Assembly: GCA_007695015.1 (NCBI GenBank)
Contig: REEN01000044.1
Span: 62,001-126,000, forward strand
Direction of reading: 5' to 3'
Length of the DNA stretch: 64,000 bases
DNA from: Marinilabiliales bacterium
Lineage (GTDB): Bacteria; Bacteroidota; Bacteroidia; Bacteroidales; PUMT01
This document shows, one piece after another, positions 1 through 64,000 of this stretch (position 1 is its first letter; each line of letters begins with the position of its first letter). The notes under the pieces were generated by a model. That model was not told the DNA's origin, searched no databases, and worked only from the letters and a program-made list of their open reading frames with translations. The position numbers were made by a program, and so were the translations under genes.

Positions 1-2
1 AT

Positions 3-713
3 ACAGACCGTGATACCTGTCTGCAAAATATCAACGGAAGTGTTGAGAGAGCCTCTATGCTCCTGAGAAAAGCCCGTTTCCTGTTCCTGACATTCGGAAC
101 TGGCCGGGCATACCGGCTTAAGGAGACAGGGCAAATAGTTTCGAACTGCCACAAGCTTCCCCACAGCATGTTTGATCATGAGTTGCTGAGTGCCGGTGAA
201 ATTACGGCTTCATACACAGCGCTCATCAGCAAGTTGTCAGAGATCAATCCCGGGATCAACATAGTGCTGACGCTTAGTCCTGTACGGCACTGGAAAGATG
301 GGCCGACAGGAAATCTTGTAAGTAAGTCGGTCCTTATGGTATCGATTGCCGGCCTTGCTGAAAGATTTGACAATGTCTCCTATTTCCCTGCCTATGAGAT
401 AGTGATGGACGAGCTGAGGGATTACCGCTTCTATGAGGAGGATATGATCCACATAAACAGGGCTGGTGCAGGTTACATAAGGAAACGGTTCATGGAATGC
501 TTCGTTGATCCCGAAGCACTTCCTCTTGTAAAGGAGATAACGGCAATTCTCCAGGGGATCGGCCACCGCCCTTTTAACCCATCAACCGAAAGTCACCGCC
601 GTTTTTTACGTTCGTTACTTGACAGGATCGACCGTTTTGAAAAGGCGGTTCCGTCGGCCGACCTGTCTGCTGAGCGGGAGGAGGTCATGCAGAGAGTCGG
701 CATATTTGGATAA
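3..713 (+). CDS. GSCFA domain protein (5' partial)
   Basis: The frame is open without a stop from base 3, so the gene starts left of the window and the ATG at 57 is internal. The visible 236 residues contain an LTFGTGRAYRL stretch followed by SNCHKLP, both typical of GSCFA proteins, a Bacteroidota-rich family related to SGNH hydrolases. The GSCFA signature itself would lie in the missing N-terminus. An EDMIHIN segment fits the D-x-x-H catalytic block of SGNH enzymes. The substrate is unknown. The following 210 bp hold no gene and carry the regulatory repeats listed before the TonB-dependent receptor. Confidence 0.8.
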   Translation, partial: TDRDTCLQNINGSVERASMLLRKARFLFLTFGTGRAYRLKETGQIVSNCHKLPHSMFDHELLSAGEITASYTALISKLSEINPGINIVLTLSPVRHWKDGPTGNLVSKSVLMVSIAGLAERFDNVSYFPAYEIVMDELRDYRFYEEDMIHINRAGAGYIRKRFMECFVDPEALPLVKEITAILQGIGHRPFNPSTESHRRFLRSLLDRIDRFEKAVPSADLSAEREEVMQRVGIFG

Positions 714-870
714 GAAATCCGCGTGCAGGTATGAAAATTAATATGAGCTGGAATTAACAGTTAATCCAGAGCAAGGGATCGTCAATGAACCTTGCAAAAC
801 AAGGAAACTAATATTATATTTAAAGTTTTTATACTTCCTGAAGTTGCCTGCATATAGTCCCTTCATAAGA

Positions 871-924
871 CTGAACAAAAACCGGGAATGGTTGTTTGTT
901 CAATTGGATGAAAAACTGAACAAA
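871..924. promoter_or_regulatory. TGAACAAA triad upstream of TonB-dependent receptor
   Basis: The octamer TGAACAAA occurs at 872-879, in inverted orientation (TTTGTTCA) at 895-902, and again directly at 917-924, where its last A is the first base of the receptor's start codon. The spacings are 23 and 22 bp, about two helical turns. This looks like a regulator binding array or a stem-forming leader. No regulator is known, so the role is inference. Confidence 0.35.
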
Positions 925-3323
925 TGACTGCAAGATTTGCTATACTCATATTTTCCGGATTCCTGTTGTCAGTCCATCTATTTGCTGATGAAGAGGGTAA
1001 TGGCGTTATAAGAGGGAGGGTTTTCAATGCGAGCAATAATGAACCCATCCCATTTGCCAATGTAGTAATATGGAACACCACGACAGGTGCAAGCAGCGAT
1101 TTTGACGGAAATTTCCTGTTTACCGGAATAAAGCCCGGCATGGTAGAGATTAGGGTTTCGGCTGTGGGTTTTCGCACTTACGTGTCGGGACAGCTGATGG
1201 TTACCAATGCCAGGACATTGTATCTTGAAGTGCCTTTGGAGGAGACCACTATAGATATCGATGAAGTTGTGGTACGTGCCTCTCCATTCAGGATGCGTGA
1301 GGAGAGTCCGGTTTCGATGAGAAGGATAGGTGTTTCGGAAATTGAGAAGAGTCCGGGAGGCAACCGCGACATATCAAGGGTGCTCCAGTCATTTCCGGGT
1401 GTTGCATCAACTCCAGCATTTCGCAATGACCTTATAGTAAGAGGCGGCGGGCCCAGTGAAAACAGGTTTTTCCTTGACGAGGTCGAGATACCCAACCTGA
1501 ACCATTTTGCCACCCAGGGAGCCAGCGGAGGCCCGGTTGGTATAATAAACGTGGACTTCCTGCGGGAGGTGGAGTTTTATTCCGGCGCTTTCCCTGCCAA
1601 CAGGGGTAACGCGCTGAGCTCGGTTCTAGATATGCGGCAGGTTGACGGCAATCCTGAAAGGCTGCAGTTCAGGGGAGCAGTCGGCGCTTCTGACCTTGCC
1701 CTTACAATGGATGGTCCTTTGTCTCCCAATACCACATTTATTTTTTCGGCACGAAGGTCATACCTTCAGTTCCTTTTCGATGTAATTGGTCTTCCGTTCC
1801 TGCCCACCTACAACGATTTTCAGTTTAAGAGCCGTACGCGCATAGATGAAAGAAGGGAGTTTTCGGTGATCGGAATTGGCGCAATCGATCAGTTCAGGCT
1901 GAATCTGAATGCCAATGAAACTGAGGAACAAAGATATATACTTGACTACCTGCCTGTAAACGAGCAGTGGAACTATGCGATAGGTGCTGTATACAAACGT
2001 TACATGGATAATAGTTACAATACATGGGTGCTTAGTCGTAATTATCTTAATAACAGTGCGTACAAGTACAGGGACAATAACGTCGATGATGTCAGGACAA
2101 TCGATTATGAATCAGCAGAAATAGAGAATAAGTTCCGTTTTGAGAATACCAGCAGGAGGTTCAGCAATACCAAGATAACAAGCGGGCTGGGTTTTGAGTA
2201 TGCGAAGTATACAAATAAAAGTATGAATACTCTTTTCATTGGCGGCCAGCCAGTCCTTATTGATTATGACTCCTACCTCGACCTTTTTAAGTGGAATATC
2301 TTCGGGCAGGTAAGCAGGGACCTGCTGTCTGACAGGCTGGTGCTTTCACTTGGGGTAAGGGCGGATGCCAATAGTTTTTCTCCTGAAATGTCAAACCTTC
2401 TGGATCAGATATCACCGAGGTTTTCAGCATCCTACCAGATAACTCCTGACCTTTCTTGGAACTTCAATACCGGCCGGTTCTACCAGCAACCGTCATACAC
2501 AACACTGGGATTCAGAAGTAACGATGGGGTGCTTGTAAACAGGGAGAACAGGATCACCTATATGTCGGCCGACCATCTTGTATCGGGTTTTGAACTGAGG
2601 CCTGATGATGCATCTTCAATCTCGGTTGAAGGATTCTTTAAACAATACCGCAACTACCCTTTCAGTGTTGTCGATTCAATTCCCCTGGCAAGCAAGGGAG
2701 GGGACTTTGGAGTTTTTGGCGATGAAGAGGTGACATCCACTTCTGAAGGAAGGTCTTACGGAATGGAGTTGCTTGCCAGGAGCCGGGATTTTTACAAATT
2801 CAACGTGGTACTCTCATATACCTTTGTCAGGAGTGAGTTTATGGACCTGGAAGGAGGCTATACACCTACCGCCTGGGATAACAGACATATCTTCAATCTG
2901 ACGGCGCAGCGAAGCCTCCCCCGCAACTGGGACATAGGCTTCAAGTGGAGGTTTGTCGGAGGGGCACCCTATACCCCGTTTGATGCTGATAAATCAAGTC
3001 TGCGGGCAGCCTGGGATGCACAGAATATGCCTTACCCTGATCTGCGGCGTTTCAATGCCAACAGACTTGGTGCATTTCATCAGCTTGATATCAGAATAGA
3101 CAAACAGTATTTTCTCAGCAGCTGGTCATTGCTCCTGTACCTTGATGTTCAGAATGTATATGACTTCAAATCTGATGAGCCCGACAGGATCAGTCCCCTA
3201 CGAGACAGCAACGGCAGGCCGCTGATCGATCCTTCAGACCAGAGCCGGTACCTGATGCAGGTAATAAGGAGTGACGGTCAGGGCACAATTCTGCCGACAG
3301 TAGGAATAATAATTGAGTTTTAG
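924..3323 (+). CDS. TonB-dependent receptor with carboxypeptidase-regulatory-like domain
   Basis: Outer-membrane active transporter driven by TonB-ExbBD. The 799-residue protein starts with a hydrophobic signal peptide (about residues 1-21), followed by a CarboxypepD_reg-like beta-sandwich (about 28-105, with IRGRVFNASNNEPIPFANV and SAVGFRTY). A plug domain follows (about 115-230, with VVVRASPF, IVRGGGPSENRFFLDEVEIPN and GGPVGIINVDFLREVEFYSG), then a C-terminal barrel rich in aromatic strands that ends in IIIEF, a usual barrel terminus. There is no SusD partner; a lipoprotein follows 21 bp downstream, probably in the same transcript. The ligand cannot be told from sequence. The start at 924 gives the signal peptide immediately. 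Confidence 0.92.
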   Translation: MTARFAILIFSGFLLSVHLFADEEGNGVIRGRVFNASNNEPIPFANVVIWNTTTGASSDFDGNFLFTGIKPGMVEIRVSAVGFRTYVSGQLMVTNARTLYLEVPLEETTIDIDEVVVRASPFRMREESPVSMRRIGVSEIEKSPGGNRDISRVLQSFPGVASTPAFRNDLIVRGGGPSENRFFLDEVEIPNLNHFATQGASGGPVGIINVDFLREVEFYSGAFPANRGNALSSVLDMRQVDGNPERLQFRGAVGASDLALTMDGPLSPNTTFIFSARRSYLQFLFDVIGLPFLPTYNDFQFKSRTRIDERREFSVIGIGAIDQFRLNLNANETEEQRYILDYLPVNEQWNYAIGAVYKRYMDNSYNTWVLSRNYLNNSAYKYRDNNVDDVRTIDYESAEIENKFRFENTSRRFSNTKITSGLGFEYAKYTNKSMNTLFIGGQPVLIDYDSYLDLFKWNIFGQVSRDLLSDRLVLSLGVRADANSFSPEMSNLLDQISPRFSASYQITPDLSWNFNTGRFYQQPSYTTLGFRSNDGVLVNRENRITYMSADHLVSGFELRPDDASSISVEGFFKQYRNYPFSVVDSIPLASKGGDFGVFGDEEVTSTSEGRSYGMELLARSRDFYKFNVVLSYTFVRSEFMDLEGGYTPTAWDNRHIFNLTAQRSLPRNWDIGFKWRFVGGAPYTPFDADKSSLRAAWDAQNMPYPDLRRFNANRLGAFHQLDIRIDKQYFLSSWSLLLYLDVQNVYDFKSDEPDRISPLRDSNGRPLIDPSDQSRYLMQVIRSDGQGTILPTVGIIIEF

Positions 3324-3344
3324 ACGTAACCTCATCAAACTGCA

Positions 3345-4148
3345 ATGGCAGCAAAATATTCAGTTATGACAAGTGTAAAAGAAATCAGGCTTAAAGGGCT
3401 GAACTTAATGACCGTGGCACTTATAGCGGGTTCTATGTTCTCTCTTTCGTCCTGCTTCATGTTCCCCCCGGCTGAGCCTGAGGAAGAGCCTTTTTTTTTC
3501 GAGACAAACTCATCAGGCCGGGGAATCGCCCTGGAGGTTGAGTTCAGAAAGGGCCGGGCACATTATTTCCCTTTGATGGCGATATGGATAGAGGATACCT
3601 CGGGTAATTTCATTCAAACCCTTTATGTTGCAGAATCTATTGCCACAGGTGTTTTCGGACATGGTGATGCATCGACGGGCCGGTGGATGCCGGGTGAGAT
3701 CAGAAGGCCGGCAGCACTGCCTTATTGGGGGCATCGCCGTGGCATACAGGCAGATGACGGGTTATACCTTCCCGATCCCGAAAACCCTGTGCCTGATGCC
3801 TATACCGGCGCCACACCGACAGGGAGCTTTAATCTTGCCACGAGGACTGACTCGGTTCTTCAGGAACCATTTTATGTGTTCTTTGAAGTAAATCAGTCGT
3901 GGGATTGGAACAGTTACTGGACAAACAACAAATTTCCGGGTGACATGGAGTATTTCAGTTCAGCTCAGCCCGCGGTGGTATACAGGGCTCTGGCCGATCC
4001 ATCACGCCCTGGTGAGCAATTTGTGATGGAGCCGGTTGGACGGAGTCACCATTCGGGTGTCACCGGTGAGCTGTTTGAAGACCTTCATACCCTGACAACA
4101 GCACTGGAAATTACCGGTTCAGTTGTGGTAAGTATTGTCGGTGATTAA
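3345..4148 (+). CDS. Lipoprotein, DUF2271-like, paired with TonB-dependent receptor
   Basis: The N-terminus carries basic residues, a hydrophobic stretch and the lipobox LSSC (Cys37 from this start), so the product should be a lipidated envelope protein of about 230 mature residues. Starts at 3345 and 3366 both leave a charged N-region; ATG 3408 would remove it. The body has PLMAIWIEDTSGNFIQTL near the N-terminus, then DAYTGATPTGS, and a C-terminal LTTALEITGSVVVSIVGD. This layout resembles DUF2271-type periplasmic proteins, but I hold the family name loosely. It lies 21 bp behind the receptor gene, suggesting co-expression and a shared substrate. Tryptophan, tyrosine and proline are abundant, as in beta-sandwich domains. 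Confidence 0.6.
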   Translation: MAAKYSVMTSVKEIRLKGLNLMTVALIAGSMFSLSSCFMFPPAEPEEEPFFFETNSSGRGIALEVEFRKGRAHYFPLMAIWIEDTSGNFIQTLYVAESIATGVFGHGDASTGRWMPGEIRRPAALPYWGHRRGIQADDGLYLPDPENPVPDAYTGATPTGSFNLATRTDSVLQEPFYVFFEVNQSWDWNSYWTNNKFPGDMEYFSSAQPAVVYRALADPSRPGEQFVMEPVGRSHHSGVTGELFEDLHTLTTALEITGSVVVSIVGD

Positions 4149-4246
4149 TCTGTAGTTAACCGATGAGGATTTTAAGCTGAAATAACTGACTTCGTCGATT
4201 TTGCATGCAAGATTTGACTTTCATGGAATATTCAAATGATGCAAAA

Positions 4247-4275
4247 TTCATGTATATTTGTCATGAAATTCATGG
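4247..4275 (+). promoter_or_regulatory. Candidate promoter of the sigma-54 activator gene
   Basis: A perfect Bacteroidota -7 box, TATATTTG, lies at 4253-4260, flanked by TTCATG (4247-4252) and CATGAA (4262-4267). Further TTCATG copies lie at about 4220 and 4269, and a perfect 10-bp palindrome TTGCATGCAA sits at 4201-4210. I see no good -33 TTTG at the right distance, so the promoter call rests on the -7 box. Confidence 0.4.
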
Positions 4276-4344
4276 AAAACGGGCCCCGGAACAGAATAAT
4301 CGTGCAATTTTGGCATGCGGGGCGAAAAAAAAGATATACCGGGA

Positions 4345-5565
4345 ATGGATTTACAGGCAATTAAAAGAAGGTTCGGGATAATAGGAAATTCAACAGGGTT
4401 AAATCGTGCCATTGAGGTTGCATACAGGGTGGCACCCACGGATCTTTCTGTTCTCATATCGGGCGAGAGTGGTACCGGGAAGGAGGTATTTCCCCAGATC
4501 ATCCACCAGTTCAGTGCACGGAAACATGGGCCGTATATAGCTGTAAACTGTGGTGCAATACCTGAAGGGACAATCGACTCCGAACTTTTCGGACATGAGA
4601 AGGGTGCCTTTACCGGGGCACATGACAAGCGAAGCGGATATTTTGAGGTCGCAAACAACGGGACCATATTTCTGGATGAGGTATCGGAACTTCCGCTTTC
4701 CACCCAGGTCAGGCTTCTCAGGGTGCTTGAATCGGGTGAGTTCATAAAAGTAGGGTCATCAAAGCCGCTGAAGACAAATGTCAGGATCGTCGCTGCTACA
4801 AATGTTGATATCATAAAACTGCTGGGCGAAGGCAAATTCAGGGAAGACCTTTATTACCGCCTTAATACCGTTCCTGTGTTAATACCCCCGTTGCGGGACA
4901 GGAAAGAGGATGTCCTTATATTGTTCAGGAAGTTCTCCATGGATTTCGCCGAACGTTACCGCATGCCTGAGATCCTTCTTAACGAGGAAGCAAGGCAGAT
5001 GCTGATCCAGTACAGCTGGCCGGGAAATGTGAGACAGCTTAAGAACATTACAGAGCAGATATCTATCATTGAGAAGGACCGGGAGATAGATGGGGATGTG
5101 CTGAGAAAATACCTGCCTGATTACTCTTCGGAAACCCTTCCGGCACTTATAAGCTCTGCCGGGGAGAAATCATTTGCCTCCGAAAGGGAGATACTCTACA
5201 AGATACTTTTCGATATGAAGAGTGACATGCATGATCTGAAGAAACTGGTTCATGAGATAATATTGAAGAGTCCCCATGATATTGAGATAGATGATGACAG
5301 GCTGATGGACAAGCTATATTCAGGCACCGGCCGGCTTTATGATACCGGAGGTACCAGACTGCAGGAGGGTAATCATCAGGAATCGCCGCATATTGAAGAT
5401 ACCGAGGAAATAATTGAGGAGTCACTATCGTTACAAGACAAGGAGATGGAACTTATCAGGAAAGCTCTCGATAAATACGGGGGAAGACGAAAAATGGCTG
5501 CCAATGAGCTGGGCATCTCCGAAAGAACACTTTACAGGAAGATCAAACAGTATGATATTGAGTGA
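4345..5565 (+). CDS. Sigma-54-dependent AAA+ transcriptional activator, Fis-type HTH
   Basis: Activator ATPase that remodels sigma-54 RNA polymerase. From the ATG at 4345 (406 aa), Walker A GESGTGKE is at 40-47, the sigma-54 contact loop GAFTGA at 87-92, Walker B GTIFLDE at 106-112, an FREDLYYRLN sensor/arginine-finger region follows, and a Fis-type helix-turn-helix occupies the last 40 residues (AANELGISERTLYRKI). There is no receiver or GAF domain: the protein begins almost directly with the AAA+ module, so input must come from partner proteins or expression level. An upstream ATG at 4315 would add ten residues; the MDLQAIKRRFGIIGNS start fits the family better as I know it. It sits 3 bp before lptE, an arrangement common in Bacteroidota. 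Confidence 0.93.
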   Translation: MDLQAIKRRFGIIGNSTGLNRAIEVAYRVAPTDLSVLISGESGTGKEVFPQIIHQFSARKHGPYIAVNCGAIPEGTIDSELFGHEKGAFTGAHDKRSGYFEVANNGTIFLDEVSELPLSTQVRLLRVLESGEFIKVGSSKPLKTNVRIVAATNVDIIKLLGEGKFREDLYYRLNTVPVLIPPLRDRKEDVLILFRKFSMDFAERYRMPEILLNEEARQMLIQYSWPGNVRQLKNITEQISIIEKDREIDGDVLRKYLPDYSSETLPALISSAGEKSFASEREILYKILFDMKSDMHDLKKLVHEIILKSPHDIEIDDDRLMDKLYSGTGRLYDTGGTRLQEGNHQESPHIEDTEEIIEESLSLQDKEMELIRKALDKYGGRRKMAANELGISERTLYRKIKQYDIE

Positions 5566-5568
5566 TAT

Positions 5569-6075
5569 ATGAGAATAGCCGCGGTTGCTTTATTCTTAGT
5601 GATGATACTGGCCTCTTCAGGCTGTACGGTTAATTATTCCTTTACCGGGGCGTCAATACCCACTCAGCTTGAGACGGTTTCCGTACAGTATTTTGACAAC
5701 CGGGCCCCGGTGATCTATCCTTCACTTAGTCAGGATCTGACAGATGCACTTAAGGACAGATTCCAGTCCCGGACCCGGTTGAGGCTCGTGAATGATATTG
5801 GAGATGCTGATTTCGAAGGTGAGATTACACAATACCGGTCACAGCCCCTTGCAGTTCAGGCTGATGAGAGAGCCAGCCTTGAAAGGCTGACCATAAGTGT
5901 AAGGGTGGTATATACAAATTCTGCTGATCCCGACCTTGATTTTGAAACCACTTTTACGAGGCATGAAGACTATGATGCAAGGGTCGGGCTTGAAGCGGTG
6001 GAGACTGACCTTGTGAAAAAGATAATAGATCAGATTGTTGAAGATGTTTTCAACAGGGCCTTTGTTAACTGGTAA
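5569..6075 (+). CDS. lptE: LPS assembly lipoprotein LptE
   Basis: Outer-membrane lipoprotein that plugs the LptD barrel in lipopolysaccharide export. The 168-residue product has a signal peptide with lipobox and Cys19 (ASSGC). It then has the typical Bacteroidota LptE start, NYSFTGASIP, followed by alternating strands and helices (VSVQYFDNRAP, LTDALKDRFQSRTRLRLV, ADFEGEITQY) and a C-terminal helix. It lies 3 bp after the sigma-54 activator and 18 bp before the next gene, so one transcript is likely. Its partner lptC is far away in this window at 58.3-58.9 kb. Sequence conservation in LptE is weak, so the call leans on fold pattern and neighbourhood. Confidence 0.82.
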   Translation: MRIAAVALFLVMILASSGCTVNYSFTGASIPTQLETVSVQYFDNRAPVIYPSLSQDLTDALKDRFQSRTRLRLVNDIGDADFEGEITQYRSQPLAVQADERASLERLTISVRVVYTNSADPDLDFETTFTRHEDYDARVGLEAVETDLVKKIIDQIVEDVFNRAFVNW

Positions 6076-6093
6076 CCCAAACAGCCCGGCTAT

Positions 6094-7332
6094 ATGAACA
6101 GGGATAAATTCATTTCATATCTGGACAGTCCGGGAGGACTTGATAAAGGAAGCCTTGAAGAAATTCGGGGCGTACTTGAAGAGTATCCCTATTTTCAGAC
6201 TGCTCATATGTTGCTTGTTAAGGCATTAGGCAATCTTCAGGATGTCAGGTTCAGCAGTCAGCTAAAATTTTCTGCTGCCCATATCGGTAACAGGCACCTG
6301 CTTTTCAACCTTGTCAATCAGCCGGGTGTTAAAGTGAGTATTTCAAACGGTCAACCGGAAGAAGACAGTCACGGAAATGCTACCGGTGGCACCACAGCTG
6401 AAGGTGTTGCAGCAGGGCAGGAGATAGCAGAACAGGAAAGGACCCTGAGCGGAGAGGAGACGGATAGCCTGGCAGACAAGGTGATGAAGGAAATTGAGGA
6501 AATGAAGAGGGCCAGGGCCCGGCCGGCTGAAGAATCCCCCGATGAAATCACCGTGGATCCAGACAAACCTGTTGAAGTTATTTCCTCTGAAGGGGAGGCC
6601 GCGAAGGAGGAAGTTACTGAAACTGCAACGCCGGGTGGCTCACAAATACAACAGGATGTGTTTGTCATTGATGAAAAGGCAGATATCGAGGATGCTGACA
6701 GGCTGGAAACAGGTTCATCCGATTCGGCCGCCGGTGAAGAAGATACGGGTGGAACGGAATTGACCGGTAAGGTCAGAGACGACGAACCGGATCTTCTTGA
6801 AATTGACAAACCGGGCACTGAAACCGGCAGCGATGGTGCAGGCACCTTGCCTGAAGGGGTTCGGGGTACCCGGAGTGATGAAAAAAAAAACCAAACCCAC
6901 GCCCGGGAGCTGAGCAGTGAGTCTCACTCTTTTTCTGAATGGCTCGACCTGTTAAGTTCTGAAAGAGGGATACTGCAGGAAGATGTGAAGGAGCAGGCAG
7001 ATGAACCGGCTGAGGGAACTCAGCCTGACGTTCCTCAGAAGCATGACGGTGAATCTTCAGGTACCGATCTTATTGAAAGGTTTTTGAAGGAGAAGCCGAG
7101 GATTCAACCCCGGTCACCACTTGAATATGATGCTTTGCCTGATGACATGTCTGAAAAAAGTATCAGGGAGAACGAGGAGTTTTTTACTGAGACGCTAGCC
7201 AGGATATATGTTCAGCAAAAGCATTACAAGAAGGCAATATATGCTTACGAAAAATTATGTTTGAAATATCCCGAAAAATATAGTTACTTTGCAGACCGGA
7301 TCGATGAAATCAAACGTTTTGTAACTCAGTGA
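6094..7332 (+). CDS. Acidic low-complexity protein with C-terminal TPR, between lptE and secG
   Basis: Not recognised as an enzyme. The first 90 residues form a compact helical region (MNRDKFISYLDSPGGLD, LEEYPYFQTAHMLLVKAL). About residues 95-330 are acidic, proline- and glycine-rich and probably disordered. The last 60 residues form a TPR-like helix pair (EEFFTETLARIYVQQKHYKKAIYAYEKL, then LKYPEKYSYFADRIDEI). There is no signal peptide, so it is likely cytosolic. A protein of this shape often sits between lptE and secG in Bacteroidota, which hints at a scaffold role near export machinery, but no function is established here. A run of nine A residues in the codons near base 6884 is a possible slippage site. 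Confidence 0.75.
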   Translation: MNRDKFISYLDSPGGLDKGSLEEIRGVLEEYPYFQTAHMLLVKALGNLQDVRFSSQLKFSAAHIGNRHLLFNLVNQPGVKVSISNGQPEEDSHGNATGGTTAEGVAAGQEIAEQERTLSGEETDSLADKVMKEIEEMKRARARPAEESPDEITVDPDKPVEVISSEGEAAKEEVTETATPGGSQIQQDVFVIDEKADIEDADRLETGSSDSAAGEEDTGGTELTGKVRDDEPDLLEIDKPGTETGSDGAGTLPEGVRGTRSDEKKNQTHARELSSESHSFSEWLDLLSSERGILQEDVKEQADEPAEGTQPDVPQKHDGESSGTDLIERFLKEKPRIQPRSPLEYDALPDDMSEKSIRENEEFFTETLARIYVQQKHYKKAIYAYEKLCLKYPEKYSYFADRIDEIKRFVTQ

Positions 7333-7367
7333 CAGATAACAGTTAAAATTTAAATAATCATAAAGTT

Positions 7368-7751
7368 ATGTTTACCTTAATTTCAGTATTGATTTTTATT
7401 GCAGCAGTCCTCCTGGTTCTGATCGTACTCGTACAGAACTCAAAGGGAGGAGGACTGGCAGCCAATTTTTCTGCTTCAAACCAGGTTATGGGTGTCAGGA
7501 AAACAGCTGATTTTCTTGAGAAAGCCACCTGGACACTTGCTGCATCACTGGTTTTTCTTAGTATTATTGCTTCGGCCACAATACCACGGGGAGAGATAGA
7601 GGCAGAAAGGTCTCTTATTGAGGGACAGATTGAGAATGCCATTGACCCGTCGGCATTGCCAACCTTCCCCACATCCATTCCGGATCTGCCAACAGATATG
7701 GAGGCCCTGCCTGCTGACGAATTACCCCCTTTTGACGAAGATCCTGAATAG
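7368..7751 (+). CDS. secG: Preprotein translocase subunit SecG
   Basis: Small membrane subunit of the SecYEG channel that supports protein export. The 127-residue product has two membrane helices (about 2-21 and 53-72) joined by the diagnostic cytosolic loop NSKGGGLAANFSASNQVMG. The tail after residue 85 is acidic and proline-rich (PTFPTSIPDLPTDMEALP), longer than in enterobacteria. It is the last gene of the sigma-54 activator-lptE-TPR-secG run and is closed by the strong terminator about 45 bp downstream. Confidence 0.93.
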   Translation: MFTLISVLIFIAAVLLVLIVLVQNSKGGGLAANFSASNQVMGVRKTADFLEKATWTLAASLVFLSIIASATIPRGEIEAERSLIEGQIENAIDPSALPTFPTSIPDLPTDMEALPADELPPFDEDPE

Positions 7752-7796
7752 GATTATTTAACTGGGGCGCCGGCAGATACCGGTAAACGAATTAAG

Positions 7797-7834
7797 AGAA
7801 GTGTCAGTATGTCATTTATACTGACACTTCTTTT
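7797..7834 (+). terminator. Rho-independent terminator after secG
   Basis: A perfect 14-bp stem (7797-7810 with 7818-7831) encloses a 7-nt loop and runs into a T-rich tract (CTTCTTTTATTT). It closes the secG operon and insulates groES. Confidence 0.9.
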
Positions 7835-7868
7835 ATTTACATGACAAACACGGTGGCAGCCCTCAACT

Positions 7869-7921
7869 GTCTTCATATCAGAATTATATGGGTAGACGGG
7901 GGATCCGGATGATATGAAGAC
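7869..7921. promoter_or_regulatory. 12-bp perfect inverted repeat upstream of groES
   Basis: Arms GTCTTCATATCA (7869-7880) and TGATATGAAGAC (7910-7921) are perfect complements around a 29-nt centre that contains GGATCC. It lies in the 214 bp between the secG terminator and groES, with no gene around it. It is not the CIRCE operator (TTAGCACTC-N9-GAGTGCTAA). It may be an operator or a structured 5' leader for groESL. The remainder of the gap shows only an A/T-rich stretch just before groES. Confidence 0.45.
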
Positions 7922-8048
7922 CTTCCTGATCATGCCATTTTATCGCTTGCCGGCCGCCCCGACGGTGTTAAATGGTGTTTGGCACAGTATATGCTGAGGG
8001 GGAAGCAAACTTTTAACAATTTTGTTTAACTAATAAAAACTGAAAAAA

Positions 8049-8330
8049 ATGGCTGATATTAAGCTGACACCATTGAAAGACAGAGTGCTTGTTGAGCCCC
8101 ATGAAGCAGAGGTGCAAACATCAAGCGGAATTATTATACCTGAATCTGCACAGGAAAAACCCCAGAAGGGAACAGTCCGCGCAGTAGGTGAAGGGAAGAA
8201 GGATGAGCCTATGACCGTTAAAGTAGATGATGTTGTTCTTTACGGAAAGTATTCGGGAACAGAGATCAATTTTGACGGTAAGGATTACCTGATAATGCGC
8301 GAGGATGACATTTTACTTATAGAGAAGTAA
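8049..8330 (+). CDS. groES: Co-chaperonin GroES
   Basis: The lid of the GroEL folding chamber, forming a heptameric ring in the cytosol. The length of 93 residues is normal. Family blocks are all visible: [13 protein letters not shown] near the start, the mobile loop around [20 protein letters not shown], and [14 protein letters not shown] toward the end. It is followed 38 bp later by groEL, the standard pair. The leader just before the ATG is a run of A residues (ACTGAAAAAA), much like the one before groEL. Confidence 0.98.
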
Positions 8331-8347
8331 TTTTTTTTAACCAGTAA

Positions 8348-10006
<1,659 letters not shown>

Positions 10007-10029
10007 TACACTCCTAAATAGATTATGGA

Positions 10030-10062
10030 AAAAGGGTTGCCGTGCAGTGCAGCCCTTTTCTT
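10030..10062 (+). terminator. Rho-independent terminator after groEL
   Basis: An 11-bp stem with one G-T pair (10030-10040 with 10049-10059) surrounds an 8-nt loop, and the strand continues as CTTATTG. Its position 24 bp behind the groEL stop fits the end of the groESL transcript. The rest of the gap to 10222 holds a -7-like TAACTTTG at 10137-10144 that may start the aminopeptidase transcript; no matching -33 box is seen. Confidence 0.75.
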
Positions 10063-10222
10063 ATTGTGTACCATGCATGGCTGGAGGTGCCTGTTAACAA
10101 TTTGGCATACTAATAAAAAAACTGTTCAAAATCATTTAACTTTGGGCCTGATTGCCAAAACCGGGGTTATTTATATGGCAGGTTTTTACTATATGGCGGT
10201 CAGAATATAAACTCAGATCAGA

Positions 10223-11668
10223 ATGAATACAATACTGGTAAAAACAGTAGCAATTCCGGAGGGGATGCCTGCTGTTTACCTCACAGCAAAGGGGAGCCAT
10301 CTGGAAGTGCCCGGAATGACCGACAGTGAATCGGAGTATGCCAGGGCGCGTATTGATAAAGGGGATGATCTTATAATTATCAACAGGCTTGGAACATATA
10401 TATGTGTCGCTGTAAATGACGGTAGCAAGCCTTTACCGGAACAGCTTGAAAAACTCAGGAATATCTCACCCGGAATCCTCCGGGTGTTAAGGGAACTCGA
10501 TCAACCGGAACTGGCGTTTGTTGACCTGACAAACGATCCGGCTCTGATATCTGCACTGGTTGAAGGGCTTATACTTATCAGTTACCGGTTTGAAAAATAT
10601 GTAACAAAAAAGGATAAAGAAGAGTCATTTCCGGAAAGAATATATATATACTCTGCCAATCTTGGTGAAGATGATGCCGGATGGCTTCAATCGGTATGTG
10701 AAGCCGTATATCTGGCAAGGGATCTGGTAAATGAACCGCTGTCACACCTGAATGCTTCCGGTCTGGCAGATAGATTCAAAGAAGCCGGCGCCAGGTCTGG
10801 TTTTACGGTAGAGGTTATGAACAAACAGAAGATCGAAAGCCTGAGGATGGGAGGCTTGCTGGCTGTTAACAGGGGCAGTGTTGATCCTCCCACCTTTTCT
10901 GTAATGGAGTGGAAACCTGAGAATCCTGTCAACAAGAAACCATTTGTCCTTGTTGGCAAGGGTGTTGTATATGATACAGGGGGGCTAAGCCTTAAGCCCA
11001 CTCATAACAGCATGGACTATATGAAGTGTGACATGGCTGGTGCAGCGACAGTTGCGGGTACAATGTATGCATTGTCGTCTTCCCGTATCCCGGTGCATGT
11101 TATAGGCCTTGTACCCGCCACGGATAACAGGCCTGACGGGAATGCCATTGTGCCCGGCGACATAATATCAATGTATGACGGAACCAGCGTTGAGGTTCTC
11201 AATACTGATGCAGAGGGGAGACTGCTGCTTGGAGATGCCCTTAGCTGGGCTAAACAGTATGATCCGGCTCTTGTAATTGATATTGCCACTCTCACCGGTT
11301 CGGCTGCCGCAGCTCTCGGCACACAGGGGATGGCCGCAATGCAGAAGGATGCGGTTGACTGGTATTCCAGGCTGGAGGACAGCGGTTACCGTACCCACGA
11401 ACGGACAGTATTGTTTCCGCTTTGGGAGGAGTACCTTGAAATGCTTAAGTCCGATATTGCTGACATAAGGAATATCGGTGGCAAGGAGGCCGGTACCATA
11501 ACGGCAGGAAAGTTCCTGGAGCATTTTACTTCTTATCCCTGGATCCACCTTGATATTGCCGGAACGGCATTCCTCCATAAAGCCGAAACCTACAGGACAA
11601 AGGGTGGCACTGGTACGGGTGTGCGTATTCTGACTGATTTTTTCTTCAGATATGCAATGGAGAGGTGA
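10223..11668 (+). CDS. pepA: Leucyl aminopeptidase (M17 family)
   Basis: Cytosolic two-metal aminopeptidase that removes N-terminal residues from peptides. The C-terminal catalytic half shows all M17 blocks: VLVGKGVVYDTGGLSLKP with the first metal lysine and aspartate, KCDMAGAATVAGTM, the family signature NTDAEGRLLLGDAL, and IDIATLTGSAAAALG. The N-terminal half (about 1-165) is the less conserved macro-like domain. At 481 residues the length is usual. It stands alone behind the groEL terminator, with pdxA 67 bp further on, possibly in the same transcript. Confidence 0.95.
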   Translation: MNTILVKTVAIPEGMPAVYLTAKGSHLEVPGMTDSESEYARARIDKGDDLIIINRLGTYICVAVNDGSKPLPEQLEKLRNISPGILRVLRELDQPELAFVDLTNDPALISALVEGLILISYRFEKYVTKKDKEESFPERIYIYSANLGEDDAGWLQSVCEAVYLARDLVNEPLSHLNASGLADRFKEAGARSGFTVEVMNKQKIESLRMGGLLAVNRGSVDPPTFSVMEWKPENPVNKKPFVLVGKGVVYDTGGLSLKPTHNSMDYMKCDMAGAATVAGTMYALSSSRIPVHVIGLVPATDNRPDGNAIVPGDIISMYDGTSVEVLNTDAEGRLLLGDALSWAKQYDPALVIDIATLTGSAAAALGTQGMAAMQKDAVDWYSRLEDSGYRTHERTVLFPLWEEYLEMLKSDIADIRNIGGKEAGTITAGKFLEHFTSYPWIHLDIAGTAFLHKAETYRTKGGTGTGVRILTDFFFRYAMER

Positions 11669-11735
11669 GTTTTTGGAGGTAATTGGAAACTGAAAAATTG
11701 GTAACAGTAAGAGGAAAACTATAACTTACAGTATT

Positions 11736-12788
11736 ATGGATACTTCAAAAGTAAGGGTAGGGATAACCCAGGGAGATATTAACGGCATAAGCTATGAGGT
11801 GATCATAAAGGCCCTGATGGATCCCAGGATGCTTGATGTCTGTACTCCCGTAGTTTACGGTTCGCCCAAGGTAGGGGCGTATCATCGTAAAGCGCTTAAT
11901 ATTGACAACTTCAGTTTTAACAACATAAAAAATGCAATTGAGGCCAACCCGAAAAGGGTTAATATTGTCGACTGCCTTGATGACAATATAAGGGTTGAGC
12001 TTGGAAAATCGACGCCCATGGCTGGAGAAGCATCGGCAATATCGCTAAATACAGCCGTGAATGACCTGAAACAGGGAGTGATTGACCTGGTTGTTACGGG
12101 CCCGATAAATAAACTGAACATTCAGTCTGATAAGTTTCCCTTCAGGGGGCATACCGAATATCTTGCACACCATTTTGAGTCACCTGATGTCCTGATGCTT
12201 ATGGTGAGCGATCTTATTAGAGTGGCTGTAGCAACCGGTCACGTTGCCCTTGCAGATGTCCCGGGGTTACTGTCTGTCGATATGCTGGCCGGTAAGTTGA
12301 GGCTGCTTCACTCTTCGCTGGTGCGGGACTTCGGTATAAGGAAGCCACGTATAGCTGTACTGGGACTCAATCCCCACTGCGGGGAGGACGGACTGATGGG
12401 AACTGAGGAGAAAGAGATTATTCAGCCTGCTATCGATCAGGCCAGAGATGAGAATATGATGGTTCTGGGGCCGTTCCCGGCTGACGGGTTTTTCGGGTCA
12501 GACAATTTCTCAAAATTCGATGCCATCCTGGCTATGTATCATGACCAGGGACTTGGTCCGTTCAAGGCGCTTGCATTTGAGAGCGGGGTTAATTTTACAG
12601 CCGGACTACCTGTTGTACGGACTTCTCCGGCACACGGGACCGCCTTTGAGATAGCCGGGACTGGTGTTGCTTCACCCGATCCCTTCAGAAGGGCCATCTA
12701 TCTTGCATGTGATATTTTCAGGAACAGGAAGGAATATGATGTTCTTGTTGAAGGCTCAGTTGACAGTGAGGTGTCATCTGCTGAATAA
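11736..12788 (+). CDS. pdxA: 4-hydroxythreonine-4-phosphate dehydrogenase PdxA
   Basis: Oxidises 4-phosphohydroxy-L-threonine in the DXP-dependent branch of pyridoxal 5'-phosphate synthesis. The 350-residue protein has the opening RVGITQGDINGISYEVI, the metal-histidine block GHTEYLAHHF, the glycine-rich LGLNPHCGEDG, the second metal site MYHDQGLGPFKAL and the closing TSPAHGTAFEIAGTG. Family length is about 330, so this is complete. No pdxJ is seen in the window; it must lie elsewhere if the pathway is intact. Confidence 0.93.
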   Translation: MDTSKVRVGITQGDINGISYEVIIKALMDPRMLDVCTPVVYGSPKVGAYHRKALNIDNFSFNNIKNAIEANPKRVNIVDCLDDNIRVELGKSTPMAGEASAISLNTAVNDLKQGVIDLVVTGPINKLNIQSDKFPFRGHTEYLAHHFESPDVLMLMVSDLIRVAVATGHVALADVPGLLSVDMLAGKLRLLHSSLVRDFGIRKPRIAVLGLNPHCGEDGLMGTEEKEIIQPAIDQARDENMMVLGPFPADGFFGSDNFSKFDAILAMYHDQGLGPFKALAFESGVNFTAGLPVVRTSPAHGTAFEIAGTGVASPDPFRRAIYLACDIFRNRKEYDVLVEGSVDSEVSSAE

Positions 12789-12826
12789 CATATTCATTGC
12801 CTGCGGTTAAAAGGTAAATTATTCGT

Positions 12827-12855
12827 AATATGACTAGTTGCGACTAGTCAATATT
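12827..12855. promoter_or_regulatory. TGACTAGT hairpin between pdxA and malic enzyme gene
   Basis: TGACTAGT (12831-12838) and ACTAGTCA (12843-12850) form a perfect 8-bp stem over a TGCG tetraloop. With one bulged A, four more pairs (12827-12830 with 12852-12855) extend it. The right arm runs into ATATTTTG, which resembles a -7 box. It may terminate pdxA or be an operator for the malic enzyme gene at 12892; T-richness behind it is modest. Confidence 0.45.
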
Positions 12856-12891
12856 TTGTGAAGATGTATAACCCAAAAACACCTTTTAACC

Positions 12892-15180
12892 ATGGCAAAA
12901 ATTACAAAACAAGAAGCTCTGAATTACCACTGTAAAGGTAAGCCGGGCAAGATCGAGGTTATCCCTACCAAAGCATACAGTACGCAGCGGGATCTATCTA
13001 TGGCCTACACCCCCGGTGTGGCGGAGCCCTGCCGGGAGATTGAAAAGAATCCTGAAGATGCATACAAGTATACGGCAAAAGGCAATCTTGTAGCCGTTGT
13101 TTCAAACGGTACCGCAGTGCTCGGACTGGGCGACATAGGAGCCCTTGCCGGCAAGCCGGTTATGGAGGGCAAGGGTCTGCTGTTCAAGGTTTTTGCCGAT
13201 GTTGATGTGTTTGACATCGAGGTTGACTGCAAAGACACCGAAAAGCTCATAGAGATCACAAAGGCGATCGCTCCAACCTTTGGCGGGATAAACCTCGAAG
13301 ATATAAAGGCCCCGGAGTGCTTCGAGATCGAGGAGAGGTTGAAAAAAGAGCTTGATATTCCCGTTTTTCATGATGACCAGCATGGCACAGCGATAATTTC
13401 AGGCGCCGCTCTTCTCAACGCCCTTGAACTGAACGGTAAAAATATTACCGATTTGAAGGTTGTGGTAAACGGAGCCGGCGCATCAGGTGTTTCATGCTCC
13501 CTTTTTTACATCTCATTGGGTGTCAGGCCTGAAAATATTATCATGCTCGACAGCAAGGGTGTTATACATACCGGCCGCAAAGATATCAACGAGGTTAAGA
13601 GGAAATTTGCGCGCGATACAAAGGTACGTACACTCGCCGAAGCGATGGAGGGGGCCGACCTGTTCCTGGGTTTATCGGTAGGTAACATAGTAACCCGGGA
13701 TATGGTCAGAAGCATGGCCGAAAATCCCATTGTTTTTGCCATGGCCAATCCCACCCCTGAGATATCCTATGATGACGCTTTAGCTGCCAGGAATGACGTT
13801 ATTATGGCAACCGGCCGTTCCGATTTCCCGAACCAGGTAAACAACGTCCTGGGGTTCCCGTTTATCTTCAGGGGCGCCCTTGATGTGCGGGCATCCACAA
13901 TAAACGAGGAGATGAAGATAGCTGCCTGTAATGCCCTGGCCACACTTGCAAAGGAGCTTGTCCCAGATGATGTGAACAAGGCCTACGGGCTGGAGAACCT
14001 GACCTTTGGGAGGGAATACCTGATACCCAAGCCCCTTGACCCAAGGCTTATTTCCAGGGTTTCGGCTGCGGTAGCCAGGGCAGCGATAGATTCGGGAGTT
14101 GCACGCAAAAAAATAAGCGACTGGAAGGCATATGACCTGGAGCTCAACAGGCGGCTGGGTTTTGACAACCAGCTCATCCGGTCGATAACTGAGAAGGCAA
14201 AACAGAGCCCGAAACGGGTGGTATTTGCCGAAGCCAACAATCTCAAGGTACTGAAGGCCGCGCAGGGGGTGCTGGTTGACGGTATAGCCAAACCCATACT
14301 GCTCGGTAACACCGAGGTTATAAGGAAGCTGATTGCCGACAACTGCCTGCGCCTTGACGGCGTGCCGGTTATAGATTACCGCAGTGACAGTGAAGAAGAA
14401 AGGAGGGAGAGGTATGCAGGTCTTCTCTATGAGCGTAGACAGCGTAAGGGAATGCTGTATGATGAAGCACTGGATAAAATGTACAACCGTGATTTTTTTG
14501 GTGTGATGATGGTCGAGACCGGTGAGGCCGATGCCTTCATTTCAGGTTTCTCTTCCAGGTACGCCGAGACCATCCGTCCGGCTCTGCAGATTGTGGGGAC
14601 CAACAACACCATGAACCACATAGCTGGCATGTACCTTATGATTACCAAGAAGGGCCCCTTCTTCTTTGCCGACTGCACTGTAAACATAGAACCTTCGGCC
14701 CGAACGCTGGTTGACACCACACTACTCGTTGCGCATGCCATCAGGAAATTCAATATTGAACCCAGGATTGCCCTGGTATCCTATTCGAATTTCGGGTCAA
14801 TCAGGGATGGTAGTCCCCAGCGTGCGCACGAAGCCGTTGAGATCCTGCACACGGAGCATCCAGACCTGAAGGTTGACGGTGAGATGCAGGCCAATTTTGC
14901 TTTTAACCGGAATATGCGCAAGATAAGGTTCCCCTTCTCAATGCTTGCCGATTCAGATATCAATACGGTAATATTTCCCAATCTCAGCTCGGGCAACATT
15001 GCCTACAAGATGATGCAGGAGATCGGAGGAGCCGAGGCCGTCGGGCCCATACTGCTGGGACTTAACAAGCCGGTTCACATCCTTCAGATTGAGAGTTCGG
15101 TAAGGGAGATAGTCAACATGGCTGCGATCGCAGTAGTTGACGCCCAGTACCTGGAGAGGGGGGAGGTGGCAGATATCTGA
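12892..15180 (+). CDS. maeB: NADP-dependent malic enzyme fused to phosphotransacetylase-like domain
   Basis: Decarboxylates malate to pyruvate, giving NADPH. Residues about 1-430 are the malic enzyme, with YTPGVAEPC, the catalytic lysine region GKPVMEGKGLLFK, the metal site VFHDDQHGTA and the nucleotide-binding VVNGAGASGVSC. Residues about 440-762 match the phosphate acetyl/butyryltransferase fold (VFAEANNLKVLKAA, RPALQIVGTNN, SYSNFGS). In this large MaeB class the PTA part is thought to be regulatory, binding acetyl-CoA, rather than catalytic. The length of 762 is typical. It ends 36 bp from the convergent S9 peptidase gene. Confidence 0.95.
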   Translation: MAKITKQEALNYHCKGKPGKIEVIPTKAYSTQRDLSMAYTPGVAEPCREIEKNPEDAYKYTAKGNLVAVVSNGTAVLGLGDIGALAGKPVMEGKGLLFKVFADVDVFDIEVDCKDTEKLIEITKAIAPTFGGINLEDIKAPECFEIEERLKKELDIPVFHDDQHGTAIISGAALLNALELNGKNITDLKVVVNGAGASGVSCSLFYISLGVRPENIIMLDSKGVIHTGRKDINEVKRKFARDTKVRTLAEAMEGADLFLGLSVGNIVTRDMVRSMAENPIVFAMANPTPEISYDDALAARNDVIMATGRSDFPNQVNNVLGFPFIFRGALDVRASTINEEMKIAACNALATLAKELVPDDVNKAYGLENLTFGREYLIPKPLDPRLISRVSAAVARAAIDSGVARKKISDWKAYDLELNRRLGFDNQLIRSITEKAKQSPKRVVFAEANNLKVLKAAQGVLVDGIAKPILLGNTEVIRKLIADNCLRLDGVPVIDYRSDSEEERRERYAGLLYERRQRKGMLYDEALDKMYNRDFFGVMMVETGEADAFISGFSSRYAETIRPALQIVGTNNTMNHIAGMYLMITKKGPFFFADCTVNIEPSARTLVDTTLLVAHAIRKFNIEPRIALVSYSNFGSIRDGSPQRAHEAVEILHTEHPDLKVDGEMQANFAFNRNMRKIRFPFSMLADSDINTVIFPNLSSGNIAYKMMQEIGGAEAVGPILLGLNKPVHILQIESSVREIVNMAAIAVVDAQYLERGEVADI

Positions 15181-15216
15181 TATCCCGCTCCGTTAAAGGC
15201 AAACTGCCAATAAGCG

Positions 15217-18216
15217 TTACCTGCCCCCCAGCACAGAAGGCCGCTGTTCGAGGTGCTTCTCCATCTCCAGCAGCGGCACTCCCTGCTCGAGCCATTCGGG
15301 TGCCTCCTCACCCTTAAGGTAATGGTCGAGGTATTCCATCATGCGCACCGCATAGTCGATCTGGTTGGCGGTCTTACGCAGCCCGTGGTTCTCACCCTCG
15401 TACTGAAGCATTATTACCGGTTTCTTTAGCCTGCGCAGGGTGTTGTAATACTCGATCCCCTGTGTGAAGTCAACAGCACCGTCTTCGTCGTTATGCATAA
15501 GGAGCAGGGGCGTGTTGACGTTCTGGGCAAAGTATACCGGTGAATTGCGCTTAAACGCCTCCCAGTTGTCCCAGTACCCCGGTGTCAGCCTTCCCTGGCT
15601 GCTCTCAAAGATGGGCTGGTTGGTGCTGCCGGTGTTCCAGTAGATAAGGCTGTACATGCTTATCATATTGGTTAGCGGGGCACCTGCAACCGCAGCCCTG
15701 AACATGTCGGTCTGTGTTATCAGGAAAGATGTCTGGTACCCGCCCCATGAATGGCCGTGAATGGCGATGTTGTCAGGATCGATCACGCCGGTCTCCAGGG
15801 CAGCATCGACGGCAGGCAGCACGCACCATACCGCCGACATACCCGGGTCATTCAGCTTGTATACAATATCGGGCATCAGCACCGCGTAGCCGTTGCTGGT
15901 GTACATGGCACGGTTAAATCCGCCCCCCGGAAAGGAGGGCCTTGAATAGCTGTTCAGTCCCTGTGTCAGCCTCTCGTATATGTACACAACCGTGGGGTAC
16001 TGTTTTCCCTCCTCGTAACCGGCAGGAAGAAAGAGCGCTGCCTGCAGGGTATCGCCCTGGTCGCTTATGAATGAGATGAGCCGCGACCCCGGCGACAGGG
16101 CAAAATCTTCCTGTTCGGGGTATGTTTGGGTCAGTTTGCGTGCGCCGGTCAGTCCGGTGTTCTCTGATACATAAAAATCGGGCGTGTCGGTTACCGTTTC
16201 GCGGGTAAAAAAGTACACATCCTCATCGGCCGCTTTTCTCAGTCCTCCGTACGACGCGTCATCCCACAGCAGCATTTTGGCGCCGCTCCTGCCGCGGTCG
16301 ATCCTGGCTATGCCGCTTTTCTTGGTTTCCTGGTCAAAAACCCTCAGGAAAAGCGGCTGCCTCAGGTCGATCCCCTCCTCATCGGGGTCGAGTCTGAAAC
16401 GGTACTGATACCGCCTGCCGTTCCTTTCGCCATCCATGGTAAGATTATCAAACCTCCTTCCGTTGTCGGATACTTTCCACACGTTCCAGTTGTCCCTTAT
16501 CAGCAACTCCCTGCTGTCGCTTGTCCACCCCAGCAGAGGAGTGGGTGGATACGGCACGTTGCGGTCGTTCTCAAGGTTTACGAATGTTGTTGGTATGTTT
16601 TCGGTAATAACCACGCTCTCGGCGGTGGCAAACGTACATACATAGTAATTACCCTCACGGTACCAGGTGAACTTTTCACCGTCGGGCGACGGCTGCAGTC
16701 CCCCGAGCATCCGGTGCTTCTCCAGTACCAGTAAGCGCTGCCCGGTAGCAAGGTCAACTATGTATACATCGGCAAAGTTCTCGCCGCTCAGTCCGCCAAT
16801 AAGTTCATACCCGCTGTTGTCGATCCCTATGGCATATTTCTGCTTCGGGGCAACGTTTACTGACCGCATCTCATCGTCGGCAAGCCTGATGAACCTGTTT
16901 TCCCGCACATGGTAAAGGGCCAGGTAGCTGAAGTTCCTGTCGGCATTCCGCCTGTTGCGTTGCACCGACTGCAGGCGGCTGTCCTGCCAGTGCCACAATA
17001 TCAGGTCGGGCTTTTCGTCGGTATTTTTCGCCGCCGCCGCTGTTTCTCCGTTTCCGCCAACCGCGATTGTGTCGTTTACGGCTGTGGCAAGGGTGTCATT
17101 TTCCGCCGTCCCGCCATTGTCATCCTTGTCCTCCTTTTCCTCCCGCTCATTGCGGTGTATGCCGAATATAAAGGTGTTGAGGTTATCCGACCAGTAAGGT
17201 CTGCGGTTTGGGCTTATGGTCATCTCACCGGGGAAGGTCGGGTCTTCATGAGGATTGTAAACCACCTTTTCGGGCGCGCCCCTGTTAAATCCCCTCAACC
17301 CGATAACCGAGTACACATCATCCTTGAAATCATCACTCTCTTCACCTTTCAGCGTTGCCAGTCCGTCCCCCTCCCTGGTCCAGCTCAGGTACCTGTATGC
17401 AGCCTTGCCGCTTTCGGGCGACAACACCTCGCCTGTCTGCATGTTACGCAGCTGCAGTCCGTTGCCCGCCTTGCCGTGGGCATCAGTCAGCCATGCCAGC
17501 CAGTTACCCTTTTTATCGAACGAGAATTCAGACACATTTCCGAAATTAAAAGTATTTCCCTTTCGGGGATTAACAAGCAGCAGGTCGGTCCCCTTCCCTG
17601 CATCGCTGTCCTGTGAAGGCTTCGGGGTTGTCAGGTGCACCGCGATCCATCCGGGGTTCTCGCCCGAGAACGAGAACGACCTCACATTTTCATAGGTTGT
17701 CTCCTCATCATTCAGAAGGTCTATCAGCGTCATCTTATTGGCGGGGGCATCTCCCCGGCCTGCCCTCTCCTTCTCCTCCTCAGTGGGATAGACCGTAAAG
17801 GCCACAAACCTGGAGTCGTGGCTGAAGGCTATCGCATTTCCCGCAGCGCCCCTGGTCTCGCCGATTGGGAAGGTCTTTTTGATATCGCCTGAGGCGCTTT
17901 GCAGGACCATTTCCGAATTGCCCTTGTTGGGGCTGTACCAGTATGCAAACCAGCTGCCGTCGTTTGAGATGGTGACTGAGCCGCCGTGAATGTATTTCCA
18001 GCCGGCAACATCCTGCCAGCGCACAGGCCGCGCTTCTGCAGGTGCTGTATCATCCGCATCCTGATTATAATTAAGTGGTTCCCCGGTATTGTAATATCCG
18101 GATGCGGAAACTTCAGGGCTGTTCTCTTCGGCTGCCTGAAGAGAGTTATGCCCCGAAAGGCCAATGATCAATGCGGGTATGATTATCCCGCGAACAATGA
18201 TTTTTAAAAGGTCCAT
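15217..18216 (-). CDS. Secreted S9 family peptidase (prolyl oligopeptidase-like)
   Basis: Serine peptidase of the alpha/beta-hydrolase class, exported to the periplasm or surface. The 999-residue product has a signal peptide (1-29), a long beta-propeller-like region (about 70-700) and a C-terminal hydrolase domain. The triad is visible: Ser823 in GHSWGGY, Asp912 in HNDEDGAVDF and His944 in GENHG. The propeller region is interrupted by a low-complexity insert at about 355-403, charged at first and then Ala/Thr/Gly-rich. It probably trims peptides for amino-acid uptake. It is transcribed toward the malic enzyme gene and lies behind tadA on the same strand, 249 bp away; that gap shows only AT-rich sequence with a TATCCGGATA palindrome at about 18240-18249. 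Confidence 0.93.
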   Translation of the reverse strand: MDLLKIIVRGIIIPALIIGLSGHNSLQAAEENSPEVSASGYYNTGEPLNYNQDADDTAPAEARPVRWQDVAGWKYIHGGSVTISNDGSWFAYWYSPNKGNSEMVLQSASGDIKKTFPIGETRGAAGNAIAFSHDSRFVAFTVYPTEEEKERAGRGDAPANKMTLIDLLNDEETTYENVRSFSFSGENPGWIAVHLTTPKPSQDSDAGKGTDLLLVNPRKGNTFNFGNVSEFSFDKKGNWLAWLTDAHGKAGNGLQLRNMQTGEVLSPESGKAAYRYLSWTREGDGLATLKGEESDDFKDDVYSVIGLRGFNRGAPEKVVYNPHEDPTFPGEMTISPNRRPYWSDNLNTFIFGIHRNEREEKEDKDDNGGTAENDTLATAVNDTIAVGGNGETAAAAKNTDEKPDLILWHWQDSRLQSVQRNRRNADRNFSYLALYHVRENRFIRLADDEMRSVNVAPKQKYAIGIDNSGYELIGGLSGENFADVYIVDLATGQRLLVLEKHRMLGGLQPSPDGEKFTWYREGNYYVCTFATAESVVITENIPTTFVNLENDRNVPYPPTPLLGWTSDSRELLIRDNWNVWKVSDNGRRFDNLTMDGERNGRRYQYRFRLDPDEEGIDLRQPLFLRVFDQETKKSGIARIDRGRSGAKMLLWDDASYGGLRKAADEDVYFFTRETVTDTPDFYVSENTGLTGARKLTQTYPEQEDFALSPGSRLISFISDQGDTLQAALFLPAGYEEGKQYPTVVYIYERLTQGLNSYSRPSFPGGGFNRAMYTSNGYAVLMPDIVYKLNDPGMSAVWCVLPAVDAALETGVIDPDNIAIHGHSWGGYQTSFLITQTDMFRAAVAGAPLTNMISMYSLIYWNTGSTNQPIFESSQGRLTPGYWDNWEAFKRNSPVYFAQNVNTPLLLMHNDEDGAVDFTQGIEYYNTLRRLKKPVIMLQYEGENHGLRKTANQIDYAVRMMEYLDHYLKGEEAPEWLEQGVPLLEMEKHLEQRPSVLGGR

Positions 18217-18465
18217 TCGAATAAGGTTTGGTTTGGATAATATCCGGATAATATTGTCGGATTGTGTTGAAGCCTTGCGGGCTTTTCAAAATGCAAGGTA
18301 AAAGTATAAAAAATGTCGGCCCTGGATGAATAAAATGTTAATTATTTAATACGGCGGACTCAGGTGTTGGAAATAACAAATACCAAGTGACACTTAGGGT
18401 ATGCCCCGGGCTGGTTGATATTGCATACTAAAGGCGGAGTATACGCGCAGAAGCGGGATTAATGC

Positions 18466-18915
18466 CTACCTCCGTTTTTCACTGAAGAATCTTTTCAGAA
18501 TGGCCGAGCACTCATCCTTCATTATACCGGATATGATCTCTGTTTTGGGATGGAGCATGTTTTTGTTGGTAAGGGTGAAGCCCAGCTTCCCGTCATCAGC
18601 GCCCCAGGCTATCTTGCCGATCCGGGCCCAGTATGCCGCCCCGGCGCACATTGTGCACGGCTCAAGGGTCACATATAGGGCGCAGTCATTGAGATATTTA
18701 CCTCCGAGGTAGCCTGATGCAGCTGTGAATGCCTGCATCTCGGCATGAGCAGTGGTATCGTTCAGGGTCTCGGTGAGGTTATGCGCCCTTGCTATTATCA
18801 TGTTTTGGCTGACTATAACGGCCCCTACGGGGACTTCATCCCTCTCCATTGCTTTTTCGGCTTCCTTGAGAGCCTCTTTCATGAAATATGCATCTGAAAA
18901 AACGACCATGTCCAT
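18466..18915 (-). CDS. tadA: tRNA-specific adenosine deaminase (TadA-type nucleoside deaminase)
   Basis: Zinc deaminase that most likely converts A34 of tRNA-Arg(ACG) to inosine. The 149-residue length suits TadA. The zinc ligands and proton shuttle are His57 and Glu59 in HAEMQAF, with Cys87 and Cys90 in LEPCTMCAGA. The N-terminal MKEALKEAEKAMERDEVPVGAVIV block is also typical. Guanine deaminases share this fold, so the exact substrate is inferred from length and motif spacing. It diverges from aspS, and the 100-bp space between them must hold both promoters. Confidence 0.87.
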   Translation of the reverse strand: MDMVVFSDAYFMKEALKEAEKAMERDEVPVGAVIVSQNMIIARAHNLTETLNDTTAHAEMQAFTAASGYLGGKYLNDCALYVTLEPCTMCAGAAYWARIGKIAWGADDGKLGFTLTNKNMLHPKTEIISGIMKDECSAILKRFFSEKRR

Positions 18916-19015
18916 AAGCTCCGGTTTTTGTGTATTACTGGTCTATTGTTTTGCTGACCGGTAAAAGCAAGTGCAAAAATATTCTTAATTTAGCAAACTA
19001 ACCAATTATTACTAT

Positions 19016-20779
19016 ATGTACAGGACACATACCTGCGGAGAGCTTAATCTGAGAGATGACGGCAAGGAGGTCATACTTAGCGGATGGGTGCAGAGATCGC
19101 GCGACCTTGGAGGCATGACCTTTATCGACCTGAGGGACCGCTACGGGATAACCCAGCTTGTTTTTAATATGGAGACGGATGCCCTTCTATGCAAAGAGGC
19201 CAGGGGACTGGGGAGGGAGTATGTTATCCAGGCAACAGGCGTGGTGCGGGAACGGTCGAACAAGAACCTGAAGATACCGACGGGCGAAATCGAAATAGAG
19301 GTAAAGACCCTGGGTATTCTAAATCCGTCAAAACTGCCGCCCTTTACCATTGAAGATGATACTGACGGGGGTGATGAGCTCAGGATGAGGTACAGGTATC
19401 TTGACCTGCGGCGCAACGTGATGAAGAGTAGCCTGGAGCTGCGACACCTGATGGCAGGCGAGATACGGCGGTATCTTGACAAGCAGGAATTCATTGAGAT
19501 AGAGACTCCCGTCATGATAAAATCAACTCCCGAGGGAGCCAGGGATTTTGTGGTTCCCTCGAGGATGAACCCCGGCCAGTTTTACGCTTTGCCGCAGTCG
19601 CCCCAGATATTCAAGCAGTTGCTGATGATATCGGGGTTTGACCGGTATTACCAGGTAGTGAAGTGTTTCAGGGATGAGGACCTGAGGGCTGACCGGCAGC
19701 CTGAATTCACGCAAATAGATTGTGAGATGGCATTTGCCGGGCAGGAGGATGTGCTGAGTACTTTCGAGGGGCTGGCAAAGCACCTTTTCGATAAAATCAA
19801 GAACATAAGCTTTAACGGGCCGTTTCCGCGGATAACATTCAAGGATGCAATGGACAGGTACGGGACCGACAAGCCCGATATCCGTTTTGGGATGGAGCTT
19901 TTTGAACTGACGGAACTGACAAGGGGTAACAATTTTGCTGTGTTCGACGATGCAGAGTATGTGGGAGGCATATGCGCCGAAAATTGTGCCGGGTTTTCGC
20001 GCAAACAGATCGATAACCTTACCGATTATGTAAAAAGGCCGCAGATCGGGGCCAAAGGCATGGTTTGGGTTAAATGGAACCGGGATGGATCAATAAGATC
20101 ATCGGTCGATAAGTTCTATGATGAAGCGGCCCTTGGCAAATGGGTTGGAAAAGCCGGGGCCAGGAAGGGTGATCTTTTGCTCATACTTGCGGGAAACCGG
20201 GTAGATACCCAGGAGGCCCTTTCGGAGCTGAGGCTTGAGATGGGACGAAGACTGGAACTGGTTAATGAGGACGAATTCGCTCCGCTGTGGGTGGTTGACT
20301 TTCCGCTCCTGGAATGGGATGAGGAGACAGCACGTTTCTATGCCAAGCATCATCCCTTCACGAGTCCCCGGCCCGAAGACATACCCCTTCTTGAGACCGA
20401 TCCGGGGTCGGTATGCGCCAATGCATATGACCTGGTGATAAACGGTGTTGAGATTGGCGGCGGGTCGGTGCGTATCCATGATGGCAAGCTGCAGAAGAAA
20501 ATGTTTGAGACCCTCGGGTTCACTGATGAGCAGGCAAGGGAGCAGTTCGGTTTCCTGATGGAGGCTTTTACCTACGGGGCTCCGCCTCATGCGGGAGTGG
20601 CCTTTGGATTCGACAGGTGGGTGGCCGTTTTTGCCGGGTCGGATTCGATAAGGGATGTGATTGCTTTCCCGAAAAACAATGCAGGCAGGGACCTGATGAT
20701 AGACTCACCTTCGGTGCTTTCGGCCGAACAGCTGAGGGAGCTCAGGCTCAGGATTGATGAACAGGTTCCTGAACAATGA
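19016..20779 (+). CDS. aspS: Aspartyl-tRNA synthetase
   Basis: Class II synthetase charging tRNA-Asp. The 587-residue size is the bacterial type with the GAD insertion domain. The N-terminal anticodon-binding OB fold is seen in [24 protein letters not shown], motif 2 in [20 protein letters not shown], the flexible loop around it, and motif 3 in [13 protein letters not shown]. No GatCAB genes are in the window, so whether it also misacylates tRNA-Asn is open. It starts 100 bp from tadA, which is divergent. Confidence 0.97.
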
Positions 20780-20887
20780 CAGGGATAATGGATCACGGAA
20801 TATGCAATCCCGCCTGACTGTCAATGGGTACGATAATGTGCCCGGCGGGTAACCAGGTTCCTTTTAATAAATTTAAATTCAAAGCTA

Positions 20888-22045
20888 ATGGACAGCGGAC
20901 GTCGCAAGTTTTTCAAACTGTTTGCCGCCGGCAGCCTTGGCGCTGGCCTAACTCCCGTTTTCCCCTCTTCGCTTTCGGCTATTGCACCGGATCAGCCGAC
21001 TGATACAAATATTGCCGATGCACTGAAACACCCGCGCAATGAAAATTCCATGCCCGGCAAATATCCCGGCAGGGTGGTGCGGGTTGACGATGATAAATCT
21101 ATATCAGACGGCACCATAAATGAGGAGGCTGTAAATAAAATGCTTGACGGGGGCATGCGGGATCTGGGTGAGTGCAATGATGTGAGGGACGCCTGGAGAC
21201 AATTTGTCAGTCCGGGTGAGAAGATAGGCCTCAAGGTTAACCCTATCGGGGGAAAGCTGCTCTCAACAAGCCATGCGCTTGTAAAATCGGTTATTTCTCA
21301 GCTTGAGCAGTCAGGCATAGCCAGGGATGACATAATGATCTTTGACCGCCGTATGCAGCAACTGAGGGATGCCGGGTTTACCCCTGAGAATTACCCGGGC
21401 ATTGCCATTGCAGGCACTGAGCATGTTGATGAGAGCGGTTCATATTATGACGAGAACGGCGAACTCTACAGCCTGTCGATGATTGACAGGGACTGGTACT
21501 ACTGGGCCGATTGTGAAATGGAGTATGATGATTACATGATGCCGTTCATGGTTAACCAGGGCAATTATTCATATTTTTCCAAAATTGTGACACAGCAGCT
21601 TGACAAGATCATTAACCTTCCCATAATGAAAAATGCCGGTGCCTCTGTTACATTGTGCCTTAAGAACCTGGGCTACGGTGTTATCACCAATACCAGCAGG
21701 CTGCATGCGACCCTCTGGGCGGAGACGTCGGCGCAGGTGTGCGCCTTTCCTCCGGTTCGCGACAAGGTTGTCCTGAATATTGCCGACGGCATAAGAGGAT
21801 GCTATGACGGCGGACCGGGTGCCAATCCTCAGTTCTTCACCGATTACAAGATGCTTCTTTTGGGTACCGACCCGGTAGCAATGGATGTGGCCGGATACGA
21901 CATTATCATAGGTAAGCGTATTGAGATGGGCAGGCAGGAAGGGTTTTTTGATGTGGGAATGAAGAAGATGGAGCTTGCAGCAGGTTACGGACTGGGGGTG
22001 GCGGACAGGGACATGATTGACCTGAGAAAAATAGTGCAGGGCTGA
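20888..22045 (+). CDS. DUF362 family protein with twin-arginine signal
   Basis: The N-terminus carries a Tat-type signal (SGRRKFFKLFAAGSLGAGL), so the folded protein is probably exported, perhaps with a cofactor. The body matches DUF362: VSPGEKIGLKVNPIGGKLLSTSHALVKSVI, the MIFDRRMQQLRDAG region, LPIMKNAGASVTLCLKNLGYGVI, and a C-terminal GTDPVAMDVAGYDIIIGKR block. The DUF362 domain is linked to iron-sulfur proteins in other organisms, but I see no CxxCxxC cluster here. The function is unknown. Three copies of a 36-bp repeat follow directly behind the stop. Confidence 0.85.
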   Translation: MDSGRRKFFKLFAAGSLGAGLTPVFPSSLSAIAPDQPTDTNIADALKHPRNENSMPGKYPGRVVRVDDDKSISDGTINEEAVNKMLDGGMRDLGECNDVRDAWRQFVSPGEKIGLKVNPIGGKLLSTSHALVKSVISQLEQSGIARDDIMIFDRRMQQLRDAGFTPENYPGIAIAGTEHVDESGSYYDENGELYSLSMIDRDWYYWADCEMEYDDYMMPFMVNQGNYSYFSKIVTQQLDKIINLPIMKNAGASVTLCLKNLGYGVITNTSRLHATLWAETSAQVCAFPPVRDKVVLNIADGIRGCYDGGPGANPQFFTDYKMLLLGTDPVAMDVAGYDIIIGKRIEMGRQEGFFDVGMKKMELAAGYGLGVADRDMIDLRKIVQG

Positions 22046-22058
22046 TATAGGTTTAAGT

Positions 22059-22166
22059 GCCGGTATAAATGGCAGGATTAATTTAGTTTAGGGCGCCGGT
22101 ATAAATGGCAGGATTAATTTAGTTTAATGAGCCTTTATAAATGGCAGGTTTGATATAATATAAAGG
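22059..22166 (+). repeat. 36-bp direct tandem repeat, three units
   Basis: Units begin at 22059, 22095 and 22131. The first two share GCCGGTATAAATGGCAGG and then ATTAATTTAGTTTA almost exactly; the third keeps TATAAATGGCAGG and then decays. The period is exactly 36 bp with no spacer, so it is a tandem duplication and not a CRISPR array. It fills the space between the DUF362 gene and the next gene. Confidence 0.85.
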
Positions 22167-22186
22167 GTTGAGATAAGAAGCTGGTT

Positions 22187-23158
22187 ATGGGTATAAATAT
22201 TTGCTTATTGTTTCTGGCATGCTTTTTTTCATTCGGATCACCCGGCAGCGGGGTTGCCGGTAACATTGGTAAAGCAGGCCCTGATGAGATGCTGCCCGGT
22301 ACGGAAGGCTTTGTTACTCCCGGAACTCCGGGCAGCGCAATTGACGGCATGCCGCTTTTGGCCCCTTCTGACCTGCCCGGCGCTGTTATTTCGAGGAGTG
22401 AGATATTTGTGGGTGGTGCGCTCTGGGGGCTCATAAACGGGGCTGCGGATCTCTACTATGAATACGGGTTTGACAGGATGGCGCTCCAGGAGATCGGTTG
22501 GGAAGGAGAAAACTTCAGGCTTGAACTTTACCGAATGGATAACCCTGTTGCAGCATACGGGATCTTTTCTGTTTCGGTACACGGTTGTGAAGAAGGCGGG
22601 CCGGCCAGCACAGGCTATTGTATAAACCGGTTCCAGTACCAGATGTACTCGGGAGGTTATTACCTTTCACTCATAAACTATTCAGGCAGCGACAGGGCCC
22701 GTGAACTGTCACTTCGGGCTGCAGAGGTACTGGCAGACCGGATCGGCGGGATGGCGGACGTTGACTCAGGATCAGGTGCGTCTGTACCCGGGATGCCGGG
22801 GCCGGTGATACCCGGGGTGCTCAGCAGTTCCCATTTTAAAGGTCTCGAAGACGGCATCAGGCTGGTCAAGGGCATTATCGGGGTGCAGAGTTTAGTACCC
22901 GGTTTAGCCCACCTTTTCGAGGGGATGGATGATTTTCAGCTCTGGAACCTTGGTTTTACCGGTGAGGACGGGAAGTATGATATATTGCTGGTCAGGTTTT
23001 CGGGGGTTGATCCGCTGCCGGAGGCCGCTATGATAAAGGAAGGTTTAAGCATGGCGGGTTATGCCGCCCGGGAGTCGGGCGGCAAGGTTGTAGCAGTGAT
23101 GTCGTCTGACCCCTCCGGAAGCCTTGACCTGCTTGACCTTATATTTCCCTCAGATTAA
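22187..23158 (+). CDS. Exported protein of unknown function, DUF6599-like
   Basis: The 323-residue product starts with a hydrophobic signal segment (about 4-20). Two Pro-Gly-rich stretches, near residues 18-50 and 200-212, look like flexible linkers. Between them lies a conserved-looking block with GGALWGLINGAADLYYEYGF, LELYRMDNPVAAYGIFS and YQMYSGGYYLSLINYSG, which resembles DUF6599 proteins; I am only moderately sure of that family. It follows the Tat-exported DUF362 gene after 141 bp, and the pair may act together in the envelope. The stop is 39 bp before the end of the convergent miaB. Confidence 0.55.
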   Translation: MGINICLLFLACFFSFGSPGSGVAGNIGKAGPDEMLPGTEGFVTPGTPGSAIDGMPLLAPSDLPGAVISRSEIFVGGALWGLINGAADLYYEYGFDRMALQEIGWEGENFRLELYRMDNPVAAYGIFSVSVHGCEEGGPASTGYCINRFQYQMYSGGYYLSLINYSGSDRARELSLRAAEVLADRIGGMADVDSGSGASVPGMPGPVIPGVLSSSHFKGLEDGIRLVKGIIGVQSLVPGLAHLFEGMDDFQLWNLGFTGEDGKYDILLVRFSGVDPLPEAAMIKEGLSMAGYAARESGGKVVAVMSSDPSGSLDLLDLIFPSD

Positions 23159-23197
23159 ACGGTACCGTTGGAAACCGGTTATCAGGGTTTCCGGCTG

Positions 23198-24604
23198 TCA
23201 GTATCTCCGGCTGACCGGGTCTGTGGCTGTTCCTATAAGAGTGGCTGGCGTGGAACGGGTTATCTTAACGTTTACATAGTCTCCGGGCCTATAGCTGCCG
23301 GCCGGGAACACCACTACCTTGTTCTGGGAGGTGCGGCCGAAAAGTTCGCCGGCCGATTTTTTTGAGGTCCCTTCAACAAGCACCTCAAAGGTCTTACCAA
23401 TGTCGTCCTTCTTGCTTCTGGCAGAAAGACTGCCCTGCAATTCTATTATCTCTGTGAGCCTCTCAGACTTTACATCATCCGGCACATCGTCGGCCAGTTT
23501 CCTCGCGGCGGCAGTATCGGGCCTCTCTGAATATTTGAACATAAAGGCAAAGTCATAACCCACCTCCTCCATCAGGGATATTGTCTGCCGGTGATCAACT
23601 TCGGTCTCGCTGCAGAAGCCGGCAATGATATCTGTTGAAATGGCGCATCCGGGAATGATCCTGTTGATCGCATCAATTCTGTCGAGGTACTTTTCCCTTG
23701 TATAGCCACGGTTCATCAGTCTGAGGATCCTGCTGCTTCCCGACTGTACCGGCAGGTGGATATGCCTGCATATATTGGGGTTCCTGGCAATGGTGTGTAA
23801 AAGATCGTCGCCTATGTCTCTGGGGTGGGAGGTGGAAAACCTCAGCCTTACCCCGGGATGCCTGCGGGCCGCCATTTCAAGCAGCGAGGCGAATCCGGTT
23901 GGTGAACCGTTGCCCTTGTTCCAGTTGTAGGAATTTACATTCTGTCCCAACAGGGTTACTTCCCTGTAACCTTTTGATGCCAGGTCGTCAATTTCATTGA
24001 TTATTGATTCGGGGTCCCTGCTGCGTTCCCGTCCCCGTGTAAACGGGACCACGCAGTAGGCACAGTAATTGTTGCAGCCCCTCATGACCGAAACGAATGC
24101 AGAGACCCCGTTCTTGTCGAGTCTCAGGGGACTGATATCGGCATAGGTCTCTTCCCGGCTAAGCAGTACATTTATTGCCTTCTGTCCGGTCCCGGCCTCT
24201 TCCAGGAGCGCGGGCAACTCCCTGTAGGCATCAGGGCCTATTACCAGGTCGACCAGGTGTTCTTCTTCAAGCAGCTTCTCCTTGAGCCTCTCGGCCATGC
24301 AGCCTATGACTCCTACCATCAGCGCGGGATTATTTTTTTTCATCTGCCTGAACACCTCAAGCCTGCCCCAGACTCTCTTTTCTGCATTCTCCCTGATAGA
24401 GCATGTATTGATGAGTACTATGTCGGCATGCCCAGGCTCTGAAGTATATGCAACACCGTTGTCCTGCATGATGGAGACCACCACCTCCGAATCACTTACG
24501 TTCATCTGGCAGCCATAGGTCTCAATATAGAGCTTCCGGTTATCCGGCGAGGTAAGCAGGCCGGCTTCGGGGCCGCTTGATATTTTAATGTTTTTCAGGG
24601 GCAT
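23198..24604 (-). CDS. miaB: tRNA-2-methylthio-N6-dimethylallyladenosine synthase MiaB
   Basis: Radical-SAM methylthiotransferase that completes ms2i6A37 in tRNAs reading UNN codons. The 468-residue enzyme has the N-terminal UPF0004 domain with three cluster cysteines (YGCQMNVSD, NTCSIRENAE, IGCMAE), the radical-SAM CxxxCxxC motif in RGCNNYCAYCVVPFTRGRE, and a C-terminal TRAM domain (about 400-465). The RGRERSRDPESI segment distinguishes MiaB from RimO. miaA is not in the window. It is transcribed behind the caspase-fold gene on the same strand, but that gene lies downstream, 146 bp away. Confidence 0.96.
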   Translation of the reverse strand: MPLKNIKISSGPEAGLLTSPDNRKLYIETYGCQMNVSDSEVVVSIMQDNGVAYTSEPGHADIVLINTCSIRENAEKRVWGRLEVFRQMKKNNPALMVGVIGCMAERLKEKLLEEEHLVDLVIGPDAYRELPALLEEAGTGQKAINVLLSREETYADISPLRLDKNGVSAFVSVMRGCNNYCAYCVVPFTRGRERSRDPESIINEIDDLASKGYREVTLLGQNVNSYNWNKGNGSPTGFASLLEMAARRHPGVRLRFSTSHPRDIGDDLLHTIARNPNICRHIHLPVQSGSSRILRLMNRGYTREKYLDRIDAINRIIPGCAISTDIIAGFCSETEVDHRQTISLMEEVGYDFAFMFKYSERPDTAAARKLADDVPDDVKSERLTEIIELQGSLSARSKKDDIGKTFEVLVEGTSKKSAGELFGRTSQNKVVVFPAGSYRPGDYVNVKITRSTPATLIGTATDPVSRRY

Positions 24605-24750
24605 GCGTCAAGTTCTGATAGTGGTAGCCGGTTTGGAAAATTTGCACAAAGTTACATCTTGCGGGTTGAATTACAAAGCGGCAAAAGAGTTTGCCGGACG
24701 CAATGAGGAGGTGGTGACAGTCCATTTAAGGAGGTGAAGTTCATGGGGAG

Positions 24751-26262
24751 CTAAAAGAGAGGGATGGCCTGGCGCCAGGTATTGTCGAGCGACTGCCAGT
24801 AGTCCTTCAGCAGAAAACTTGCATTGCGGGGCCGGTAGACAACCTTCAGGTCATTGCCTTCCCGGCTGCTCCTGGTGCTTGCTGTCACATTGCTGCCGTT
24901 TATGTAAAATGTGTAACCCTGCTGGTCGGCTTTCCATACAACATTGACAAGGTTGTTCCTCTCCCGGCGGGGCAGTATTATCTCGGCGGGCCTCACTTCA
25001 TTGTCGGTGTTCCTGTTGAAGTTCCTCAACAGGAATGATTGTCCGCTTCGTGGATGCTTAACAATAAGGTTCTCCATCTTCCATTCGTTAGTGGTCTCAT
25101 TGCTTATATCCGCTCCGTTGTAATAGAGCCAGTAACCATCTTTGGTCGCTCTCCACAGCACCACCGGGTCTTCTGGTGTGCCGGCAGTCAGGCCGGCTGA
25201 TCTCCCTTCAATCTTTACGGCAGGTCTCCACTGGCTATCCTTTAGTTGGGCAAAATCCTGCAGTACATAACTTTCTCCGGTGAGTTTGTGCCGGACAACA
25301 AGATCGCGGTTGTTGCCGCTCCACTGGTAGTCGAGTTCCTTCTCAATGCTTGTTCCATCAAGCTCAAACCAGAACAGGTCGCCCGATGCTCTCCAGAATG
25401 CTGTTTCCGATGCCGGTGCCGGCTCCCTGGCAGTTTGCGGGTCTGTTTTTGGTGTGTACATGACGGGGGACTCTTCTGCAAGCTCATCGGGCATTGTGAA
25501 GTAGAAATCGCCTATCAGCGATGATGATTCCCATGGCACCTGCTGTCCGTTGCTTCTGGCGAGCACTTCTGTCCTGACATTCTTGAACACCTCCTCGATC
25601 TTGAGTCCCGGAACCCTTATCTGTTCGAGGAGCTGTTCAGTGTAGAGGCCGTTCCTGCCGTGCCCATCGCTGGCCACCGATCCCGGTGCGGTGGCATATG
25701 CTACTAATGTGCCGGTTGGAGCGACCATGCCCGCAAGTCCCCGTCCGGCGGACCTGAAGCTTCGCATGAAGGGGTTGTTCCTGCATGCATCAAGGATGAC
25801 TATGTTCATCTGGTTGCGGGCCGCTTCCATCTGGGCAAGTACAAACCCGACGTCGAGGGCCTCATATTCGACCTCCTCTTCAAAATTGATCTCGGCATGG
25901 GTCGGAATAAGATAATTTATTCCCTGTATCTGGATCCCGTGGCCTGCAAAGTAAAAGAGTCCGAGTTCACCTCCCTGCAGGCGCCGGCCGAATTCGCGCA
26001 CTGCCCTCTTCATGTCGTCAATCCCGGAGATATCGGTATAGTGAAGCACCTCAAAACCCTTGGCAGTCAAAAGAGAGGCAATATCTTCAGCATCATGAAC
26101 GGGATTCCTCAGTGGTGCGAAAGGATAGTCAGAATTACCAATGACAAGTGCCACCTTTTTATCGCTGTAGATAACGCTTCCGTCCTGCTTCACCTGTCCC
26201 TGCAGGATGACTGCGGCACTCAGCATTACCGCAAGCAACAGAGCTGACCCTATTTTTGTCAT
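24751..26262 (-). CDS. Exported caspase-fold (C14) protein with three C-terminal repeats
   Basis: Starting at the ATG ending at 26262 (503 aa) gives a clean signal peptide; an ATG 21 codons upstream would bury it. Residues about 33-255 form a caspase/metacaspase p20-like domain: KVALVIGNSDYPFAPLRNPVHDAEDI, the catalytic His108 in YFAGHGIQ and Cys160 in ILDACRNNP. The C-terminus holds three units of about 64 residues at 288-351, 368-430 and 440-503, each with a W-R/K-A start, a G-Y/F-W/T-F/Y middle, a hydrophobic NLIV/DLVV strand, and a final R-P/Q-A. The domain-plus-repeat layout suggests a periplasmic peptidase with a binding array. Substrate and partners are unknown. Confidence 0.85.
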   Translation of the reverse strand: MTKIGSALLLAVMLSAAVILQGQVKQDGSVIYSDKKVALVIGNSDYPFAPLRNPVHDAEDIASLLTAKGFEVLHYTDISGIDDMKRAVREFGRRLQGGELGLFYFAGHGIQIQGINYLIPTHAEINFEEEVEYEALDVGFVLAQMEAARNQMNIVILDACRNNPFMRSFRSAGRGLAGMVAPTGTLVAYATAPGSVASDGHGRNGLYTEQLLEQIRVPGLKIEEVFKNVRTEVLARSNGQQVPWESSSLIGDFYFTMPDELAEESPVMYTPKTDPQTAREPAPASETAFWRASGDLFWFELDGTSIEKELDYQWSGNNRDLVVRHKLTGESYVLQDFAQLKDSQWRPAVKIEGRSAGLTAGTPEDPVVLWRATKDGYWLYYNGADISNETTNEWKMENLIVKHPRSGQSFLLRNFNRNTDNEVRPAEIILPRRERNNLVNVVWKADQQGYTFYINGSNVTASTRSSREGNDLKVVYRPRNASFLLKDYWQSLDNTWRQAIPLF

Positions 26263-26330
26263 ATCCGGGAATGGCTGTTGTACAGGTAAAAATATGAAAA
26301 ATAGGCGATATGAATTAATTTTCAAGCCAT

Positions 26331-26364
26331 TTTGTTGGATTGAAATTATGCATTGCTTAAATTG
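26331..26364 (+). promoter_or_regulatory. Candidate promoter of the outer-membrane protein gene
   Basis: TTTGTTGG at 26331-26338 is followed about 19-22 bp later by TTAAATTG (26357-26364), a near match to the Bacteroidota TTTG and TAnnTTTG pair. The leader to the ATG at 26436 would be about 65 nt. Confidence 0.3.
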
Positions 26365-26435
26365 CCTGATAAGCCGGCACCGGATACCTTTTAATCCAGA
26401 CCGTCTGCCTGGCAGGACTAATTAAAACATCAGCC

Positions 26436-27089
26436 ATGCATAAAAGGATAATAATTGCCCTGGTTTTAGTTTTGCCCCTCATTAACCTTAGCGCCCAGCA
26501 GCGTGTAACTCCCCCGCCCTCACCCGATGCACCCAGGGAGCTGGAGTTCACTCATGCCGGCAACAGGGGAGGTTTCTTCATAGGAGCGGGTAGTATGTCC
26601 GGCGATATAGGCGGCATATTTGAACTCAGCGGCGGTGTTATTGAGGGCGGGTTTGGCTATTTCCTCGGTATAACGGATAACCTGGCGGCAAATTTCTCAT
26701 TTGACATACAGTATGCTCCCGAGATAGTCATTTCGGGGGCCGGTCTGCCGATGAATTCTGCCGGCAACCTGGCAGCGCTCAACACCCAGCTTGGTGTAGC
26801 CTATTTTTTCATGCCGGGCGAGTTTTTTGTTTCGGCCTGCCTGCTTCTGTCGATGGCCGACTTGTCGGAAACCGCTGCTGAGTTCACCACCGGATTTGGA
26901 CCGGGGCTCTCTCTTGCGGCCGGAAAGGAGTTCCGCCTTTCTAACAGGATACTCGTCGGAGTGGGTTACAGGTTCAGGTATGCTTCAATGGCAATTGAAG
27001 ATTATTACCAGTTTGACATGGAGGGTGAGAGACTCGGACTGATGAGCCACGGTATATATATGAGTCTCACATGGTTCTCCAGGAGATGA
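26436..27089 (+). CDS. Outer-membrane beta-barrel protein
   Basis: Small porin-like or OmpA/OmpX-like barrel of 217 residues. A signal peptide (about 1-20, ending SAQQ) is followed by a Pro-rich linker and then alternating amphipathic strands with many glycines and aromatics, for example GGFFIGAGSMSGDI, FGYFLGITDNLAANFSFDIQY, LNTQLGVAYFFM and a closing ISLTW-like GIYMSLTWFSRR. The terminal strand ends in W-F followed by charged residues, so the last aromatic is not terminal. There is no peptidoglycan-binding domain. Function unknown; it diverges from the caspase-fold gene. Confidence 0.7.
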   Translation: MHKRIIIALVLVLPLINLSAQQRVTPPPSPDAPRELEFTHAGNRGGFFIGAGSMSGDIGGIFELSGGVIEGGFGYFLGITDNLAANFSFDIQYAPEIVISGAGLPMNSAGNLAALNTQLGVAYFFMPGEFFVSACLLLSMADLSETAAEFTTGFGPGLSLAAGKEFRLSNRILVGVGYRFRYASMAIEDYYQFDMEGERLGLMSHGIYMSLTWFSRR

Positions 27090-27147
27090 TCGTAATGATC
27101 GTAATGACAGACGATATCCGTTAATTCTCCTGCCAGGGAGGTGATAC

Positions 27148-27164
27148 GCGGTCTATGAGACCGC
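27148..27164. other. GCGGTCT hairpin between barrel gene and yebC
   Basis: A perfect 7-bp stem (27148-27154 with 27158-27164) closes over a three-base ATG loop. There is no T tract, so it may be a weak terminator for the barrel gene or an operator for yebC. A 9-bp unit, TGATCGTAA, is duplicated directly just upstream at about 27088-27105. Confidence 0.4.
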
Positions 27165-27168
27165 AGGG

Positions 27169-27201
27169 TTGTTAGAGAAAAACAGGAAAGTTTTATCTTT
27201 G
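27169..27201 (+). promoter_or_regulatory. Candidate promoter of yebC
   Basis: A perfect -7 box TATCTTTG lies at 27194-27201, with TTG at 27169-27171, 22 bp upstream. Transcription would start about 10 nt before the ATG at 27219, giving a very short leader. Confidence 0.45.
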
Positions 27202-27218
27202 TGTAAATTGTAAATGAT

Positions 27219-27971
27219 ATGTCAGGACACAGTAAATGGTCTACCATCAAGAGGAAAAAGGGGGCTCTTGATGCCAAAAGGGGCAAGATTTTTTCCCGTA
27301 TAGTAAAGGAAATTGATGTTTCGGTACGCGAAGGAGGGCCCGATCCCGAAGCCAATCCTCGGCTCAGGCTTGCCATAGCCAACGCTAAGGGGGTGAACAT
27401 GCCCAAGGATAATATCGAAAGGGCCATAAACAAAGCTGACAGGGACCCTTCCAACCTGCAGGAATTGACTTTTGAAGGTTATGCGCCCAATGGAGTTGCC
27501 GTATTTATAGAGTGCCTGACTGACAATCATCTGCGAACGGTAGGCAGCATAAGGGCAATCTTCAACAAGAGGGGCGGGAACCTTGGCACCAATGGTTCGC
27601 TTGGGTTCCTTTTTGACAGGAAGGGAATAATTACTGTTCCGGAAGAGAAGATTCATGATGCCGAAATGTTTGAGCTTGAGGTTATAGATGCCGGGGCAGA
27701 GGACATTGAGGTTAACGAGGAGGTCTACTATATCACCACTTCGATGGAGGATTTCGGCAAGGTGCGTAAAAAAGTTGAGGAGATGGGTATTGAGCCCGAG
27801 AATGCCGGACTGCAGAGGATCCCGAATGACCTTAAACAGCTCGATGTGAACGATGCCGTTAAGGTATTGAAGATTATTGAGGAGTTTGAGGATGACGACG
27901 ATGTGCAGAGCGTATACCACAACCTTGACGTGACCGATGAGGTGGCCGGGGCCCTTGAAAGTGAATCCTGA
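27219..27971 (+). CDS. yebC: YebC/PmpR family protein
   Basis: Cytosolic protein of the YebC family, annotated as a transcriptional regulator and in recent work linked to relief of ribosome stalling. The 250-residue length is normal. The family start MSGHSKWSTIKRKKGALDAKRGKIFSRIVKEI, the PKDNIERAINKA block and the acidic C-terminal region (EEFEDDDDVQSVYHNLD) are all present. It is probably monocistronic; the next gene, on the other strand, converges from 28219. Confidence 0.96.
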   Translation: MSGHSKWSTIKRKKGALDAKRGKIFSRIVKEIDVSVREGGPDPEANPRLRLAIANAKGVNMPKDNIERAINKADRDPSNLQELTFEGYAPNGVAVFIECLTDNHLRTVGSIRAIFNKRGGNLGTNGSLGFLFDRKGIITVPEEKIHDAEMFELEVIDAGAEDIEVNEEVYYITTSMEDFGKVRKKVEEMGIEPENAGLQRIPNDLKQLDVNDAVKVLKIIEEFEDDDDVQSVYHNLDVTDEVAGALESES

Positions 27972-28042
27972 CCCGGATAGGATCATCATACCGTTTCTCC
28001 ACCGGCGAACGGTTCAGCAGCTATCCCGTTATTCAGCCATTT

Positions 28043-28193
28043 GCTCCGTTCACTTCCCCGAAAGGGAAACAATAATTACTTACAGCAGGCGGATCCGTTT
28101 ACATCCGGCCCTTTTTACAGCCAGCTCTGTGGCTCTCCGGAGATTAAGCCCGCTGCTCCGTTAACCTCCCCGTAAGGGAAATAATTATTACCT
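28043..28193 (+). repeat. 39-bp imperfect direct repeat in the yebC/AbgT gap
   Basis: Copies at 28043-28081 and 28155-28193 agree at 33 of 39 positions. Each begins GCTCCGTT, contains a small CCCC/GGG hairpin core and ends in an AT-rich tail. They lie 112 bp apart in an otherwise gene-free 247 bp. A separate stem, TGAAGCTG (28193-28200) with CAGCTTCA (28214-28221), reaches the stop codon of the minus-strand gene and may act as a bidirectional terminator. Confidence 0.7.
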
Positions 28194-28218
28194 GAAGCTG
28201 ACTGTCAATAGGGCAGCT

Positions 28219-29763
28219 TCACTGGATAAAGATCGGTCCGTCGGGCCCGAGCGGAATTCCCAGGTAAACCCACAACACCATGAGCAGGGTCCAGAATATG
28301 GAAAGGAAAATGGTGTACGGCAGCATGGTCGATATGATGGTGCCAATGCCGTAACGCTCGTCATATTTCTGGGCGAATGTAACTATGAGTGCAAAGTAGC
28401 TCATCATCGGGGTTATCAGGTTGGTCAGTGAATCGCCAATTCTGAAAGCAGCCTGTGTAATGCCCGGATGGTAAGGGTTGTCGAGCAGCATCAGCATGGG
28501 TATGAATACCGGTGCGATGATGGCCCATTTGGCTGATGCGCTTCCCATGAACAGGTTTATGAATGCCGAGAGAAACACGAAGGCGACGATCAGCATCGGG
28601 CCCGTAAAACCTATATCCCTCAGTCCGCTTGCTCCCTTGATGGCAATTATCAGGCCCAGGTTACTGTGGTTGAAGAAATAGACAAACTGGGCGGCAAAAA
28701 ATACCAGCACTATATATCCTCCCATGCCCGACATAGACTTGATGATATGCTTCATCAGATCCTTGTCATCCCTTATGGTTCCTGTTATACGCCCGTAAAC
28801 GAGTGCGGGGATGAAGAAAAATAGCAGGATGCCGATGATGATGCCGTCAAAGAACGGGGAGTGAAGCACGGAGCCGGTTTCGGGATCCCTGAGCAGTCCG
28901 TTCCCGGGTATTACGGTAAGGCTCATCAGCGCCACGAAGATCAGGGTGGAGATGCCTGCCCATCTGAGTCCCTTTCTCTCCCGGGTGGTTAGCTGCTGGA
29001 TTGCGAATTTTTCGGTCGTTCCCTCGTATTTGCCGAGCCTTGGTTCTACAACCCTGTCGGTTACCCATGTCCCCACAAACAGCACCACGAAGCTGGAGGC
29101 GATCATGAAATAGTAGTTAACGGCGGGGTTGACCACCATGTCGGGAATGATGAGCTGTGCCGCCGAGGTTGATATGCCGGCGAGGATGGGGTCGACAGAA
29201 CCGATAAAGAAGTTGGCGCCAAATCCGCCGCTCACACCGCAAAAGGCTGCAGCCAGTCCTGCCATGGGATGCCTGCCCAGGGCATGGAAAAGCATCGCGC
29301 CAAGCGGGATGAGGATCACGTAGCCGGCCTCAACCGCCAGACCGCTTATGATCCCGGCCAGCACGATGGCCATCGTGATAAGCCTTGGAGGGGCACTGAG
29401 CACGAGCGACCTTATCATCACGGCAAAGAGTCCGCTACCCTCCGCCAGTCCGATACCCACCATAACGACAAGCACGTATCCCAGGGGCGGGAACCTCAGG
29501 AAATTGGGAAGTATATTGGTGTAAATCCACCTTATGCCGTCGCCGCTCAGAAGGTTATTTACCGTTACAACGCTCCCGTCGACCGGGTGCACCGCAGAGG
29601 TGCCCAGCCAGTAGGTAAGGGTTGACAGCAAAATGACTATCAGCGCCAGCAGGGCAAATATGGTTGCCGGGTGGGGGAGTTTGTTGCCGATTATTTCAAT
29701 ATAGTCGAGTGACCTTGTGAAGGCCCTTGACATGACTGACCGGGTTTTTCTGAGGAAGCTCAT
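28219..29763 (-). CDS. AbgT family transporter
   Basis: Inner-membrane transporter of 514 residues with about a dozen hydrophobic segments. AbgT members carry p-aminobenzoyl-glutamate, and some export sulfonamides by proton antiport. Family features visible include the early PHPATIFALLALIVILLSTL helix, GVSGGFGANFFIGSVDPILAGISTSAA, and the late FMGSASAKWAIIAPVFIPMLM and RIGDSLTNLITPMMSYFALI blocks. The true substrate is not evident. A perfect -7 box TATCTTTG occurs on this strand at 29802-29795, 32 bp before the start codon. Confidence 0.93.
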   Translation of the reverse strand: MSFLRKTRSVMSRAFTRSLDYIEIIGNKLPHPATIFALLALIVILLSTLTYWLGTSAVHPVDGSVVTVNNLLSGDGIRWIYTNILPNFLRFPPLGYVLVVMVGIGLAEGSGLFAVMIRSLVLSAPPRLITMAIVLAGIISGLAVEAGYVILIPLGAMLFHALGRHPMAGLAAAFCGVSGGFGANFFIGSVDPILAGISTSAAQLIIPDMVVNPAVNYYFMIASSFVVLFVGTWVTDRVVEPRLGKYEGTTEKFAIQQLTTRERKGLRWAGISTLIFVALMSLTVIPGNGLLRDPETGSVLHSPFFDGIIIGILLFFFIPALVYGRITGTIRDDKDLMKHIIKSMSGMGGYIVLVFFAAQFVYFFNHSNLGLIIAIKGASGLRDIGFTGPMLIVAFVFLSAFINLFMGSASAKWAIIAPVFIPMLMLLDNPYHPGITQAAFRIGDSLTNLITPMMSYFALIVTFAQKYDERYGIGTIISTMLPYTIFLSIFWTLLMVLWVYLGIPLGPDGPIFIQ

Positions 29764-29794
29764 CGGTTATCGGGTTACAGTTTCTGAAAAGCTT

Positions 29795-29802
29795 CAAAGA
29801 TA
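29795..29802 (-). promoter_or_regulatory. -7 box of the AbgT transporter gene
   Basis: TATCTTTG on the minus strand is a perfect TAnnTTTG match, placed just upstream of the start codon. No -33 TTTG is seen at 19-21 bp. Confidence 0.35.
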
Positions 29803-29843
29803 AGAAGATCGGTCAATTTTTTAAAAATTCTTTAGGTTGCCTT

Positions 29844-29876
29844 TTTGCTTTTAATTAAAAAAAAATGTGTATTTTG
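29844..29876 (+). promoter_or_regulatory. Candidate promoter of the LEA-type lipoprotein gene
   Basis: TTTG at 29844-29847 and TATTTTG at 29870-29876 are 22 bp apart, close to the Bacteroidota TTTG and TAnnTTTG pair. The leader to the ATG at 29914 is about 30 nt and AT-rich. Confidence 0.4.
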
Positions 29877-29913
29877 ACAACCTCGTTGACATTTATCAGA
29901 TTAATATTGTTAC

Positions 29914-30369
29914 ATGGGGTATATAGCAAGATTGATTCTCCTTTTAACAGCCTCGGCACTTGTATCCTGTGCTGGTCCCGAAAGTATTGATATTGGTGAG
30001 ATAGAGGATATCAACATCAACAGGTTTGCCGACCGTTCAGTGGAGTTTGAGGTAAAGATGCCGATTGAAAATCCCTCTGTCCTCAGGTTCAGGATAATCG
30101 ATGTTGACCTTGATGTTTATATGAACGATGAGTATCTAGGAAAGATCAGGAATGTTGACAATGTCCTGATCCCTTCAAGATCGTCTGAACTATATACTTT
30201 CCCTTTAAAGGTGGAATTTGAAAATATCCTTAGAGGTGCTGTGTCCATGTTTAATTTTTTCCTGGAGAGGCAGGCATCTGTTGAGGTTAAAGGGGAGATC
30301 AGCATCCGGTCATTTCCCTTTACAAGGAGCATATATGTTGAAGAAAAGACAATTCTTCAGATGAACTGA
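29914..30369 (+). CDS. LEA type 2-like lipoprotein
   Basis: Small lipoprotein of 151 residues with lipobox LVSC and Cys19. The rest resembles the LEA14/WHy beta-sandwich: a short first strand (IEDININRFADRSVEFEVKMPIENPSVLRFRIIDVDLDVYMNDEYLGKI), then VLIPSRSSELYTFPLKVEF, and a closing VKGEISIRSFPFTRSI. The domain is common in Bacteroidota lipoproteins of unknown role, perhaps in stress protection of the envelope. A SPOR protein gene follows 143 bp later with its own promoter-like site. Confidence 0.7.
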   Translation: MGYIARLILLLTASALVSCAGPESIDIGEIEDININRFADRSVEFEVKMPIENPSVLRFRIIDVDLDVYMNDEYLGKIRNVDNVLIPSRSSELYTFPLKVEFENILRGAVSMFNFFLERQASVEVKGEISIRSFPFTRSIYVEEKTILQMN

Positions 30370-30409
30370 CCGGGGAGAGTCGGTTTCTTACTGCCCGGTC
30401 ATTTTGCCG

Positions 30410-30441
30410 TTTGTTTTTTAGAACTGGAAATGTTTAATTTG
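30410..30441 (+). promoter_or_regulatory. Candidate promoter of the SPOR protein gene
   Basis: TTTG at 30410-30413 and TTAATTTG at 30434-30441 are separated by 20 bp, the expected Bacteroidota spacing, with one mismatch to TAnnTTTG. The leader to 30513 would be about 65 nt. Confidence 0.45.
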
Positions 30442-30512
30442 CACCGTGGCGAACGGCAGCCAGATTGGAAAGATGGCATATCCGTGTCTGTTATCGTTAA
30501 TAACCTGGTTTT

Positions 30513-30953
30513 ATGAAGATTTGCTTGATTTTTGTTATGGTTATGGTTTCCGGAATTTACCTTTCCGGGCAGGTTGCGTCTGTTGACGAAACGACGGCCG
30601 GAGACAACCGCAGGGGTACGCTTATACTGAACCAGGATGAGCGGATTGATGAACTTGTCAGCCGCCATATAAGGATCAATAGCGAAATACAGGGTATGCA
30701 GGGATACCGCATCAGGATCTTCTCGCAATCGGGACGGGGCGCACGTCAGAATGCTACAACTGCAAGGGCAGAATTCTTTAATAAATACTCCGATGTTGAG
30801 ACCTACCTTGATTATGATCCTCCCAATTTCAGGGTCTATGTAGGCGATTTCAGGACCAGGAGTGAGGCGCTTAAGTTACAGAGAAAGATCCGGCAGGATT
30901 ATCCATACTCTTTCATTGTCAGCAGTCGTATCAATTTGCCGCCGCTGGACTGA
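30513..30953 (+). CDS. SPOR domain protein, exported
   Basis: A signal peptide (about 1-20) is followed by a linker and a C-terminal SPOR-like domain at about 75-142: GYRIRIFSQSGRGARQNATTARAEF, then the aromatic YLDYDPPNFRVYVGDFRTRSEAL and a final helix-strand pair. SPOR domains bind denuded glycan strands of septal peptidoglycan, so a periplasmic role near the division site is plausible. The protein is short (146 aa), with the domain and little else. It precedes the amidotransferase gene by 37 bp and could share its transcript. Confidence 0.85.
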   Translation: MKICLIFVMVMVSGIYLSGQVASVDETTAGDNRRGTLILNQDERIDELVSRHIRINSEIQGMQGYRIRIFSQSGRGARQNATTARAEFFNKYSDVETYLDYDPPNFRVYVGDFRTRSEALKLQRKIRQDYPYSFIVSSRINLPPLD

Positions 30954-30990
30954 AACAATTTTCTTTTTTGGCTCAAAACAAAAGTGACAG

Positions 30991-32892
30991 ATGTCTGACA
31001 AGATCAAGCATGAATGCGGTATTGCCCTTATAAGGCTTCTTAAACCACTCGAATACTACCAGGATAAGTACGGAACATGGAGGTATGGCCTTGACAAGCT
31101 TTACCTGCTGATGGAAAAGCAGCACAACAGGGGTCAGGACGGAGCCGGCGTTGTGAGTATCAAATTTGACCTTTGCTCAGGGAAGCCATACCTTTTCAGG
31201 CACAGATCAAATTCACAGTCGCCTATAAATGATGTTTTCGCGAAGATAAACGGACATTTCATGATGGTGGGCGAGAAGGATCCTGCCCTGCTTGAAGATC
31301 CCGCCTATGCAAGGGATCATATCCCTTTTGCCGGCGAGATATATCTCGGACACCTGCGTTACGGAACCTTCGGAAATACCACTATAGACCATGTTCACCC
31401 GGTTATGCGTGAAAATAACTGGAAGTCCAGGAACCTGGTCCTTGCCGGTAACTTTAACCTGACAAATACTGACGAGTTATTCAGAAAACTTATCGATCTC
31501 GGGCAGCATCCCAAGGCTTATTCAGACACTGTTACAATACTTGAAAAGGTGGGCCACTTTCTTGACGAGGAGAACCAGCTTCTATTCCGGAAATATAAGG
31601 ATGAGGGGTATACCAACCGAGAGATCAGCGGGCTTATCGAGACCAACCTGGATGTGCACAATGTGCTTGAGGAATCAAGCAAGGACTGGGACGGCGGCTA
31701 CACGGTTGCAGGAATAATCGGCCACGGGGATACATTTGTTGCACGTGATCCCTGGGGTATAAGGCCGGCTTTTTATTATTATGATGATGAAGTAGTTATT
31801 GCCGCTTCTGAAAGGCCTGTCATACAGACAGTGATGAATGTCCCGCTGGAGAAGGTGACAGAGTTGAGTCCCGGTCATGCATTGCTGGTGAAGAAGGACG
31901 GAAGGATAATTGACAGGATGATCAGGGTGCCGCAGGAGCGAATGGCCTGTTCTTTTGAAAGGATCTATTTTTCACGCGGCAGTGATGCCGATATATACAG
32001 GGAAAGGAAGAGACTGGGGGAGTTGCTTACACCACAGATACTTGCTGCTGTAGATAACGACCTTGAGAATACGGTGTTTTCGTATATACCCAATACGGCA
32101 GAATCGGCCTTCTATGGCATGATAAAAGGGATTGAGAATCACATGCTGGAGGAGAAGACCAGGATAATCGCCCGTGAGGGGAACAAGCTTACCAGGGAAG
32201 AGATTACCGGGTTGATAGCTGCCAGGCCCAGGGTTGAAAAGATAGCCATAAAGGATGTGAAGCTGAGAACTTTCATTTCCCAGGAAAAAGCAAGGGATGA
32301 TCTTGCAGGCCATGTTTATGACATAACCTACGGGACAATTAATGAAGGTGTTGACAATCTTGTTATTATTGACGATTCCATTGTAAGGGGAACTACGCTG
32401 AGGAAGAGTATTTTAAGAATTCTTGACAGGCTCGGGCCACGAAAGATAGTGATTGTATCCTCATCTCCACAAATAAGATATCCTGACTGTTACGGCATTG
32501 ACATGACGAAACTTACCGATTTTGTTGCATTTCATGCTGCAATTTCGATGCTTAAGGAAACCGGCAGGCAGGGTATTATCGACGAGGTCTACCGTTTGTC
32601 TAAAGAGCAGCAGCATCTTCCCCGGGAGCAGGTGGTCAATTATGTAAAGGAGATATACAAACCGTTCTCACCTGCTGAGATATCTTCAAAGATAACAGAA
32701 CTTCTTAAACCAGAGGATGTCAGGGCTGATGTTGAGATCGTATACCAGACAATTGAAAACCTTCATAAAGCCTGCCCCAATGACAAGGGTGACTGGTATT
32801 TTACCGGCAACTATCCTACGCCGGGTGGCAACAAGGTGGTTAACACCTCCTTTATAAACTACATAGAGTCGCGTAACCAGAGGTCTTACTAA
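30991..32892 (+). CDS. Amidophosphoribosyltransferase-like class II amidotransferase, long form
   Basis: Glutamine amidotransferase fused to a phosphoribosyltransferase fold. The nucleophile is probably Cys9 in IKHECGIAL, exposed after propeptide removal as in PurF. NRGQDGAG and GHLRYGTFG follow in the glutaminase half. The PRPP loop VIIDDSIVRGTTLRK lies at about residues 455-470. At 633 residues it is roughly 150 longer than canonical PurF, with extra sequence in both halves. Such long forms are common in Bacteroidota; whether this is the only purF or a paralogue with another job cannot be told here, so no symbol is given. Confidence 0.85.
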   Translation: MSDKIKHECGIALIRLLKPLEYYQDKYGTWRYGLDKLYLLMEKQHNRGQDGAGVVSIKFDLCSGKPYLFRHRSNSQSPINDVFAKINGHFMMVGEKDPALLEDPAYARDHIPFAGEIYLGHLRYGTFGNTTIDHVHPVMRENNWKSRNLVLAGNFNLTNTDELFRKLIDLGQHPKAYSDTVTILEKVGHFLDEENQLLFRKYKDEGYTNREISGLIETNLDVHNVLEESSKDWDGGYTVAGIIGHGDTFVARDPWGIRPAFYYYDDEVVIAASERPVIQTVMNVPLEKVTELSPGHALLVKKDGRIIDRMIRVPQERMACSFERIYFSRGSDADIYRERKRLGELLTPQILAAVDNDLENTVFSYIPNTAESAFYGMIKGIENHMLEEKTRIIAREGNKLTREEITGLIAARPRVEKIAIKDVKLRTFISQEKARDDLAGHVYDITYGTINEGVDNLVIIDDSIVRGTTLRKSILRILDRLGPRKIVIVSSSPQIRYPDCYGIDMTKLTDFVAFHAAISMLKETGRQGIIDEVYRLSKEQQHLPREQVVNYVKEIYKPFSPAEISSKITELLKPEDVRADVEIVYQTIENLHKACPNDKGDWYFTGNYPTPGGNKVVNTSFINYIESRNQRSY

Positions 32893-32979
32893 GGATACAG
32901 TGATATTTTCCGGGATCGAAGGCATATGTTCCGGCGCTGCGCTGCTTTACAGTTATGGGTTGTGGGGTTTTCCTTTTTG

Positions 32980-33927
32980 TCAGTGCCTTTTGGATATGAA
33001 GTATTTGACTCTCTGGTAAGTGGAAACGTGCCTGTTCACCTTCTTTTCATAGAGGTCTTTCATGGTTATCATTATACCGGTTTCTTCAACGCCTCCAAAG
33101 TTTTCATTTATTACTGTCCCGAATACCTTCATTGACGGGGAGAGGTTCATGTATGCATTTATAAGGGGAGGAATGACCTCGGAATGACTTCTCACATACT
33201 GGGAGAGTTTTTTATAATCTTCTGCATAATCCTTACCGTTCAATAACCTTTCCAGCGCTGCAATATCCATGTTGAGATCCAGGGGATCTTTGGGCCTTAC
33301 AAGTTCATCCTGGTCGGGGAAGTATTTTTGCAGGAAAAAGAGTATCAGGTTTCTTGCTTCCTGGTTAAAACGGCGATACATGGTTACCTTGCCGAAAAAA
33401 TATTTCATTTTTGGATTATCAACCATAATTGCACCAAGCCCGTCCCACAGGTTATCAAGTGCAAAAAGCCCTTTTCTTGCCCTGGCAGTGGACTGGTAAG
33501 CGGGTTGTACAAATGACCGGCCAAGCTCTATAAGGTATGGAAGATAGTTTGATACAAACCTGTCGGAAAACCTGAAGAGCCTGGAGGTAGCAAATCTTTC
33601 GCTGTTCACCGGCTTGTCAGCCGGAGGAATGTAGAACCTGTATCCACCGAGTATTTCCCTGTGTTTTGGGTCCCACACGATCAATTGCTTGTAAGGCTCA
33701 TCAGAGGTGTCAAAATCATCAAGGTCTGTTTTTTTGCCTGTACCACCTCCGGCCCGCCTGAAGCTCAATTCCCTCAGCCTGCCAATTTCGGTCAGAATGT
33801 TGGGCGAATCGATATGATCGACTATATACAGTTCGTTACCCGCATTGTTTGTTTCCCTCACGAACTTCGAAGGAGTCAACTCCTGCTCGATCTTTTCGGG
33901 ACTTACCGGAGATATGATAGGTTCCAT
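32980..33927 (-). CDS. glsB: GNAT-type N-acyltransferase, GlsB/OlsB-like
   Basis: Likely transfers a 3-hydroxy fatty acyl chain to glycine (GlsB) or a related amino acid, the first step of aminolipid synthesis. The 315-residue protein fits the Acetyltransf_5 family: LRELSFRRAGGGTGKKTDLDDFDT, the IVWDPKHREILGGYRFYIPP strand pair, LIELGRSFVQPAYQ with the Glu-x-x-Arg element, and KYFFGKVTMYRRFNQ. It lies 124 bp behind the PlsC-like gene on the same strand; together the two match the glsB/glsA pair known from Bacteroides. The amino acid used is inferred from that match. Confidence 0.75.
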   Translation of the reverse strand: MEPIISPVSPEKIEQELTPSKFVRETNNAGNELYIVDHIDSPNILTEIGRLRELSFRRAGGGTGKKTDLDDFDTSDEPYKQLIVWDPKHREILGGYRFYIPPADKPVNSERFATSRLFRFSDRFVSNYLPYLIELGRSFVQPAYQSTARARKGLFALDNLWDGLGAIMVDNPKMKYFFGKVTMYRRFNQEARNLILFFLQKYFPDQDELVRPKDPLDLNMDIAALERLLNGKDYAEDYKKLSQYVRSHSEVIPPLINAYMNLSPSMKVFGTVINENFGGVEETGIMITMKDLYEKKVNRHVSTYQRVKYFISKRH

Positions 33928-34051
33928 ATAAGAAACAAAGGTTAGAATTATCCCGGCTTTTTAGTAAACCAAAAAAAATGCCTGCACCGGACTGCTAAAA
34001 TAATACTTTTTTCGAACGCTTGCTGCAAAACATTCGAATAATTTATACCGG

Positions 34052-34888
34052 TCAACCCTCTGCAAGCCGATAGACCTCTTTTCTTACTTCCCCCGCCCAC
34101 TCCGCACGAGACCTGGATTTATCAAATCTTTCCCATGGTATCGGGTTGCCAATTGTAACAGTTATTTTATGGCCGGTTTGACTGAACATTTCGTCAGGAA
34201 GGTAGAACATTTCGATGTTAGCCCTGATACCCAGTTTTTTGCGTATGTTGGCAAGACGGTAAAAGAATTTTGAATTTTTACCTTCAAAGTGGACCGGTAC
34301 AATATCGCGCTTATGATCAATGGCCTTTTTTATGAAGTTCCTTTTCCATTCGAGGTCGGTTATAATCCTGCCCTGCTTTCTTGAGCAGATCCCTGCCGGG
34401 AAATACAGTACCTGGTAATCAGATCTGTACAGCTCTTCAATTTTTTTTGCGTATTCGGTTGACTGGCGTCCGTGTTTGTTTACAGGCACGAATACCGGTT
34501 CAAGATTTCGCAGGTTAAGAAGCAGGTCATTGACTATGAATTTGACCTTTTTATGGTGTTTTCCTATTATGTCGAGGAATATCATTCCGTCAAGTCCCCC
34601 GAGCGGGTGGTTGGAAACAAAAATGTTTCTTCCGCTCCGCGGGATGTTCTCCTCTCCCCTTACATCATAATCTATGCCCATGCGTTCAAAGATAACCCTT
34701 ATGAAATCAAGGCCGTATTTATCTTTGTGGGTTTCCAGGATCTCATTTATCTGATCCTGATGTATTGTACGTTTGATATATCCAAGTATAAAACCCGGAA
34801 GTAATTTGTAAAGTCGCGGGTTCTTGTTCCTGAAGATCTCGTCAACATCAATTCTGACCGGCTCCGGTACTTTTTGCTCTTCTGTCAT
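34052..34888 (-). CDS. glsA: PlsC-like acyltransferase, GlsA-like
   Basis: Membrane-associated acyltransferase that would O-acylate the product of the neighbouring N-acyltransferase. The 278-residue protein has the acyltransferase core: the His-Asp block in SNHPLGGLDGMI, FVPVNKHGRQS, the YFPAGICSRKQGRI block in place of the usual FPEGTRS, and a later IVPVHFEGKNS. A short hydrophobic region around YKLLPGFILGYI may contact the membrane. A pure 1-acylglycerol-phosphate acyltransferase role is the alternative. It is divergent from mraZ, with 139 bp between. Confidence 0.72.
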   Translation of the reverse strand: MTEEQKVPEPVRIDVDEIFRNKNPRLYKLLPGFILGYIKRTIHQDQINEILETHKDKYGLDFIRVIFERMGIDYDVRGEENIPRSGRNIFVSNHPLGGLDGMIFLDIIGKHHKKVKFIVNDLLLNLRNLEPVFVPVNKHGRQSTEYAKKIEELYRSDYQVLYFPAGICSRKQGRIITDLEWKRNFIKKAIDHKRDIVPVHFEGKNSKFFYRLANIRKKLGIRANIEMFYLPDEMFSQTGHKITVTIGNPIPWERFDKSRSRAEWAGEVRKEVYRLAEG

Positions 34889-34931
34889 CAGTATAGAGAA
34901 TAGTGCTTTATAAATGTAAAAATAGCAAGAA

Positions 34932-34950
34932 TTGATAAAAAAGTTATCAA
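34932..34950. promoter_or_regulatory. 7-bp inverted repeat beside the MraZ boxes
   Basis: TTGATAA (34932-34938) and TTATCAA (34944-34950) form a 7-bp dyad over AAAAG, immediately left of the first MraZ box. It lies in the divergent space between glsA and mraZ and could affect either gene. Confidence 0.35.
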
Positions 34951-34955
34951 CAAAG

Positions 34956-34990
34956 TGGCGAAAAATGGAGTAAAGTGGGTTAAAGTGGAT
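34956..34990 (+). promoter_or_regulatory. MraZ operator: four TGG boxes at 10-bp spacing
   Basis: Boxes TGGCG (34956), TGGAG (34966), TGGGT (34976) and TGGAT (34986) each start exactly 10 bp apart, separated by A-rich 5-mers (AAAAA or TAAAG). MraZ is known to bind TGGGN direct repeats with 5-bp spacers upstream of its own gene. This array lies 38-72 bp before the mraZ start and should mediate autoregulation of the whole dcw cluster. Confidence 0.85.
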
Positions 34991-35027
34991 ATTTTTTGTT
35001 TATTTTTACCTATTCAAAGCAATTTGT

Positions 35028-35489
35028 ATGGCAACTTTCATTGGCGATTATACTTGCAGAGTCGATGCAAAGGGCAGGGTGATAATGCCTTCAGCCTTTA
35101 AGAAACAAATGCCTCCTGCGGCCACTGACAGGTTTGTGGTCAAAAAAGATGTATTTGAGCAATGTCTTGTATTGTTTCCAATTGATGAGTGGGACCGGCA
35201 AAACTCGATAATTCGTTCTAAAATAAATCCCTACAACAGGGAGCACAGCCAATTTCTGAGGGGTTTCTACAAAGGCACTGCTGAGGTAATACTTGATGCC
35301 AGCAACAGGTTGCTTATACCGAGAAGGCTTCTGGACCTGGTAGAGATTGAGGGCGAAGCTGTGCTTGCCGGACAGGACGGCAAGATAGAGATCTGGAGCA
35401 AGGACCTTTATGCTAAACAGGCGGGTGAGGCTGAGGATTTTGCCGTGCTTGCAGAAAAAATTATGGGTGAATCTGAAAGTAGTGCATAA
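35028..35489 (+). CDS. mraZ: Transcriptional regulator MraZ
   Basis: DNA-binding autorepressor of the division cluster. The 153-residue protein has the two AbrB-like swapped-hairpin repeats, the first in FIGDYTCRVDAKGRVIMPSAFKKQM and the second in KGTAEVILDASNRLLIPRRLLDLVEIEGEAVLAGQDGKIEIWSKDLY. The order dcw-first and the four-box operator upstream both agree. rsmH follows 3 bp later. Confidence 0.96.
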   Translation: MATFIGDYTCRVDAKGRVIMPSAFKKQMPPAATDRFVVKKDVFEQCLVLFPIDEWDRQNSIIRSKINPYNREHSQFLRGFYKGTAEVILDASNRLLIPRRLLDLVEIEGEAVLAGQDGKIEIWSKDLYAKQAGEAEDFAVLAEKIMGESESSA

Positions 35490-35492
35490 GCC

Positions 35493-36395
35493 ATGGTTTA
35501 CCATAAACCTGTTCTTCTGAAAGAGAGCGTTGACGGACTCAATATCCGTCAGGGAGGCACTTATGTTGATCTTACTTTCGGCGGTGGCGGACATTCAAGG
35601 GAAATTCTCTCACGTCTGGGCAAAGGCAGGCTGATCTCCTTCGATCAGGACGCCGATGCCGAGGAGGCTTCGCGAAAGATTACCGACAGCCGGTTTATGT
35701 TTGTCAGGAGCAACTTCAGGTTTTTCAGTAATTTTTTGCGGTATTACAAGATAAACATGGTTGACGGCATACTGGCCGACCTTGGCGTTTCCTCCCACCA
35801 TCTGGATGATCCCGAAAGGGGTTTTTCATTCAGGTCAGGCAACAGGCCCGATATGCGTATGAACCGGGATGCCCGGGTTACGGCTGCTGATATCCTGAAT
35901 GAATATAACCAGGATGAGATCGAAAGGATCCTGAGGGATTACGGAGAAGTTCCGGGAGCTGACAGGGTAGCCCGGGCAATTGTTCAGAACCGCGAAGATA
36001 ATAAGTATTCGGATATGGAAAGCCTGATCGGGGTAGTCTCGGGTTTTGCCCCGCAACGCCAGGAGAGCAAATACCTTGCAAGGATCTTCCAGGCACTCAG
36101 GATAGAGGTTAACAATGAACTGGAGGTGCTCCGGCAGATGCTTCTACAGGTGCTTCTCAGTTTAAACAGTGGTGGCAGGCTGGTTGTGATATCCTACCAT
36201 TCACTGGAGGACAGGATGGTGAAAAACTTCATGCGCACCGGAAAGCCGGAAGGCAGCCTTGACAAGGATTTTTTCGGTAATCCCCTGGTGCCTTTCAGAC
36301 TTGTAACAAGAAAAGTCATAGTTGCAGGTGATGCTGAGATCAGGTCCAACAGCCGTGCAAGGAGTGCGCGCCTGAGAATTGCCGAACGCAATTAA
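35493..36395 (+). CDS. rsmH: 16S rRNA (cytosine-1402-N4)-methyltransferase RsmH
   Basis: SAM-dependent methylation of C1402 in the ribosomal decoding site. The 300-residue enzyme shows the opening HKPVLLKESVDGLNIRQGG, the SAM-binding YVDLTFGGGGHSREIL, DGILADLGVSSHHLDDPERGFSF, and the late ISYHSLEDRMVKNFM motif. It is the second gene of the cluster. The ftsL ATG follows its stop with one base between. Confidence 0.97.
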   Translation: MVYHKPVLLKESVDGLNIRQGGTYVDLTFGGGGHSREILSRLGKGRLISFDQDADAEEASRKITDSRFMFVRSNFRFFSNFLRYYKINMVDGILADLGVSSHHLDDPERGFSFRSGNRPDMRMNRDARVTAADILNEYNQDEIERILRDYGEVPGADRVARAIVQNREDNKYSDMESLIGVVSGFAPQRQESKYLARIFQALRIEVNNELEVLRQMLLQVLLSLNSGGRLVVISYHSLEDRMVKNFMRTGKPEGSLDKDFFGNPLVPFRLVTRKVIVAGDAEIRSNSRARSARLRIAERN

Positions 36396-36396
36396 T

Positions 36397-36798
36397 ATGA
36401 AGCAGTATATGGAAGACAATGAAAGAGACAGGGAGTTTATTGATGTGAAGCCGGAGAAAAAGAAGGAACCGGCAGCGGGTTCCGTAAGGGATTTTATCGA
36501 CGGGAGTGTGCTGACTCGCGACTTTGTAATGAGACAGCTACCCTTCATTATATTCCTGGCTGTGCTCGCGATTTTTTATATAGGCAACCGTTATCATGCA
36601 GAGAAACTTGTCAGGAGGAGCGGTGAGCTTCAGTCTGAGCTCAGGGAACTCAGGGCAGAAGCGATAACAGTATCGGCCGAACTTATGCATCTGAGCCGGC
36701 AGTCGGAGGTTCTCAAGCTCCTGGAAAAAAGGAACCTTGACCTGTCGGCATCTCTTGAGCCTCCGAAAAAAATTGTGGTCGGACGAAAACGCAGATAA
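36397..36798 (+). CDS. ftsL: FtsL-like division protein
   Basis: Small bitopic membrane protein of the divisome. The start at 36397 directly follows the rsmH stop; an upstream in-frame ATG at 36379 would overlap rsmH. The product has a charged cytosolic N-terminus of about 50 residues, one membrane helix (LPFIIFLAVLAIFYIGN) and a periplasmic coiled coil with heptads of Leu, Arg and Glu (LQSELRELRAEAITVSAELMHLSRQSEVLKLLEKR). FtsL is poorly conserved in sequence, so the call rests on topology and its place between rsmH and ftsI. Confidence 0.85.
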   Translation: MKQYMEDNERDREFIDVKPEKKKEPAAGSVRDFIDGSVLTRDFVMRQLPFIIFLAVLAIFYIGNRYHAEKLVRRSGELQSELRELRAEAITVSAELMHLSRQSEVLKLLEKRNLDLSASLEPPKKIVVGRKRR

Positions 36799-36801
36799 GG
36801 A

Positions 36802-38922
36802 ATGTCAGTAAAGAAGGACATATTGTGGAGAGTGGCTCTGGTCTATTTCGGGATTATCCTGTTTGCGGTTGTTATCGCAGGAAAAACCATGTATATACAA
36901 TTTGCGGAGGGAAGTATGTGGCAGGAAAGGGCAAGCCGTATGACGATAAGGGATATAACGATTGAGCCCAACAGGGGTGACATCTATGCTTCCGGCAGCC
37001 GTCTGCTTGCAACTTCAATGCCCTACTATGAGGTAAGGATGGATCTGAGGGCTGCCGGCCTGACTGACAGGATCTTCAATGAGAATATTGATTCTCTTTG
37101 TCTTGCCCTGGCCGGTATGTTCGAAGGGAAAAGTGCAGCCGCATGGAGGGCTGAACTTAACATGGCCCGTCAGGAGTGGAAAAGATTCCACCTGATAGGG
37201 CGCAGGGTATCATTTGATCAGCTCAGGGAGATCAGGCGTTTTCCTCTTTTCAGGCTGGGCCAGAATACCGGCGGATTAATCGTTATCCAGGACAATCAGC
37301 GATTTCAGCCGCACGGGAACCTTGCATCAAGAACAATAGGGTATACCACAAAAGGCGAATCGGGCAATATAGTCGGTATTGAAGGTGCATATGATATTCA
37401 GCTCAGTGGAGTGGAAGGTCTTAAGCTTATGCAGAGGATATCGGGCAATGCCTGGATGCCTCTTAATGACAGGAATGAAGTTGAACCGCGCGATGGTCTG
37501 GATGTTGTAACGACTATAGACATAGATATCCAGGATGTTGCTACGAATGCACTGCTGAGGCAACTGTCAGCACACAGGGCAAATCACGGTACAGCTATCC
37601 TGATGGAGGTGCAGACAGGTGAGATAAAGGCCATTGCCAATCTCGAGAGGAACAGCCGGGGAGGTTATTCGGAAACTTATAACTATGCGCTTGGTGAGAG
37701 TACGGAACCGGGATCCACATTTAAACTCATGTCTCTGCTTGTGGCGCTTGAAGACGGGTATATAAAGCTTGAAGACAGTATAGATACCAGATCGGGAGAG
37801 ATTTATTTTTATGATCAGAGAATTGCCGATTCAAGGCGGGGTGGCCATGGCAGAATAACCGTGCAGGAGGTATTTGAGCTCTCATCAAACGTTGGCGTGG
37901 CTAAGCTCATAGACCGTTTTTACAGAGGCAGGGAACAGGAATTCATTAACAAGCTCTACCGGATGAACCTTAACCAGAAAACGGGTGTGGAGATACGGGG
38001 TGAGGGCAGGCCTGAGATCAAGCATCCGGGTGACAGGTTATGGTCGGGTATATCATTACCAATGATGTCAATAGGTTACGAGATCAGGATGACACCCTTG
38101 CAGATTCTGACCTTTTACAATGCAATAGCCAATGACGGCAGGATGGTCAGGCCAAAATTTGTGAGTGAACTCAGGTATCATGGGAATACAGTTGAGGTTT
38201 TTCCCACAAGGGTAATCAATCCGTCAATAAGTTCACCCAGGGCGATACGAAGTGCCAGAAAAATGCTTGAAGGAGTTGTTGAATCGGGTACCGCTATGAA
38301 CCTCAGGAATGCTAACTACAGGATTGCGGGTAAAACAGGTACGGCACAGATCGCAAATGAGAAATACGGATATGTAATGGATTCCAGGGTGAGTCACCAG
38401 GCCTCGTTTGTAGGATATTTTCCCGCCGACAACCCCAGGTACTCATGCATCGTGGTAGTAAACTCGCCTTCCAACAATGTGTATTACGGAAACCTGGTAG
38501 CCGGCCCGGTTTTCAGGGAGATCGCCGATAAGGTTTATTCTACCAGCCTTGACATGCATGAGCCATTGATTGCCAGAAGCTCGGTCGATTACGATCCCCC
38601 GTTTTCGAAATCAGGCAATTTAAATGATCTTGAGACTGTATTTACATATTTCGGGATACCTGCCCTGAAAAACGGAGAGCCTGCCGAATGGGTTACTACA
38701 ACCAGGAGGGATTCCTTTGTTGAATTAAGGGGCAGGACCATTGTTGATGAATTTGTTCCGAACGTGGTGGATATGACACTGAGTGATGCCCTCTACCTGC
38801 TTGAGAACAGGGGACTGGTAGTGGAGGCCCGGGGGCGGGGCAAGGTCAATTCACAGTCGCTTTTGCCGGGTTTGCTTGCAACACCCGGCCGGAGGATAGT
38901 GCTGGAAATGAGTATAAACTAA
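36802..38922 (+). CDS. ftsI: Septal peptidoglycan transpeptidase FtsI (PBP3)
   Basis: Class B penicillin-binding protein that crosslinks septal peptidoglycan. A short cytosolic start and one membrane helix (about 10-28) precede the pedestal domain. The transpeptidase domain shows all three motifs: S305-T-F-K, S361-S-N and K511-T-G. Residues about 652-706 form a PASTA-like domain (VPNVVDMTLSDALYLLENRGLVVEARGRG), which enterobacterial FtsI lacks but Bacteroidota often have. The length of 706 residues fits that longer type. It sits 3 bp behind ftsL. Confidence 0.96.
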   Translation: MSVKKDILWRVALVYFGIILFAVVIAGKTMYIQFAEGSMWQERASRMTIRDITIEPNRGDIYASGSRLLATSMPYYEVRMDLRAAGLTDRIFNENIDSLCLALAGMFEGKSAAAWRAELNMARQEWKRFHLIGRRVSFDQLREIRRFPLFRLGQNTGGLIVIQDNQRFQPHGNLASRTIGYTTKGESGNIVGIEGAYDIQLSGVEGLKLMQRISGNAWMPLNDRNEVEPRDGLDVVTTIDIDIQDVATNALLRQLSAHRANHGTAILMEVQTGEIKAIANLERNSRGGYSETYNYALGESTEPGSTFKLMSLLVALEDGYIKLEDSIDTRSGEIYFYDQRIADSRRGGHGRITVQEVFELSSNVGVAKLIDRFYRGREQEFINKLYRMNLNQKTGVEIRGEGRPEIKHPGDRLWSGISLPMMSIGYEIRMTPLQILTFYNAIANDGRMVRPKFVSELRYHGNTVEVFPTRVINPSISSPRAIRSARKMLEGVVESGTAMNLRNANYRIAGKTGTAQIANEKYGYVMDSRVSHQASFVGYFPADNPRYSCIVVVNSPSNNVYYGNLVAGPVFREIADKVYSTSLDMHEPLIARSSVDYDPPFSKSGNLNDLETVFTYFGIPALKNGEPAEWVTTTRRDSFVELRGRTIVDEFVPNVVDMTLSDALYLLENRGLVVEARGRGKVNSQSLLPGLLATPGRRIVLEMSIN

Positions 38923-38938
38923 TATACGGTACCTGATA

Positions 38939-40408
38939 GTGAAAAAGCTTGAATTTCTGCTTGAAGACGTTGATGTTATCTGTGTAAAGGGAGATAGCGG
39001 ACTGGCTGCCGGCAGCCTGGAGTTTGATTCCCGCAGGGTGTCAGTGGGCAGCATATTTTTTGCTATAAGGGGTACCGGCCATGACGGGCATTCATTTATT
39101 GAAAGTGCCGTGTCAAAGGGCGCTGCTGCTGTTATTTGTGAGACGATGCCTGCTGAACTCAGGAAAGAAGTCTGTTATGTGCAGGTAGCCGACAGTGCAT
39201 CTGCTCTGGGTATTATGGCCTCAGCCCTGTTTGATCATCCTTCGCGCAGGATAAAACTGACAGGAGTTACAGGAACGAACGGGAAAACAACTACCGCCAC
39301 CCTCCTGTTCAGGCTGTTCACTGCAATGGGGAGCAGGGCCGGGCTGATATCTACTGTCGGATATATTGTTGGTGAGGAAAAAATCCACGCTACCCATACG
39401 ACTCCCGACCCGGTAACGATTAACCGTCTTTTAAGCGATATGGAAAAGGCCGGATGTGAATACTGTTTTATGGAGGTCAGCAGCCACGCCATTGTGCAGC
39501 AGCGGATAAGGGGACTTCATTTTGCAGGCGGTATTTTCACCAATATCAGCCATGATCACCTTGATTACCACGGATCATATAATGAGTATCTGAAGGCGAA
39601 AAAGCAGTTCTTCGACAGACTTCAGAGTGGTGCTTTTGCACTGGTTAACAAAGATGACCGGAACTCGGGGTTCATGGTACAAAATACCGTGGCCAGGGTA
39701 AAAAGCTTTGGAATGAAATCAATGGCTGATTTCAGGGGCAGTATAGTTGAGAAGGATCAGGCCGGGATGCTGCTTGATATTAATGGCAGCCAGGTATGGG
39801 TCAGTTTTATTGGAGAATTCAATGCATCCAATATACTGGCCGTATTTGCCTGTGGCGTCCTTCTGGGAGCCGATGCCGGCGAGGTACTGAGGGTTATCAG
39901 CACGCTTACCCCGGTTGAGGGCAGGTTTGAGACCATAAGATCGGCTGATGGCATAACGGTAATTGTCGATTATGCCCATACACCCGATGCGCTTGAGAAT
40001 GTAGTCAGGGCCATAAAGCAGATGCTTGCAGGCAGGTCCCGGCTCATAACTGTGACCGGGGCCGGCGGGGACAGGGACAGGGGGAAGAGGCCGGTAATGG
40101 CAGCTATTGCAGCCGCAAACAGTAGCAAGGTCATTCTCACATCAGATAATCCTCGTACTGAAGATCCGGATGCAATAATAAATGAGATGCTTACAGGCAT
40201 TAAGGAAGGGGATAGAAACAGGGTTCTGTGTATCAGCAACAGGAAAGAGGCTATAAGGGCAGCCTGCTCAATTGCCGGAAAGGGTGATTTTGTACTTGTT
40301 GCCGGCAAGGGCCATGAAACATACCAGGAGATCGCAGGAGTGAGACACCATTTTGACGACAGGGAAGTTGTCAGGTCGGCGTTTAACCTTAATAAAACAA
40401 CGGGATAA
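38939..40408 (+). CDS. murE: UDP-MurNAc-tripeptide synthetase MurE
   Basis: Adds the third residue to UDP-MurNAc-L-Ala-D-Glu, using ATP. The start codon is GTG at 38939, the only sensible start before the conserved [17 protein letters not shown]. The 489-residue enzyme has the P-loop [35 protein letters not shown], and the DNPR motif in [13 protein letters not shown], which selects meso-diaminopimelate in place of lysine. Its stop overlaps the mraY start by one base (TAATG), suggesting coupled translation. murF, the usual next gene in other phyla, is not here. Confidence 0.96.
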
Positions 40409-41658
40409 TGCTATACTATCTTTTTGACTGGTTGCAGGATATAGATTTTCCCGGTGCGGGTGTGTTCTATTATATCTCATTCCGGGCATCGATGGCGAGT
40501 ATCCTCTCACTGGTCATATCACTGCTTTTCGGCAGAAAGATAATAGAAGTTTTGCGTAAGAAGCAGATAGGTGAAACAGTGCGCGACCTGGGCATTGATG
40601 GGCAGCTGGAGAAAAAGGGCACCCCGACGATGGGCGGACTGATAATCCTGCTGTCAATCATAGTACCCACTCTTCTTTTCGGGAACCTGCAGAACATATA
40701 TATCATACTGATGCTTTTTACCACCGTATGGCTTGGTATGGTTGGCTTTGCCGATGATTATATCAAGGTTTTCAAAAAGGACAAGGCCGGACTGAGCGGA
40801 AGGGTAAAGATACTTGGGCAGGTGGTGCTTGGTTTGATAATAGGTGTGACAATGCTTATTAACGAAGACATAATTGTAAGGGAGAAGGTGCTTAAGCCGG
40901 ATCTGGAGCCAAGGGTCGAAGCCGTGGAGGAAACTGGAATGCCTCCAAGGCCGCACGGATTTGTTACCACCGATGTTAAGAATACCAAGACCACCATTCC
41001 CTTCCTGAAACAAAATGAATTTGATTATGCATACCTGCTATGGTTCCTTGGTGATAGGGCTGCAAAATGGAGCTGGCTGATTTTTATCCCTTGTATAATA
41101 CTGATAGTAACTGCGGTGTCTAATGGGGCCAATGTGACTGACGGACTGGACGGACTGGCAACGGGGCTTTCTGCAATAATCGGGACTACGCTGGGCATTC
41201 TCGCCTACCTTTCGGGCAACATAATCTATTCAGATTACCTGAATATTATGTACATCCCTTTTACCGGGGAAATGGTCATATATATGGCTGCGTTTGTGGG
41301 GGCCACCGTTGGCTTTTTGTGGTATAATTCTTTTCCGGCGCAGGTCTTTATGGGAGATACCGGCAGCCTGTCGATAGGGGGTATCATTGCCGTTTTTGCG
41401 ATACTGATACGCAAGGAGCTTCTTATTCCTGTCCTTTGCGGGATATTCTTTGTGGAGAGCCTTTCAGTAATTATTCAGGTAAGCTGGTTCAAATACACCA
41501 AAGGGAAATATGGTGAAGGCAGGCGGGTGTTCAGGATGGCGCCGCTTCATCATCATTATCAGCTGAAAGGATATCCCGAACCTAAGATAGTCATGAGGTT
41601 TCTTATTGTCGGGATATTGCTGGCGGTTATATCGGTTGTAACACTTAAGATAAGGTAG
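40408..41658 (+). CDS. mraY: Phospho-MurNAc-pentapeptide transferase MraY
   Basis: Inner-membrane enzyme that joins UDP-MurNAc-pentapeptide to undecaprenyl phosphate, giving lipid I. The 416-residue protein has many membrane helices and the family blocks [46 protein letters not shown] and [15 protein letters not shown], with the late HHHYQLKG. About 50 residues between the early helices (residues about 155-200) are a hydrophilic loop longer than in E. coli, a common Bacteroidota feature. Confidence 0.97.
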
Positions 41659-41673
41659 GGTAAATATTGACTG

Positions 41674-43011
41674 ATGAGTAGAAGGATTGTCATACTTGGT
41701 GGAGGAGAGAGCGGAACAGGAGCTGCTGTGCTGGCCTGCAGGAAAGGCTTTGATGTTTTTGTTTCTGATTCAGGAACAATTAAGCCGCCCTACAGGAAAG
41801 AACTTGAGGATCTTGGTGTTGAGTGGGAAGAAGGCAGGCATAGTGAGGAAATTATTGCAGGCGCCGGTGAGCTTATCATAAGTCCGGGCATCCCTTTATC
41901 TTCCCCTTTTGTTATCAGTGCCAGAAAGAGGGGGATACCGGTAATTTCAGAGATAGAGTTTGCTTCAAGGTATACAGAGGCAGTCAAGGTAGGGATAACC
42001 GGCAGTAACGGCAAGACAACAACCGCGTCGCTGCTGTACCATATGCTTCATAAGGGTGGCATGAAGGCAGGGCTTGCCGGAAATATTGGCAAAAGTTTTG
42101 CGCGGATGGTAGCAGAGCAAGATCATGAAGTCTGGGTTATTGAACTCAGCAGCTTCCAGCTCGAGGGAATTACCTGCTTCAGACCCGACATAGCAGTGAT
42201 CCTCAATATAACCCCCGACCATATGGACCGGTATGATAATGATCTCGGGAGATATGCCGGCGCCAAGTTCATGATAACCGAAAACCAGGACAGAGAGGAT
42301 GCATTTGTCTGGTGCAGTGATGATGCCGTAACTGCCGGAGAAATCACCAGGCGTAACATTGTTGCAAAAAAGTATTCATTTTCAATCGATAAAAAGGAAG
42401 GTCAGTCCGCTTTCATTGAGAACGGCAGGTTGATCATTTCAACACCTAACAATACTATTGAGATGACACTGGAAGAATTATCTTTAAAAGGCAGGCATAA
42501 TATCTACAACTCTATGGCTGCAGGAATAGCTGGTCAGTTGCTGCGTATCAGGAAGGAGGTGATACGGGACAGTTTGTCGGATTTTCAGGGTATCGAGCAC
42601 AGGCTTGAACCGGTATTGAAAGTCCACGGGATCGACTTTGTAAACGATTCCAAGGCTACCAATGTAAATTCAACCTGGTATGCACTGGAGAGTATGACCA
42701 GAAAGGTTGTGTGGATCGCCGGCGGGATTGACAAGGGGAATGATTATTCGCAGCTGACAGGTCTTGCGGGAGATAAGGTTCGCGCCCTGATATGCCTTGG
42801 GAGGGATAACACCAGGCTGCTGGACACGTTCAGGGATGTTGTCCCGACAGTGGTGGAGGCTGCATCCATGGAAGAAGCAGTCCGTTCGGCCTACTACCTG
42901 GCCAAAAATGGCGATACAGTGTTGCTTTCACCGGCATGTGCCAGTTTCGACCTGTTTGATAATTTCGAGGACCGGGGTCGCCAGTTTAAAAGTTGTGTAA
43001 AGAACCTCTGA
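41674..43011 (+). CDS. murD: UDP-MurNAc-L-alanine:D-glutamate ligase MurD
   Basis: ATP-dependent cytosolic ligase adding D-glutamate. The 445-residue protein begins with RRIVILGGGESGTGAAVLA, has the P-loop GITGSNGKTTTASLLYHML, the LSSFQLEGI and LNITPDHMDRY blocks, and the C-terminal NDSKATNVNSTWYALESM and LLSPACASFDLFDNFEDRG. Spacing is 15 bp from mraY and 7 bp to ftsW. Confidence 0.97.
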   Translation: MSRRIVILGGGESGTGAAVLACRKGFDVFVSDSGTIKPPYRKELEDLGVEWEEGRHSEEIIAGAGELIISPGIPLSSPFVISARKRGIPVISEIEFASRYTEAVKVGITGSNGKTTTASLLYHMLHKGGMKAGLAGNIGKSFARMVAEQDHEVWVIELSSFQLEGITCFRPDIAVILNITPDHMDRYDNDLGRYAGAKFMITENQDREDAFVWCSDDAVTAGEITRRNIVAKKYSFSIDKKEGQSAFIENGRLIISTPNNTIEMTLEELSLKGRHNIYNSMAAGIAGQLLRIRKEVIRDSLSDFQGIEHRLEPVLKVHGIDFVNDSKATNVNSTWYALESMTRKVVWIAGGIDKGNDYSQLTGLAGDKVRALICLGRDNTRLLDTFRDVVPTVVEAASMEEAVRSAYYLAKNGDTVLLSPACASFDLFDNFEDRGRQFKSCVKNL

Positions 43012-43018
43012 ACTGATT

Positions 43019-44188
43019 ATGACCGGAATATTCAGATATCTTAAGGGAGACAAGGTGATATGGGCGCTTATCATCTTTTTGTCGATTGTCTCGCTGCTTG
43101 CGGTATACAGCTCGACGGGCACCCTGGCATACCGTGCCCAGGGTGGCAATACCGCCTATTATATCCTGAAGCATTTCACTATTATGCTGGTAGGGCTTGC
43201 CATGATATTTATCACGCACATGGTCCCGTACAAGTTTTATTCACGGTTGTCGCAGCTATTTCTTTATGCATCGGTCCTGTTGCTGGTGCTGACCCTGGTG
43301 ATGGGAACCACAATTAATCAGGCATCACGTTGGCTAACCCTGCCGGGGCTTGGATTTACAATACAAACGAGTGATTTCGCAAAACTGGCGCTGATCATGT
43401 ATCTGGCGAGGGTTCTTTCACGCACACAGCATGAGATAAAAGAATACCGTAATTCATTTATCCATCTGCTTCTTCCGGTGCTTATTATTTGTGCGCTGAT
43501 TATGCCTGCCAATCTGTCAACTGCATTTATTCTCTTTGCTACCTGCATTATTCTTATGTTCATAGGCAGGGTGAGGACAAGGTATCTTTTCGGGTTGATC
43601 GGAGCAGGTATCGTTTTTTTATCGCTGTTTGTCGCAATTGCAATGTACAGCCAGTCGGAGGGAAGGCTGGGTACATGGCGTAACCGGATCGACAGTTTCG
43701 TTACAAAGTCGGGCGACAACAACTACCAGGTTGAGCAATCAAAGATAGCAATTGCCACTGGCGGGATGCTGGGAAAGGGCCCGGGCAACAGCTCACAGCG
43801 TAACTTCCTGCCGCATCCTTATTCGGACTTCATTTATGCAATAATAATAGAGGAATACGGACTGATTGGTGGTATTATAGTTATGTTCTTTTACCTGTGG
43901 CTGCTTTACCGGGCCGGACTGATCGTAAAAAGGAGTCAGCGAACGTTTCCGGCATTTCTTGCGATTGGCCTGGCTTTGAGCATAGTGATCCAGGCAATGA
44001 TAAATATGGCGGTGGTGGTCAACCTGCTTCCGGTTACCGGACAGCCGTTGCCGCTTGTAAGTATGGGGGGGTCATCCCTCGTGTTTACCAGTATAGCGCT
44101 TGGTATAATAATTAGTGTCAGCCACGGGGTTACCAAAAACGAAAATAACGAAGCAGAAACAGATGAAGATGACGGGAAGGAGGCTTAA
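43019..44188 (+). CDS. ftsW: Septal lipid II polymerase FtsW (SEDS family)
   Basis: Polytopic membrane glycosyltransferase of the SEDS family that polymerises septal peptidoglycan with FtsI. The 389-residue protein has about ten hydrophobic helices and the family marks AVYSSTG, ASRWLTLPGLGFTIQTSDFAKLALIMYLAR, GPGNSSQRNFLPHPYSDFIYAIIIEEYGLIGG and, near the end, NMAVVVNLLPVTGQPLPLVSMGGSS. The C-terminal tail is acidic (NEAETDEDDGKEA). It overlaps murG by 26 bp. Confidence 0.96.
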   Translation: MTGIFRYLKGDKVIWALIIFLSIVSLLAVYSSTGTLAYRAQGGNTAYYILKHFTIMLVGLAMIFITHMVPYKFYSRLSQLFLYASVLLLVLTLVMGTTINQASRWLTLPGLGFTIQTSDFAKLALIMYLARVLSRTQHEIKEYRNSFIHLLLPVLIICALIMPANLSTAFILFATCIILMFIGRVRTRYLFGLIGAGIVFLSLFVAIAMYSQSEGRLGTWRNRIDSFVTKSGDNNYQVEQSKIAIATGGMLGKGPGNSSQRNFLPHPYSDFIYAIIIEEYGLIGGIIVMFFYLWLLYRAGLIVKRSQRTFPAFLAIGLALSIVIQAMINMAVVVNLLPVTGQPLPLVSMGGSSLVFTSIALGIIISVSHGVTKNENNEAETDEDDGKEA

Positions 44189-45296
44189 AATATTGCTAAG
44201 TGGCGGAGGTACGGGGGGGCACGTTTTCCCTGCAATTGCCATAGCTGATGCGCTTAAGGAGATCGACGGGAGTGCAGATATACTGTTTGTCGGGGCAAGG
44301 CATAAAATGGAGATGGAAAGGGTCCCTGCCGCAGGATATTCTATTGTCGGACTGCCCGTTACAGGCTTCCAGAGAAGGGTGACAGTGAAGAACATCTTAT
44401 TCTTCTTTAATCTTCTTGCAAGTATGGTCAGGTCCCACAAAATACTCAACCGGTTCAGGCCTGATGTTGTTGTCGGTGTAGGCGGTTATGCCAGTGGTCC
44501 GGTTGCCCGTGCAGCGGCATCGAAAGGGATCCCCTTGCTGATACAGGAACAGAACTCCTTTGCAGGGGTTACCAACAGGATGCTTGGCAAACATGCAAAT
44601 AGTATCTGTGTTGCGTGGGAGGGCATGGAAAGGTATTTTCAGGCTGACAAGATAGTGCTGACAGGCAATCCTGTCCGCCGGGGATTACAGGGTTCGTCAG
44701 CCAGGCGCATTGAGGCTGCCGCCCGTTTGGGTGTCTGCGGCAAAGGAAAAGTTTTGCTGGTTACCGGCGGAAGTCTCGGGGCAGGCAGCATAAACCGCAG
44801 TATAATTGAAAACTTCGGTTTGATAAGGGATAATGATATTGAGCTGATCTGGCAGACCGGCAAGACGGGTTATGCCGATGCAGTTAATCTTGTAGAAAAA
44901 AACGGTCTCGGGAAATTCTTTGTTTTTGAGTTCATAAGGGAGATGGATCTCGCCTATGCATTGGCTGACGCTGTTATTGCCAGGGCCGGTGCCGTTACAC
45001 TAAGCGAACTGTGTGTGGCAGGGAAACCGGCTGTACTTGTGCCTTCTCCAAATGTTGCCGAGGATCATCAGACCAAAAATGCCATGACCCTTGCTGAAAA
45101 GGATGCAGCGATTGTGATACCCGACAGAGATGCTGTCAAACAACTTGTACCTGAGGCCGTAGGTCTTTTAAACGACAATAAAAGGCTTAAAAGGCTCAGT
45201 ATAAACATATCGGCGCTGGCCCGGCCTGATGCTGCCCGGAACATAGCTGAAGAGGTACTCAAACTTGTTAAGGAACAGGATGCTGGATACAGGTAA
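44163..45296 (+). CDS. murG: UDP-GlcNAc:lipid I GlcNAc transferase MurG
   Basis: Peripheral membrane GT28 glycosyltransferase making lipid II. I choose the ATG at 44163; longer frames from 44115 have no family support. The product starts KMTGRRLKILLSGGGTGGHVFPAIAIADAL and contains PVTGFQRR, GVGGYASGPVARAAASKGIPLLIQEQNSFAGVTNR, TGGSLGA and the acceptor-side REMDLAYALADAVIARAGAVTLSEL. It overlaps ftsW by 26 bp and murC by 17 bp. Confidence 0.96.
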   Translation: MKMTGRRLKILLSGGGTGGHVFPAIAIADALKEIDGSADILFVGARHKMEMERVPAAGYSIVGLPVTGFQRRVTVKNILFFFNLLASMVRSHKILNRFRPDVVVGVGGYASGPVARAAASKGIPLLIQEQNSFAGVTNRMLGKHANSICVAWEGMERYFQADKIVLTGNPVRRGLQGSSARRIEAAARLGVCGKGKVLLVTGGSLGAGSINRSIIENFGLIRDNDIELIWQTGKTGYADAVNLVEKNGLGKFFVFEFIREMDLAYALADAVIARAGAVTLSELCVAGKPAVLVPSPNVAEDHQTKNAMTLAEKDAAIVIPDRDAVKQLVPEAVGLLNDNKRLKRLSINISALARPDAARNIAEEVLKLVKEQDAGYR

Positions 45297-46683
45297 ATTA
45301 AATATGGTATATTTTGTTGGTGCAGGCGGCATCGGTATGTCTGCCCTGGCGAGGTATTTCAATTACCTTGGTGGAAGGGTGGCCGGATATGATCTGACTG
45401 AAACAGCTTTGACCCGTAAACTTGAACAAGAGGGGATTGAGATTACATACAGTGACGATCCGGGCGAAATTCCCCGGGATTTTACAGATAGGGGTCCGGC
45501 GGAAGATATGGTTGTAGTTTATACGCCTGCCGTTCCCGAAACAAATAATATACTCCGGTGGTTCAGGGACAATGGCTACAGCATGGTCAAAAGGTCAAGG
45601 CTGTTGGGTGAACTTGTAAACAGGGGCAGGGGAATAGCAGTTGCCGGGACACATGGCAAGACCTCTGTTTCTTCGCTGGCAGCTCATCTGCTAAGGGAGC
45701 TGCCGGACGGATGCAATGCTTTTATTGGTGGTATAGCAAAGAATTTCAACAGCAACCTCCTGGTTTCCGGGAAGAGTGACCTGTTTGTTGTTGAGGCTGA
45801 TGAATATGACAGGTCATTCCTGCAGCTTTTCCCAACGGTTGCGGTGATCACCTCTATGGATCCTGATCACCTTGATATTTATGGCAGTTATGATGAGATG
45901 GCCTGTGCATTTTCCGCTTTTGCCGGTCAGGTCAGGCAGGGTGGAATCTTGTTGTACAAGGAAGGTGTTGATCCAGGTGTTGAAAATAGCGGGAATATCA
46001 GGCATTTATCCTATTCGGCCGGAAATCCTGCCGATTATTATGCCCAAAATTTGAAGATAAGCAAGAACGGATTAGCTGTATTTGACCTGGTAACCCCCAA
46101 TGTCATTTACCGCGATATGGAGCTTGGCATTCCCGGCCGCTTCAATGTGGAGAATGCTGTTGCAGCAGCCGCCGTTGCCATGCTCTGTGGCTTGGATGAA
46201 ACTGCTGTCAGGAAAGGACTCATTAGCTTCAGCGGCATTTACAGAAGGTTTGATATAAGAATAAACAAACCCGGATGTGTTCTGATCGATGACTATGCCC
46301 ATCATCCGGCTGAACTGTCGGCATGTATTTCGGCGGTAAGGGAGATATTTGGCGGGAGAAGAATAACAGGAATTTTCCAGCCTCACCTTTATTCGCGAAC
46401 CCGGGATTTTGCAGACGGGTTTGCCGGAAGCCTGAATGAACTGGACGACCTGATATTGCTTGATATTTACCCTGCCCGCGAAAAACCTTTGAAAGGAGTA
46501 ACATCTGAACTGATATTTGAAAAGGTAAAACTTAAAAGCCGGATGATGTGCCAAAGAGAGGAGCTGCCGAAGGTTTTGGGCGGTATGGCAACTGATGTTG
46601 TCATAACAATGGGTGCAGGTAACATAGATGCAATGGTGGAGCCTGTTGAAAAGGTGTTACTGTCAAAAACCAGGCTGAGATGA
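45280..46683 (+). CDS. murC: UDP-MurNAc:L-alanine ligase MurC
   Basis: First amino-acid ligase of the peptidoglycan stem peptide. The ATG at 45280 gives a 467-residue protein beginning MLDTGKLNMVYFVGAGGIGMSALARYFNYLG; a TTG at 45265 and an ATG at 45304 are less likely starts. Other marks are the P-loop AVAGTHGKTSVSSL, EADEYDRSFLQL, MDPDHLDIYGS, and DDYAHHPAELSA with QPHLYSRTRDF. It overlaps ftsQ by four bases (ATGA). Confidence 0.96.
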   Translation: MLDTGKLNMVYFVGAGGIGMSALARYFNYLGGRVAGYDLTETALTRKLEQEGIEITYSDDPGEIPRDFTDRGPAEDMVVVYTPAVPETNNILRWFRDNGYSMVKRSRLLGELVNRGRGIAVAGTHGKTSVSSLAAHLLRELPDGCNAFIGGIAKNFNSNLLVSGKSDLFVVEADEYDRSFLQLFPTVAVITSMDPDHLDIYGSYDEMACAFSAFAGQVRQGGILLYKEGVDPGVENSGNIRHLSYSAGNPADYYAQNLKISKNGLAVFDLVTPNVIYRDMELGIPGRFNVENAVAAAAVAMLCGLDETAVRKGLISFSGIYRRFDIRINKPGCVLIDDYAHHPAELSACISAVREIFGGRRITGIFQPHLYSRTRDFADGFAGSLNELDDLILLDIYPAREKPLKGVTSELIFEKVKLKSRMMCQREELPKVLGGMATDVVITMGAGNIDAMVEPVEKVLLSKTRLR

Positions 46684-47471
46684 GGAAGATATGGATAATA
46701 ACCTACTGGATTGTTATAGCTGCCTATATGGCAGTTGTTTCGGGATTTGTGTCCGGAAGACTGGAGGATAAAATTTGCGAGATGATCAATATTACCATAA
46801 TTGACAGTCTGAATAACAGGTTTGTATCACAGGCAGATGTAATGGATATGCTGCTGAGCAGTGATGCAGACCTGCTGGGATATCCAATTAACAGGATCAA
46901 TACCCGTAAACTTGAGGAGATGCTCAGAACAGAGCCTTTTATCAAAAAAGCGAAAATTTATAAAACAGTTAACGGAGCCCTTAATGCCGATATTGCCCAG
47001 CGACGACCGGTACTAAGGGTGATAAACCGTCACGGAGAAAGCTATTATATAGATGAAGAGGGTTTTATCCTGCCGCTGTCAGAGAAATTCACCAGCCGGA
47101 CACTTGTTGCCAACGGTAATATATCTGAGCCGTTCATAGCAGGGAGCACCAGAACGGTTTTCGATAGCGGGGAAAATGATTCAAAAAGGGACCGGGTAAT
47201 AAATGACCTCTACGAGCTGGCAATGTTCATAGCCGGTTCAGGGCTATGGAGTGCACAGATATCGCAGATATATGTTAACAACAATTACGAGTACGAGCTG
47301 ATACCCAGGGTTGGGGCCCATGTTATCATTCTTGGAGATGCCTCCGGGTATGAAAAGAAGTTCAGAAAACTCGAGGCTCTGTACTTTTACGGGCTGAACA
47401 ATGAGGGCTGGAACAAATATGAAATAATAAACCTAAAATATGAAAACCAGGTAGTTTGCACTAAAAGATAA
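46680..47471 (+). CDS. ftsQ: Division protein FtsQ
   Basis: Bitopic divisome protein linking early and late components. The 263-residue product has a short start, one membrane helix (WIITYWIVIAAYMAVVSGFVSG), a POTRA-like segment (VSQADVMDMLLSSDADLLGYPINRINTRKLEEMLRTEPFIKKAKIYKTVNGALNADIAQRRP) and the FtsQ/DivIB C-terminal beta domain. YYIDEEGFILPLS is a typical mark. The start overlaps murC as ATGA, suggesting translational coupling. Confidence 0.9.
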   Translation: MRKIWIITYWIVIAAYMAVVSGFVSGRLEDKICEMINITIIDSLNNRFVSQADVMDMLLSSDADLLGYPINRINTRKLEEMLRTEPFIKKAKIYKTVNGALNADIAQRRPVLRVINRHGESYYIDEEGFILPLSEKFTSRTLVANGNISEPFIAGSTRTVFDSGENDSKRDRVINDLYELAMFIAGSGLWSAQISQIYVNNNYEYELIPRVGAHVIILGDASGYEKKFRKLEALYFYGLNNEGWNKYEIINLKYENQVVCTKR

Positions 47472-47476
47472 TAATT

Positions 47477-48796
47477 ATGGGCAAAGAGAAAAATGTAATA
47501 GCGGCCATTGATATCGGGACAACGAAAATTGTTTCGATTATTGGCAGGATAAACGATAAGAACAAACTTGACATACTGGGCTTCAGCAAGGCTGAGTCCC
47601 GTGGTGTCAAGCGGGGAACGGTTCTGAATATTGAAGACACGGTTAATGCCATCAAAAAAACCGTCGACGAGGTGAAGCAGCAGACAGGCATCGCTGTTTC
47701 GGAGGTATTTGTAGGTATAGCTGGACAGCATGTCAAAAGTATCAGGAACCGCGGTTATATCAACAGAGATTCATATGATCAGGAGATAACCCGGGAGGAC
47801 ATCCATGCCCTTGTTGATGACATGTTTAAGATTCCCATCGATGTGGGTGAGGAGATAATCCATGTGCTGCCGCAGAGCTTTATTGTCGATAATGAGCATG
47901 ACATAAAGAACCCTGTGGGCATGACCGGTAAACGCCTTGAGGCGAATTTCAATATTGTTATAGGCCAGCTTTCATCTGCCCGGAACATTGAAAAATGTGT
48001 CAGCCGGGTGGGCCTTAAGGTCAGGGAGCTGATCCTCGAACCGCTCGCTTCGGCCGAGGCTGTGCTTACGGAAGATGAAAAGGAGGCGGGTGTTGCCCTC
48101 ATTGATATAGGCGGGGGGACAACTGACCTGGCAGTTTACTATGACGGGATAATCAGGCACACGGCAGTGATCCCTTTCGGAGGCAACGTGGTTACCGAAG
48201 ATATTAAGCAGGGTTGCTCCATACTGATGCGGCAGGCAGAACTGCTGAAGATCCAGTTCGGATCGGCACTTGGTGATATAGCCCCCGATGACAAGCTGGT
48301 AACCATACCAGGTATCAGCGGCCGCGAACCGAAAGAGATATCCTTCAAGAATCTTGCCTATATAATTCAGAGCAGGATGGAGGAGATAATTGACGCTGCC
48401 TCGTTTGAAATCGAGAATTCCGGATTTTTCGACCAGCTCAGTGCCGGTATTGTGCTGACAGGCGGAGGGGCGCTGCTTACTCATTTATCACAGCTTGTCA
48501 AGTTCCGGACCGGACTTGATGTCAGGATCGGATCTCCTAATGAACATCTTGCAGGCGATCCTGATGACGAGATAAATCACCCGATGTACTCTACGGCAGT
48601 TGGCCTGATCCTTAAGGCTTATGAGCATATTGGAATTGAAGGCGAAGAGGTGGTTTACGGCACCGAAGAAGCGGCCGAAATACCTGAGGCGGGCCGGGTT
48701 TCGGAAAAGAAGCAGGCCAGGATCAAGCATAACCTTATTGATCAGCTCAAATCGACTATTACAAAGATATTTGAGGAAGACGATATAAAGATGTGA
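47477..48796 (+). CDS. ftsA: Division protein FtsA
   Basis: Actin-like ATPase that anchors FtsZ to the membrane. The 439-residue protein has the phosphate-1 loop AAIDIGTTKIVSIIG, SHS2-domain sequences around residues 80-165, GVALIDIGGGTTDLAVYYDG, the VVTEDIKQGC helix and TGGGALLTHLSQLVKFRTGLDVRIG. The tail ends in an amphipathic stretch (IDQLKSTITKIFEEDD), the membrane-targeting element. ftsZ starts 21 bp later. Confidence 0.97.
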   Translation: MGKEKNVIAAIDIGTTKIVSIIGRINDKNKLDILGFSKAESRGVKRGTVLNIEDTVNAIKKTVDEVKQQTGIAVSEVFVGIAGQHVKSIRNRGYINRDSYDQEITREDIHALVDDMFKIPIDVGEEIIHVLPQSFIVDNEHDIKNPVGMTGKRLEANFNIVIGQLSSARNIEKCVSRVGLKVRELILEPLASAEAVLTEDEKEAGVALIDIGGGTTDLAVYYDGIIRHTAVIPFGGNVVTEDIKQGCSILMRQAELLKIQFGSALGDIAPDDKLVTIPGISGREPKEISFKNLAYIIQSRMEEIIDAASFEIENSGFFDQLSAGIVLTGGGALLTHLSQLVKFRTGLDVRIGSPNEHLAGDPDDEINHPMYSTAVGLILKAYEHIGIEGEEVVYGTEEAAEIPEAGRVSEKKQARIKHNLIDQLKSTITKIFEEDDIKM

Positions 48797-48817
48797 TAAC
48801 TACTAAATATTATAGAT

Positions 48818-50293
48818 ATGTCGGAAATAATCAATTTTGACCTGCCGGTCGAGCACTCTTCCATTATAAAGGTGGTCGGGGTAGGTGGTGGTGGCAGTAA
48901 CGCTGTTAACCATATGTTCAGGATGGGGATCAAGGATGTTAATTTTGTTGTATGTAACACCGATTCCCAGGCTTTGCAGAACAGTGAGGTTCCAATCAGG
49001 ATACAGCTTGGCGAATCACTTACAGAGGGCCGTGGAGCAGGCAACAAACCTGAGATAGGTAAACAGGCAGCCATCGAGAACCTGGATGATGTGATTGAAG
49101 CCCTTTCAGGAAACACAAAAATGGTCTTCATCACTGCAGGTATGGGAGGTGGAACAGGTACCGGAGCAGCGCCTGTGATTGCAAGGGCAGCCAAAGAGAT
49201 GGGTCTTCTTACAGTTGCGATTGTTACCATCCCGTTCAGGTTCGAGGGCAAAGTAAGGATAAACCAGGCAATAGACGGTATAAACGAACTCAGGTCACAT
49301 GTAGATTCTCTTCTTGTCATAAACAATGAGAAACTTCGTGAGATATACGGGGATCTGAAGATCAGTGAAGCTTTTTCACGTGCCGACGATGTGCTGACAG
49401 GTGCTGCCAAGGGAATTGCCGAAATAATAACCGTTCATGGGCATGTGAACGTCGATTTTGCGGATGTTCAGACGGTAATGTTAAACAGCGGTGTCGCTAT
49501 ACTCGGCTCTGGAACAGCCGAGGGAGAAGGGCGCGCCATCAAGGCGATCCAGGCAGCCATATCCTCGCCTCTTCTCAATAACAATGATATACGTGGTGCA
49601 AGCAACATATTGCTTAATATTACATCGGGAACTGATGAAGTAAGTATGGATGAAGTAGGCGAGATCACCGATTTCGTTACTGCCGAGACCGAGGCAAGCA
49701 CCAATATTATCTGGGGCACCTGCTCTGAGGCATCACTTGGGCAAAAGATATCGGTCACCATAATAGCCACCGGTTTTGAAACCAATTCGATACCCGAGCT
49801 TTATTCGAGGGACAGGGGGGTGGAAAAGCTCAAACTGGCCGACTTTCCATCGCCCGACAAAGGTGCTGTAGTAGGCGGTTTCACTGTTAAGGAAAAGAGC
49901 AGGAAATCTCCCAATTCATTTGAGTTTGATAAATTGCAGAGGACCATTGAGTTCGATATAAAAGGCTCCGTTAAGGATCCGGGGGCGGCCGATGATGAAG
50001 GTCATGCGGCAGATGATCTGTCAGGTCTTTCAGGGATGAGGACCGGAGACAGGGCTTCAAGGCTAAAAGAGGCTGGCAGCCGGCTTAAGGAGAAAAACTA
50101 TTTGAATGTAAATGAAAAGGAGGAGATAGAAGAGCTTGAGCGGCAGCCGGCATTTGAAAGGAAAAAGATCAGTCTGAACTTTTCGAAGCGTTCTTCCGGC
50201 AATCCTGTAAGCCGGTATACACTTTCCGAGGATGGGGAAAACGGACCGAAATTCCGTGCCGACAACGGCTACCTGCATGACAACGTTGATTAA
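48818..50293 (+). CDS. ftsZ: Division GTPase FtsZ
   Basis: Tubulin-like GTPase that forms the Z-ring. The N-terminal GTPase domain is clear: VVGVGGGGSNAVNHM, NTDSQALQ, the signature MGGGTGTGAAPVIA, and the synergy-loop region FADVQTVMLNSGVAILGSG. After residue about 320 a long linker of mixed charge follows, ending in YLHDNVD. That tail is the usual Bacteroidota C-terminal peptide and differs from the DIPAFLRKQ type of Proteobacteria. The length of 491 is usual for the phylum. It is the last gene of the cluster. Confidence 0.98.
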   Translation: MSEIINFDLPVEHSSIIKVVGVGGGGSNAVNHMFRMGIKDVNFVVCNTDSQALQNSEVPIRIQLGESLTEGRGAGNKPEIGKQAAIENLDDVIEALSGNTKMVFITAGMGGGTGTGAAPVIARAAKEMGLLTVAIVTIPFRFEGKVRINQAIDGINELRSHVDSLLVINNEKLREIYGDLKISEAFSRADDVLTGAAKGIAEIITVHGHVNVDFADVQTVMLNSGVAILGSGTAEGEGRAIKAIQAAISSPLLNNNDIRGASNILLNITSGTDEVSMDEVGEITDFVTAETEASTNIIWGTCSEASLGQKISVTIIATGFETNSIPELYSRDRGVEKLKLADFPSPDKGAVVGGFTVKEKSRKSPNSFEFDKLQRTIEFDIKGSVKDPGAADDEGHAADDLSGLSGMRTGDRASRLKEAGSRLKEKNYLNVNEKEEIEELERQPAFERKKISLNFSKRSSGNPVSRYTLSEDGENGPKFRADNGYLHDNVD

Positions 50294-50300
50294 CGGCAGG

Positions 50301-50391
50301 CCGGGTAATAACTGAGGGCGTAAACATGCAGTTGATGAGGTTATTACCCTGTAATTGCTAAGATCATTACCCGGCGATTGCTGAAAGCAAT
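50301..50391. other. Competing hairpins between ftsZ and nadB
   Basis: A 10-bp inverted repeat, GGGTAATAAC (50303-50312) with GTTATTACCC (50340-50349), shares its left arm with a second pairing, CCGGGTAAT (50301-50309) with ATTACCCGG (50366-50374). The two are mutually exclusive. A third small stem, ATTGCT/AGCAAT, lies at 50377-50391. The 140-bp gap between convergent ftsZ and nadB holds nothing else. A bidirectional terminator is the simplest reading. Confidence 0.5.
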
Positions 50392-50433
50392 ATCCTCGGG
50401 ATAATGCCGGCTGTGGGGCAAGATGTTGCAGAT

Positions 50434-51999
50434 CTACCTCTTTATATAATGACAGCCCACCGAACGGGTATTGCGCAATGCTGCCGACACTATCAGCTGG
50501 GAGCTGACAACGGCATTGCGCAACTCAATTATCTGCCTGTTTATCTTCGCACTTTTATAGAACTTCATTATGCGATGGGCATAATATTCAAGGTCGGCCT
50601 CGGCCCGTGAGAGTCCCCGTACAGTCCTTATGATCCCGGCATAATTCCACATGGTAAGCTGGATGGCTCTCATATCCTGGTCTATGAGAAGGGGATCGAA
50701 CTCCTCTGCATTGGGTGGATTCTCCCAGTCGGGTATATTGTCAAATCTTTTTTTGTCTATTTTACCGCGTCCTGCCGAAATAGCCTCTGCAGTGGATTTT
50801 CCCCACAGAAGTCCCTCAAGCAGCGATGCAGAGGCAAGCCTGTTGGCTCCATGCAGTCCCGTACAGGTAACTTCACCCACTGCCCAGAGGTTCCTGAGTG
50901 ATGTCTTTCCGGCATTATTGGTCTTAATCCCGCCGCAGAAGTAGTGTGCCGCGGGTGTTATCGGGATGGGCTCCTTTGTTATGTCTATGCCTCCTTTCAG
51001 GCATGTCGAATAGATCTTTGAGAACCGTTTTTCGAGAGGGATGCTTCCGTTGTAATAGCCGGCGATATCAAGGAGCATATACTCCTTCCCGGTTTTGCAT
51101 ATCATGTCATAAACGGCTCTCGAAACCACATCACGTGGTGCGAGGTCTCCCATATCCGAATAAGACTTCATGAACTCTTTGCCTGAATGATCCTTTAGCC
51201 TGCCGCCTTCACCCCTGAGGGACTCCGATATCAGAAACCTTTTTATATCCTTGTGAAACAGGCATGTTGGGTGAAACTGCACAAACTCTGCATTTATGAT
51301 ATCGGCTCCTGCCCGGTATGCCATGCTTGTGCCGTCGCCGGTTGCAGCGACCGGATTTGTCGTATGGTAATAAAGGTTGCCGGTACCACCGGTAGCGAGG
51401 ATAACATTTTCGGCAAAAAATGTTTCGGTCTGACCGGTTTTGTTATTCAACGCATAGACCCCCATGACTTCTCCTTCGCGGTAAAGCTCCTGCGGATCCC
51501 GTGAGTGATGGTTGTTGGATATCAGGTCTATGGCTGTATAGCCTTTAAGGAATTTTACGCCGGTTTTGCCTGCATGAGTTATAAGTGAGTCCTCTATCTT
51601 ATCGCCGGTATGATCTTCATAATGGACAATTCGTCTTTTACTGTGGGCTGCTTCTTCGGTATAATCGATCTTTCCCTCTTCCGATCTGCTGAACTGAATT
51701 CCCACCTCACCGATCAGGAACTCAAAAACCAGGGGCGGGCCGTTCCTGACGAAGAAGTCGACAGCCTCAAGGTTGTTGTAGCCGGCTCCTGCCCTCAGGA
51801 GGTCGCTCCTTAACAGTGCGGCTGAATCATCATCGCATGATGCAATTATTCCCCCTTGTGCATAGTACGTGTTGGTTTCGCTGAGCCTCTCCTCCTTTGT
51901 CATGACAAGCACATTCAAACCTGCTTTCCTGAGATATATAGCACAGGTAAGTCCTGCCATACCCGATCCTACCACAACGGCATCATAATGGTGTCTCAT
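50434..51999 (-). CDS. nadB: L-aspartate oxidase NadB
   Basis: FAD enzyme oxidising L-aspartate to iminoaspartate, the first step of de novo NAD synthesis. The 521-residue protein has the dinucleotide-binding start AVVVGSGMAGLTCAIYLRKAGLNVLV, NTYYAQGGI, the substrate-site block HPTCLFH, ESLRGEGGRLKD and PAAHYFCGGIKTN, and LWAVGEVTCTGLHGANRLASASLLEG. The start overlaps nadC by four bases (ATGA), so the two are co-translated. nadA is not in the window. Confidence 0.96.
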   Translation of the reverse strand: MRHHYDAVVVGSGMAGLTCAIYLRKAGLNVLVMTKEERLSETNTYYAQGGIIASCDDDSAALLRSDLLRAGAGYNNLEAVDFFVRNGPPLVFEFLIGEVGIQFSRSEEGKIDYTEEAAHSKRRIVHYEDHTGDKIEDSLITHAGKTGVKFLKGYTAIDLISNNHHSRDPQELYREGEVMGVYALNNKTGQTETFFAENVILATGGTGNLYYHTTNPVAATGDGTSMAYRAGADIINAEFVQFHPTCLFHKDIKRFLISESLRGEGGRLKDHSGKEFMKSYSDMGDLAPRDVVSRAVYDMICKTGKEYMLLDIAGYYNGSIPLEKRFSKIYSTCLKGGIDITKEPIPITPAAHYFCGGIKTNNAGKTSLRNLWAVGEVTCTGLHGANRLASASLLEGLLWGKSTAEAISAGRGKIDKKRFDNIPDWENPPNAEEFDPLLIDQDMRAIQLTMWNYAGIIRTVRGLSRAEADLEYYAHRIMKFYKSAKINRQIIELRNAVVSSQLIVSAALRNTRSVGCHYIKR

Positions 52000-52829
52000 G
52001 GTTTCTTCTTTAAGCTGAAATCGAAGGCTTTTACCGATGAAGTGATGGTTCCGGCCGAGATGAAGGTAACACCCGTTGAAGCTGCCGCAGGAACCTTGCC
52101 GGGAGTCATATTCCCCGAAGCTTCTGTTTCACATCTGCCGCCGGTTAGCTTCACCGCTTCCTTCATCATTGCATTGGTCATGTTATCAAACATTATCCTG
52201 TCAACACCGCATTCAATTGCCTCTCTCACCTCTTCAAGATTCCTGGTCTCGACCTCAATCATGAACCTGCTTCCCCATTTTTCCCTGGCCTTGCTGACCG
52301 CATCTCTTATTCCTCCGGCGGCGTCAATGTGGTTGTCCTTTATCATTACCATATCGTAAAGGCCCATACGGTGGTTGCTGCCCCCGCCGCAGCGAACTGC
52401 GTATTTCTGCAGCTCCCTGAACCCGGGTATCGTCTTCCGTGTATCAAGTATAACCGCCCTGCCTCCTGTCTCTCTCACAAATTCAGATGTGCTGGTTGCT
52501 GTTGCCGATAGCAGGGATACAAAGTTTATGGCTGTACGCTCGGCCTTGAGAATTGAGCGTACGCTGCCCTGCAATCCTGCAACGACGTTTCCGGGGCCAA
52601 TGGGGTCACCGTCGCTGAAATAGCGGGCAATCGTAATATTCTTATCCACCCTGTTAATCACCTGTGCAAAAAGGTCCAGTCCGCACAGTATCCCTTTATC
52701 TTTTGACACCAGTACAAACTCATCTGTTTCGTCGACGAATATAGCACCTGAGGTGATATCGCCGTTGTCGCCAAGGTCCTCCTGCAAAGCGATATCGATA
52801 AGAATTCCGGTATTGGCAAATTCTGACAT
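51996..52829 (-). CDS. nadC: Quinolinate phosphoribosyltransferase NadC
   Basis: Converts quinolinate and PRPP to nicotinate mononucleotide. The 277-residue enzyme shows the opening LQEDLGDNGDITSGAI, ERTAINFVSLLSATAT, the catalytic ILDTRKTIPGFRELQKYAVRCGGGSNHRMGLYD, and KDNHIDAAGG. It is the first gene of a nadC-nadB pair, and it starts 37 bp downstream of the hairpin that terminates ppiD. Confidence 0.97.
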   Translation of the reverse strand: MSEFANTGILIDIALQEDLGDNGDITSGAIFVDETDEFVLVSKDKGILCGLDLFAQVINRVDKNITIARYFSDGDPIGPGNVVAGLQGSVRSILKAERTAINFVSLLSATATSTSEFVRETGGRAVILDTRKTIPGFRELQKYAVRCGGGSNHRMGLYDMVMIKDNHIDAAGGIRDAVSKAREKWGSRFMIEVETRNLEEVREAIECGVDRIMFDNMTNAMMKEAVKLTGGRCETEASGNMTPGKVPAAASTGVTFISAGTITSSVKAFDFSLKKKP

Positions 52830-52865
52830 GGTCCTGTGGTGATAATGGTTAGGTGCTGCTAAAGT

Positions 52866-52898
52866 AAAAAAAAAGCGGTTAAAACTTGTTTTAACCGC
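52866..52898 (-). terminator. Rho-independent terminator after ppiD (minus strand)
   Basis: A perfect 10-bp stem (52875-52884 with 52889-52898) over a 4-nt loop is followed, in the minus-strand direction, by nine T residues (52874-52866). It ends the transcript of the gene at 52924 and separates it from nadC. Confidence 0.9.
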
Positions 52899-52923
52899 AG
52901 GTATTAATGGTCAATCAGTAATA

Positions 52924-55026
52924 TTAAAAGAACTGATGCCTGTTATCCTTTACGTTGGCCTGCTCCCTTAGTGCCTCAAAAGCATCAAAATTGACCCTGG
53001 CTCTTTTACTGTTTGCAAGGTTCCGTCTTACCGCCTCAATATCCTTGTCTTCGGGAATATTTACAGCGGTCACCCTGAGAACGTATACCCCGTTTTCTCC
53101 CTGGACCGGACCTGAGATGGTGTTGGGCTCGGAATTCAGTGCTGTTGCAATCAACCGTGGCTCAATCCCTGCTCCCGGTACTGAAAAAGATGAAAAAAGG
53201 ATATTCCGTGCCTCTTCAACCTGAGTATTTAGTCCTGCTGCCAGCTCTTCAAGGTGAGTATCTTCAGATATCTTTTCCCTAAGACGCGAAGCGATGATCT
53301 CTCCTTTTCTTTCCCTGACAAGTATCGATTCAATCTCGCCGGCAACCTCCTCAAGGGGCTGGTATCCTTCCTGCCGGACCTTTGTAAGAGCTGCAATAAC
53401 AAATCTGTCGTCGATCTCCTTAATGGGCGATATCGAGTTTTCTCTCGCCTCAAAAGCCCATCTGACAAGTTCACGTGCCGGTTCGAGTCCGGGAATACTC
53501 CTGTCGCCAATCTGCACATTATTGGCCATCCTTAGCGCCATACCCTCCTCCTGGGCTCCTTCAACAAATTTATCATAGGTGTTGTACTGACCGGCGAAGC
53601 GGCTTGCCCTTGTAAATATTCTCTGGAAAGTTGCCGAGCTGGGCGTAACCTCCCGGGCAAGTGTGGCATACCTGACCTTTTTGGTTTCCCTTGCCCTGTC
53701 GGTAACCTGCACTATATGGAAACCGTGCTGGGTCTCTACCATAAAGTACTCGCCCCTGGTTGCTGAGAACACGGCGTTATTGAATTCAGGAATCATCATT
53801 CCATCAGTGAACCAGCCGAGGTTGCCACCCTCAAACCGGCTGCCGGGGTCATCGGAATACTGCAGGGCCATTATCTCAAAATCCTCCCCGCCCCGGGCCG
53901 CCTCCAAAAGACTGTCGGCCCTGTTCCGGGCCTGTTCAAAATCAAGCTGCTCTCCGGGTTGTATCAGTATGTGCCTGGCCCTGACCGAATCGGGCAGGAA
54001 ATTGATCTCAAGCAGCCGTGACAACATGTATACACCATCCTCATAATATGGTCCGTAAATCTCTCCCGGTTCGGCGTTCCATAAAAAGTCAGCTATGGTT
54101 TCGGGGAGTTCTTCATACCTGTAATTACGCTGATCGTAGGGTATGTCGGAGTTGAGATTTATGAACTGCCTGACTTCCTGGACCTCGGTAAACTCATCCT
54201 TCATATTTTCGATCCATTCCCTTGCCAGCAGGTCGTCCTCTTCCGAAGGTACAATGTCAAACGCAACATACTCCAGGTCTCTCGATGCGGTCTGCCTGAA
54301 ACTACTTCTGTTTTGCCGGTAGTACCGTCTTATATCTGATTCTGTGACATTTACAAGGCTGTCATGAACCGTATTGTAACGCTGAACAATGAACTCAAAA
54401 TCAACGCTCTTATTGTCCTCTTCCCACGACCGGCGAGCCTGAAGATCGGGTACATACAAACCTTTGCGAAGCAGATTGTTGTATTTGGCCATAGCCCGTT
54501 CCCTTACAATCTCCCTTTCGACATATATCCAGTAGGCGCGCTGCTGCCCGGTAGGATCCTGGTCCATTGTCCTAAGAAACCTGATGACTGCTGCCTGGTC
54601 GAATGCACCGGTTGAGGGGTCGGTAAAAAGCTGGCGGACGATAGGGTGAATGTTGGCTCCCTGAACCATATCGAACAGCTCTTCAGAACTGACTTCAAGT
54701 CCTATTCTCCCGTACTCCTCGTCCATGATGATTTCACGCAGCATAAGCTGCCAGGCTTCTTCCAGTATTTGTTCATTTGTTTCGGCATCCAGCGCGCTCT
54801 GACCGGTATTGAGCATGTATATTTCGGTCAGCTGGTCTACCTTTCGCTGGAAATTTTCGAAGGATATTGATTTTCCCGCAATTTCTGCAATTTCAAATTG
54901 CCTGTTAGTGAACAGGGATGGGCCCGAGCCCAGTATGTCTCCAAGGATGAAAGCGACCAGGGCAAGTCCGATTACCACGGTAACAAGTACTCCCGCACGG
55001 TTTCTGATTTTTTCGAGTGTAGCCAT
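52924..55026 (-). CDS. ppiD: Membrane-anchored peptidyl-prolyl isomerase, PpiD/SurA-like
   Basis: Periplasmic foldase tethered to the inner membrane. The 700-residue product has an N-terminal anchor (about 12-30, GVLVTVVIGLALVAFILGDIL), a SurA_N-like chaperone region (about 36-240) and a parvulin domain at about 349-455 (RARHILIQPGE, GGNLGWFTDGMMIPEFNNAVFSA, VETQHGFHIVQV). A further C-terminal region resembles a second, degenerate parvulin module. It likely helps outer-membrane proteins exit the Sec channel, matching the secG and lpt genes elsewhere. It precedes nadC, with a terminator between. Confidence 0.92.
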   Translation of the reverse strand: MATLEKIRNRAGVLVTVVIGLALVAFILGDILGSGPSLFTNRQFEIAEIAGKSISFENFQRKVDQLTEIYMLNTGQSALDAETNEQILEEAWQLMLREIIMDEEYGRIGLEVSSEELFDMVQGANIHPIVRQLFTDPSTGAFDQAAVIRFLRTMDQDPTGQQRAYWIYVEREIVRERAMAKYNNLLRKGLYVPDLQARRSWEEDNKSVDFEFIVQRYNTVHDSLVNVTESDIRRYYRQNRSSFRQTASRDLEYVAFDIVPSEEDDLLAREWIENMKDEFTEVQEVRQFINLNSDIPYDQRNYRYEELPETIADFLWNAEPGEIYGPYYEDGVYMLSRLLEINFLPDSVRARHILIQPGEQLDFEQARNRADSLLEAARGGEDFEIMALQYSDDPGSRFEGGNLGWFTDGMMIPEFNNAVFSATRGEYFMVETQHGFHIVQVTDRARETKKVRYATLAREVTPSSATFQRIFTRASRFAGQYNTYDKFVEGAQEEGMALRMANNVQIGDRSIPGLEPARELVRWAFEARENSISPIKEIDDRFVIAALTKVRQEGYQPLEEVAGEIESILVRERKGEIIASRLREKISEDTHLEELAAGLNTQVEEARNILFSSFSVPGAGIEPRLIATALNSEPNTISGPVQGENGVYVLRVTAVNIPEDKDIEAVRRNLANSKRARVNFDAFEALREQANVKDNRHQFF

Positions 55027-55134
55027 TTGATTGTTTCAGTATTATGTGTTTTCCCGTTTTTTTCGAGCTACGAAGATAATAATTTATAGAATTATAAAAC
55101 AGATAATGTGTGATTTTGGAGAACAAAACAGAAC

Positions 55135-55160
55135 AAAAAGAGCTGCTTTGTAAGGCAGCC
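55135..55160 (-). terminator. Terminator after the TPR protein gene (minus strand)
   Basis: The stem GCTGCTTT (55142-55149) with AAGGCAGC (55152-55159) has one G-T pair, and its innermost pairs probably open to enlarge the tiny loop. In the minus-strand direction it is followed by CTCTTTTTG. It lies 45-70 bp behind the stop of the gene at 55204. Confidence 0.6.
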
Positions 55161-55203
55161 CTTCATGTTATCTTCTTAACATCCCGTCAGGAAGCAATAA
55201 CTT

Positions 55204-56562
55204 CTACCTTCTTGCTCTTACCCGGGTGGATTCGTTTATCCAGCAGCCCACAGTATAGCTGTCGCCTTCCTGGTAGCCGTGGAAGAACAGGGTTTCGGTA
55301 TCAGGGAAGTAGATACTGTAAGTTTCAATCAACCTGTCGGCCTCTGCAGTTACCGATGAGTCAACCCTTTTTGCCTCATTGAACCTGTCAACAGCAACCC
55401 AGTATACCGTCCTGTTTTTGAAGTCGGCATCTTCCTCCCCGGCAAAGCAATTGTTTTCGGATGCATAAAGGCTGCCGATATGTATATGTGCGCGCCCCAG
55501 AGAAGGATTGTCATTCAGTGCACTACGGGCGTACTGACGGGAGAGCTGCTTGTCATTCTTCACCTGGTTGGCTATGATTGCAAGCTCCAGGTAATAGTTT
55601 GCACGCTGTTCCGGCACATCCTGCAGCTCAATTGCCTCCTGCAGGTATTTTATTACCATATCGTCGTTGTTTCTCGCTCTGTACATGGCAGACAGAGTGA
55701 TGGCGGACTGCGCAGAGGGGTCCAGAACATGCAGTTTTTCGGTGGTGGCCAGGTAGAGGTCACTGTCAGTACAGCCTGTACCGGAAAGCAGGTCATTAAC
55801 CTGGGTCAGGAGTTCAGCATCTTCGGGTGATGCATGAACCCTGTCAGCAAACAGTTCTATCAGGGCATCACAATCGGCGGCACCGCTGTTGGCAAAGAGG
55901 TCCTCAACCATATCCCGGGCTGGCACAAGCTGATTTCGCCCCGCATTGTCAATTGCATTGTTCAGAATATCCATCAGCCAGGTATAGGTCTCTATAACAT
56001 GTTCGCTGTCGACAAACCCGGCTGCATATTTTCCAACGGTTACAGTCATATAGGTTGCAATGACAGGATGGGAGGGATCATCACCCGAAAGCCTTATTGC
56101 TTCCTCAAGTGCATTATACCCAATCTCAGATTCTTCAATATTCCTGTTGTATCGGAAATAGAAAAGGCCCTTTCTGCCCATCACATTCGCAGGATCGCCG
56201 AAATTTTCACCTTCGTAGTACTTCATTCTTTTATCGAACATCATCATGGCAGTATCAAGGTATGCCTTTCTCTCCTCCTCGGTTTCGGCATTCTCGATCA
56301 TATGACCGAGTATGTCCCTCTCCGCCCATACGTAAATATTCCTGCTGGACATCGGGAACTCGTTTATGAGGATTCTCCAGAAGCGCATAGCATCATTATA
56401 GTTCTCATTCCTGTACCTGTCGCCATACATCGAAAGGTTTCTCAGGGCTCTGATACTGTCCTCCGGGGTCTCCCCAAACCTGCCCGGCTGTGCTAAAACG
56501 TCAGCCTGCCCGAGTATTGCCAACAGAAAAACCAGCACCCCTTTTATAAATAGATTTTTCAT
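55204..56562 (-). CDS. Exported TPR-type protein of unknown function
   Basis: A signal peptide (about 1-24, ending VLAQPG) is followed by about 380 residues of mostly helical, TPR-like repeats. Recognisable are SIRALRNLSMYGDRYRNENYNDAMRFWRILINEFP, AMMMFDKRMKYYEG, SAITLSAMYRARNNDDMVIKYLQEAIEL and YARSALNDNPSLGRAHIHIGSLYA. The C-terminus, YTVGCWINESTRVRARR, has a conserved look, and similar tails occur in other Bacteroidales TPR proteins. The cysteines at NNCFAG and CWINE could pair. The gene shares strand and spacing with ppiD, suggesting an envelope folding or assembly role, but this is inference. Confidence 0.75.
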   Translation of the reverse strand: MKNLFIKGVLVFLLAILGQADVLAQPGRFGETPEDSIRALRNLSMYGDRYRNENYNDAMRFWRILINEFPMSSRNIYVWAERDILGHMIENAETEEERKAYLDTAMMMFDKRMKYYEGENFGDPANVMGRKGLFYFRYNRNIEESEIGYNALEEAIRLSGDDPSHPVIATYMTVTVGKYAAGFVDSEHVIETYTWLMDILNNAIDNAGRNQLVPARDMVEDLFANSGAADCDALIELFADRVHASPEDAELLTQVNDLLSGTGCTDSDLYLATTEKLHVLDPSAQSAITLSAMYRARNNDDMVIKYLQEAIELQDVPEQRANYYLELAIIANQVKNDKQLSRQYARSALNDNPSLGRAHIHIGSLYASENNCFAGEEDADFKNRTVYWVAVDRFNEAKRVDSSVTAEADRLIETYSIYFPDTETLFFHGYQEGDSYTVGCWINESTRVRARR

Positions 56563-56875
56563 GGTTATTTATTATTGAGTTATAATTTCCGGAAAATCTG
56601 CGACAAATATAAAAACTTAATAAAAAAAAGATAAGGCTTCCGGCAATTTATATTAATTAAACAATATCCTGTCCTAATCCTGTTTAAAAGCATCAAAACC
56701 TGTGCCAAACACTCATAGATTTAGTTTTCAGGGGTTTTGGCCCAAGTATCTGACTTGAATGTATGAGGTTATTAAAATCAAATATAAAACTATTGCGTTA
56801 GTTTTCCAAGGATTGATGCATTTAACCAGATAACTCTTTTAGTATCCGCAGAGAGGAGTATGTATGTGACATAAT
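56563..56875 (-). other. 313-bp gene-free gap with a -7 box
   Basis: AT-rich and without a credible reading frame. On the minus strand a perfect -7 box TATATTTG lies at 56611-56604, about 42 bp before the TPR protein start, so it is the likely promoter for that gene; no -33 TTTG is seen at the standard distance. The part nearer to 56875 shows no hairpin, repeat or RNA signature that I can support. Confidence 0.4.
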
Positions 56876-58141
56876 TTACCTGTCCACTTCTCTTTTGATG
56901 TTAACGAGTTCGATCCTGGTCCTGCTCATTCTCAGTATCTCGAAAGTAAATGGCGCTATTTCCAGCTTCTGGTTTGTCTTTGGGATACTCTCGTGGTGGT
57001 AAATGATGAACCCGGCTAGTGTCTCATAATCATCGGTTTTTGGGATTCCCAGGTTGTACTTTTCGTTCAGGTAGTCTATCTCGTGCCTTCCCGAGAAAAC
57101 ATATTCATTCTCAGAAAGCTGTTTCTCTTCAAGATCGACTGTATCATGCTCATCTTCGATCTCGCCGAAGATCTCCTCCATGATATCCTCAATGGTAACC
57201 ATACCTGCGGTGCCGCCGAATTCATCAACAACAACGGCAACGCTCTTTTTTTCCTTGATAAAAAGTGACAGCAGTTTATGGGCAACCATTGTTTCGGGGA
57301 CTATTATGATGCGGTTGAGCATTGACCTGATACTGCCGGGATTTTTGAAGAAGTCCTTGGAGTTGATATAGCCTATGATATTGTCAATTGTTTTTTTGTA
57401 GATCAGTATCCTTGCATAGCCTGTTTCTATAAAACTCTGTTTGATTTCTTCCAGGGGCCTGTTGATTTCAAATGCTGCAATTTCGGGTCTCGGCACCATG
57501 CATTCACGCAGCTTTACAGTTGAGAAATCAAGTGCATTCTGGAAAAGTTTGATGTCGCTCCTTACATTGTTCTCTTCTTTTAGTTCACTGTGGCTTTCCC
57601 GCACAAAATGATCAAGGTCGACTTTGCCGAAAACATTTCTTTTGTCATCATTTGACATGTCTGTACCGAGAACGTATTTCATGAGGAAATTCCCGATACC
57701 TATAATACTTTTGCTTACCGGGTATAGGACTATGTAAAAAAACATCACCGGAACCGACAGGGCGTTGAGGATCAGGTTGGGTTTCAGCCTGAAGACTGCC
57801 TTTGGCAGAAATTCAGCCGTTATAAGTATTATAATGGTTGCAATAACGGTTTGGATAAGGAAAACTGAAAACTCTGACGAGATGAACATCTGTAACCAGG
57901 GCTCAAGTATCATTGCCATTGTGATGCCGTAAACAACAAGTGCAATGTTGTTTCCAACCAGCATTGTGGCAATGTATTGACCGGGATTCCTTGCAAACAT
58001 TGACGTTACCCTTGATGTAAGGGTGCCCTGTTTCTTTTCCAGCTCAAGCCTCAGCTTGTTGGATGAGATAAAGGCGATCTCCATACCCGAAAAGAAGGCA
58101 GAGAAGAGAAGACTTACCAGAATTATCGCAAGGGCACTCAT
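56876..58141 (-). CDS. CorC/HlyC-type membrane protein with CBS domains (GldE-like)
   Basis: The 421-residue product has an N-terminal CNNM/DUF21 membrane region with several helices (about 1-150: LFSAFFSGMEIAFISSNKLRLE, IATMLVGNNIALVVYGITM), a pair of CBS domains (about 205-325: VPRPEIAAFEINRPLEEI, VVDEFGGTAGMVTIEDIMEEIFGEIEDEHD) and a CorC_HlyC domain at the end. Such proteins are linked to magnesium and cobalt efflux; the Flavobacterium homologue GldE is needed for gliding. I cannot tell which role applies here. It is the last of a run coaX-OMP-lptC-small protein-this gene. Confidence 0.88.
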   Translation of the reverse strand: MSALAIILVSLLFSAFFSGMEIAFISSNKLRLELEKKQGTLTSRVTSMFARNPGQYIATMLVGNNIALVVYGITMAMILEPWLQMFISSEFSVFLIQTVIATIIILITAEFLPKAVFRLKPNLILNALSVPVMFFYIVLYPVSKSIIGIGNFLMKYVLGTDMSNDDKRNVFGKVDLDHFVRESHSELKEENNVRSDIKLFQNALDFSTVKLRECMVPRPEIAAFEINRPLEEIKQSFIETGYARILIYKKTIDNIIGYINSKDFFKNPGSIRSMLNRIIIVPETMVAHKLLSLFIKEKKSVAVVVDEFGGTAGMVTIEDIMEEIFGEIEDEHDTVDLEEKQLSENEYVFSGRHEIDYLNEKYNLGIPKTDDYETLAGFIIYHHESIPKTNQKLEIAPFTFEILRMSRTRIELVNIKREVDR

Positions 58142-58153
58142 TTGTCGGTCAGG

Positions 58154-58330
58154 TCAGTTCTTACGCGATATTCTCATGTTTCTCCTGTAAAGATACATTA
58201 AACCGGAAATAAATGTCATAATAAGGAATATGACACTTTCCGAAAAACCTGCCTGGTACCAGTTGTAAACTGCTGCCAAAAAGCTGATAATTGCAAGGCT
58301 CAGCCAGACCAGCTCGAGTATTCTATTCAT
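58154..58330 (-). CDS. Small two-helix membrane protein
   Basis: The ATG ending at 58330 gives a 58-residue protein with two hydrophobic helices (VWLSLAIISFLAAVYNWYQAG and VIFLIMTFISGLMYLYR) and a basic tail (RRNMRISRKN). A longer frame from 58396 would overlap lptC far more. As chosen, it overlaps lptC by 8 bp and precedes the CorC-like gene by 12 bp, so it is probably co-translated with them. Function unknown. Confidence 0.7.
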   Translation of the reverse strand: MNRILELVWLSLAIISFLAAVYNWYQAGFSESVIFLIMTFISGLMYLYRRNMRISRKN

Positions 58331-58913
58331 CTTCAATGTATATTGTTCCCTGGATTTTTTTAATTCTCCAGTGGGTAAATGTCTCATCAGCTTCAAATCC
58401 TTCTCCCATGATTACCTCGTTGGGTCTTGTAACTCTTACGTAACTGTGTGAATATATAGTCTGGTTTCGCTCATCCCAGAAAAGCTGTTCTGTGTTGAGT
58501 ATTTCTCCTGCCCTGTTTATAATAACAACACTGTCTTTCGCTTCCCAAAGCTCTTTGTCAGCAAAGTAGATTGCATACTTTGATTCCAGCTGTGATTCCA
58601 TATTGCCTTCCCTGTCAAAGAATTCGGCAAAAACACCTTTGGGGAATTCGGTGTAATTTTCATTGTGGGTTGAGTACCTGTGAATCTCCGCTGCCTGTAT
58701 CCTTAACTGGAGCCTGGCGGAGTCGGTGTATATGATCTCGGCATTGATCATTGACTGGCTCGGCATAAGTGTGTCCTGCGACAGTGATTTGATCACCTCA
58801 ATGTCAGTTTCGCACGATACCGTTATAATACCCTGCAGCAGGAGAATGAAAATCATCAGGGCCGCAGCGCAACTATCTTTTTTGGGATTATTTGCTGTTG
58901 TTTTGGGGTTCAT
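58323..58913 (-). CDS. lptC: LPS export protein LptC (lipoprotein form)
   Basis: Periplasmic bridge subunit of the LptB2FG-C lipopolysaccharide exporter. The 196-residue product has a hydrophobic N-terminus ending in a lipobox-like VSC. It then has the OstA/LptC-like beta-jellyroll: LMPSQSMINAEIIYTDSARLQLRIQAAEIHRYS, FPKGVFAEFFDREGN, the SKYAIYFADKELWEAKDSVVIIN strand pair and LNTEQLFWDERNQTIYS. It overlaps the outer-membrane protein gene before it by four bases (ATGA). Confidence 0.9.
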   Translation of the reverse strand: MNPKTTANNPKKDSCAAALMIFILLLQGIITVSCETDIEVIKSLSQDTLMPSQSMINAEIIYTDSARLQLRIQAAEIHRYSTHNENYTEFPKGVFAEFFDREGNMESQLESKYAIYFADKELWEAKDSVVIINRAGEILNTEQLFWDERNQTIYSHSYVRVTRPNEVIMGEGFEADETFTHWRIKKIQGTIYIEDE

Positions 58914-60178
58914 TCGTATCTTCGCTGGTGAAACCAGAAATCATAAAGCGAAAGACTGATATTGAACATCACGTAGTTTTCCCTGATCAGGTTATGCTCT
59001 AGAGTGCCCCTTCGGCCAATGTCGACCGAGAAGTTAAAACTGGTCCTGGTGTTGCCGTATGGTATCCCGAGCCCTATTGTCATACCGTAGTCATTAAGCT
59101 GTTGCCCCCTGAGCTGCAGGTAGGTATCAGTATAATGAAACCCGATCCGGTAATGAACCCTCCTCCATATACTCCTGAAGTCAGTATAATCGGGTGTATA
59201 CTGTGCCCCGAGCCTGACCGATGAGCTGTTGACCAGGGAATCCTGCTGCTGGTCGAGAAAACTTGTTTCAGACCACTGCTGGATGGAGTAATCTGCTCCT
59301 ACCAGAAACTTGTTCCGCTTCCCGAATGAGAAGCCTGCACCGTACCTGGCAGGCAGTTCAATATGGCTGGTTGCAGCCATATAATTGTGGACAGTATCAC
59401 GTGCCATTCCGGCAGGTGTGGAAAGTTCGTTGATGATAAGCCAGTCCCTGTCAGACTTTAGCGGAGTTTTGTTTTCATACACAACACCCAGGGTATAGTG
59501 GTAATCTTCCATCAGCCTGTTTGAGTATTGCAGTCCGTATCTTAAATGAAAGTCGCCTACGACGGCCCTGGATTTGCTCCTTACGGAGAAATTATTATCT
59601 GTGGCCGGGAAGATAAGCTCCCTGGACTGGTTGAGTGATCCAAACATATATGACACGCTGACACCTGCATAGATGTTGTTTGTCAGCCTGATGGCATTTC
59701 CCAGGAAGAACCGGTTGATGCCGCCTGAACCTTCATAATAATGCTCTGACTGGCCTGCAAGATCAACGTCAATGATGTTGTAACCCATCTGGCTGTATGG
59801 TACAAGTCCGATATTTGTCTTCCACCACCGTGAAAGCGGAAAACCTATTGCAAGATGACTTAATGTAATATTGCCAATATTGTGGGTGCCTTCAGATCCC
59901 TTTAATTGCATGGTGTTCCCCGCAAGTCCTGTTGAAAACATGAACGACATGGTATCCTGTGCAGCAGCGGCGGCCGGGTTCATGTAGTTGATATGGTTGT
60001 TTTCCTGAAGCCCGAAACCAATTCCTCCCATACCATGGTTACGCCCAAACCCCTCCCTTGCAATATCGCCGATCCCAAACCGGGAGTAAGGGGAGTATGA
60101 ATTCTTTTGTGCTTCTGTTACAGGCCCAATGAAAAGAGCTGACAAAAACAGTATTAAGTACCTACTTTTTGCTGACAT
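58910..60178 (-). CDS. Outer-membrane protein, FadL/PorV-like barrel
   Basis: The 422-residue product starts with a signal peptide (about 1-23) and the block KNSYSPYSRFGIGDIAREGFGRNHGMGGIGFG, well conserved in this Bacteroidota family. Many amphipathic strands follow (NIGLVPYSQMGYNII, YAGVSVSYMFGSL, VRLGAQYTPDYTD), ending in MFNISLSLYDFWFHQRRYE. It probably forms a barrel in the outer membrane; function unknown. It lies between coaX (17-bp overlap) and lptC (4-bp overlap), so the three are one transcript, perhaps envelope-related. Confidence 0.8.
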   Translation of the reverse strand: MSAKSRYLILFLSALFIGPVTEAQKNSYSPYSRFGIGDIAREGFGRNHGMGGIGFGLQENNHINYMNPAAAAAQDTMSFMFSTGLAGNTMQLKGSEGTHNIGNITLSHLAIGFPLSRWWKTNIGLVPYSQMGYNIIDVDLAGQSEHYYEGSGGINRFFLGNAIRLTNNIYAGVSVSYMFGSLNQSRELIFPATDNNFSVRSKSRAVVGDFHLRYGLQYSNRLMEDYHYTLGVVYENKTPLKSDRDWLIINELSTPAGMARDTVHNYMAATSHIELPARYGAGFSFGKRNKFLVGADYSIQQWSETSFLDQQQDSLVNSSSVRLGAQYTPDYTDFRSIWRRVHYRIGFHYTDTYLQLRGQQLNDYGMTIGLGIPYGNTRTSFNFSVDIGRRGTLEHNLIRENYVMFNISLSLYDFWFHQRRYE

Positions 60179-60896
60179 TATGATTTAGTATTACATTCAA
60201 TCCTGTTAAGACCAGATCAGGATCCACAAAGATGGTGCTTTTTACTTTTTTATCAAAGTAACCGGCATCGCCACCTGTAAAAATAATGACCGGGTCAGTG
60301 TATTTTTGTTTTATTGTACCGATATATGTTTCAATTTCATACAGTATTCCGTTAACAACTCCCCAGGCGATCGCATTTTCAGTATTATCTGCAATGAACC
60401 CCGCTTTCTCTGGAGGGGATACCAGTGGAAGTTTCCCGGTAAATTCGTGCAGGGCCCGTAACCGCATACTGATGCCCGGCGAGATGTTGCCTCCCAGGTA
60501 CCTTCCCTGCTCATCAACCAGGTCGAATGTAACTGCCGTGCCGGCATCGACAACCAAAACGGTTCTACCCGGGTAATTATTGCGGGCACCTGCAACTCCT
60601 GCCAAACGGTCCTTCCCGAGAGTTGCCGGGGTCGTGTAAAGGTTTGTTACCGGCACTTCAGTATTATCATCGAGCATTATTACAAATGGAAAGCTATCAT
60701 TCAGGTATCCAAAATGTTTTTCATCATCTTCCCTGACGGAACAGAGGATTACATTTTCTATGCCGGGCCACCTGTTTTTAACAAGACCGGCCTGTTCCTC
60801 CCCAATTTGTTCCCACCGGAAGCTGGCAATTATTTTCTGCTGCCTGAAAACGGCTACCTTCACTCCCGAATTCCCGATGTCGATACAGAGGTTCAT
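60162..60896 (-). CDS. coaX: Type III pantothenate kinase CoaX
   Basis: First step of coenzyme A synthesis, of the acetate-kinase-like fold. The 244-residue enzyme shows LCIDIGNSGVKVAVF, the PATLGKDRLAGVAGARNNYPG block, VVDAGTAVTFDLVDEQGRYLGGNISPGISMRLRALHEFTGKLP and a GGDAGYFD stretch near the C-terminus. Type III enzymes are feedback-insensitive. It is the first gene of the minus-strand run; the divergent gene at 61139 starts 242 bp away. Confidence 0.95.
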   Translation of the reverse strand: MNLCIDIGNSGVKVAVFRQQKIIASFRWEQIGEEQAGLVKNRWPGIENVILCSVREDDEKHFGYLNDSFPFVIMLDDNTEVPVTNLYTTPATLGKDRLAGVAGARNNYPGRTVLVVDAGTAVTFDLVDEQGRYLGGNISPGISMRLRALHEFTGKLPLVSPPEKAGFIADNTENAIAWGVVNGILYEIETYIGTIKQKYTDPVIIFTGGDAGYFDKKVKSTIFVDPDLVLTGLNVILNHNVSKK

Positions 60897-60974
60897 TGGC
60901 CAACTGGGTGTTACCCCGCTGGCCGGCTTGTTAAACCGCAGGCACCGGGGAAATATTGGGTTATTTTTTCCGGT

Positions 60975-61014
60975 GCAAAAGTATCAATTTTAAACGGAAA
61001 GTTTATACTTTTGC
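60975..61014. promoter_or_regulatory. Inverted pair of TACTTTTG boxes: candidate divergent promoters
   Basis: TACTTTTG, a match to the TAnnTTTG -7 consensus, reads on the plus strand at 61006-61013 and on the minus strand at 60983-60976. With the next base on each side, the two form 9-bp inverted arms (GCAAAAGTA and TACTTTTGC). One box could serve coaX and the other the small barrel gene. No -33 TTTG is clear on either side. Confidence 0.45.
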
Positions 61015-61138
61015 TGATCTTTAGCCTGCATCTCCTGAATTGCTAAGGAGTATGCCGGGGGCTGCCTTGAGAACTTTAAATTATACTGTTCAGATCGTGT
61101 AGCCGGTAAAATCCAGGTTTAACTAAAAATAAACTATC

Positions 61139-61615
61139 ATGAAGAAGAGGATATTGTTTTTTGCGATGGTCATTTTATTCGCTGGTAAAGGAATGAACTC
61201 GTATGGTCAATTGTATGATACTGGTGTCGGAGCCAGACTTGGTTTTTTTAACGGATTGACAGTTAAGCATTTTATGCAGGAGGGCCGGGCTGTTGAGGGT
61301 ATACTGTCAACCAGGTGGGACGGGTTCATAATTACAGGCCTGTACCAGTTCCAGAGGCCTCTTTCCGACATTGATAACCTTGAATGGTTTTACGGAGGCG
61401 GTCTGCATGCAGGGTTCTGGCAGACAGGCAGGTATCATTTTGACGGAAGTGCCAACAGCGTAATAGGCCTGGATCTTATCCTGGGAGTTGAATATACAAT
61501 TGAGGAGATACCTTTTTCAATAAGTCTGGACTGGAAACCGGCATTCAACGTAATAGGCAATACCAGCTGGTGGGGCGACGGCGCTGCATTGTCGATACGC
61601 TATACCTTCAGGTAA
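61139..61615 (+). CDS. Small outer-membrane beta-barrel protein
   Basis: A signal peptide (about 1-24, ending YGQ) precedes about 135 residues of alternating strands: TGVGARLGFFNGLTVKHFM, FIITGLYQFQRPLSDI, LEWFYGGGLHAGFWQTGRYHF, SVIGLDLILGVEYTIEEIPFSISLDWKPAFNV and ALSIRYTFR. The final aromatic-rich strand ending in F-R resembles an OmpW/OmpX-like eight-strand barrel. Function unknown. Its stop is 8 bp from the end of the convergent YD-repeat-like gene. Confidence 0.75.
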   Translation: MKKRILFFAMVILFAGKGMNSYGQLYDTGVGARLGFFNGLTVKHFMQEGRAVEGILSTRWDGFIITGLYQFQRPLSDIDNLEWFYGGGLHAGFWQTGRYHFDGSANSVIGLDLILGVEYTIEEIPFSISLDWKPAFNVIGNTSWWGDGAALSIRYTFR

Positions 61616-61623
61616 GGAGCAGG

Positions 61624-62592
61624 TCAGAAAAAGCAGTAATCATACCGGTATAATACCTGGAATTGGTAGGTGGCGTAGTAACTGTTAACGCTAAGCATGT
61701 TGCCGTGGTTGTCGTATGAATATTCCCTGAACGAGTAGTTTCCGGAGGTTTCATTATACCAAGACTCCCTGATCAGTCTGGAACGGTCATCGTAACTGTA
61801 CTGGTTGGTAACGGTTTCACGCCCCTGCCGGTCTACTTTTATGATTCTGTCGAGGAGCCCCTCTTCATAAACGAAGTTGTTCCTGAACATCATCTGATCA
61901 CCCTGATAGTGCCTTTCACCTGTTTTAAGACCGTTTTCCCATGAATACTCAACCTTTCTTACCAGGTTGCCCTGGTTATCATGATATGCTTCTGCAACCA
62001 GTTCTCCGCTAACGTTTTTTTCAAGGCGGATGATCTCATTAACGGTATTGTCGGGCAGCACTACAGAAATTTCGGTAATGTTACCCTTGTATGAGAACAG
62101 CCTCTTTTCCTTCAGGTTTCCCCCTGAGGTATAATGGATCTCTGAAGTCCTCCCTTCATTGTCAAGGTGGTATGTGTTCCTGTAATCGCCAAGTCCGTCA
62201 AATCCCCATTCGGCAATCCTGTTGCCATGGTCATCATAACCGGTCATTCTGCTGAATGTGACCCTTCCGCTGCGGCTGTCGTATATCACATATTCGGTTC
62301 TGTTGCCGTAGTTGTCGTACCTGCTGGTAACTTTCCTTGTCTCTTCCCCCTTGGAATTGTAGGAGACCTCTTCAACCTGGTGCCCCTTGCTGTCGTACCT
62401 GGCATTCAGGCTTTTTGCCCCCTTTTCGGCCGGTTCATCACCTCTTACCGGGTGGTTCCATTCGGTTACTCCCTTGATCTGGTTCTCGCGGATAAGGCTT
62501 TCATTGAGCAATGAGAGGTTGCTTTGCGACCGCAGGTTCAGGGCGACGACAAAGATAAAAGCACAAACAAGCAATACCGGTCTGGTTGCCAT
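61624..62592 (-). CDS. Exported YD-repeat-like protein
   Basis: A signal peptide (about 1-23) leads into about 290 residues of degenerate YD/RHS-like strand repeats: RYDSKGHQVEEVSYNSKGEETRKVTSRYDNYGNRTEYVIYD, YDDHGNRIAEWGF, YHDNQGNLVRKVEYSWENG, YSYDDRSRLIRESWYN and YSYDNHGNMLSVNSYY. There is no recognisable toxin or protease domain at either end, and it is much shorter than RHS toxins. It could be a surface or periplasmic beta-sheet protein. Function unknown. The gap of 157 bp to mfd holds no gene. Confidence 0.72.
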   Translation of the reverse strand: MATRPVLLVCAFIFVVALNLRSQSNLSLLNESLIRENQIKGVTEWNHPVRGDEPAEKGAKSLNARYDSKGHQVEEVSYNSKGEETRKVTSRYDNYGNRTEYVIYDSRSGRVTFSRMTGYDDHGNRIAEWGFDGLGDYRNTYHLDNEGRTSEIHYTSGGNLKEKRLFSYKGNITEISVVLPDNTVNEIIRLEKNVSGELVAEAYHDNQGNLVRKVEYSWENGLKTGERHYQGDQMMFRNNFVYEEGLLDRIIKVDRQGRETVTNQYSYDDRSRLIRESWYNETSGNYSFREYSYDNHGNMLSVNSYYATYQFQVLYRYDYCFF

Positions 62593-62749
62593 GACTTATC
62601 AGGTGATTATTGATGTTACATTCTGTTTATACTCTGTTTAGGGTAATTTTGTTACATACCCGGTCATGATTCCTTTGCTGCGGGTGTCGTACCTGCAGGA
62701 AATTTCGGGACGGGGAGCGGGGGAGGAATGAAGCTGAATATTTTTCCGG

Positions 62750-64000
62750 TCAGCCGGCTGATCCGCCAACTTCGGTTTCGAACCTGCCAAGAAGATCCAG
62801 GGCCCTTTTTACAGAACCGACATCATTGACAGTCATGGTCAGTTTATTGTTTCTCTCGCTGAGCCTGAAATGCTGTTGTTTCTGGATTGCCCCCAGTATA
62901 TCCCTGAACAGTTCTGATCTGTAATAGTGTGATTCCTGGTTGGATATGAAAAATATGACCATCTTCCCGTTTCTTATCGAGATCTTTTCAAACCCCAGTC
63001 TAACAGCAATATGCCTGAGCCTTACAATATCGAACAGTTCCCTGCTCTGCTTCGGCGGAGGCCCGAACCGGTCAACCAGGTCTGACACGAAGCCTGACAG
63101 GGACTCTTCGTCCTCAGCACTGTCAAGCATCCGGTACAACCTGATACGTTCACTGTTGCCAGGGATGTATTCTTCGGGAAGCAGCAGCTCCAGGTCAGTA
63201 TCTATCTGGCAGTCGCTAACAAACCTTGCTGTGCCGGCCGGCCGGGTTTCCTGTCTGCTGAACAGTTCGCTGAACTCCGTTTCGCGAAGCTCTCTCACAG
63301 CCTCATCAAGTATCTTATGGTAAGTCTCAAAACCAATGTCGGCAATGAACCCGCTTTGCTCCCTGCCGAGGAGGTTGCCGGCACCCCTGATATCCAGGTC
63401 CTGCATTGCGATATTGAACCCGCTTCCAAGTCCGCTAAACTCCTCAATAGCCCGGAGGCGCTGGCGGGCATCCCGTGTCATTGACTGGGGCGGGGGAACG
63501 AGCATGTAGCAGTAGGCCTTTTTGTTTGAGCGGCCCACCCTGCCTCTCAGCTGGTGCAGGTCGCTCAGTCCGAACTGATGTGCGTTGTTTATAATAATTG
63601 TGTTGGCATTGGGTATGTCAAGTCCCGATTCAATAATGGTGGTTGATACAAGGACATCATATTTGCCTGAAATGAAACCGAGCATTATATTCTCAAGCCT
63701 GCTGCTCTCCATCTGGCCATGTGCGCTTACAACACGGATGCCGGGGCAGCTCCTGGTAATTATTTCTTCAATGTCGGCAATATTCCTGACCCTGTTATGG
63801 ATGAAGAACACCTGTCCTCCCCGCCTCGTTTCAAATTCCACAGCATCTTTGATGGTTTCAGTATCGAAACGGACCAACCGGGTTTCGATAGGGTGCCTGT
63901 TGGGCGGCGGGGTATTGATGATGGCCAGGTCCCTGGCCCCTGAAAGGGAGAACTGAAGTGTTCTGGGTATGGGGGTTGCCGTAAGTGTGAGTGTGTCGAC
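62750..64000 (-). CDS. mfd: Transcription-repair coupling factor Mfd (5' partial)
   Basis: The gene continues beyond the right edge; the TTG at 63877 is not its start. The visible 416 residues begin with helicase motif III, LTLTATPIPRTL, then SGARDLAIINTPPPNRHPIETRLV, motif V SGLDIPNANTIIINNAH and motif VI QLRGRVGRSNKKAYCY. The C-terminal TRCF domain (LELLLPEEYIPGNSERIRLYRML, DLVDRFGPPPKQ) follows. The DEAD-box, RNA-polymerase-interacting and UvrB-homology domains would lie further right. Mfd displaces stalled RNA polymerase and recruits UvrA. There is a 157-bp gap before the YD-repeat gene. Confidence 0.96.
   Translation of the reverse strand, partial: VDTLTLTATPIPRTLQFSLSGARDLAIINTPPPNRHPIETRLVRFDTETIKDAVEFETRRGGQVFFIHNRVRNIADIEEIITRSCPGIRVVSAHGQMESSRLENIMLGFISGKYDVLVSTTIIESGLDIPNANTIIINNAHQFGLSDLHQLRGRVGRSNKKAYCYMLVPPPQSMTRDARQRLRAIEEFSGLGSGFNIAMQDLDIRGAGNLLGREQSGFIADIGFETYHKILDEAVRELRETEFSELFSRQETRPAGTARFVSDCQIDTDLELLLPEEYIPGNSERIRLYRMLDSAEDEESLSGFVSDLVDRFGPPPKQSRELFDIVRLRHIAVRLGFEKISIRNGKMVIFFISNQESHYYRSELFRDILGAIQKQQHFRLSERNNKLTMTVNDVGSVKRALDLLGRFETEVGGSAG

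Follow-up and report, generated by a model that had tools for sequence, protein, structure and literature searches.

What controls transcription of the division and cell-wall (dcw) operon in a member of the Marinilabiliales, and could that control be linked to DNA replication? The coordination of replication with division is an open question, and the 139-bp intergenic region before mraZ may hold a direct link between the two. In what follows, the window is the whole stretch of 64,000 nucleotides that was analysed. The features that bear on the question are given below by position and strand.

34052-34888, minus strand: glsA, the divergent neighbour, a lyso-glycine lipid O-acyltransferase gene whose control by the mraZ-side elements is unsupported
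34932-34950, no strand: 7-bp dyad TTGATAA/TTATCAA, with arms at 34932-34938 and 34944-34950
34940-34952, plus strand: conserved block AAAGTTATCAACA, whose core TTATCAACA (34944-34952) is a putative A-type DnaA box
34952-34961, plus strand: MraZ box 1, AAAGTGGCGA, TGG at 34956
34962-34971, plus strand: MraZ box 2, AAAATGGAGT, TGG at 34966
34972-34981, plus strand: MraZ box 3, AAAGTGGGTT, TGG at 34976
34982-34991, plus strand: MraZ box 4, AAAGTGGATA, TGG at 34986, overlapping the expected -33 element of a predicted promoter
35001-35008, plus strand: putative Bacteroidota-type -7 element TATTTTTA (TAnnTTTG-like), placed by its spacing from the last TGG
35028-35489, plus strand: mraZ, 153 aa, first gene of the dcw operon, matching NCBIfam MraZ models and solved MraZ structures
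35493-36395, plus strand: rsmH (mraW), the second gene, TIGR00006 with E 3e-92

A first-pass annotation of this DNA had proposed MraZ boxes before mraZ, and the gene adjacent to the operator is indeed a true mraZ with conserved residues. Its product matches the NCBIfam MraZ models with an E value of 5e-37, the Lys15-Gly16-Arg17 motif is invariant, and the gene is followed by rsmH and then the remaining dcw genes. The four TGG motifs begin at 34956, 34966, 34976 and 34986, which confirms the exact 10-bp period that had been noticed, and they lie 40-70 bp 5' of mraZ as four copies of the repeat unit AAAGTGGNNN. When all spacings from 6 to 15 bp are scanned on either strand, this is the sole four-TGG run in the window. 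Dinucleotide shuffles of the intergenic region (n = 20,000) produced three phased TGG in 0.01% of cases and four in none. Counting the array itself, the 3.4-Mb genome has two four-TGG matches; the second, on contig C17, was rejected since it sits within unrelated coding sequence.

Alignment of mraZ upstream regions from relatives, which had been suggested as a check, finds phased arrays in the same place. The sample of 209 regions consists of 79 close-Bacteroidales loci, about 130 loci from across the class and the window itself. Of these regions, 169 have three or more TGG spaced 10 bp apart, compared with 0 of 4,180 mononucleotide shuffles of the same sequences. Averaged over 619 boxes, the site reads AAA(A/T)GTGG followed by three weakly conserved bases, and the additional information lies on the 5' side of TGG, as AAAG. 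The fourth base of TGGGN had been described as free, which agrees with the presence of G directly 3' of TGG in 34% of boxes. The proposal of a Bacteroidota-type box with TGG followed by purines has to be given up, as T is the commonest base at that position (39%, with A at 24%) and the site has a known form, AAAGTG[T/G].

That form is the Mollicutes MraZ box, given as direct repeats of AAAGTG[T/G] before mraZ by Fisunov et al. 2016 as cited in PMC8475190. It is exact in boxes 1, 3 and 4 of the window, while box 2 reads AAAATGG. The two systems share the AAAGTGG core, the direct repeats and the position before mraZ; they differ in that the fourth box here lies at the -33 position of a Bacteroidota promoter and is part of an array adjoined by a DnaA-like box. 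In E. coli (sequence L243), the boxes are CAGTGGG, TTGTGGG and AAAGTGGG, in the stretch AGTGGGAAATTGTGGGGCAAAGTGGG. They resemble the present array in their 10-bp period, TGG core and similar 5' side, but there are three of them near the start codon, the G at the fourth base is kept and no DnaA-like box adjoins them. The E. coli boxes, reportedly described by Eraso and colleagues in 2014 as TGGGN with 5-bp spacers, lie downstream of the Pmra promoter. TGGGN is not the form of every box in the window, where TGGG appears in box 3 only, a mismatch that marks a site variant and says nothing on MraZ binding. Since AAAGTG[T/G] is already defined for Mollicutes and the E. coli boxes are close to it, no new box type is required. 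The MraZ operator here is an ordinary example of a site type already known, and homology makes it near certain that MraZ would bind the array.

The position of the array relative to the promoter can be approached through the Bacteroidota -7 element, which has the consensus TAnnTTTG. In 146 of 172 arrays, TAnnTT begins 13-15 bp past the start of the last TGG, and in the window the mraZ transcription start would accordingly fall at about 35012. If TAnnTT serves as the -7 element, the last box lies over the -33 region, and MraZ binding would therefore exclude polymerase. Most of the 20 mraZ promoters taken from other classes of the phylum (L404-L423) have phased or near-phased TGG boxes. TTGAC-like -35 sequences are often seen 5' of the MraZ boxes in these other classes, which suggests the same layout there as in E. 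coli, with boxes 3' of the promoter. A move of the array from that downstream position to the -33 region may thus have taken place in Bacteroidia.

While the MraZ boxes themselves are ordinary, the new part of this locus is a conserved DnaA-like box held in register with them. In close relatives the block is near-invariant, as AAAGTTWTYAACA, a sequence found in the 3.4-Mb genome as a single copy at the mraZ promoter. The more general form TTWTYAACA, referred to here as A-type, is present by the array in 79 of 79 close relatives. Of 196 arrays overall, 155 have it no farther than 60 bp 5' of the first box, whereas shuffling would give 0.6. The block mostly starts 32/33 or 42-45 bp 5' of the last TGG, varying with the number of boxes kept, and this distance modulo 10 equals 2 or 3 in 118 of 142 cases. 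The block is thus locked to the MraZ array in a fixed helical phase. Within the phylum sample, the DnaA-like box is seen only in class Bacteroidia; TTWTNMACA adjoining MraZ boxes was found in none of the 20 mraZ promoters from the other classes.

The block is likely to be a DnaA box. The published consensus is TT(T/A)T(C/T)(C/A)ACA in Acholeplasma and TT(T/A)TC(C/A)ACA in other Mollicutes (PMC3322544). All forms of TTWTYAACA fall within the former, and the window's TTATCAACA falls within both. The Mollicutes boxes are located at oriC/dnaA, whereas the DnaA-like boxes of Bacteroidia described here are at dcw and nearly always have A at position 6. Position 6 is also the sole difference between the A-type form and the E. 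coli-type box TTWTNCACA, which the window's core does not match on account of its A, and it is where A-type boxes mismatch the E. coli sequence TTATNCACA.

The block might instead bind some other conserved regulator, or act in the mraZ promoter as an UP-like element. Its single copy, its AT-rich flank and the invariant A-tract AAAG immediately 5' of it would all suit such a role. This reading is unlikely, since the block fits the published DnaA-box consensus and since canonical DnaA boxes take its place in other families. In block-less genomes, canonical TTTTCCACA or the reverse TGTGGAWAA is often found about 75-93 bp 5' of the mraZ start codon. TTTTCCACA occurs in the forward direction at L093, L158, L160, L168 and L194, and TGTGGAWAA occurs 80-93 bp before the start codon at L096, L112, L161, L164, L169, L173, L174, L186, L217, L228, L230, L237 and L242. 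Matches to TGTGGAWAA number 17 in 47 block-less regions, compared with 0-7 for its one-base variants. The region upstream of mraZ at L237 (genome G076) is unusually dense, with four canonical DnaA boxes in 200 bp.

A further point against another regulator or UP-like element comes from tandem copies of the A-type box elsewhere. Tandem GTTWTYAACA pairs, mostly intergenic, number 30 listed in 119 genomes compared with 1 for the reversed control, and DnaA carries Ala435 or Lys432 in each of the 18 typed genomes with such pairs. In A-type genomes, pairs are situated upstream of or beside gyrB (L338, L349, L350), dnaG (L342), mutL (L330, L331) and rsgA (L337, L351), and some of the locations recur within one family only. 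Tandem boxes at replication-linked genes form the pattern that would be expected of DnaA. The reverse search, for canonical tandem pairs, returned 5 genomes only, of which one encodes an Ala435 DnaA, a number too small to carry weight.

The type of box also follows the recognition helix of DnaA, whose residues 433-435 reportedly touch the box in 1J1V, an E. coli complex of DnaA with DNA. Genomes with Ala435 DnaA (KDHA or RDHA) are A-type in 48 cases and C-type in 1, while those with Ser/Thr435 are A-type in 1 case and C-type in 19. The helix GGRDH(S/T)TV, which has the same form in E. coli and B. subtilis, accounts for 19 C-type genomes and 0 A-type genomes, and the lone Ser435 genome with an A-type box (G021) has KDHS. 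In 10 typed genomes, neither box type was recognisable in the 130 bp searched. The Fisher p value for the association is 8e-15, which overstates the evidence since only about two changes have occurred on the DnaA tree. The agreement could arise from shared ancestry alone, and an independent-pairs test, with one or two usable pairs, was not significant.

Alternatively, the locus could be a plain MraZ operator in which the AAAGTTWTYAACA block is an extra MraZ contact, as an inverted or degenerate box, and no second protein takes part. The fixed phase between block and array would be natural for such a contact, and the TGTGGAWAA of C-type genomes resembles an MraZ box. Nevertheless, the common form in reverse is TGTTGATAA, which does not have the otherwise conserved TGG, and the block is found in both orientations. 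An extra contact for MraZ is also hard to reconcile with a block whose type tracks the DnaA helix, which has tandem copies at gyrB, dnaG and mutL (in a search for the A-type pair pattern only and not for MraZ boxes), and which is absent from E. coli and the 20 mraZ promoters of the other classes. Together these points make the explanation improbable.

It is very improbable that the dyad or block belongs to a divergent glsA promoter, with one region serving both glsA and dcw as had been supposed. In its favor, 67 of the 79 close relatives have glsA divergent to mraZ. Against it, the gap to glsA can be as short as 136 bp or as long as about 600 bp, with the element at a fixed distance from mraZ; the left arm of the dyad is unconserved; and the block is kept at L017, L018, L022 and L044, loci without a detected glsA. 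The dyad is present in the window as first described, but it is not conserved as such: relatives do not keep the left arm (34932-34938), and the right arm that they do keep lies inside the DnaA-like block. As a joint glsA operator, the dyad was rejected for its unconserved left arm and the variable glsA distance. Beyond glsA lies glsB, and the glsB-glsA pair for glycine lipid synthesis occupies 32980-34888 of the window, divergent to dcw.

The favored reading is that the MraZ array autorepresses dcw and that the adjacent DnaA box ties dcw transcription to the state of replication initiation, to which we assign a probability of about 0.72. An MraZ oligomer would lie along one face of the DNA, bound to the four AAAGTGGNNN boxes that recur with each helical turn. 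With the last box covering the -33 region, MraZ would block RNA polymerase and bring about autorepression of mraZ-rsmH-fts-mur. Directly 5' of the array and in fixed helical phase with it, the single box TTATCAACA would position DnaA to contact, most likely, the MraZ array or the polymerase, and that contact could link dcw transcription to the replication-initiation state. The boxes with their phase and conservation, their promoter-proximal layout, and the match of box type to helix were all obtained by computation; from them we infer binding by MraZ and by DnaA and joint regulation by the two, with a DnaA effect that may be either activation or repression.

There are roughly even odds that the same holds across class Bacteroidia as a composite operator for the whole division and cell-wall operon. 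DnaA would sit in helical register with the MraZ array, most lineages would pair KDHA with TTWTYAACA, replication initiation would be coupled directly to cytokinesis, and helix and box types would have changed together within the class. DnaA boxes at division-gene promoters are known from C. crescentus ftsZ and B. subtilis ftsL (reviewed in PMC8203912). The likeness to those cases is the presence of replication-initiator sites, putative ones here, at a division-gene promoter; the difference is that here a single class-conserved site stands in register with an MraZ array before the whole dcw operon. A class-wide site before all dcw genes would offer a short, defined target for testing the coupling of replication to division in tractable Bacteroidota.

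For much of the group, the predicted DnaA box is TTWTYAACA and not TTATCCACA, and the A-type box would aid in finding origins that might escape a search for canonical boxes. In Bacteroidetes, origins commonly lie far from dnaA (PMC4755523). In the relatives, no cluster of DnaA boxes was found 5' of dnaA (12 observed, 4.9 expected), and canonical TTWTCCACA showed no clusters in the window's own genome. Both results count against the DnaA reading. Locating oriC by such clusters was ruled out, as the 60 sites are scattered and fall below the 79 of the reversed control. Located 5' of dnaA in this genome, a segment of about 150 bp (L245:7002-7156) contains three TTWTYAACA sites together with one TTTTCCACA, a grouping that the relatives do not share. 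The genome's one tandem A-type pair is at L334, near a contig end and with several near-matches adjoining it. This intergenic segment (L334:1490-1660, near the end of contig C92) holds TGTTAATAAC, TGTTGATAAC and TGTTGACAAC together with more A-type near-matches, and it is a candidate for oriC or another DnaA-bound region.

Two further observations concern tandem A-type boxes in other genomes. They recur by transketolase genes at L343, L346, L347, L348 and L353, and in three of these the pair lies in the ychF/transketolase intergenic region. In genome G067, an identical 29-bp double A-type box, TGTTGATAACCCATGTTTTTGTTAATAAC, is carried on five contigs (L345, L354, L355, L356 and L357), at or near contig ends, and is therefore part of a repeated element.
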